Of a DNA stretch of 33,319 nucleotides, positions 1 through 33,319 are shown one piece after another. Made by a program: the position numbers and the translations under genes. Under the pieces are notes generated by a model. The model saw nothing but the letters and a program-made list of their open reading frames with translations, was not told the origin of the DNA and ran no database searches. The stretch lies in assembly GCA_027062285.1 (NCBI GenBank), contig JAMOTL010000062.1, positions 1 to 33,319 on the forward strand, read 5' to 3'. The number at the start of each line of letters is the position of its first letter. The first letter of the stretch is position 1. The stretch is from Nautiliaceae bacterium (lineage in GTDB: Bacteria > Campylobacterota > Campylobacteria > Campylobacterales > Nautiliaceae).

Positions 1-420
1 GATAAAACATGTCAGCATGACGTAGATTTAACCGTATTTGGTTACGAACCTGGATATATTCCGGAATCAAAAGTTTATTTTGAGTGTGATAAAAATTTGA
101 ATCTTATAGCAAAAAGAGTGGCCGATAAAATGAATGTTAGACTAAAAGAAGGTATAATAGCTTCAGGAGATCAGTTTGTCCATTCAAAAGAGCGTAAAGA
201 ATGGATAAAAAAAACTTTTAATGCAATTGCTATAGAAATGGAAGGCGGTGCTGTCGGATGTGTTGCGTGGACTTTAAGTGTACCGTTTTTTATGCTAAGA
301 GCCATAAGCGACACGGCGGAAGAGGGTGCCGGAGTGGATTTTGATGAATTTTTGGAAGAATCGAGCAAAGTAAGTGCCGAATTTTTAATAAAAATGTTAA
401 AGGAATTGGATGAAAAATAA
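1..420 (+). CDS. mtnN: MTA/SAH nucleosidase (aminodeoxyfutalosine nucleosidase), 3' part only
   Basis: The frame is open from the first base of the window, so this is the C-terminal 139 residues of a gene that begins upstream. The visible part carries the family signatures: a QHDVDLTVFG...PGYIP stretch, IASGDQFVHS, the substrate-binding IEMEGGAVG and the catalytic RAISDTAE with its Asp. The enzyme hydrolyses methylthioadenosine and S-adenosylhomocysteine. In Campylobacterota the same enzyme is known also to cleave 6-amino-6-deoxyfutalosine in menaquinone synthesis (MqnB role); that second activity is inferred from family knowledge. Its stop overlaps the next gene by 11 bases, implying co-translation. 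An internal ATG at 97 is not the start, since homology continues upstream of it. Confidence 0.9.
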   Translation, partial: DKTCQHDVDLTVFGYEPGYIPESKVYFECDKNLNLIAKRVADKMNVRLKEGIIASGDQFVHSKERKEWIKKTFNAIAIEMEGGAVGCVAWTLSVPFFMLRAISDTAEEGAGVDFDEFLEESSKVSAEFLIKMLKELDEK

Positions 421-1606
421 AATAATCGTATTTATAGTAACTTTTGTGGTAATGGTTTTAGCTACCCCTTTTGTTTTTGATAAATTAATGAATTCTAAAT
501 TTAACAAAATGCTTGAAAATTTACAAAAGCAGGGATATGTAATAAAAGAAATCGAAAACAAAAGCTCCTATTTGACAACAGACAGAGTTTTTAAGGTGGT
601 TGTTCCCGGGGAAAAGATTGATAATAGCGGATATATAAAAGATATCGTTTTGGAAGTTGAATCTAAATTCAAAAATTTACCTGTAACCGATGTAAAATTT
701 TTAGGTAAGATTTTAAAGGTTGAATCTATTGATAAGGCTTTTGAAGAGCAGATAAATCAAATTATTAAAGACAAAATAAGATTTTTTGTGGTAACCCCGA
801 ATTTCAAAACTTACAAATATAGACTTTTTGATACTGACTTATTAGCTGGACTTAATGAAATGAAATTAACAGGTATTGAAGGTGTATATGATTATCCTTA
901 TAAAAATATCTTAAAAGCAAAAAGTCTTGTATATAAAGACGTAAAAGGCATAATTTTAGAGATAAAGCAGTTTACTCACAAATTTGAAGAAAAAGAAAAT
1001 ACATTAAAAAACGATATGAAGTTTAATTTTTATGCCACTCTAAATAATCAAAAAGTAACTCTTCTTAACGTAAAAACAGATTCGATTACTTATCTTGGAA
1101 ATAAAATAAAAAGTATTTCAAATCTTCAGTTTGATACGCTTAATTTTGTAAATAATATTATAATAAAAAATTTTAAGTTAAACTTTTTTGCCGATAATAT
1201 TGACGGAAAAATCGTCAAAAAACTTCAAAATACAAATGACAGATTTCAAAGAGAGCAGCTTATAAAAGAATTAGTTTCAAAAGGAATGGATTTAAAACTT
1301 GATCTTAAAATTAAAGATATCGAAGCTATGAAACAAAAGCTCGGATTTTTTGATTTGAATTCAAAACTTAAGATTCTTCCGGATCCTATGCTTTTTGATA
1401 AATTAAATAAAAATGATTTGAGTGATTTGGAAATTTTTGTCGATTTAAAAACAACACCTCAAATTTCGACTCTTTTAATGAATGTGATTCCTCAAAGCGC
1501 ATTTGCTTTTGCTTTAGCCAAAAAAGAAAAAGGTACGGTCGAATTGATATTAAAAGTTCAAAACGGAGTTATTTATATAAATGGTGAAAAAATTAAATCC
1601 AATTAA
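410..1606 (+). CDS. Membrane-anchored protein of unknown function
   Basis: 398 residues. Residues 3-23 form one hydrophobic segment after MKNK, which reads as an uncleaved signal anchor or signal peptide, so most of the chain should lie in the periplasm. The rest alternates short beta-like stretches with Lys-rich turns and has no cysteine and no recognisable catalytic motif. The overall pattern (N-terminal anchor, then long repetitive beta-rich domain) resembles YdgA/DUF945 or AsmA-like proteins, but I could not confirm either. It overlaps the gene before by 11 bases and the gene after by 26, so it belongs to the same transcript as the nucleosidase and the tRNA thiolases, though nothing ties it to their chemistry. 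A real gene with high confidence, function unknown. Confidence 0.75.
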   Translation: MKNKIIVFIVTFVVMVLATPFVFDKLMNSKFNKMLENLQKQGYVIKEIENKSSYLTTDRVFKVVVPGEKIDNSGYIKDIVLEVESKFKNLPVTDVKFLGKILKVESIDKAFEEQINQIIKDKIRFFVVTPNFKTYKYRLFDTDLLAGLNEMKLTGIEGVYDYPYKNILKAKSLVYKDVKGIILEIKQFTHKFEEKENTLKNDMKFNFYATLNNQKVTLLNVKTDSITYLGNKIKSISNLQFDTLNFVNNIIIKNFKLNFFADNIDGKIVKKLQNTNDRFQREQLIKELVSKGMDLKLDLKIKDIEAMKQKLGFFDLNSKLKILPDPMLFDKLNKNDLSDLEIFVDLKTTPQISTLLMNVIPQSAFAFALAKKEKGTVELILKVQNGVIYINGEKIKSN

Positions 1607-2369
1607 AGATATCTTTTTTTCTAAAAAAGTAACGAAATTTACAGGCAGAGTTCAGGGTGAATATGAACTTATTAAGCCTGGAGATAAGGTTTTGGTCGCT
1701 TTTAGCGGCGGAAAGGATAGTTTTGTACTCTTGCATGTCTTAAAACGAATGCAACTGATTGCTCCTTTTTCTTTTGAGCTAAAAGCGATTACGGTAGATG
1801 CCGGTACGGGTATTGACTATTCTCCTTTAAAGAACTGGTGTGAAATGTTTGATATTGAATATGAAATTTATGAAACTCCTATTTTAGAAATTATGAATGA
1901 AAAAAAACGTCCGGGAAGCAGTCCGTGTGGTTTTTGTGCAAGAATGAGAAGGGGTGCTCTTTATACTAGGGCTAAAGAACTTGGCTTTAATAAACTAGCG
2001 CTCGGACATCATTTTGATGATGCTGTGGAGACGTTTTTTATGAGTATGTTTTATAACGGTATGATGAAATCAATGCCTCCTAAATACACTGCTAATACCG
2101 GGGTTGAGGTAATAAGACCGATGATTAAGGTCAGAGAAAAATGGATTGAATATATGGCTGAGAAGAATAATTTTCCTATTATTGCCGGAGAAGACAGTTG
2201 CCTGGCTTTAAAAGATGCCGAGGGTGTTAAAACTCCATATGCCAGAGCAAAAATTAAAAACTGGTTAAAAGAAATGGAAGAGGAGGAACCGAAACTTTTT
2301 CAAAGACTTGAAAGCGCTTTTGAGAATATAGAATGTCATACTTTTTTTATGAAGGAGTTTTTGAAGTGA
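1581..2369 (+). CDS. ttcA: TtcA-family tRNA 2-thiocytidine synthetase
   Basis: 262-residue PP-loop ATPase of the TtcA family, which thiolates cytidine 32 of tRNA using an Fe-S cluster. Seen: PP-loop SGGKDS at residues 42-47; the cysteine pair PCGFC (C116, C119) followed by ARMRRGALY; ALGHHFDDAVETFF; MPPKYT; and VIRPMIKVREKWIE, all matching the order in E. coli TtcA. The E. coli protein has a further C-x2-C near the C-terminus; here that position reads AGEDSC with a single cysteine, C207. The protein is shorter than E. coli TtcA (about 310 residues) at both ends. It begins inside the previous gene (26-base overlap) and its last codons carry the ribosome site and start of mnmA, so the two thiolases are translationally coupled. 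A related PP-loop enzyme with another target is possible. Confidence 0.82.
   Translation: MVKKLNPIKDIFFSKKVTKFTGRVQGEYELIKPGDKVLVAFSGGKDSFVLLHVLKRMQLIAPFSFELKAITVDAGTGIDYSPLKNWCEMFDIEYEIYETPILEIMNEKKRPGSSPCGFCARMRRGALYTRAKELGFNKLALGHHFDDAVETFFMSMFYNGMMKSMPPKYTANTGVEVIRPMIKVREKWIEYMAEKNNFPIIAGEDSCLALKDAEGVKTPYARAKIKNWLKEMEEEEPKLFQRLESAFENIECHTFFMKEFLK
2352..2357 (+). promoter_or_regulatory. Ribosome binding site that fixes the mnmA start
   Basis: AAGGAG lies 8 bases before a GTG at 2366 and inside the end of ttcA. An in-frame ATG at 2333 has no such site and would add eleven residues not found in MnmA proteins, which normally begin directly with the KVLVGISGGVDS strand. GTG 2366 is therefore the likely start, giving a GTGA overlap with the ttcA stop. 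Confidence 0.75.
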
Positions 2370-3388
2370 AGGTTTTAGTAGGAATCAGCGGTGGAGTGGA
2401 CAGTGCCGTTACCACTTATCTTTTAAAACAGCAGGGATATGAGGTGATCGGGCTTTATATGAAAATGCACAGCGGCGTCAATCACAAAGAAAATTTAGAA
2501 AAAATTGAAAAGTTATCAAAACTTATCGGATTTGAATATTACGCGGAAGATGTGGAAGAAGAGTTTAGAAAAGAAGTTTATGAATATTTTGTAAAAAGTT
2601 ATGAAGAAGGTTCCACTCCAAATCCTTGTGCTATGTGTAACATACAAATTAAATTCGGTATTTTTATGAATTTTTTAGAAAAATATGGATGTGATAAAGC
2701 TGCCACCGGGCATTATGTGAGAAATGACGGAAAATTTTTATATGAAGCAAAAGATAAAACGAAAGACCAGAGTTATTTTTTATTCGGGATAAAAAAAGAA
2801 GTTTTACCTAAAGTTTTGTTTCCGCTGGGTGAATATACTAAAGAGGAGATAAAAGAGATAGCAAAAAAAATTGGCCTTGAAGAATTTGCCACTCAAAAAG
2901 AGTCTCAGGATATTTGTTTTATCGACAACAGTTATATTGATGTTTTGAAATTTCATTTTAATCCGGAAAAAAAAGGAAAAGTTGTAAATACAAAAGGTCA
3001 AAAAATAGGAGTTCATAAAGGATATGCCTTTTATACTATCGGTCAGAGAAAAGGATTTCATCTTTTTAAGGCTCATAAACCTCATTATGTAATAGGAATA
3101 GATGCTAAAACAAATACGTTAATTGTAGGAGATAAGAAAGATTTGGAAAAAACGAAAGTCTTTTTAAAAGGAGTGAATTTATTTATCGATGATAAAATAT
3201 TTGAATGTGAAGCAAAAGTCAGATATCGAGCTCCAAAAATACCGGCATTGGTTAAAATGGAAACGAAAAGTAAAGCAGTGGTGAAATTTAAAGAACCGGT
3301 AATCGGTGTTGCAAAAGGTCAGGCGTGTGTGTTTTATGAAGGTGAAAAACTCTTAGGAGGAGGTTGGATTAGAGGTGCAAAAAAATAG
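2366..3388 (+). CDS. mnmA: tRNA-specific 2-thiouridylase MnmA
   Basis: 340 residues from GTG 2366. MnmA activates U34 of Lys, Glu and Gln tRNAs by adenylation and replaces its 2-oxygen with sulfur. Seen: PP-loop SGGVDS (residues 8-13), NPCAMCN (C88, C91), the TGHY strand, DQSYFLF, ESQDICFI with the second catalytic cysteine (C184), and the QRKGF motif of the central domain. The C-terminal beta-barrel domain is complete. E. coli MnmA has Asp at the position of C88 (D-x2-C); this protein has C-x2-C plus C184, an arrangement associated with Fe-S-binding MnmA forms. It overlaps the TtcA-like gene by four bases. The final codon is followed by a short AT-rich gap and the prs gene. Confidence 0.95.
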   Translation: MKVLVGISGGVDSAVTTYLLKQQGYEVIGLYMKMHSGVNHKENLEKIEKLSKLIGFEYYAEDVEEEFRKEVYEYFVKSYEEGSTPNPCAMCNIQIKFGIFMNFLEKYGCDKAATGHYVRNDGKFLYEAKDKTKDQSYFLFGIKKEVLPKVLFPLGEYTKEEIKEIAKKIGLEEFATQKESQDICFIDNSYIDVLKFHFNPEKKGKVVNTKGQKIGVHKGYAFYTIGQRKGFHLFKAHKPHYVIGIDAKTNTLIVGDKKDLEKTKVFLKGVNLFIDDKIFECEAKVRYRAPKIPALVKMETKSKAVVKFKEPVIGVAKGQACVFYEGEKLLGGGWIRGAKK

Positions 3389-3411
3389 ATTTAACTTTTG
3401 TCAAATTTTGG

Positions 3412-3417
3412 TAATAT
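3412..3417 (+). promoter_or_regulatory. Possible -10 element for prs
   Basis: TAATAT preceded by T-rich sequence lies 27 bases upstream of the prs ATG in the 55-base gap after mnmA. A TTGTCA at 3398-3403 is too close (8-base spacer) to act as its -35. Campylobacterota sigma-70 promoters often have only a -10 and upstream T-rich DNA, so this is plausible but weak. Confidence 0.35.
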
Positions 3418-3443
3418 TTCATCAATAAATTAAAGGAGCAAAT

Positions 3444-4370
3444 ATGAAATACAAATTATTCAGCGGAACAGCGAATCCGAAAGTAGCTCAGGATATTTCT
3501 CATTATCTTGACAGACCGCTTAGCAAATTAACAGTAAATAGATTCAGTGACGGTGAGATCAACGTACAAATCGGTGAAAGTGTAAGGGGAGTGGATTGTT
3601 TTATAATTCAGCCGACTTGTGCTCCGGCAAATGATAATTTAATGGAACTTTTAATAATTACTGATGCCATGAGAAGAGCCAGTGCGAAAAGTATTACTGC
3701 TGTAGTGCCTTATTTCGGTTATGCAAGACAGGACAGAAAAGCGGCTCCAAGAGTTCCAATTACGGCAAAATTAGTTGCTAATATGATGGAAAAAGCAGGA
3801 ATAGACAGAGTTGTTACGCTTGATTTACATGCCGGACAAATTCAGGGGTTTTTTGATATTCCGGTTGATAATTTATATGGAAGTATTCTGTTTTTTGATT
3901 ATTTTAAAGAAAAAAGATTAAAACAACCTATTATAGCTTCACCTGATATCGGAGGAGTTGCCAGAGCTAGATATTTTGCTTCAAAACTTGGCTTAGATAT
4001 GGTAATTGTAGATAAAAGAAGAGAAAAAGCAAATGTAAGTGAGGTTATGAATATAATCGGAGATGTAAAAGGAAAAGACGTTATTTTAATTGATGACATG
4101 GTGGATACTGCCGGTACGATGGTAAAAGCGGCGGCAGCTTTAAAAGAAAAAGGGGCTGCGAGCGTAAGAGCTTTTGCGACTCACGGAGTATTAAGCGGAC
4201 CTGCGATAGAAAGAATAAAAAATTCGGTTTTGGAAGAACTTATTATTTCCGATACGATTCCATTTAATAAAGAATGTAAAAAAATAAAAGTATTACCAAC
4301 AGGAAAACTTTTTGCGGAAGTTATTAGAAGAATCGTATATAATGAAAGTATAAATAAACTTTTTGATTAA
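3444..4370 (+). CDS. prs: Ribose-phosphate pyrophosphokinase (PRPP synthase)
   Basis: 308 residues, the usual length of class I PRPP synthases. It makes PRPP from ribose-5-phosphate and ATP for nucleotide, histidine and tryptophan synthesis. Seen: FSDGE at 34-38, YFGYARQDRK around 90-99, the TLDLHAGQ metal site (125-132), the flexible catalytic loop KRREKA (191-196), and the PRPP-binding loop ILIDDMVDTAGTM (214-226). AAAGGAG stands 6 bases before the ATG. The stop TAA shares its last base with the ATG of the next gene (TAATG), so yigZ is translated from the same message. A second, unrelated PRPP-binding fold protein lies at 7389-8051. Confidence 0.97.
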   Translation: MKYKLFSGTANPKVAQDISHYLDRPLSKLTVNRFSDGEINVQIGESVRGVDCFIIQPTCAPANDNLMELLIITDAMRRASAKSITAVVPYFGYARQDRKAAPRVPITAKLVANMMEKAGIDRVVTLDLHAGQIQGFFDIPVDNLYGSILFFDYFKEKRLKQPIIASPDIGGVARARYFASKLGLDMVIVDKRREKANVSEVMNIIGDVKGKDVILIDDMVDTAGTMVKAAAALKEKGAASVRAFATHGVLSGPAIERIKNSVLEELIISDTIPFNKECKKIKVLPTGKLFAEVIRRIVYNESINKLFD

Positions 4371-4924
4371 TGAAAACGGTAAAAAAGCCTTATGCGGCTA
4401 CTATAGAAGTAAAAAAATCAAAGTTTCATTCATTTTTGCTTCCTTTTTCTTCCTTTGAAAAGACTCTTAATGACCTAAAAAAAAGACATCCGAAAGCTAA
4501 TCATTTCGTGACGGCATTTAGATATTTAAACGAGCATAATCAAATTGTAGAAGGTTCAAGTGACGACGGGGAACCCAGAGGCAGCAGCGGGAGGCCTACC
4601 CTTAAAGTTCTTCAAGGGCATAATTTAATAAATGTAGGTATAGTAACAATCAGGTACTTCGGAGGAATTCTTTTGGGCGTCGGAGGACTTGTAAAAGCTT
4701 ACAGCGACGCTGCGAACGCAGCAATAGAAAATGCCGAACTTATTGATTATGCTCCTGTGTTTGAGTATACTTTTGAAGTTGATTATAATAAAACAAGAGA
4801 AATCGAGTATTTATTAAAAAAATGGAATATTTATGTCGTTGATAGAGGATTTGGCGAAAGAGGTATTAAATATTTTATCAGAGACAATATTGAAAAAATT
4901 AATAAAATTAAGGAGATTTTATGA
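4370..4924 (+). CDS. yigZ: YigZ/IMPACT-family protein (UPF0029)
   Basis: 184 residues. N-terminal signatures are KKSKFHSFLLPF, NHFVTAFRY, and the SSDDGEPRGSSGRP loop followed by GHNLINVGIVTIRYFGGILLG and GVGGLVKAYSDAA, all typical of the YigZ/IMPACT fold. Family members are thought to be involved in translation or nucleic-acid binding, but the bacterial role is not settled. The C-terminal alpha-beta extension (about 130-184) is the usual second domain, shorter here than in E. coli. Start codon shared with the prs stop (TAATG), and its own stop overlaps the next ATG by four bases (ATGA), placing it mid-operon. Confidence 0.9.
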   Translation: MKTVKKPYAATIEVKKSKFHSFLLPFSSFEKTLNDLKKRHPKANHFVTAFRYLNEHNQIVEGSSDDGEPRGSSGRPTLKVLQGHNLINVGIVTIRYFGGILLGVGGLVKAYSDAANAAIENAELIDYAPVFEYTFEVDYNKTREIEYLLKKWNIYVVDRGFGERGIKYFIRDNIEKINKIKEIL

Positions 4925-5568
4925 AAAAGTTTTTAGCATTATTAATGATTTTAAGCAGTTTGGTATTTGCCGTATCTAAAGAAAATATTTTAGCATTAAG
5001 CTGGGAAAACAGCTATTGTAAAGTTCATCCTAAAGATAAAGCATGTCTTATGAGAAAACCCGGGGATTATTCATTGTCTCATTTCGTATTGCATGGATTG
5101 TGGCCGAAGAAGAAAAAATACTGTCATATCAATTATAAATTCCATCTCTCACCGCTTCTTTGGAAAGTACTTAAAAAGTATATGCCCGCAGCCGATTATC
5201 TGGCAAAACATGAATGGAAGAAGCACGGGACGTGTTTTGGGACGGATGCGGAGACATATTTTTTAACCGCGATAAAATTAACTCAACAATTTAATGAGTC
5301 TCATTTTTTAACTTTCGTAAGAATGCATATGGGGCAATATGTAACATTACAGAGATTAAGATTTGTATTCGGCAGTGCTTTTGGAGACAGAAACAGAAGA
5401 AAATTTCAAGTTATTTGTGAAAGAAAAAACGGTAATGTATATATAACTGAAATAAGACTGAATTTAAAAGGAGATCCTACGAAATTGGGTCTGAAAGAAT
5501 TATTGGATAACGCAGAACCTATGATAGGGGTAAAACAATGTCCGGGCGGAGTTTTCGCTCTCCCGTAA
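4921..5568 (+). CDS. Secreted ribonuclease, RNase T2 family
   Basis: 215 residues with a clear signal peptide (MKK then a hydrophobic run, cleavage probably after SLVFA at residue 17), so it acts in the periplasm or outside. Both catalytic segments of RNase T2 enzymes are present: CAS I FVLHGLWP with H58, and CAS II HEWKKHGTC with H97, E98, K101 and H102. Cysteines at 33, 42, 68 and 105 could form disulfides. The family cuts single-stranded RNA by 2',3'-cyclic phosphate chemistry. AAGGAG lies 5 bases before the ATG, within yigZ, and the overlap is ATGA. The following gene is convergent after 32 bases, with only a weak A/T hairpin near 5569-5592, so the termination signal is unclear. E. coli RNase I belongs to the same family, but I would not transfer the rna symbol. 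Confidence 0.9.
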   Translation: MKKFLALLMILSSLVFAVSKENILALSWENSYCKVHPKDKACLMRKPGDYSLSHFVLHGLWPKKKKYCHINYKFHLSPLLWKVLKKYMPAADYLAKHEWKKHGTCFGTDAETYFLTAIKLTQQFNESHFLTFVRMHMGQYVTLQRLRFVFGSAFGDRNRRKFQVICERKNGNVYITEIRLNLKGDPTKLGLKELLDNAEPMIGVKQCPGGVFALP

Positions 5569-5600
5569 AAATTTATTAAAAGATTTTTTTGCCTCTGTTT

Positions 5601-6905
5601 TTAAAAAAATCCGTCATATATTTCTTTTGTCTGTTTTTTAACGGTTCTGTTAAATAATTTTCTCAAAACAAATTCTATGAAAAAGGCGATTATAAACGCT
5701 CCGATTAAATAATAAATAGTAGCAGTTTGATTTTTGAGATTATAATATAAACTTGCCGTAACTACCAATGACATCAACATAAACGCTAAGATGATTAAAA
5801 TTTTATTCGCCCCAGTTTTATGAGTTAATTTTATATGTTTATAATGGACTAAAGCCTGTATAATCAACACACTTAATGCCGCTACCGTTGTAATTTCACT
5901 TAAATTAAAAAATAATATCATAGGAATAATCAGAGCCGCTGAAATTAAAAGACCCTCATAAGAATTGAATATGTTATATTCGTAAATTTCAGGCAAATCA
6001 CCTTTTTTAGCAAGTGTATAGCTTATTTCCGTTGCTGCGTATAATGTTGCGTTTATGGCGCTTGTAGCCGAAATCAATGCCAAAATCGCCATAATTTTGA
6101 AGCCGTATTCTCCGAATATAGGTTTTGCAGCTTCTGCTAAAGCATAATCTTTTGTTTTAATTACTTCATCAAGAGATAAATTTCCCAATACGGCTATACT
6201 AACCGCAACATATAAAACTGTTACGACACTTATTGCTAAGATCATTGCTTTTAAAACGGTTTTTTTAGGGTTTTCCATATCTTCTATAGCATTTGTGATT
6301 ACGCTGTATCCCTGATAAGCAAAAAATGTCAGTCCGACAGCAAATATAGCATTTATTAACGTAGGAGATTTTTCAGGTGACAAATAATCTACATGTATGT
6401 TAAAAAGAGCTGCAAGAGTAAAAATGCTTAATCCTATAAGTTTAATCGCTACGATTATATTTTCGCTTTTTGCCACGAATGTAGCACCCAAAAGGTTGAT
6501 GACGGTAAAAAACAAAATTATACCTATTGCAAAAGTATTAATCATAAAAATCGAATCATACCCGAAAAGCCTTGCGCCGTATTCTCCGAAACTTTTAGCA
6601 ACGGCTGCGAGTGTAATAAGCTGTGCGAAATAAAACATAACACTAAGTGCACCTGAAAAATAATTTTCTCCGTATTCTTGGACAAGATATTCAATTATTC
6701 CTCCACGGCTTGGAAAACGTATAGCAAGTTTGGCTAAAGAATATCCGCTAAGAAGTGCTATTATTCCTCCTATAATAAAAGATAACCATACCAGATTACC
6801 GGCAATACTTCCCGCAAGACCTATTACAATGAAAATACCTATTCCAACCATCGTACCGATGCCGAGCATAGCGGCTGAGATGGTATCAAAGGCTTTTTTA
6901 TTCAT
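5601..6905 (-). CDS. APC-superfamily amino acid permease
   Basis: 434 residues with about twelve hydrophobic segments, the number expected for the APC superfamily. The first membrane segment carries the substrate-binding LGIGTMVGIGIF, the second is followed by RFPSRGGIIEYL, and FFAYQGYSVITNAIEDMENPKKT marks the segment 6 region and following loop. It should be an inner-membrane importer or exchanger of an amino acid or amine; the substrate cannot be read from the sequence. It is the last gene of the ispDF operon: its ATG overlaps the pgpA stop as TAATG. The ribosome site is poor (GGAA), consistent with reinitiation after pgpA. No link to its operon partners is obvious. Confidence 0.88.
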   Translation of the reverse strand: MNKKAFDTISAAMLGIGTMVGIGIFIVIGLAGSIAGNLVWLSFIIGGIIALLSGYSLAKLAIRFPSRGGIIEYLVQEYGENYFSGALSVMFYFAQLITLAAVAKSFGEYGARLFGYDSIFMINTFAIGIILFFTVINLLGATFVAKSENIIVAIKLIGLSIFTLAALFNIHVDYLSPEKSPTLINAIFAVGLTFFAYQGYSVITNAIEDMENPKKTVLKAMILAISVVTVLYVAVSIAVLGNLSLDEVIKTKDYALAEAAKPIFGEYGFKIMAILALISATSAINATLYAATEISYTLAKKGDLPEIYEYNIFNSYEGLLISAALIIPMILFFNLSEITTVAALSVLIIQALVHYKHIKLTHKTGANKILIILAFMLMSLVVTASLYYNLKNQTATIYYLIGAFIIAFFIEFVLRKLFNRTVKKQTKEIYDGFF

Positions 6906-7402
6906 TACATTCCAAGAAAATATTTAATTTTTAAATACACTATATAAAAAATTCCCGCCAATATTCCACCGAAAATTCCGGCTAAAGCGTCATCACCCAT
7001 TACTCCCAAGCCCCCTTTTAATTTTTTGTCAATTCTTCCGATAATTGAAGGCTTCCAAATATCTAAAATTCTAAATGCCAAAAACGCGAAAAGAAGTTTT
7101 ATAATCGTATCTTGTTTTAAATTACCCAGTATTCCTATTGTGATTAATACACCTGCTATTTCATCTATTACGATTCTTTTGTCGTCGTGTATACCGCCGT
7201 TTTTTTCATATTCTTCTACCATCTTATAGCCCATGACAAAAAATAAAAGCGCTAACATCAATATTGTCTGATTTGGGTTTGGGAAAAATTTAATTACCAA
7301 AAAAGCAATAACAACTCCTACTAAACTGCCCCATGTGCCTGGAGCTTTTGGTAAAAGCCCGCTGTAAAATCCGGTTAAGAAAAACCAATTAATTTTCTTC
7401 AT
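6905..7402 (-). CDS. pgpA: Phosphatidylglycerophosphatase A
   Basis: 165 residues from the ATG at 7402. PgpA removes the phosphate of phosphatidylglycerophosphate in the inner membrane to give phosphatidylglycerol. Seen: TGFYSGLLPKAPGTWGSL near the N-terminus, the DDKRIVIDEIAG segment, FRILDIWKPS, and GGLGVMGDDALAGI, which are the four conserved blocks of the family, separated by hydrophobic helices. A GTG two codons upstream (7408) is in frame but overlaps the best ribosome site, so ATG 7402 is preferred. The gene starts inside the phosphoribosyltransferase gene (14-base overlap) and shares TAATG with the permease. In Campylobacter jejuni pgpA (Cj1610) also neighbours the sulfurylase-like gene and the regulator. 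Confidence 0.93.
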   Translation of the reverse strand: MKKINWFFLTGFYSGLLPKAPGTWGSLVGVVIAFLVIKFFPNPNQTILMLALLFFVMGYKMVEEYEKNGGIHDDKRIVIDEIAGVLITIGILGNLKQDTIIKLLFAFLAFRILDIWKPSIIGRIDKKLKGGLGVMGDDALAGIFGGILAGIFYIVYLKIKYFLGM

Positions 7403-8051
7403 ATTCACTCCATAATAAATTTTTTTCTTTTAAATCATTAATAATTGCTAAAACTTCTTCATCTCTCAAATCATGAAAATCTTCATAAAAGCTTGCCACC
7501 GCAAAAGGTTTTTTATCATTTTCTATAAGACAATATACTTCGTCGAAGTATCTTTCAAGTAATTTTCTGGTATCGGTAGGACAAACTGGAGCCATGGCAA
7601 TTATTTTATCCGGATTTAATTTTTTTAAAAATTCATAAGCTGCAATAGCCGTGTAACCGCTTGCAAAGCCGTCATCCACCACTATTGCCGTTTTCCCTTC
7701 TAAAGATTTATAAGGGGCGTTTTTTCTGTATAAAAAGTCTCTTCTTTTTACTTCTTCCAAAACTTCCCTTGCTATCGTATCTATAGGAATTTGGGAAAAA
7801 AGATATTCAAAATTAGGATTTAATATAACTTTGCCGTCAATGGTTATGCTTCCGAAACCGGCTTCAGGGTTAAAAGGAATAGGGAGTTTTCTAACTACGA
7901 CAATATCAAAAGGAATTCTTTTACTGAGCGATATTGCGTATCCGATTGGAACTCCGCCTCTTGGTATCGCAAAAACTACACTGTTTTTTGGAATATCTAT
8001 AACTTCACTGAGTTTAATTCCTGCATCGAATCTATCTTTAAAAGGTGCCAT
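7389..8051 (-). CDS. Type I phosphoribosyltransferase-fold protein
   Basis: 220 residues. The PRPP-binding loop reads TAIVVDDGFASGYT (residues 121-134), and the N-terminal part has AIPRGGVPIGYAI (28-40) with VVVRKLPIPFNPEAGFGSI after it, as in the family of stand-alone phosphoribosyltransferase-like proteins of unknown substrate found next to, or fused to, hydrolases in other bacteria. The two adjacent acids (D126, D127) that bind ribose hydroxyls are intact, so PRPP or ribonucleotide binding is likely. The acceptor base is unknown. AAAGGA precedes the ATG by about 8 bases. It lies 10 bases after the sulfurylase-like gene and overlaps pgpA by 14, so it is an integral part of the ispDF operon. 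Confidence 0.85.
   Translation of the reverse strand: MAPFKDRFDAGIKLSEVIDIPKNSVVFAIPRGGVPIGYAISLSKRIPFDIVVVRKLPIPFNPEAGFGSITIDGKVILNPNFEYLFSQIPIDTIAREVLEEVKRRDFLYRKNAPYKSLEGKTAIVVDDGFASGYTAIAAYEFLKKLNPDKIIAMAPVCPTDTRKLLERYFDEVYCLIENDKKPFAVASFYEDFHDLRDEEVLAIINDLKEKNLLWSEYEEN
7408..7411 (-). promoter_or_regulatory. Ribosome binding site choosing the pgpA start
   Basis: On the minus strand GGAG is followed by TGAAT and then ATG at 7402, a 5-base spacing. The in-frame GTG at 7408 uses the last G of this site and cannot be served by it, so the ATG is the likelier start. Confidence 0.6.
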
Positions 8052-8061
8052 TTTTTTTCCT

Positions 8062-9237
8062 TTATGTAAGAGAACTTGTTTGATAAAGTTTCATTAAAGC
8101 GATATAAAAATCTTCATCCGAGCTTTCTTCTATAAGTCCCTTATTCGGAGATATATCATAATAAAGTTTTTGTAAGTTTTTGAATCTGTTAGGGAAAAGA
8201 TGAGCCAAATATTTTGCGCTTATTTCTTTTCTCATCAAAATAGTCGGAGGAATCAGTCCTGTTTTAATCAACTCAAAAATAGAATCGCTATGATAACTTA
8301 TATGATGATGACTTCCGTGAGGGCATGAATTTACGCTTACAATCGTTTTACATTTTTCACAATATACATATTCGTTTATCGTATCCACTTCAATATCTAA
8401 ATTCATACTGTCAAAAATACTTTTTATATGATTGGCTTCATAATGAATCCCGAGCCCTTTATGGGTTTGTCCCATTATAAATTTATTACACCCGAAATTT
8501 TTAGCAATCATTGCATCAAGAATAGCTTCATTAACTCCTGAGAAAATATAAGTATTAAGAAGCGGAACCACTAAAATTTTATCTTTTGGAAAATAATTGG
8601 TGATTACTTCATTTAAAGCATCGTATCTTAATTTGTATGGAACTTCTTCTTCTTGAATATTTTTTATTAGAAACACTATTAAAAGATCGTGTTTTTCAAT
8701 TGCCATTCTCATTATTCTTTCATGCACTCTGTGAATAGGTTTTGCGTGCATGGTCATACCTATTATTGAAGTTAGGTTTTTTGTTTTTTCTCTTACAAAG
8801 TCCACTCTTTTTTTTATTCCGGTATCTTCTACCCAAAAGTCACCGGCAATTGCGTATTTTCCAAGTCTTTTAAGCGTTTTTGCAACTTGAGGATAATTTT
8901 GGGCGTCGGTGGTTCCGTAAATATTTTTTACCCTCTCAATCGGGTCTATTTCGTAAATTTCTTCTACATTTACTTCGCCGACTTTTTTATCTTCACAAAA
9001 AAGATCGATTTTTTTCGGATTTGATTTTAAAATTTCTTCGTTTTTTTTACCTGCAGGGGCTAAAATAAAAGAAAACGGAACGGATTGATCTTTATATTTT
9101 TTTTCTTTATCGGCTGTTTTGGCCTCTTTTGAATTCATTAATTTATCAAAAGGTTTCAAAAGACCGGCTTGGACCATAGCAAGAGTAATCCATGCTTCTT
9201 TATCTATAAAGATTTTATTTTTGTTTAAAGATTCCAT
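8062..9237 (-). CDS. Divergent ATP-sulfurylase (sulfate adenylyltransferase) family protein
   Basis: 391 residues with the full domain order of ATP sulfurylases: an N-terminal PUA-like domain (to about 145), the catalytic nucleotidyltransferase domain, and a C-terminal C-x2-C...CPH element (C293, C296, C305). The H-x2-H nucleotide motif is kept (H169, H172), but the preceding sulfate-binding Q-x-R-N is replaced by M-H-A-K (163-166) and the usual GRDHAG reads GQTHKG (256-261). The GT-x2-R motif near residue 318 is also missing. ATP binding is therefore plausible, but sulfate activation is doubtful. Related genes sit in the same place in Campylobacter (Cj1609, annotated sulfate adenylyltransferase). 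No APS reductase or kinase gene is in the window. Overlaps the regulator gene by 23 bases, with AAGGA before ATG 9237. I give no symbol because the reaction is uncertain. Confidence 0.8.
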   Translation of the reverse strand: MESLNKNKIFIDKEAWITLAMVQAGLLKPFDKLMNSKEAKTADKEKKYKDQSVPFSFILAPAGKKNEEILKSNPKKIDLFCEDKKVGEVNVEEIYEIDPIERVKNIYGTTDAQNYPQVAKTLKRLGKYAIAGDFWVEDTGIKKRVDFVREKTKNLTSIIGMTMHAKPIHRVHERIMRMAIEKHDLLIVFLIKNIQEEEVPYKLRYDALNEVITNYFPKDKILVVPLLNTYIFSGVNEAILDAMIAKNFGCNKFIMGQTHKGLGIHYEANHIKSIFDSMNLDIEVDTINEYVYCEKCKTIVSVNSCPHGSHHHISYHSDSIFELIKTGLIPPTILMRKEISAKYLAHLFPNRFKNLQKLYYDISPNKGLIEESSDEDFYIALMKLYQTSSLT

Positions 9238-10072
9238 ATTTTTTCCTTTTTTCCCATAAACTTTTTCTGCTTATTCCAAGTTTTTTACTAAGTTCCGTAT
9301 CAGGAAATTTATGCTGATGGGTTTTTATAATGAATTTTATATATTCCTCTATACTTAATATTTCTTCGTCAAAAAAGTTTTTGGCATTAGCTTCTATTTC
9401 TAAAAATTTGTCAATTTTATCGTAATTCTTAGGAAGAAGTATGATTGATTTATATTTTGAGATATAGGTCAGTATATTTTCATCTTCAACTTTTTCGTAG
9501 TTCAGACAAAAATATATTTTGTTTTGGTCTTTAAATTTTTTTTTGTCGAATTTAGTTAAATCTATTATTTCTATAAGGGCATGTTGTTCTTTAGCTACTT
9601 CATATATAAATTTTTCAACTGTTTTAGAAGGAGTTGATTTTATAAAAACAGGAAAATTATACTTAGGTAGTTTTAGTTCTATATCTTTTAAAATAAAGTC
9701 GATAAAAGCTTCCAGTTTTTTTACTTTATCTTTGAGTTTATAATATTCTTGATAATGTTTTATTTTTCTAATAAGTTCTTCAATAGTGAAAGGTTTTTGT
9801 AAATAATCGTCCGCTCCTATATTGATAGGGTGGGTAACATTTGAATAAGTTACGTATGGAACCAAAAGAATAATGATTTTATCTTTTTTTTCTCTAATAA
9901 AATTATCGATATTTCCCTGAAGATTGGTGTTAACAATAAAAACATCGGCGTCTTTATCCATAACCTCGTTATATGAACCGTAAATTTCGCAGTTTGCTTT
10001 TAATTTTTCGCTAAGGTTGTTTTGAATGCTTTGTGCCAAGTAGAGTTCATTTTCTACTATTATAATGTTCAT
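9215..10072 (-). CDS. Atypical orphan response regulator, HP1021/CemR type
   Basis: 285 residues. Residues 1-115 are a receiver domain by pattern, ending in the conserved K94-P-F, but the phospho-accepting Asp is Asn (N48 in FIVNTNLQG), one of the metal-binding acidic pair is N8, and the Thr/Ser switch position is Val, so it is unlikely to be phosphorylated. The middle part has no Walker A or sigma-54 contact motif. Residues about 258-282 form a Fis/NtrC-type helix-turn-helix (ELSKKLGISRKSLW). Only two cysteines are present (C28 and one near 188). Position after ispDF matches Helicobacter pylori HP1020-HP1021 and Campylobacter Cj1607-Cj1608 (CemR), orphan regulators linked to redox and energy metabolism; HP1021 also binds oriC. 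Orthology is inferred from architecture and synteny. No histidine kinase is nearby. Confidence 0.82.
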   Translation of the reverse strand: MNIIIVENELYLAQSIQNNLSEKLKANCEIYGSYNEVMDKDADVFIVNTNLQGNIDNFIREKKDKIIILLVPYVTYSNVTHPINIGADDYLQKPFTIEELIRKIKHYQEYYKLKDKVKKLEAFIDFILKDIELKLPKYNFPVFIKSTPSKTVEKFIYEVAKEQHALIEIIDLTKFDKKKFKDQNKIYFCLNYEKVEDENILTYISKYKSIILLPKNYDKIDKFLEIEANAKNFFDEEILSIEEYIKFIIKTHQHKFPDTELSKKLGISRKSLWEKRKKYGIFKQK

Positions 10073-11162
10073 GCCAGTCCTTGTATGTTAGATTTGCGTT
10101 TGAGATTACGGCAATACCTTCACCTCTTCCTATAAATCCCATTTTTTCGTTTGTGGTAGCTTTTACGTTTACAGGTGCTTTTAAAATATTGCTGAGGTTT
10201 CTTTGGATTTTAGTTTTATATTTTTTTAGTTTCGGTTTTTCTGCTATTATGGAAATATCGGCGTTTATGATTTCATATCCGGTGCTATTAAGCGTAGAAA
10301 TGATTTCTTCAAGCAGTTTGACACTTGATGCGTTTTTATATTTTTCATCGGTATCCGGGAAAAATTCTCCGATATCTCCAAACCCGGCAGCTCCTAAAAG
10401 TGCGTCAATCAGACTGTGAATTACCACATCTCCGTCACTGTGGGCTTTTAATCCATAATCTGAATCTATTTCCACTCCTCCTAATATCATTTTTTTATTT
10501 TTTTCAAAAGCATGTGTGTCATAGCCGTTTCCTGTTAAAAAAACTTTTTTAGGAGGTGTTAGACACGGAAGGTCCAAATCTTCAAAATAGGTGATTTTTT
10601 TTGAAAGTTTTGAGCCTGGAATATATTTAATTTCACCTCCCAAAGCTTCAATAGCAGCTCTTTCATCGGTAAAAAGTTTATCGGTGTTTAGGGCTTTTTT
10701 TAAAATTTCAGTGCGGCTAAGCTGTGGGGTTTGAATAAGTTTTACTTTCTCTCTGTCAATTGTTTTATTTTCATAAACGATTGTATCTACGGGCTTTAAG
10801 AAAGGTACGGTGCAGTCTGCCGGGTTATTTAAAAGATTTAAAACCACTTCTTTTGGAACGCATGCTCTTGCTACGTCTGTAACCATCACATATTCGGTAT
10901 TAACGTATTCAAGAGCGTTTTTTAAACTGAGCTGTCTTTCTTTATCGCCGGGTATTATTGTATAATCGCTTGATTTTTCGTATAATCTTACTTCTTTTGG
11001 ATTTGCCGTAATTATAGTCTTTTTAAAATCAAAAAACTCGTTTATTTTATCGGCGACAAACTGCCATAAAGGCTTATTTCCGATTCTAATCCACTGTTTT
11101 TTTACTTCATAGCCGAATCTGGTGGAATTTCCGGCACTAAGTACTATTAAAGTCACATCCAA
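10047..11162 (-). CDS. ispDF: Bifunctional IspD/IspF of the MEP isoprenoid pathway
   Basis: 371 residues, a fusion typical of Campylobacterota. Residues 1-200 are IspD (CDP-ME synthase) with LSAGNSTRFG at 8-17, KKQWIRIGNKPLW, VTDVARACV and the QTPQ strand. Residues about 206-360 are IspF (ME-cPP synthase) with the metal ligands in GYDTHAF (D214, H216) and KAHSDGDVVIH (H241), and ATTNEKMGFIGRGEG. The two non-consecutive steps around IspE are thus on one chain. The start is TTG 11162, 6 bases after AAGGA; an in-frame GTG at 11156 is less well placed. First gene of the minus-strand operon, overlapping the regulator by 26 bases. Confidence 0.95.
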   Translation of the reverse strand: MDVTLIVLSAGNSTRFGYEVKKQWIRIGNKPLWQFVADKINEFFDFKKTIITANPKEVRLYEKSSDYTIIPGDKERQLSLKNALEYVNTEYVMVTDVARACVPKEVVLNLLNNPADCTVPFLKPVDTIVYENKTIDREKVKLIQTPQLSRTEILKKALNTDKLFTDERAAIEALGGEIKYIPGSKLSKKITYFEDLDLPCLTPPKKVFLTGNGYDTHAFEKNKKMILGGVEIDSDYGLKAHSDGDVVIHSLIDALLGAAGFGDIGEFFPDTDEKYKNASSVKLLEEIISTLNSTGYEIINADISIIAEKPKLKKYKTKIQRNLSNILKAPVNVKATTNEKMGFIGRGEGIAVISNANLTYKDWHEHYNSRK

Positions 11163-11180
11163 AGTGTTTCCTTTTGTAAA

Positions 11181-11214
11181 AATGTTACGAAATTATACAC
11201 AAAAAATGTTACAA
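11181..11214. repeat. Two direct repeats containing TGTTAC, candidate regulator sites
   Basis: AATGTTACGA (11181-11190) and AATGTTACAA (11205-11214) are spaced 24 bases start to start. They bracket the minus-strand TATAAT of the ispDF operon, and the second overlaps the plus-strand -10 facing thiC. The second core, TGTTACA, fits the DNA box TGTT[AT]C[AT] that I recall being reported for HP1021 of H. pylori, whose likely homologue is encoded by the second gene of this operon; the first matches in six of seven positions. Confidence 0.5.
11192..11197 (-). promoter_or_regulatory. -10 element of the ispDF operon
   Basis: A perfect TATAAT on the minus strand ends 30 bases before the TTG start, leaving a leader of roughly 23 bases that contains the AAGGA site. 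No good -35 hexamer is seen 17 bases upstream. It lies between the two TGTTAC repeats. Confidence 0.55.
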
Positions 11215-11215
11215 T
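11207..11215 (+). promoter_or_regulatory. Extended -10 element facing thiC
   Basis: TGTTACAAT has the TGn extension followed by a -10-like TACAAT. Transcription would begin near 11222 and give thiC a leader of about 150 bases, long for this compact genome. A start nearer the gene cannot be excluded. Confidence 0.4.
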
Positions 11216-11291
11216 ATGTAAATTCTTGTGTGGATGAAAAAGTAAAAAGTTTCGATTTTTTAGGATATGGCGCAGAGGACGGCAATAAATT

Positions 11292-12752
<1,461 letters not shown>

Positions 12753-12758
12753 ATTTTA

Positions 12759-12787
12759 TTGACAAATATAAAAAAAAGTTATATAAA
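12759..12787 (+). promoter_or_regulatory. Sigma-70 promoter of mrp
   Basis: TTGACA at 12759-12764 and TATAAA at 12782-12787 are separated by exactly 17 bases, the best promoter match in the window. The predicted start near 12794 leaves a short leader containing AAGGAG at 12805-12810, 5 bases before the GTG start codon of mrp. The gene can thus be expressed independently of thiC. Confidence 0.75.
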
Positions 12788-12815
12788 TAATAAAAAATTC
12801 TTATAAGGAGAAAAA

Positions 12816-13931
12816 GTGAAAGAAAAAATTCAAGAAACCCTAAAAAAAGTACTTTATCCGGGGTTTAAAAAATCAGTAGTTGATTTTGGGTTTGTAAAAG
12901 ATATCGAAGTTAGTGAAGATGGCAAAAAAGCCATTATTACTTATCAGATCCCTTCATCTGATGATGAAGTCGCTCAAAAATTAAACGATGCTACTGTTGA
13001 TGCTCTAAAAGAAATCGGAGTAGAAGCTACTACTCAGATTATCAGACCTAAGAAACCAAGAGAAACATCTTCTCGCGGTGTAAACAAAATGCCAAGCGTA
13101 AAAAGCTTCGTAATGGTAAGTAGTGGAAAAGGAGGAGTTGGTAAATCAACAACTGCCGTAAATTTAGCATTGGCACTAGCAAAAGAAGGAAAAAAGGTAG
13201 GAATTCTTGATGGGGATATCTACGGACCGAATGTTAGTAGAATGCTTGGAATGCAAGACAGAAAACCGGAAGTAGTGGGAAATAAAGTAAAACCTTTTGA
13301 AAATTACGGAGTGAAATTTATCTCTATGGCAAATATTTTACCTGAAGGTAAAGCACTTATGTGGAGAGGTGCGATGCTTACAAAAGCCCTCCAGCAGTTT
13401 ATGGAAGACGTAGAATGGGGAGATTTAGATATTTTAGTTATCGATATGCCTCCAGGAACAGGGGACGCTCAAATGACTATGGCACAACAAGTACCTGTAA
13501 CAGCCGGTGTTGCCGTAACCACTCCTCAAACTGTAGCTGTGGATGACGCTAAGAGAAGTATGGATATGTTTAGACAGTTACACATTCCTATTGCCGGTGT
13601 TATTGAAAACATGAGCGGATTTATCTGTCCTAACTGCGGAGAAAAATATGACATTTTCGGAAGCGGTGCGGCTGAAAAGTTAGCAAAAGATTACGATACG
13701 AAAATACTTGCTAAGGTTCCGATCGAACCTGCTGTCAGAGAAGGCGGTGATAAGGGTGAGCCTATCGTAGTGTCAAGACCGGATAGTGAAAGCGCTAAAC
13801 AATTTTCAAAAGCGGCAAAAGAACTTCTAAAATTCATAGACTATGTTCATGAACAAGACCTTGCGGGAAACGAAATGATTCAACCGATCTACGGAGTAAA
13901 CGGCGCACCTAGCGCATGCAGTATGAGATAA
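12816..13931 (+). CDS. mrp: Iron-sulfur cluster carrier ATPase Mrp/ApbC
   Basis: 371 residues from a GTG start with AAGGAG 5 bases before it. Residues 1-75 form a MIP18/DUF59 domain. The ATPase domain follows, with the deviant Walker A SSGKGGVGKST (102-112), GDIYGPNVSRMLG, MWRGAMLTKALQQF, VIDMPPGTGD (208-217) and the cluster-binding pair CPNC (C271, C274). Mrp proteins carry Fe-S clusters to apo-proteins in the cytoplasm, fitting a genome rich in Fe-S enzymes such as ThiC next door. In C. jejuni mrp (Cj1606) also lies beside ispDF; here thiC separates them. Followed by a clear terminator. Confidence 0.95.
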   Translation: MKEKIQETLKKVLYPGFKKSVVDFGFVKDIEVSEDGKKAIITYQIPSSDDEVAQKLNDATVDALKEIGVEATTQIIRPKKPRETSSRGVNKMPSVKSFVMVSSGKGGVGKSTTAVNLALALAKEGKKVGILDGDIYGPNVSRMLGMQDRKPEVVGNKVKPFENYGVKFISMANILPEGKALMWRGAMLTKALQQFMEDVEWGDLDILVIDMPPGTGDAQMTMAQQVPVTAGVAVTTPQTVAVDDAKRSMDMFRQLHIPIAGVIENMSGFICPNCGEKYDIFGSGAAEKLAKDYDTKILAKVPIEPAVREGGDKGEPIVVSRPDSESAKQFSKAAKELLKFIDYVHEQDLAGNEMIQPIYGVNGAPSACSMR

Positions 13932-13954
13932 GGGTTTTTCCCTTATTTCTTTTT
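13928..13954 (+). terminator. Intrinsic terminator of mrp
   Basis: ATAAGGG (13928-13934), a TTTTT loop and CCCTTAT (13940-13946) form a 7-bp stem, followed by TTCTTTTT. The stem begins in the mrp stop codon region. It is the clearest terminator in the window. Confidence 0.8.
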
Positions 13955-13986
13955 AAATATATTATGTCTGTCACTTATATTATATA

Positions 13987-14005
13987 TTGTGATACTATTT
14001 CACAA
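13987..14005. repeat. Inverted repeat TTGTGA-N7-TCACAA
   Basis: Perfect 6-base arms around 7 bases in the gap between the convergent mrp and 14083-14598 genes. It resembles a CRP-like operator but has N7 rather than N6 spacing, and no obvious promoter-driven gene lies beside it. It could equally be part of a transcript 3' structure. Confidence 0.35.
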
Positions 14006-14082
14006 AACAGATCTGACATTATTTTTAGGTAAAAAATGAAAAAGACGATTAAAAAACGATATATCAGAATTTATATAAAAGA

Positions 14083-14598
14083 TTAAGAACAGCTTGCCGG
14101 AACTTTGCCCGCAATTACTCCTTTTAAAAATGCTTTTAAATCGTTAAGTTTTCCTTTTTTAATGATTTTTTCAATTCCTTTTATTGCAATGAACTGTTTT
14201 TGGTCTTTTAACACTTCAATAAGTTTCTTACCGTTGTTTGCAAAAAGTGTGTCTAAATCTTCATCGGTTTTTGCGCCTATTATTTTTACAAAATCGGTAA
14301 CTTTGATTTGTGAGGGTTTAAGTATGTATTTTGTATAGTATTTATAACCCTGGTTGTAGTCGCCTTTTTTTTCAAAAAGCTCGCTTTTAGCAAAAGTCTG
14401 CTCAACCTTATATGTTTTTAAAGTAATGCTTTTTGGAGTCTTATATACGCGTAAAATAATTATCGATTCGCCGTTTTTATTTAAATCTTCCAATATTTGT
14501 GGAAGAACGTTTTCATTGAAATCTTTTTTTATAATCGCTTCGGGTGAAGATGCGAAAAGAAACACAAAACAGCTTAATATAAGAAATTTTTTAATCAT
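14083..14598 (-). CDS. Small exported protein of unknown function
   Basis: 171 residues. MIKKFLILSCFVFLFASS is a signal peptide; the Cys at position 10 is inside the hydrophobic run with no lipobox around it, so a soluble periplasmic protein is more likely than a lipoprotein. The mature part is Lys-rich and mixed alpha-beta, with a GDYNQGYKYYTKYIL stretch and a Lys-rich helix near 140, ending in PASCS. No domain is recognised. GAGG precedes the ATG. The gene lies 30 bases downstream of the methyltransferase gene on the same strand, so the two may be co-transcribed, and it converges on mrp. Confidence 0.7.
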   Translation of the reverse strand: MIKKFLILSCFVFLFASSPEAIIKKDFNENVLPQILEDLNKNGESIIILRVYKTPKSITLKTYKVEQTFAKSELFEKKGDYNQGYKYYTKYILKPSQIKVTDFVKIIGAKTDEDLDTLFANNGKKLIEVLKDQKQFIAIKGIEKIIKKGKLNDLKAFLKGVIAGKVPASCS

Positions 14599-14628
14599 TT
14601 TAACCTCTTTTTTTAATTATACCAATTT

Positions 14629-15474
14629 TTATGAAAAAATCAGACTTTTCAGTGTCGAATTGGTGTATTCTTCTGGGTTTGGAATCTGTTTTTGGAATTT
14701 AAACGCGGTGTTTGATTCAGTTATTTTTATTAGCTCTTCTTTTGTAAATTTCGGTGAATTTATACATGCTAAAACGGTTGTGTTTTCGTGAGAGAGTAAA
14801 GGTAGTTTTTTTATAATTTTTATATAATCTTTCGATGCGATGAAACTGCCTTTTTGGTGTGTCGGAGGGTCGATTATGATGATATCGTATGGTGCTTTTC
14901 TTTTTAGTTTCGCAAAAGCTTTTAAAATATTATAAGGCCAAAAAGCGATATTTTTTATATCTAAGGAGTTTATCTGATGATTGGTCATGCCGGTTGAGAG
15001 TGCGGATTTACTCATATCTACGTTTGCTATAAATTCAGCGCCTCCACGTCTGGCGAATAAAGAAAATCCGCATGTATAAGCAAAAAGATTTAAAACTTTT
15101 TTATTTTCGGCAATTTTTTCAATATAAGCTCTTGAATTTTTCATATCCCCGAAATATCCGATGTTTTGATTAAAAAAGTTTATTTTGAATTTTATGCCGT
15201 TTTCTACAGCTGTCGCATTTTGCGGAATTTCTCCTTTTAAAGAGAAGGTTTCGTTATTATAGCGTCTTTTTATTATGATATTTTTATATTTATCTGGAGC
15301 GTATTTTTTAATCTCACTGAGAATTTCGGTTTCATTTATATTTTCATAAAATTGAACGAAAAGTATGTCGTTGATACTGTCAATAGTCAAAAATTCATAT
15401 GTTTTTTCTCCTCTTCCGTGATAAAGCCTTTTGAATTCTTCGGTGGTAGATTGATTTAAGATTTCTTTTAACAA
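14629..15474 (-). CDS. Class I SAM-dependent methyltransferase, RlmI/RlmK-like
   Basis: 281 residues. The N-terminal part (to about 100) is a beta-rich substrate domain with the diagnostic GYFGDMKNSRAYI strand (compare G-x-F-x-D-x-R in RlmI). The methyltransferase domain then has VLNLFAYTCGFSLFA (SAM loop), NVDMSKSAL and the catalytic IIIIDPPTHQKGSF. The family methylates 23S rRNA bases; which base is not readable here. It lacks the PUA domain of E. coli RlmI, hence the smaller size. The start is TTG 15474, 6 bases after AAAGG; no ATG is better placed. Divergent from addB with an 80-base gap. Confidence 0.82.
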   Translation of the reverse strand: MLKEILNQSTTEEFKRLYHGRGEKTYEFLTIDSINDILFVQFYENINETEILSEIKKYAPDKYKNIIIKRRYNNETFSLKGEIPQNATAVENGIKFKINFFNQNIGYFGDMKNSRAYIEKIAENKKVLNLFAYTCGFSLFARRGGAEFIANVDMSKSALSTGMTNHQINSLDIKNIAFWPYNILKAFAKLKRKAPYDIIIIDPPTHQKGSFIASKDYIKIIKKLPLLSHENTTVLACINSPKFTKEELIKITESNTAFKFQKQIPNPEEYTNSTLKSLIFS

Positions 15475-15523
15475 ATTATGCCTTTTTTTGAAATTTTAAC
15501 AGTAATTTTAAAATTTTGTTAAG

Positions 15524-15529
15524 TATAAT
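15524..15529 (+). promoter_or_regulatory. -10 element for the addB operon
   Basis: TATAAT in the 80-base divergent gap, with transcription expected near 15536 and a strong AAAGGGG site at 15543-15549 before the addB ATG. No clear -35. A TATTAT at 15535-15540 is a weaker alternative. Confidence 0.45.
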
Positions 15530-15554
15530 TTTAATATTATTTTAAAGGGGATTA

Positions 15555-17801
15555 ATGAAACTCAGAATTTTTACCACTTCAAGACAGGTCAGAGAGTTTT
15601 TAAAAAATAAAAACAATGAACTTCTCGATAAAATCTATACTCTTGGTGAATTTTTAGAAAAAATTGTCGTGGTTGATGGCAAAAAGTTTATTGATAAGGA
15701 TTTAAGAAAAAAATATTTATATGAAGCAATAAAAAATGTGGATGTGGAAAAACTCGGAATTGCTAAAGAATTTATAAATTTTTTTGAGGACAGCGATTTT
15801 ATATTTTCATTTTTTAATGAGCTTTTTTTGGAAAGAGTCGATATTGATAAAGTAATTTTAAGTGATGTTTATCTGGATTACGAAGAACATCTGATGATTT
15901 TAAGAGAAATACGTGAAAATTATAAAAAACTCTTGGAAGAAAACGGATATATAGATAAATTTTTAATTGATGATTTTAAGATAAATAATGGTCTGCTTGA
16001 TGGGGTGGAACAGATTGAAATAAAGCTTGAGGGGTATCTTAGCCGCTTTGATTTGGAAGTTTTGGAAAAAATCGACAAACCTATCTTTATAAATTTTGAT
16101 GTGGACGGTTTTAATAAAAACCTTTTGGAAAAATCATTTAAAATAGGAGTTGAAGAAGGGAAAAGCTATTTATATGATTTTAAAAACAATAAATTAAAAG
16201 AAATAAAAAAAGAAGAAAAAAAACCTCAGGTAAGTGTGGAGTATTTCAGTGAGAGAATTTCACAGGTTGATTTTGTATTTGCCAAAATCGCTCAGTTTGT
16301 TGATGAGGGAATAGACCCTGAAAAAATAGCGGTGGTGCTGCCGGATGAAAGTTTTAGTGAGTTTTTAAAGCTGTTTGATGAATATGAAAACTTAAATTTC
16401 GCTATGGGTGAGAGTTTTACAAATAGCGATATTTATATCAAACTAAAAGCGATTTATGAATATCTTTTAGGAGATGAGAAAGCTTATAAAAAGTGTGAAG
16501 ATGTGTATGAAGAATTCGAAAAAAGCGAACTTATAGAATTTATAAGGTCTCATTCCTCCTCTGATGAACTTAAGGTAATAGATGAAGAACTTTATAAGCT
16601 TGAAGCGTTTAAGGACATATTTGATAATAAAAAAGATTTTTTATATTTTGTGCTTGAGAGATTTAAAAATAAGAGTTTTGATGACGTTTACAGCGGGAAA
16701 ATTACATGTATGGGGGTGCTTGAGAGCAGGGGGATGGAGTTTGACGGAGTAATTTTACTTGATTTTAATGACGAGAGTGTTCCGAATGTGGGTGAGAGTG
16801 ATTTATTTTTGAATACTTATATAAGAAAACTTTCATCCCTTCCGACAAGACAGGATAAGGAAAATTTACAAAAACATTACTATTTTCAGCTGGTAAAAAA
16901 CGCAAAAAAAGTTGCTATCAGTTATGTAAAAAACGAAGAAAAGGCTCCAAGCAGGTTTTTATATGAATTAAATCTGCCTCTTGGTGAAAACGTGGATGAA
17001 AAATATAAAAATACGGCAATAAAATTCTCATCAAAAAAAGAAATTACAGAGTATGACGATAATTTCGAGGTGAAATTTCCGCTGTTTCCGACTACCCTGA
17101 AAACTTTGCTTGAATGTCCGAAAAAATATTATTTTTCAAAAATTTTGGAAATAACAAATGAAGAAGAGGATGAGGAGGAGTTTTTCGGAAATATTTTTCA
17201 CGACTCTATAAAAGATATAATAAGTAATAAATTCAGTTCGTCAGATGAATATTATGAAGCTCTAATAAGGGCTATTACTTCAAAAATTTCAGATAAAGAA
17301 CTTTTATTTGAAGTGTTAGTGAAGTGGGATGATAAAATAAGAAAATTTTGTGAAACGGATTATAAAAATATTAAAAACGCCAGGATTTTACCGGAAGAGA
17401 CTATAAGATTTTACTATGAAGGTGTAGAGCTTGCGGCACGGGTTGACAGGATAGATATTAAAGACGATGAGGTTGTGTTAATCGATTATAAAACTTCAAA
17501 AAACGCTTTAAAAAATGAAAAATATCCATATGAGTTTCAGACGACTTTTTATTATTTATGGGCAAAAGAGAAATTCCCTGATAAAAATATAAGAACTGTG
17601 ATTTGGGATTTGTATGAAAGTAAGATGATAGAAGGGATTATAAAAGAAGATATTTTGAAAAACGTATTAAAAAAACTGCCAAATAAGGTAAAAGAAGCTG
17701 AAGATATTATATTTGAAATCGATGATAAAGAATTTGTAAAAAAAAGAAATGATATTTGTAAATACTGCGAATACCAAATCGCATGCGGGAGGGATTTATG
17801 A
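15555..17801 (+). CDS. addB: AddB-like helicase/nuclease subunit
   Basis: 748 residues. The C-terminal third is a RecB-family PD-(D/E)XK nuclease: FFGNIFHDSIKDII, ARVDRIDIKDDEVVLIDYKTSK with D644 and K646, and the QTTFYYLW motif. Four cysteines, C521 in LLECPKKYYF and C735, C738, C744 at the very end, have the spacing of the Fe-S staple of AddB and Cas4. The N-terminal part follows an SF1 helicase outline but shows no Walker A, as in other Campylobacterota AddB proteins. With AddA it processes double-strand breaks for RecA loading. The stop overlaps the addA ATG by four bases (ATGA), as expected for subunits made in equal amounts. Confidence 0.88.
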   Translation: MKLRIFTTSRQVREFLKNKNNELLDKIYTLGEFLEKIVVVDGKKFIDKDLRKKYLYEAIKNVDVEKLGIAKEFINFFEDSDFIFSFFNELFLERVDIDKVILSDVYLDYEEHLMILREIRENYKKLLEENGYIDKFLIDDFKINNGLLDGVEQIEIKLEGYLSRFDLEVLEKIDKPIFINFDVDGFNKNLLEKSFKIGVEEGKSYLYDFKNNKLKEIKKEEKKPQVSVEYFSERISQVDFVFAKIAQFVDEGIDPEKIAVVLPDESFSEFLKLFDEYENLNFAMGESFTNSDIYIKLKAIYEYLLGDEKAYKKCEDVYEEFEKSELIEFIRSHSSSDELKVIDEELYKLEAFKDIFDNKKDFLYFVLERFKNKSFDDVYSGKITCMGVLESRGMEFDGVILLDFNDESVPNVGESDLFLNTYIRKLSSLPTRQDKENLQKHYYFQLVKNAKKVAISYVKNEEKAPSRFLYELNLPLGENVDEKYKNTAIKFSSKKEITEYDDNFEVKFPLFPTTLKTLLECPKKYYFSKILEITNEEEDEEEFFGNIFHDSIKDIISNKFSSSDEYYEALIRAITSKISDKELLFEVLVKWDDKIRKFCETDYKNIKNARILPEETIRFYYEGVELAARVDRIDIKDDEVVLIDYKTSKNALKNEKYPYEFQTTFYYLWAKEKFPDKNIRTVIWDLYESKMIEGIIKEDILKNVLKKLPNKVKEAEDIIFEIDDKEFVKKRNDICKYCEYQIACGRDL
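17787..17793 (+). promoter_or_regulatory. Ribosome binding site fixing the addA start
   Basis: GGGAGGG stands 4 bases before ATG 17798. An in-frame ATG at 17783 would contain this site within its own coding sequence and has none in front of it. The later ATG also places the Walker A motif at the usual distance from the N-terminus. Confidence 0.7.
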
Positions 17802-20428
17802 AAAGGCTTTTGGGAGTAAAAGCGAGTGCGGGAAGCGGGAAAACTTTCAGACTTGCCAACAGATACATTTCACTTCTGGCTCATGATTCACCGGTAAATA
17901 TCGTAGCCATAACTTTTACGAATAAAGCAGCTAATGAAATGAAAGAGAGAATCGTTAAGTTTTTAAATACTCTCGGGAGTGATGAGAATGTGGTAAAAAT
18001 GATTTGCGATGAATTAAATATTGATGAGAAAGAACTTTTAAGAAGAAAAAAAGAGCTTTTAAAAAAGTTTTTGACGAATGATATAAACATTCAGACGATT
18101 GATTCTTTTATAAATAAAATTTTAAGAAAATTTGCTTATTTTGCCGGTGTTAGAAGCAGTTTTGAAATGGGAGGTGAGAGTATAAATATTTTTAAGAAGT
18201 TTTTACTGGGGCTTACACCTAATGAATTTCAAAAACTTATAAATATAGCCAAAAAAGAGGAAAAATTTTATTCGCTTAGTGAGCTTTTTGAAACACTTTA
18301 CGAAAAAGATAAAGAACTTAAAAATATTCGCCTAACCCCCGTTCTAAATCCCGATGATACAAAAGCAAAAGAAGCTTTTAAAAGACTTAAAAACTATATA
18401 GAAGATTCTCCCGAAGCTTCCCCAAGAGCAAAAAAAGCAGTAAATATCGATTTTTATGATATACCAAGTCAAACCTGGTTTAATAAAGATTCATTAAAAG
18501 AATACAGTTATTTTAAAAAAAAGAGCCTGTATCAGGAATGGTTTGAAGAAGTTTTGAGTGAACTTAAAAATTACTTTAAAGAGTATTACAGATATCTTGA
18601 ATACGAATTTTTTAAAAATCTTTTGTATTTTTATGAAAAATACAAAGACGAAAAATGGAAGTTTAAAAAAAGCGAAAATATTCTGGATTTTAAAGATATC
18701 GAACATCTGGTTTATGAACTTTTAAGAGAGAAAGAATTAAATAAAGATTTTTTATATTTCAGGCTGGATAGCAAAATAAATCATATTTTAATGGACGAAT
18801 TTCAGGATACTTCAATTACGCAGTGGGAGATTTTCGAGCCGCTTATCGATGAGATAGCAAGCGGAATAGGAAGAAGGGAATTTAGAAGCTTTTTTTACGT
18901 GGGTGATACCAAACAGGCTATTTACCGGTTCAGGGGAGGTCAAAAAGAGCTGTTTGACAAAGTAAAAGATAAATATGAGCCTTTCGGGTTAAAAATCGAA
19001 AAACTTGATACAAACTATAGAAGTGCAAAAAATATCGTAAATTTCGTAAATGAGAAATTTTCTTTAAATGAAAAAGCAAAAAGCGATAAAGACGGATACG
19101 TAGAAGTAGAAGAAATAACAAAAGAAAACGCGTTTGAGGTGATGTATGAAAAGATTAAATTTCTAAATGAAAATGGAGTAAAAGACGAAGATATTGCGAT
19201 TTTGGTATATAAAAACGATGATATTTTAGATGTTGCCGAATTTTTGGAATCAAAAAACAAAAAAACATTAACGGCAAAAAAAGCAAAAGTAATCTCCCAG
19301 CCAAGTGCTAAAGCGATAATATCTTTAATGAAATATCTTTCAAATCCGAATTTAAAAATAGAGCTTCTCAATTTTCTCTCACTTACAGGTAAAAAATGGG
19401 GAGAAAAAATCGATATAAAAATAGATAGACCAATCTTGATGATAAGAGAAATTATGAAAAAATATGATTTAACCGATGATGCGAGTTTAAAGCTTTTGTA
19501 TCATTCAAAAAAATACGACACATTAATTGATTTTGTCGAAGATATTGATAATTATGATGAAGAACTTCCTTTAAAAGAGTTTGAGGGAATAAATGTTATG
19601 ACGATCCATAAAAGTAAAGGACTTGAGTTTGATAATGTAATCGTACTTGACAGATTATCAAAAGAGGCTCCAAACAGAGGAAACATTCTTTTTTATTATG
19701 AAGATGTTAAACTTAAAGAGATAAAACTCAAAATAAAAAACAGAGAAAATTTTGATCCTGATTATAAATTAATAAAACAAACCGAGGAGAAATTAGTACA
19801 TGAGGATAAAAAAAATACCGAATACGTGGCTTTTACAAGAGCCAAAAATTCTCTTATTATTTTGAAAAGAAGCGAAAGGACAAAAGAAGGGAAAAGTCTC
19901 AGTGCGTTTGTAACTCCACTTGAAAAAATAAAAACAGGAGAAATAATACCAAGTGAAGAAATAGAAAAAAATAAAATAACCCCTCTTAATATAAAAATAA
20001 AAAATTACGGAAAACAAGAACTTTCGATAAAAGAAGAAGAATATAAGCCTAATGATTTTGAAGCGATTTTTATGGGAAACGCCATACACTACGCATTTGA
20101 ATGTGAAGATATTGAAGCGGTTAGAAATCATTATGGGGATTTTTGCGATATAGAAAAAGTAAAAGAACTTTACTTAAAATCAAAATCCCGCCTTCCAAAA
20201 GGCAAAAAAGAGGTGCCTTTTATTTTTGAAAATTCCCTCGGAAGAATCGATTTGCTTATAGAAGGAGAAGAATATCTTATAATAGATTATAAGTCCATAA
20301 GACCAAAAGACGAGAGAGGATATGTAAAACAGGTAAAAGAATATATAAGAGCGATTGAAACGATTACCGGCAAAAAAGCCAAAGGTAAAATTTTTTATGT
20401 AGATATTCAAGAATTTAGGGAGGTTTGA
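17798..20428 (+). CDS. addA: AddA helicase-nuclease (UvrD-like)
   Basis: 876 residues from ATG 17798. SF1A helicase motifs in order: Walker A KASAGSGKT (8-16), motif Ia AITFTNKAANEM, Walker B MDEFQDTS (D333 region), motif III VGDTKQAIYRFRGG, motif IV DTNYRSAKNIV, motif V MTIHKSKGLEFDNVIVLD, motif VI EYVAFTRAKNSL. The C-terminal RecB nuclease domain has GNAIHYAFE, GRIDLLIEGEEYLIIDYKS with D830 and K832. It is the motor and one nuclease of AddAB, the recombination machine used in place of RecBCD. Shorter than Bacillus AddA (about 1230), as is usual in this phylum. The 3' end is followed after one base by a small ORF. Confidence 0.95.
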   Translation: MKRLLGVKASAGSGKTFRLANRYISLLAHDSPVNIVAITFTNKAANEMKERIVKFLNTLGSDENVVKMICDELNIDEKELLRRKKELLKKFLTNDINIQTIDSFINKILRKFAYFAGVRSSFEMGGESINIFKKFLLGLTPNEFQKLINIAKKEEKFYSLSELFETLYEKDKELKNIRLTPVLNPDDTKAKEAFKRLKNYIEDSPEASPRAKKAVNIDFYDIPSQTWFNKDSLKEYSYFKKKSLYQEWFEEVLSELKNYFKEYYRYLEYEFFKNLLYFYEKYKDEKWKFKKSENILDFKDIEHLVYELLREKELNKDFLYFRLDSKINHILMDEFQDTSITQWEIFEPLIDEIASGIGRREFRSFFYVGDTKQAIYRFRGGQKELFDKVKDKYEPFGLKIEKLDTNYRSAKNIVNFVNEKFSLNEKAKSDKDGYVEVEEITKENAFEVMYEKIKFLNENGVKDEDIAILVYKNDDILDVAEFLESKNKKTLTAKKAKVISQPSAKAIISLMKYLSNPNLKIELLNFLSLTGKKWGEKIDIKIDRPILMIREIMKKYDLTDDASLKLLYHSKKYDTLIDFVEDIDNYDEELPLKEFEGINVMTIHKSKGLEFDNVIVLDRLSKEAPNRGNILFYYEDVKLKEIKLKIKNRENFDPDYKLIKQTEEKLVHEDKKNTEYVAFTRAKNSLIILKRSERTKEGKSLSAFVTPLEKIKTGEIIPSEEIEKNKITPLNIKIKNYGKQELSIKEEEYKPNDFEAIFMGNAIHYAFECEDIEAVRNHYGDFCDIEKVKELYLKSKSRLPKGKKEVPFIFENSLGRIDLLIEGEEYLIIDYKSIRPKDERGYVKQVKEYIRAIETITGKKAKGKIFYVDIQEFREV

Positions 20429-20429
20429 T

Positions 20430-20558
20430 ATGTGTATGCCGAGGAATTTCGGAGGTAAATTAATTGATGGAAAAGTTGAAGAAAAAAAACGTAAATCGGT
20501 TCAAAAAAATAAGAAAAATAAAAAAATAATACATCAATCAAAGGTTGATTTTGAGTAA
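20430..20558 (+). CDS. 42-residue basic protein of unknown function
   Basis: A short ORF fits exactly between addA and lpxB. It starts one base after the addA stop with AGGGAGG 6 bases before the ATG, and its stop overlaps the lpxB start region. The product begins MCMPRNFGGKLIDGK and continues as a run rich in Lys, Asn and Gln, with 15 Lys in 42 residues, ending KVDFE. It has no membrane segment. The tight fit and strong ribosome site favour a real gene; its role could be nucleic-acid or ribosome binding from charge alone, or it may act mainly to couple lpxB translation. I do not recognise a family. Confidence 0.55.
   Translation: MCMPRNFGGKLIDGKVEEKKRKSVQKNKKNKKIIHQSKVDFE
20540..20544 (+). 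promoter_or_regulatory. Ribosome binding site for the TTG start of lpxB
   Basis: AAAGG stands 6 bases before TTG 20551. A second in-frame TTG at 20545 abuts the site and is too close. No ATG or GTG is available before the conserved SKILVSALEPSANLHL strand. Confidence 0.55.
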
Positions 20559-21576
20559 GATACTTGTAAGTGCTCTTGAGCCCAGCGCCAATTTACATCT
20601 CGGAGAGATATTAAAGCGAGGAAAATTAGAAATAACGGGAATATTTGATAAAAGATTCGGAAATCCGGTAATTGACGGAAATGAATTTAACGTTATGGGG
20701 TTTTTTGATGTACTGCCGAAAATCAAACTTGCCAAAAAGGCTATTGAAGAGTTAAGCGATATGGCGGGTGAGGCGGATAAGGTGCTTTTAATCGACGCTC
20801 CCAGTTTTAATCTTAGACTTGCCAAAAGGATAAAAGAAAAACATCCTCAAAAGGAGATAATATATTATATTCTTCCCAAAGTCTGGGCTTGGAAAAAAGG
20901 AAGAATAAAAGAGGTAAATGCCTATGTTGATAAAAAAGCTTATATTTTTCCGTTTGAGAGAGAAATATGGAAAGATGGGACATATGTGGGAAATCCTCTT
21001 TTGGATGAAATTACGGAATTTAGAGATGATAAAGAATATGGAAATATTGCTTTTTTACCGGGTAGCAGAAAGAGCGAAATAAAATCTCTTATGCCTGTAT
21101 TCAGAGAGCTTAAGAAAAAAATAGATAAAAAAGCTATTTTGGCAGTACCTGAAATATATAAAAACAAATTAAATGAAATTTACGGAAATGTAGATGGTTT
21201 TGAAATAGTTTATGACGCAAGAAAAGCACTCCTGAAAAGCGATTTTGCTTACATTTGCAGCGGAACGGCAACTCTTGAAGCGGCTATAATCGGGACGCCT
21301 TTTGTATTGATGTATAAAGCCAGGTGGATTGAATATTTAATCGCAAGAGCGGTTGTGGATTTGAAATATGTCGGTCTTGCGAATATTATTTTTGAAAAAG
21401 AGGGGCTTGGAGAATTTCATAAAGAGTATTTACAAAAGTTTGATATTGAAAAGTTGATAAGAGAGATGAAAAATGCTAAAATTCAAGAATATAAGAAAAA
21501 ATCTCAAAAACTTCGTGAGATACTGAGATACGGGTCTGCGAAGAATGTTCTTAATCTTATAACTTCACAAACTTGA
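20551..21576 (+). CDS. lpxB: Lipid-A-disaccharide synthase
   Basis: 341 residues from TTG 20551. LpxB (GT19) condenses UDP-2,3-diacylglucosamine with lipid X at the inner membrane. Seen: ALEPSANLHLGEIL, VMGFFDVLPKI, LLIDAPSFNLRLAK, YYILPKVWAWKKGRI, IFPFEREIW, YVGNPLLDE, IAFLPGSRKSEIKSLMPVF and ICSGTATLEAAIIGTPFVLMYKA. It overlaps the 42-residue ORF by 8 bases and is followed by greA, as in Helicobacter and Campylobacter. The substrate would be supplied by the LpxH-like enzyme encoded at 23524-24240. Confidence 0.94.
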   Translation: MSKILVSALEPSANLHLGEILKRGKLEITGIFDKRFGNPVIDGNEFNVMGFFDVLPKIKLAKKAIEELSDMAGEADKVLLIDAPSFNLRLAKRIKEKHPQKEIIYYILPKVWAWKKGRIKEVNAYVDKKAYIFPFEREIWKDGTYVGNPLLDEITEFRDDKEYGNIAFLPGSRKSEIKSLMPVFRELKKKIDKKAILAVPEIYKNKLNEIYGNVDGFEIVYDARKALLKSDFAYICSGTATLEAAIIGTPFVLMYKARWIEYLIARAVVDLKYVGLANIIFEKEGLGEFHKEYLQKFDIEKLIREMKNAKIQEYKKKSQKLREILRYGSAKNVLNLITSQT

Positions 21577-21582
21577 TATAAT
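21577..21582 (+). promoter_or_regulatory. Possible -10 element for greA
   Basis: TATAAT just after the lpxB stop, 33 bases before the greA ATG, leaving a leader that includes AAAGGA. No convincing -35; greA may also be read from upstream. Confidence 0.4.
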
Positions 21583-21615
21583 TTTCAAAAACAATATAAA
21601 CTATAAAGGAAGAAA

Positions 21616-22104
21616 ATGCAAAAAGAACCAATGACCAAATACGGTTATGAAAAACTGAGTAAAGAACTTGAATATCTAAAAACTGTAGCAAGGCCTGAAG
21701 TGGCAAAAGAGATTGACGCCGCAAGAGAACTCGGAGATTTAAAAGAAAATGCGGAATATCATGCGGCAAAAGAAAAACAGGCTCATATCGAAAGAAGAAT
21801 AGCTGAGCTTAGTGATATTTTAAGTAGAGCCGTAGTGGTAGATCCAAAAGAGCACGCTCACAATAGAGTCTCATTCGGATCAACCGTATATCTTATTGAT
21901 GTGGATACTGATGAGGAAGTAAAATATACAATCGTAGGAGCTCCGGAAGCAAATCCTGAAAAAGGACTCATCTCATATCACTCTCCTCTTGCTAAAGCAC
22001 TTATAGGAAAAGAAGTGGGAGATGAGGTTGAAGTGAATCTGCCGGGCGGAACTAAAGTATATGAAATAGATAAAATCTGTTTTGAAGATATCTGTTTTAG
22101 TTAA
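21616..22104 (+). CDS. greA: Transcription elongation factor GreA
   Basis: 162 residues. The N-terminal coiled coil has [17 protein letters not shown] and the tip motif [20 protein letters not shown] with the acidic residues (D, E) that enter the RNA polymerase secondary channel. The C-terminal FKBP-like domain has the [18 protein letters not shown] pattern. It stimulates cleavage of backtracked transcripts. AAAGGA precedes the ATG. Order lpxB-greA-dut matches Helicobacter pylori. Confidence 0.96.
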
Positions 22105-22112
22105 GGGTGAAA

Positions 22113-22541
22113 ATGAAACTAAAAATAAAAAAACTAAACCAAAACGCCCAAATTCCTGCTTATCAGACAAAAGAAGCTGCTGGATTTGATTTGCATTCTA
22201 TCGAAGACACTATCATTAATCCGGGGGAGAGAAAGCTTATAGGCACAGGACTTGCTTTTGAGATTGAAAGAGGTTATGAAGTACAAATCCGCCCAAGAAG
22301 CGGTCTTGCCTTTAAACATGGAATTACCGTTTTAAATTCGCCCGGTACCATTGACAGTGATTATAGGGGTGAAATTAAAGTCCTTTTGATAAATCTCGGG
22401 AATAAGCCTTTTGAGATAAAATGTGGTGAAAGAATTGCTCAGGCAGTCGTAGCACCGGTTATTCAGGCCGAGATTGAAGAAGTGGAAAATTTAAGCGACA
22501 CCGAGCGCGGAAGCGGCGGATTCGGGAGTACAGGAAAATGA
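22113..22541 (+). CDS. dut: dUTP diphosphatase
   Basis: 142 residues, a trimeric dUTPase giving dUMP and keeping uracil out of DNA. All five motifs are present: [40 protein letters not shown] and the C-terminal [14 protein letters not shown] 22113 is 6 bases after AAGG; an in-frame GTG at 22107 lies against that site and is less likely. The final ATGA overlaps the argC start. Confidence 0.95.
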
Positions 22542-23515
22542 TTAAAACGGCAATTGTAGGTGCTAGCGGATATACCGGGCTTGAGCTTATAAAAATACTT
22601 TTAAATCATCCTCATTTTGAAATTACTTCTTTATTTGGAAGTGAAGGTGGAGAGAGAATCGAAGATATTTATCCTTCTTTAAAAGGTGTCTTTGAAAAAG
22701 AGATTCAAAAAGCCGACATAGAAAAAATAGCTTCTCATGATTTGGTTTTTTTAGCCGTGCCCCACAAAACCGCTATGGCTTTGGTAAAAGAGCTTTACGG
22801 CAAAATAAAAATAGTAGATTTTTCTGCGGATTACAGACTTCATCAAAAAAATTACGAAGAATATTACTGCCCTCATATAGACCCTGCGAATCTTGAAAAT
22901 AGTGCGTATGGTCTTCCTGAAATTTTTAGGGAATACATAAAAAAAAGCTCTCTAATAGCAAATCCGGGGTGTTATCCTACAGCGAGTATTTTAGCTTTAT
23001 ATCCGTTTTTGGAATTTGTCGAAGACGGCGTATTTATCGACGCAAAAAGCGGAGTGAGCGGGGCTGGAAAAAAACTAAGTTCTACTACTCATTTTGTAAA
23101 AGATAACGAAAACTTTTTTGCTTATAATCCTGTAAAACACCGCCACAGTATAGAAATTAAAGAAAAAACCGGTTTAAATGTTACATTCGTTCCTCAATTA
23201 CTTCCTATTACAAGAGGGATGCAAGTTAGTGTATATGCCAAACTGAAAAAAGATATCGATCCTATTGATGTATTAAAAAAAGCTTACCAAAAAGAAGAGT
23301 TTATAAGAATCAGTGAAAAACCGGTAGAAATTAAAAACGTAGCAGGAACTCATTTTTGTGATATTTTTGCTGCCAGAAATGGAGATATGCTCTTTATAAA
23401 CAGTGTAATAGATAATCTTTTAAGGGGAGCCTCTTCTCAGGCTGTTGCTAATGCTAATTTGATGTTCGGATTTGATGAAAGTTTGGCTCTTCCTAAAATT
23501 GCGTATGTTCCGTAA
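22538..23515 (+). CDS. argC: N-acetyl-gamma-glutamyl-phosphate reductase
   Basis: 325 residues, type 1 ArgC. The NADP-binding loop [14 protein letters not shown] is at the N-terminus, the catalytic cysteine lies in NPGCYPTAS, followed by [27 protein letters not shown] and GTHFCDIF. It makes N-acetylglutamate semialdehyde in arginine synthesis. The start overlaps the dut stop by four bases. No other arginine-synthesis gene is nearby, though arginine decarboxylase is encoded at 28030-29859 on the other strand. Confidence 0.95.
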
Positions 23516-23523
23516 GGAATAGT

Positions 23524-24240
23524 TTGAATATAAAAGATTTTATTTTAAAAAACGGGGCGGTTTTCATAGCGGACGCTCATTATAAAAAAGGAGACGATGA
23601 TTTTTTAAATCTTTTGCGCTTATGGGTAAAATCCCCTCCGCCTCAGGTTTTTTTACTCGGGGATATTTTTCATCTTCTTTTGCCTTTTGATTATTTAATT
23701 AAATACAATCTTGAAGCGATTGAGCTTATAAATGTTCTCTCTCAAAAAACCGAAGTTTATTATACTCCCGGAAATCATGATTTTAATATTTCTTCTGTTT
23801 TTCCAAATGTTAAAATGGCCGATGCTTTTGTAGATAAAAAAAAGTCCGTATTTTTGACGCACGGGGATTTAACCGATAAGGACTTTTTTTATAAATTTTA
23901 TGTATTTTTAATTCGAAACTATCTTGGAAACAAACTTCTTAATCTTCTTACATTAAACTTCTTAAATAACTGGCTTTTTAAAAAAATCCTTCAAAAAAAC
24001 ATTAAATGTAACAAAATTTTCGGTTTTAAAGAAAAAGTTTTTTCAAAAATTGCCGATATAAATTATAAGAATGTCATTGAGGGTCATTATCACCAAAATA
24101 AGTTTTTTGATTTTGGCGATAAAACCTATTTTAATCTTGGCGCTTATGTATGTGACAAAACATACTATGTATACGAAGATAATTACATAAAGGAAAAAGA
24201 TGGCACTAGAGGACAAAACATTAAAGGTAGGCTCAAATGA
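23524..24240 (+). CDS. LpxH-like metallophosphoesterase
   Basis: 238 residues from TTG 23524, with AAGGA 5 bases upstream overlapping the argC stop. Calcineurin-like motifs: FIADAHY, FLLGDIFH, YYTPGNHD, FLTHGD and EGHYHQN, giving the two-metal site. Length and motif pattern fit UDP-2,3-diacylglucosamine hydrolase (LpxH), which feeds LpxB, encoded three genes upstream; that identification is inferred from context. In C. jejuni an uncharacterised gene occupies the same place between greA and cheV. A Lys-rich middle region (about 130-175) would suit membrane association. Its last 41 bases overlap cheV. Confidence 0.8.
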   Translation: MNIKDFILKNGAVFIADAHYKKGDDDFLNLLRLWVKSPPPQVFLLGDIFHLLLPFDYLIKYNLEAIELINVLSQKTEVYYTPGNHDFNISSVFPNVKMADAFVDKKKSVFLTHGDLTDKDFFYKFYVFLIRNYLGNKLLNLLTLNFLNNWLFKKILQKNIKCNKIFGFKEKVFSKIADINYKNVIEGHYHQNKFFDFGDKTYFNLGAYVCDKTYYVYEDNYIKEKDGTRGQNIKGRLK

Positions 24241-25165
24241 GCTGGAACTTGTAGATTTCAGATTATATAAAAAAGAACCTGACGGCTCTATTTATGAAGG
24301 AATTTATGGTATAAACGTGGCTAAAGTCAGAGAAATTATAAAAATGCCGGAACTTACCGAACTTCCGGGAAGCGAGGATTTCGTCGAAGGGATTTTTGAT
24401 TTAAGAGGTGTTGTCGTACCTGTGGTTGATTTGGCTAAATGGATGGGAATAGAAGTCCCGAGAGAAGATGAAGCACCTATTAAAAAAAGAGTGATAATTA
24501 CTGAATTTAATAATATTTTGATTGGTTTTATAGTTCATGATGCTAAACGAATCAGACGTATTTCCTGGTCTGATATAGAACCTGCGTCATTTAGTGCCTC
24601 ACAGGGTAAACTTGATAAAAGTAAAATCACGGGAATTACCAGAATAGAAAACGGGGAAATACTTCTTATACTTGATTTGGAAAGTATAGTTGAAGAGATG
24701 GGCTTTTTTGAAAGTAATCTTGAAATTGATGAAGAAAATCTTGAAAAATTCAGCGGTATTGTACTTTTAGTGGATGATTCGCCGACTGCCAGAAGAATAG
24801 AAAAAGAAGCTCTTGAAAAAATGGGATTTGAAGTAATAGAAGCTACAAACGGAGAAGAGGGACTTCAAAAATTAGAAGAGCTCTATGCTCTATACGGAGA
24901 TAATATTAAAAATAAACTGAAATTGATTTTAAGTGATATTGAAATGCCGAAAATGGACGGATATCATATGGCGGCAAGAATTCATGAAGATAAAAGATTT
25001 AAAGACGTGCCTTTAATATTCAGCTCATCTATTTCAGACGCCTTTAGTGATGTCAGAGGAAAAGAAGTGGGTGCTGAGGGATATTTAGTCAAATTTAATC
25101 CCGATAAGTTTTACAATAAGATTATTGAAGTGCTAAAAAATCACAATCAAACAAGTGAAGGGTAG
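24200..25165 (+). CDS. cheV: Chemotaxis protein CheV (CheW-receiver hybrid)
   Basis: 321 residues. Residues about 10-175 are a CheW domain (YGINVAKVREIIKMPELTEL, FDLRGVVVPVVDLAKWMG, ITRIENGEILLILDLE). Residues about 190-318 are a receiver with VDDSPTARR, the phospho-acceptor in LSDIEMPKMDGY (D246), FSSS and the VKF lysine, so it should be phosphorylated by CheA. It couples chemoreceptors to the kinase and probably acts as a phosphate sink or adaptation device. AAAGGA sits before the ATG inside the preceding gene, with a 41-base overlap that is unusually long here. Confidence 0.95.
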   Translation: MALEDKTLKVGSNELELVDFRLYKKEPDGSIYEGIYGINVAKVREIIKMPELTELPGSEDFVEGIFDLRGVVVPVVDLAKWMGIEVPREDEAPIKKRVIITEFNNILIGFIVHDAKRIRRISWSDIEPASFSASQGKLDKSKITGITRIENGEILLILDLESIVEEMGFFESNLEIDEENLEKFSGIVLLVDDSPTARRIEKEALEKMGFEVIEATNGEEGLQKLEELYALYGDNIKNKLKLILSDIEMPKMDGYHMAARIHEDKRFKDVPLIFSSSISDAFSDVRGKEVGAEGYLVKFNPDKFYNKIIEVLKNHNQTSEG

Positions 25166-25168
25166 GCC

Positions 25169-27511
25169 ATGGATGATTTAATGGAATTATTAGACGACTT
25201 TTTAGTAGAAGCCTTTGAAATGATTGAAGAAATGGACCAGGATTTAATTGAACTGGAAAACAATCCGGACGATTTGGAACTTATAAATAAAATATTCCGC
25301 GTTGCTCATACGATTAAGGGAAGTGGTAGCTTTTTGAATTTTGACAAGCTAACCCATTTGACGCATCATATGGAAGCGGTGCTTGATAAAGCAAGAAGAG
25401 GTGAGCTTAAGATTACTTCGGAAATCATGGATGTAATTTTAGAGTCTGTTGATGCTATGAAAGCCATTTTAGAATATATCAGAGATTATAAAAACGATGA
25501 ATCGCCTGATATTGATATTGAACCGATTGTGAAAAAATTAGATGCGATTGTAAACGGTACTTTCGGTAGTGATGAGGGAGAGACACAAGAAGACAAATCG
25601 TCGGTAAATCTTGATGAGATATCTATTGAAAACGTAGATGAACTCGATTTGGACAATCTTCCTCCTGAAGAACTGGATGCCATTCTTGATAAACTTGTTG
25701 AAGAAGTTAATAAAAATGATACGGAAAATGAAAAAAATGAAGAAGAAAATGAGAAAAAAGAAGAACAAAAAGAACATACTCAGGCAGAAAGTGATAATAA
25801 ACCTGTTGTAAAAGAAGAGAAAAAAGAACCAGTTAAAAGTGAAAAGAAAAATTTACAACAGGCAAAAAAAGATATAAAAAAACAGATAGCAAGCGTAAAA
25901 GAACAGACTATCAGGGTTGATGTAAAAAGGCTTGACCAGCTTATGAATTTAATCGGAGAGCTTGTACTTGCTAAAAACAGACTTATTAAAATTTATAATG
26001 ATGTTGAGGAGAGATATGAGGGAGAAAAATTTTTAGAAGAGCTAAATCAGGTTGTATCGAGTATTTCCATAGTTACTACGGATTTACAAATTGCCGTAAT
26101 GAAAACAAGAATGCTTCCTATTGGGAAAGTATTTAATAAATTCCCTCGTTTGGTAAGGGATCTTTCGCGTGAACTCGGTAAAAAAGTAAGACTTATAATT
26201 GAAGGGGAAGATACCGAACTTGATAAATCTATTATCGAAGAAATAGGCGATCCTCTTGTACATATGATTAGAAATGCGGTAGACCATGGAATCGAGCCGC
26301 CTGAAGAGAGAATCAAAAAAGGAAAACCGGAAGAAGGGACTATCTGGCTTAAGGCTTATAACGAAGGAAATATGATAGTCATTGAAATTAAAGATGACGG
26401 AAGGGGTATGGACCCTGAAAAATTAAAACAAAAAGCTATTGAAAAAGGTATCATCACTCCTCAAGAAGCTGAAAATATGAGTGATAAAGAAGCTTTTATG
26501 CTGATATTCAAACCGGGCTTCTCTACGGCTGAGAAAGTTACAAACGTTTCAGGCCGTGGGGTAGGTATGGATGTGGTAAAAACAAATATCGAGCAGCTAA
26601 ACGGTATTATAGAGGTTGACTCTATTCCTGATAAGGGAACGACTATTAAGCTTAAAATTCCATTGACTCTTGCAATTATCCAGGCGCTTCTTGTGGCAAG
26701 TCAGGAAGATTTATTTGCGGTGCCATTATCAAACGTAATTGAAACCGTAAGAATTGTAGAAGAAGATATCTATACAATCGAAGGAAAAAGCGTACTTAAA
26801 TTAAGGGACGAGGTTTTACCTCTTGTTAATATGGCGGATGTATTTGAAATAGAAAAAATATTAGAACCTGAAAAATATTTATATGTAGTGATCTTGGGTC
26901 TTGGAGCAAGTAAAATAGGATTAATTGTAGATAGATTTATAGGGCAAGAAGAAATAGTTATTAAATCTCTTGGTGAATTTTTAAAAGGTGTTCCGGGAAT
27001 TGCCGGAGCTACAATTAGAGGAGACGGGCGTGTAACGCTTATAGTGGATGTTGCGAGTCTTATGAAACTTGCTAAACAAACGCATAATAAAAAACTTGTA
27101 ACAGATTCGTTAAAAGAAGCTAAAAAGAAAAAAGAAAAGCCGGAAGATTATGTTGTTATGATAGTCGATGACAGCGCAATGGACAGAAAAATCATGAGAC
27201 AGGCTCTTGAGCCTCTTGGAGTTACGGTAATTGAAGCAAAAGACGGGGTTGAAGCTTTGAATATGTTAAAACAAAACGACGTGGACGCTATGCTTATAGA
27301 TATTGAAATGCCGAGAATGGACGGATATACACTTGCTCAAGAAATAAGAAAATACAATAAATACAGAAAACTGCCTCTTATAGCGGTAACTAGTAGAGCT
27401 ACGAAATCTGATAGAGTAAGAGGTGTGGAAGTAGGAATGAACGAATATATTACAAAACCTTATACTCAGGAGTATTTACAAAACGTTGTAAGAAGAAATT
27501 TAAAATTATAA
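25169..27511 (+). CDS. cheA: Chemotaxis histidine kinase CheA with C-terminal receiver
   Basis: 780 residues. Order: HPt domain with H47 in VAHTIKGSGSFLN; a low-complexity acidic and Lys-rich linker at about 175-240 where the CheY-binding P2 domain of E. coli would be; dimerisation helices (RLDQLMNLIGELVLAKNRL); HATPase with N box MIRNAVDHGIE, DDGRGMDP and GRGVGMDVVK; CheW-like domain; and a receiver with IVDDSAMDRK, D711 in LIDIEMPRMDGY and TKPY. This CheA-REC form is standard in Campylobacterota. It phosphorylates its own receiver, CheV and a CheY not encoded here. It starts 3 bases after cheV. Confidence 0.96.
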   Translation: MDDLMELLDDFLVEAFEMIEEMDQDLIELENNPDDLELINKIFRVAHTIKGSGSFLNFDKLTHLTHHMEAVLDKARRGELKITSEIMDVILESVDAMKAILEYIRDYKNDESPDIDIEPIVKKLDAIVNGTFGSDEGETQEDKSSVNLDEISIENVDELDLDNLPPEELDAILDKLVEEVNKNDTENEKNEEENEKKEEQKEHTQAESDNKPVVKEEKKEPVKSEKKNLQQAKKDIKKQIASVKEQTIRVDVKRLDQLMNLIGELVLAKNRLIKIYNDVEERYEGEKFLEELNQVVSSISIVTTDLQIAVMKTRMLPIGKVFNKFPRLVRDLSRELGKKVRLIIEGEDTELDKSIIEEIGDPLVHMIRNAVDHGIEPPEERIKKGKPEEGTIWLKAYNEGNMIVIEIKDDGRGMDPEKLKQKAIEKGIITPQEAENMSDKEAFMLIFKPGFSTAEKVTNVSGRGVGMDVVKTNIEQLNGIIEVDSIPDKGTTIKLKIPLTLAIIQALLVASQEDLFAVPLSNVIETVRIVEEDIYTIEGKSVLKLRDEVLPLVNMADVFEIEKILEPEKYLYVVILGLGASKIGLIVDRFIGQEEIVIKSLGEFLKGVPGIAGATIRGDGRVTLIVDVASLMKLAKQTHNKKLVTDSLKEAKKKKEKPEDYVVMIVDDSAMDRKIMRQALEPLGVTVIEAKDGVEALNMLKQNDVDAMLIDIEMPRMDGYTLAQEIRKYNKYRKLPLIAVTSRATKSDRVRGVEVGMNEYITKPYTQEYLQNVVRRNLKL

Positions 27512-27520
27512 GGATAGACA

Positions 27521-28033
27521 ATGGGACTTGGTGATATTGTAAAACAACAACAAAAAGCACTAACTGAACCGGAAGAAAATAAAAGTGAAGAAGTAGTTCA
27601 ACTGGTAGGATTTGTAGTGGGTGATGAAGAATTTGCCGTTCCTATTTTATCCATTCAGGAAATTATTAAACCGATTGAATGGACAAAGGTGCCTTTTGTT
27701 CCTGATTATGTTCTTGGGGTATTTAATCTAAGAGGTAACGTGCTGCCTCTTATTGATCTTAGAAAAAAATTCAATGTTCCGAGTGATGAAATAGATGAAA
27801 ATACCAGATTTATAGTAATGAAAATAAAAGGTGAAGATGTTGCTTTTGTAATTGATAAACTGACTTCAGCTTTGAGAATTCCCAAAAAAAATATTTTACC
27901 GCCGCCTGATACTTACAACAATGAAGATGATATCATTGAAGGTGTGGGAAGAATGGACGACGGCAGGATTATTACTATTTTAAAAGTAGATAATTTGATA
28001 AAAAGAGAAGAAATAGTCCCGAATAGGGATTAA
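27521..28033 (+). CDS. cheW: Chemotaxis coupling protein CheW
   Basis: 170 residues with VGFVVGDEEFAVPILSIQEIIKP, FVPDYVLGVFNLRGNVLPLIDLRKKF and GRMDDGRIITILKVDNL, the three conserved blocks of CheW. It links chemoreceptors to CheA in the membrane array. Nine bases after cheA with AAGGA before the ATG. The stop codon overlaps the stop of the convergent speA gene (shared TTAA), so no separate terminator can lie between them. Confidence 0.95.
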   Translation: MGLGDIVKQQQKALTEPEENKSEEVVQLVGFVVGDEEFAVPILSIQEIIKPIEWTKVPFVPDYVLGVFNLRGNVLPLIDLRKKFNVPSDEIDENTRFIVMKIKGEDVAFVIDKLTSALRIPKKNILPPPDTYNNEDDIIEGVGRMDDGRIITILKVDNLIKREEIVPNRD

Positions 28034-29859
28034 TCGTTTTTCAGATATACCATATCATTTAAGAGTAAAAAAAGTTCTCCTAAAATTTCTTTTCTTTCAT
28101 CTTCATCATCAATAGCGTTTTCTACATTGTTTTTTAAAAGTCTCTCAACCTCATCGATATCATAATCGAGATCTATTAAAATTTCTCTTATTTTTTGAGT
28201 AGGTTCAAGAAACTCTATTTCGTAGTTGCCTTCAGCGTCAAAATTTACTATCGCTTCGTTTGTGTAACTGAAAAGGTTGTGTTTCATTCCAAGAATTTCC
28301 TGATAAGCTCCCACTAAGAAAAACCCTAAATAATAATCTTCCTTGTCTAAATCCACATCGTGTAAATAGATAGGATAGTCTTTACTAAAAGGAATTTCAC
28401 CGTCGCTATCACATGTAATGTCCCAGATTGTAGCACTGCGGTTAGGGGTTATGTTTAGTTTCGTAAGAGGCATAACCGGAAATCTCTGTCCAAGTCCCCA
28501 AAAGTCCGGCAAACTTTGGAATATTGAAAAGTTTGCTAAATATTTTTCTTGGATTTTTTCGTTTATAGATTTTAAATCTTTATTTTTAAAACCTTTAAGA
28601 GTGGCGTAGGTGATTGCTTTTTTTATTATGAGATTTACAAGGATTTCGCTGTTGCTTCTGTCTATTAAATCGATAAATCCCAGATCGAAAAGTGTTAAAA
28701 GACTTTCAAAATGATCAAGTGCGTCGTGAAAATATTCTATGTAGTTATTTTCATTTATGCTTTTATACAAATCATATAATTCTTCAACCAAATCAGGATT
28801 TTTTTCTTTAAGTTTTAAGGCTTTTTCAGTATATTCCTGAGAAAACAGCTCAATTACAGGAGCTATCAGTACGGTTGAAGGGGAAGCTATAAAGCGTCCG
28901 CTCTCCGTAAAAATATCCGGCATTGGAACGTTTTTTTTGTTTGAAATATCTTTTAAAAGATATACTACGTCGTTGCTAAACTCTTCAATTGAATAGTTTT
29001 TATCTCTTTTATCTTCCCATTGAGAATATTCAATCGCAAGTCCTCCTCCGATATTTATGGCTGTCAGATTGGTAGCACCCATGTTTCTAAGGTCTGCGTA
29101 AATATTTCCTGATTCTCTTATCGCTTTTTTAAGAGGTGATATGTCGTTTATCTGACTTCCTATATGAAAATGAATCATTTTAAGCTTATCGAGCATATTT
29201 TCTTTTTTTAATGTTTCTACGGCTTCTATAATTTCAGTGGAACTCAGTCCGAATTTACTCTCAATTCCGCCTGATTTGGCCCATATACCAACACCGCTGG
29301 TGTGAAGGCGTATGCGAATACCAATATTTACAGGCATTGAATCGTATTCGCGGCTGACTTCTATAATTGAATTTAATTCATTAAGCCCTTCAATCGTAAT
29401 CGTGACATCATAACCCATAAACCCGGCAATAAAAGCCAGGCGAATCATATCTTTATCTTTAAATCCGTTTATGGTGATAGGAGCGGTTTTGTTATTATAG
29501 GCCATAGCCAGAATAAGCTCCGCCTTGCTTCCTGCTTCAAGACCGTAATTATATTTTTTTGCTATTTTTATAAGAGGTTTTACAAAGGTGGGAAACTGAT
29601 TTACTTTTAGAGGGAATACGGCTTTGAATTTTCCTTTATAATCAAATTCCTTAATCGCTTTATTAAAAGAGTTATATAAAGAATTTATCTGTTTTCTTAT
29701 AAGATGGGGAAATCTAAGAAGGATAGGCCCTTGGTAGCCTTTTTCTTCTATCTCTTTTACTATATCGATTAAGGCGGGCTGATTGCCGTAATTTATTTTT
29801 AGTTTTCCGTTTTCAATAAAAAAGTTATTAGCTCCCCAGATATCTATTCCGTAATTCAT
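28030..29859 (-). CDS. speA: Biosynthetic arginine decarboxylase
   Basis: 609 residues from ATG 29859 (AAAGG 6 bases upstream; a TTG at 29865 is too close to the site). A fold-III PLP enzyme with the cofactor lysine in VFPLKVNQ (K85), the HFHIGSQI phosphate strand, GGGLAIEYS and TESGRFIA, and the C-terminal DITCDSDGEI active-site loop. It makes agmatine for putrescine and carboxyspermidine-type polyamine synthesis, often important in thermophiles. It begins 9 bases after the hisS stop and is the last gene of that operon. Confidence 0.95.
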   Translation of the reverse strand: MNYGIDIWGANNFFIENGKLKINYGNQPALIDIVKEIEEKGYQGPILLRFPHLIRKQINSLYNSFNKAIKEFDYKGKFKAVFPLKVNQFPTFVKPLIKIAKKYNYGLEAGSKAELILAMAYNNKTAPITINGFKDKDMIRLAFIAGFMGYDVTITIEGLNELNSIIEVSREYDSMPVNIGIRIRLHTSGVGIWAKSGGIESKFGLSSTEIIEAVETLKKENMLDKLKMIHFHIGSQINDISPLKKAIRESGNIYADLRNMGATNLTAINIGGGLAIEYSQWEDKRDKNYSIEEFSNDVVYLLKDISNKKNVPMPDIFTESGRFIASPSTVLIAPVIELFSQEYTEKALKLKEKNPDLVEELYDLYKSINENNYIEYFHDALDHFESLLTLFDLGFIDLIDRSNSEILVNLIIKKAITYATLKGFKNKDLKSINEKIQEKYLANFSIFQSLPDFWGLGQRFPVMPLTKLNITPNRSATIWDITCDSDGEIPFSKDYPIYLHDVDLDKEDYYLGFFLVGAYQEILGMKHNLFSYTNEAIVNFDAEGNYEIEFLEPTQKIREILIDLDYDIDEVERLLKNNVENAIDDEDERKEILGELFLLLNDMVYLKND

Positions 29860-29868
29860 TATCAACCT

Positions 29869-31032
29869 TTAGAGTTCTTTTTCAAAAAATGTACTTTTTT
29901 TTAGTTCGTCTTCACCTACTATAAGCGCTTTTTTGAAGTTTCCTTTATCGGCTGCTTTTAGGTGTGCTTTTAAACTCTTTGGTTTTGTTTCTACGAATAC
30001 TTTTTCTTTTTTTCTAAGTTCTTTTGCTTTTTTCTGAATAAAAGGTATAGCTTCAGGGGTCATAGCACCCATATAAATTCCGCTTCTTTCATCTTCAGTT
30101 TTTACTAAATCTAGAATTCTCTCAACTCCGATGGCAAATCCTACTCCTGGAGTAGGTTTTCCGCCTAAGAATTCTACAAGTCTGTCGTATCTTCCGCCAC
30201 CTGCGATTGCGCTTTGGGCTCCTATTTCGGTTGATACGAATTCAAAAGTAGTTTTAGTATAATAATCAAGTCCTCTTACTAAATTTTTATCGACTTCATA
30301 AGATATACCTAAATTTTCAAGGCCTTTTTTTAATTTTTCAAAATCGCTTTGGCAGTTTTCACACAGATTGTCCGTAATTTTAGGAGCGTCTTTTAAAATT
30401 GCCTGACAGCTTTCCACTTTACAATCAAGTGTTCTTATTGGATTTTGATTTATTCTTCTTTGGCAGTCCTCACACAAGTTTTCTTTATGCGCGTTTAAAA
30501 ATTTTATTAGTTTTTCTCTGTATTTTGGCATACATTCAGGACATCCCAGCGAATTTATTTTTAGAGTGTAATCAATCCCTAAAGCATCGAAAATATCGGC
30601 AGCCATTGCTATTACGTTTATATCTTCATATACGCTTGGCTCTCCGAAACTCTCAATTCCGAATTGATGAAATTCTCTAAGTCTTCCTTTTTGAGGTCTT
30701 TCGTATCTGAACATAGGTCCGAAATACCAAAATCTTTTAGGTGTCTGTTGGCGGTCGAATTTATGCTCTATAAAACTTCTGACAACCCCGGCCGTACCTT
30801 CAGGGCGAAGACATACGTCGTTTCCGCCTTTATCGATGAACTGATACATTTCTTTGTTTACTATATCGCTGCTTTCTCCCACACTTCTTTTAAAAAGAGA
30901 AGTTTCTTCTAAAATTGGGGTTTCAATATAGCTGTATCCGTAGTTTTCAGCTATTTTTCTTGCGGTATCGAATATTTTTAAAAATCTTTTATCTTCAATA
31001 ATGTCTTTCATTCCTCTTAGTGCTTTTATCAT
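29869..31032 (-). CDS. hisS: Histidyl-tRNA synthetase, short C-terminus
   Basis: 387 residues against about 420 in E. coli. The catalytic domain is complete: RGMKDI, motif 2 FRYERPQKGRLREFHQFG (108-125), the histidine motif GLDYYTKTTFEF, and motif 3 GVGFAIGVERIL. The insertion domain has the usual cysteines (GCPEC, LCEDC, CENC). The anticodon-binding domain is recognisable (KSLKAHLKAADKGNFKKALIVGEDEL) but ends at FEKEL, where other proteins continue for about 22 residues as a final helix. No frameshift that would restore this tail is apparent before speA. AAAAAGG lies about 8 bases before the ATG. Confidence 0.95.
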   Translation of the reverse strand: MIKALRGMKDIIEDKRFLKIFDTARKIAENYGYSYIETPILEETSLFKRSVGESSDIVNKEMYQFIDKGGNDVCLRPEGTAGVVRSFIEHKFDRQQTPKRFWYFGPMFRYERPQKGRLREFHQFGIESFGEPSVYEDINVIAMAADIFDALGIDYTLKINSLGCPECMPKYREKLIKFLNAHKENLCEDCQRRINQNPIRTLDCKVESCQAILKDAPKITDNLCENCQSDFEKLKKGLENLGISYEVDKNLVRGLDYYTKTTFEFVSTEIGAQSAIAGGGRYDRLVEFLGGKPTPGVGFAIGVERILDLVKTEDERSGIYMGAMTPEAIPFIQKKAKELRKKEKVFVETKPKSLKAHLKAADKGNFKKALIVGEDELKKSTFFEKEL

Positions 31033-31058
31033 ATAAAGCCTTTTTATTGGAATTTTAT

Positions 31059-31868
31059 CTAAAATTTAACATTAAACGAGGATGTTAAAAATAATTTGGG
31101 AGTAAAATTATATTCTTTTGAGACCAGCAGATATGGTGTAAATTCCAAAAACATATATCTTCTGTCAAAGAGAATATGTCTGTATGTAAAAAAAAGTTTG
31201 TGCCAGTATATAAAAGGATCTTTTTCTCTCTCTCCTCCCATTTCAAATCCGTAAATTCTTATGAATTTATAAAAATCCGTATAATAATATAATCCGACTA
31301 CGTAAAACATATTTGTTTTATCTGTAGAGCGGTATGTTTTTCTGATTTTAAAGGTAAGATTATTTACTGAAATAAATCTGTTAAAAGCTAAAGTCGTTAT
31401 CTCTTTATATTCGGTATGGGACGTATAGTAATATATCGATTCGTTGAATTTTATGTTTTTTGAAAGGGTATCGAGTATAGCGGTTAATGAGCCTTTTAAA
31501 GTTAAGCAGGGCAGTTTTTTATATATTTGTAAAATAGGAAGTAATTTTATCTTTAAAGTTTTTGTTTTTTTCATTGTGGATTTGGAATATTTTCCTTCAA
31601 CTGAAGGAAAAAATAGTCTTAAATTTAATTTTGAGAATGTTTTTTTGTTGTGAGTGTCATATCCCATGGAAAAATTAAGCATATTTTCTTTCGGTTCCGC
31701 CTGTAAATATTCGGGCATAATCGAATTAATTTTATCTATAAGCCATTTTCTTAAAATTATTTTTTCTTGAATTGTGGCCTTTAAAGTTTCTTTTTCTTTC
31801 TTTTTTAAAACAACGGTGTTTGAAGCGAACAAAATAGTTGATAAAATTACTAAAATTATTTTTTTCAT
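31059..31868 (-). CDS. Exported beta-barrel-like protein of unknown function
   Basis: 269 residues. MKKIILVILSTILFASN is a signal peptide. After a charged helical stretch (about 20-60), the chain is dominated by alternating polar and aromatic residues (for example YYYTSHTEYKEITTLAFNRF, then FYVVGLYYYTDFYKFIRIYG) and ends in Phe, features of an outer-membrane beta-barrel. No family is recognised. It is 26 bases upstream of hisS on the same strand and only 27 bases from the divergent YmdB-type gene, so their promoters must overlap each other or the coding starts. Confidence 0.7.
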   Translation of the reverse strand: MKKIILVILSTILFASNTVVLKKKEKETLKATIQEKIILRKWLIDKINSIMPEYLQAEPKENMLNFSMGYDTHNKKTFSKLNLRLFFPSVEGKYSKSTMKKTKTLKIKLLPILQIYKKLPCLTLKGSLTAILDTLSKNIKFNESIYYYTSHTEYKEITTLAFNRFISVNNLTFKIRKTYRSTDKTNMFYVVGLYYYTDFYKFIRIYGFEMGGEREKDPFIYWHKLFFTYRHILFDRRYMFLEFTPYLLVSKEYNFTPKLFLTSSFNVKF

Positions 31869-31895
31869 ATAAGAATTATATCAAAAAGGTATTTG

Positions 31896-32684
31896 ATGAA
31901 TATTTTATTTATCGGTGATATTGTAGGCAAACCCGGTAGAAAACTTATAAAAAGATATCTTCCGGAACTTAGAAGAAAATACGAGATCGATTATGTTATA
32001 GCAAATTATGAAAATCTAGCCCACGGATTTGGAGTAACTGAAAAAGTATATAACGAAATTAAAAATGCCGGTGTTGATGTTTTTACTGGGGGTAACCATA
32101 CTTTTGATAAGAAAAAAGACGCTTTGAAACTTTTGAGCGAAGATAAAATACTAAGACCTCTCAATTATTTCGAAGCTCCCGGAAAATGGTACTATGAAGA
32201 CGAAAATATTATAGTAATAAGTGCGATGGGTGTTTTTAGTATGCCTTATGGAAAAAATCCGTTTCGTGAGCTTGTCGAGTTTGTAAGAGACAAAGAAAAA
32301 TTTATTTTCATAGATTTTCATGCGGAGGCTACGGCTGAGAAAAGAACTCTTTTTCATCTGCTAAAAGGAAAAGTAGGGGCGATAGTGGGAACTCATACGC
32401 ATATAGGAACTGATGATTTGGAAATAGAAGAAGGGACTTGTTATTTGACGGATATAGGACTTACCGGTTGTGGGGACAATGTCATAGGCATGAAAGAAGA
32501 CGGACCGATTGCTGCGATGCTTACAGGACTTAAGCAGCATTTCGATGTACCTGATAAGTGTAAAAGCGTGATGCAGTGTCTGATAATTGAGAGTGAAGGG
32601 AGAAAAACAAAAAGGGCTTTTAAACTCAAAATAACAAAAGAGGAAATAATCAAAACTTTAGAGGTGGAAAATGGAGTTCAGTAA
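31896..32684 (+). CDS. YmdB/TIGR00282-type metallophosphoesterase
   Basis: 262 residues from ATG 31896, 6 bases after AAGG (a TTG one codon earlier is less likely). Two-metal ligands are visible in FIGDIVGKPGR (D8), NYENLAHGFGVT (E39, N40), TGGNHTFD (N67), DFHAEATAEK and VGTHTHIGTDD, the signature set of this family, whose Bacillus member YmdB is a 2',3'-cyclic nucleotide phosphodiesterase involved in RNA turnover and multicellular behaviour. The exact substrate here is unknown. It overlaps the glycosylase gene by 14 bases. Confidence 0.9.
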   Translation: MNILFIGDIVGKPGRKLIKRYLPELRRKYEIDYVIANYENLAHGFGVTEKVYNEIKNAGVDVFTGGNHTFDKKKDALKLLSEDKILRPLNYFEAPGKWYYEDENIIVISAMGVFSMPYGKNPFRELVEFVRDKEKFIFIDFHAEATAEKRTLFHLLKGKVGAIVGTHTHIGTDDLEIEEGTCYLTDIGLTGCGDNVIGMKEDGPIAAMLTGLKQHFDVPDKCKSVMQCLIIESEGRKTKRAFKLKITKEEIIKTLEVENGVQ

Positions 32685-33285
32685 TTCGTACGAACTTTTA
32701 ACGGAACTTAGAAAAAAGGAGCTTTTAAGAGATAAACCTAAATACTGGTGGCCGAATTACGGCAGTTTTGAAGTGGTTTTGGGAGCCGTATTGACTCAAA
32801 ACACGAAATGGGAAAATGTGGAGAAAGCGCTTGAAAATTTAAAAGGCTACACACTTGAAGATATTGCGTCTTTTGCTCCTGAATATCTTGCGGTTCTTAT
32901 AAAACCGGCGGGCTTTTATAATCAAAAATCAAAAAGGCTGATAATGCTAAGTCGTAATATTTTAAGGGATTTCGGAGATTTTGAGAATTTTCAAAAAAAC
33001 GTTGACAGAGATTGGCTTTTAAATCAAAAAGGAATAGGGTTTGAAACGGCCGATTCTATACTTTGTTATGCCTGTGGCAGGGAAACGATGGTAGTAGATG
33101 CTTATACTAAAAGGCTTTTGAAGAAAAAGGGGTATGAATTTGAGAGTTATGATGAGATGAAAGAGTGGTGCGAGAGAGGGGTGCTTGAGGACTGGGATAA
33201 ATTAAAAGATATATACGAAGATGATTTGAATTTATGTTTTTCTAGATTTCACGGCAAAATCGTTGAATTTATGAAGAAAAAATAA
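32671..33285 (+). CDS. magIII: MagIII-type 3-methyladenine DNA glycosylase
   Basis: 204 residues of the HhH-GPD superfamily. WWPNYGSFEVVLGAVLTQNT (26-45) and the helix-hairpin-helix LLNQKGIGFETADSILCYAC followed by the catalytic Asp in VVDAYT (D143) match H. pylori MagIII, a monofunctional alkylation-repair enzyme. The endonuclease III lysine inside the hairpin (GxGxK) and the C-terminal four-cysteine Fe-S loop are absent, which argues against a lyase such as Nth. It starts inside the previous gene (GAGGTGG before the ATG), and its stop is shared as TAATG with the next start. Confidence 0.88.
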   Translation: MEFSNSYELLTELRKKELLRDKPKYWWPNYGSFEVVLGAVLTQNTKWENVEKALENLKGYTLEDIASFAPEYLAVLIKPAGFYNQKSKRLIMLSRNILRDFGDFENFQKNVDRDWLLNQKGIGFETADSILCYACGRETMVVDAYTKRLLKKKGYEFESYDEMKEWCERGVLEDWDKLKDIYEDDLNLCFSRFHGKIVEFMKKK

Positions 33286-33319
33286 TGGATAAGGTATTTT
33301 TTAACGGGGTTGAAATAAA
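33285..33319 (+). CDS. First codons of an unidentified gene
   Basis: An ATG overlapping the glycosylase stop (TAATG) opens a frame that reads MDKVFFNGVEI up to the end of the window. It is most likely the next gene of this operon. Too little is visible for any assignment. Confidence 0.45.
   Translation, partial: MDKVFFNGVEI

Follow-up and report, generated by a model that had tools for sequence, protein, structure and literature searches.

An ATP-sulfurylase-fold protein of the Campylobacterota that lacks the sulfate-holding residues and is encoded next to cemR

The 33,319-nt stretch of Nautiliaceae DNA analysed here (the window) carries the genes of the ispDF-cemR-satL-pgpA operon (Table 1). 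We use the name SatL for the Campylobacterota Sat-like protein of the window type. The satL gene is read in one frame from an ATG start and encodes 391 amino acids. In a profile search, SatL matched PF01747 above the gathering cut-off (E 2.6e-51; 174.5 bits against 24.3) and PUA_2 with an E-value of 4.8e-12. On two NCBIfam models of genuine sulfate adenylyltransferases it stayed far below the cut-off, with 129.1 bits against 322.95 for TIGR00339 and 163 against 387 for NF003166 (PRK04149). An AlphaFold2 model built with 38 relatives as input reached a mean pLDDT of 86.8 and a pTM of 0.84, and its top Foldseek matches were all ATP sulfurylases (8a8d, 1v47 and 1jhd; TM 0.73-0.84). The PUA-like N-terminal domain and the Sat fold were thus found in the window protein by profile, model and structure search, in agreement with the fold and domain order that an earlier sequence-only reading of this DNA had assigned. 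No other PF01747 gene occurs in the window genome. In one genus (L233, L234), SatL is 274-275 aa long, having lost the N-terminal PUA-like domain and kept the remainder; the short L233 protein also shows a weak match to citrate lyase ligase (Citrate_ly_lig, Pfam, E 6e-5).

Table 1 Features of the satL locus in the window and the evidence for each.
Feature	Coordinates	Strand	Evidence
ispDF, first gene of the operon	10047..11162	-	YgbB E 4e-60, IspD E 1e-26; conserved position
cemR, atypical response regulator (HP1021/Cj1608/Abu0127 type)	9215..10072	-	Weak receiver and Fis-type HTH matches
Overlap of cemR end and satL start, 23 nt	9215..9237	-	31/35 loci with both genes adjacent
satL, ATP-sulfurylase-fold protein, 391 aa	8062..9237	-	PF01747, PUA_2, AlphaFold2 and Foldseek
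MHAK in place of QxRN, residues 163-166	8740..8751	-	Alignment with canonical Sats
HRVH, kept HxxH nucleotidyltransferase element, residues 169-172	8722..8733	-	157 SatL
GQTHKG in place of GRDHAG, residues 256-261	8455..8472	-	157 SatL
CxxC...CPH Zn-type element, residues 293-307	8317..8361	-	Aligned to 8a8d, 1v47
HHH, family-specific histidine cluster, residues 310-312	8302..8310	-	157 SatL and canonical Sat alignment
YHSDSIF in place of ISGTxxR, residues 315-321	8275..8295	-	Alignment with canonical Sats and 157 SatL
C-terminal extension (R351, G367, F377-Y378, YQTxSLT), residues 346-391	8065..8202	-	Absent in canonical Sats aligned
Phosphoribosyltransferase, local operon insertion	7389..8051	-	Pribosyltran E 1.6e-10
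pgpA, ancestral downstream neighbour of satL	6905..7408	-	PgpA E 1.2e-37; downstream of satL in most loci

The order ispDF-cemR-satL-pgpA was found at most loci and in nearly all Campylobacterota families sampled, which confirms and extends the previous remark that the gene order is shared with Campylobacter. The place of cemR in the window matches the Cj1607-Cj1608-Cj1609 order, and from gene order, family and single-copy status we infer that the window satL is the orthologue of Campylobacter jejuni Cj1609. As neighbours of satL, an atypical regulator and a phosphoribosyltransferase had been named earlier. The former is cemR, but the latter is a local and uninformative insertion that separates satL from pgpA in just two of the loci examined, the window and L032, and the conserved neighbour on that side is pgpA. 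A ribonuclease T2 family gene also lies in the window (4921-5568) and is retained in related Nautiliaceae loci (L032-L034).

Across families, the overlapping nucleotides of cemR and satL are read in different frames. The overlap is exactly 23 nt in 31 of the 35 adjacent pairs because the satL ATG sits within the TAT-G of the cemR codons for KKY[G/D/E], which are constrained by the satL start. In one family (f6), the Tyr of the CemR KKY is replaced by Leu or Phe at loci that satL has left, either by loss or by relocation (L187-L191). In two loci of this family (L057:6301-7479 and L058:6599-7774), satL lies outside the cemR operon, head-to-head with queH and followed by a small lipoprotein-like gene. 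A link between SatL and QueH was rejected, given that nearly every genome of the panel has QueH, whether or not it has SatL. The window genome (111 contigs) itself has no QueH and only one CTP_transf_like (PF01467) gene, while relatives have both, and assembly incompleteness is the probable reason. A search for a replacement gene at the satL-less loci yielded no candidate: mostly ispDF-cemR-pgpA had closed up, and otherwise no common gene followed cemR. The CemR proteins of the satL-less L195-L198, L187, L189, L190 and L193 contain 4-6 cysteines, compared with a median of about 2 for those with an adjacent satL (L032-L068); L192 (1) and L194 (2) are satL-less exceptions, and the lineages are few and related.

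We counted residue changes over a set of 157 distinct SatL proteins. None of them has the Gln (163) or the Arg (165) of QxRN. The MHAK replacement had been read correctly in the window, and the loss of Gln and Arg holds for the whole family, but Lys 166 does not: at this Asn position, on the ATP side, Asn is found in 64 and Lys, as in the window, in 54 of the 157. Similarly, the change of GRDHAG to GQTHKG is right for the window, and its Asp is missing from every sequence (Arg is kept in 15/157), but the Lys of THKG is not a family trait, as most members have G[QK]NHAG; the GxxHxG frame is largely retained. GTxxR had been described as gone, and this was borne out, with mainly Asp or Glu at the Thr position and Arg at the Arg position in only 9/157. 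The Gln and the two Arg residues missing from SatL are those that hold sulfate in ATP sulfurylases. Regarding the HxxH element, which had been taken as kept, the second His (H172) is present in 155/157, but the first (H169), although present in the window, is not universal (127 sequences have His, 26 have Asn and 4 have Thr). Judged from these alignments, the loss of the sulfate ligands is family-wide and old. The sequence-only reading had also named ligands supplied from other positions as evidence that would refute it. The original Gln and Arg are indeed gone, but R204, which is new and nearly invariant (Arg in 145/157 and Lys in 10/157), could in principle serve as a substitute anion ligand.

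The strongest conservation in SatL was found further downstream. C293, C296, C305 and H307 of the Zn-type element, which is common to Thermus- and Methanothermococcus-type Sats, are each present in 157/157, so the cysteine element noticed earlier is kept without exception. The histidine cluster that follows is almost as constant (H310 in 157/157, H311 in 155/157 and H312 in 150/157), and the resulting CPHGxHHH element is nearly invariant in SatL and missing from the canonical Sats aligned. The C-terminal tail of about 45 residues is also nearly invariant, and G308, Y315, R336, R351, F377 and Y378 are further invariant or near-invariant residues among the 157 sequences. SatL is under strong purifying selection, with a median dN/dS of 0.05 over those of 40 close pairs that had a usable dS.

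A PF01747 protein was found in 306 of the 397 Campylobacterota genomes sampled, almost always as a single copy; in about 305 of the 397 SatL is present, nearly always as the only Sat-family gene. One genome (G122) has a canonical Sat alone, without SatL, and five Campylobacter-type genomes have both, while satL is absent outright from Helicobacter-like genera and some others. A maximum-likelihood tree placed 38 SatL proteins at one end of a very long branch (support 100/100) and 11 canonical Sats, the Campylobacterota ones among them, at the other. A scan of genome contigs returned 526 relatives, of which the best 80 all carried Campylobacterota labels. In a plasmid scan, all matches outside this phylum were at 24-35% identity, and those that have an annotation are called sulfate adenylyltransferase; viral contigs contained no relatives. 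These sequence comparisons are best explained if SatL branched off from ATP sulfurylase long ago and has been passed on vertically within the Campylobacterota.

We also examined the genes that would use adenosine 5'-phosphosulfate (APS). None had been seen near satL, and searches of the whole window genome for CysD, CysH and APS kinase (CysC) likewise gave none: with PF01507 nothing exceeded the cut-off, and with PF01583 there were two matches that just reached it, both P-loop look-alikes and one of them the Mrp encoded in the window. CysD, CysH and CysC are missing from many other SatL genomes too, and several relatives that reduce sulfate for assimilation have CysD/CysH on top of SatL. The canonical Sats of Campylobacterota adjoin an APS-kinase gene, and plasmid-borne Sats elsewhere often adjoin PAPS reductase, cysC or sulfite reductase. 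In L069:5578-8115 and L071:5550-8090, a canonical Sat is the middle gene of three, preceded by an APS-kinase-like gene and followed by one that encodes 321 aa; the latter may correspond to a capsule gene of C. jejuni ICDCCJ07001 that is listed as 'pyruvate kinase barrel', and the set possibly serves capsule sulfation or another modification. Campylobacter canonical Sats are apparently located in capsule loci (compare PMC2993937).

The Cj1609 orthologue has been reported as essential by TraDIS in C. jejuni and C. coli (PMC10077673), though some of the Campylobacter species tested did not show this, and the call may partly reflect polar effects on pgpA. C. jejuni does not grow on sulfate. In the passaged, aerotolerant C. 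coli OR12, A290V in 'sat' is one among several mutations (PMC5366326, Table 2). A position about 52 kb off nhaA1 suggests that this 'sat' is the SatL gene, in which case the mutation would fit a link to oxygen; the related SatLs checked have a residue other than Ala at position 290.

Taken together, SatL very probably does a job other than sulfate activation. The earlier view that a different acceptor or a sensor role is likelier gains support from the family-wide pocket loss, the deep and fully supported clade and the missing CysD, CysH and APS kinase. Leaning only slightly in its favour, we prefer to see SatL as a diverged ATP-dependent nucleotidyltransferase that is translated together with CemR and acts on an acceptor other than sulfate. 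The PUA-like and nucleotidyltransferase fold and the ATP-handling HxxH element would have been retained, and ATP binding most likely persists. The anion pocket of Gln, Arg and Arg would have become a less charged and probably larger cavity, and the residues past the Zn knuckle would have been rebuilt into the conserved His-rich element and the new C-terminal tail. AMP from ATP would then be transferred to a larger acceptor with release of PPi, for example to a macromolecule or to a metabolite that carries a carboxylate or phosphate group. Such adenylyl transfer fits best because HxxH and the nucleotide-binding loops are kept while the anion pocket is gutted. Against it stand the outright loss of SatL in Helicobacter-like and some other genera, by which the reaction is not universally needed, and the limits of the essentiality call. 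Two further findings speak against a nucleotidyltransferase: 30/157 have Asn or Thr for H169, so that a strictly catalytic view loses weight, and the residues with the highest conservation are those of the Zn/His element and of the tail rather than those of the nucleotide site.

The last two findings would suit a non- or barely catalytic nucleotide or metal sensor that works with CemR and brings information on ATP, redox or metal status into energy-metabolism control, a role that we consider possible, though on the unlikely side. The conserved overlap with cemR favours it too, as does the fact that CemR controls energy conversion by a signal perception described as enigmatic (PMC11334517). The tendency towards a higher cysteine number in CemR where satL is truly missing also fits, but this trend comes from few and related lineages. 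Moreover, CemR is retained where SatL was lost, and SatL was relocated away from CemR in one family. CemR deletion mutants are viable, with slower growth; given the essentiality reported for Cj1609, serving CemR cannot be all that SatL does. That SatL targets RNA or protein, either as an adenylyltransferase or as a metalloprotein, and uses its PUA-like domain as a platform for binding is in our judgement improbable. The PUA_2 match, the conserved basic R204 and R351, and the relocation of satL beside queH in one family agree with this idea, but PUA_2 is ancestral in Sat, the PUA-like domain is missing in one genus, and the nearly universal QueH does not track SatL. Very improbable indeed is what published annotations assume, namely a sulfate adenylyltransferase, here with replaced ligands such as R204. 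Fold and family are the same and R204 is new and nearly invariant, but the QxRN Gln and Arg and the GRDHAG Asp are missing without exception, many SatL genomes have no APS or PAPS users, and CysD/CysH are additionally present where sulfate is reduced. The most far-reaching proposal would be a new enzyme or sensor family derived from ATP sulfurylase, which lost the sulfate pocket, gained a His-rich metal-type element, acts on an unrecognised acceptor and, translationally coupled to CemR, links ATP or redox status to energy-metabolism control across the Campylobacterota. As a whole, this proposal is rather improbable.

The published annotations of SatL as sulfate adenylyltransferase are probably wrong, and it seems that a strongly conserved core protein of a phylum that includes the food-borne pathogen C. 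jejuni has wrongly been given the name of an enzyme of sulfur assimilation. Published metabolic reconstructions rely on this annotation. In one article, the Sulfurimonas 'Sat-type ATPS' is assigned to assimilation (PMC4584964). In another, the lone sat gene of an epsilonproteobacterium from a sulfidic aquifer is called 'conspicuous' and is treated as puzzling (PMC4674564). In neither of these passages is the pocket mentioned. Such a lone gene is explained if SatL is not a sulfate activator. We found no description of the pocket loss in Cj1609 or in the Sulfurimonas protein in the literature searched. SatL is a reportedly essential gene product with clear, testable motifs.

Among known systems, ATP sulfurylase (Sat, EC 2.7.7.4; 8a8d of Methanothermococcus and 1v47 of Thermus with APS) shares with SatL the domain order, HxxH, the Zn-type CxxC...CxH element and the fold. 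SatL differs from it in having QxRN, GRDHAG and GTxxR rewritten, in carrying CPHGxHHH and the C-terminal tail, and in being without APS-using partners. The HIGH-type nucleotidyltransferases (CoaD, NadD/NadM and CitC) have the Rossmann-like core fold and HxxH in common with SatL, and CoaD is a weak Foldseek match to the model (E 2e-5). Displacement of a known nucleotidyltransferase by SatL was considered and rejected: the CoaD, NadD and HldE types are separate families, whose own PF01467 genes occur in most SatL genomes searched, with or without SatL, and because they are present independently, SatL does not appear to replace them. Also close are Cj1609 and the Sulfurimonas 'Sat-type ATPS', which belong to the same family, occupy the same place after ispDF and cemR, appear to be orthologues by gene order and single-copy status, and are called sulfate adenylyltransferase in print.
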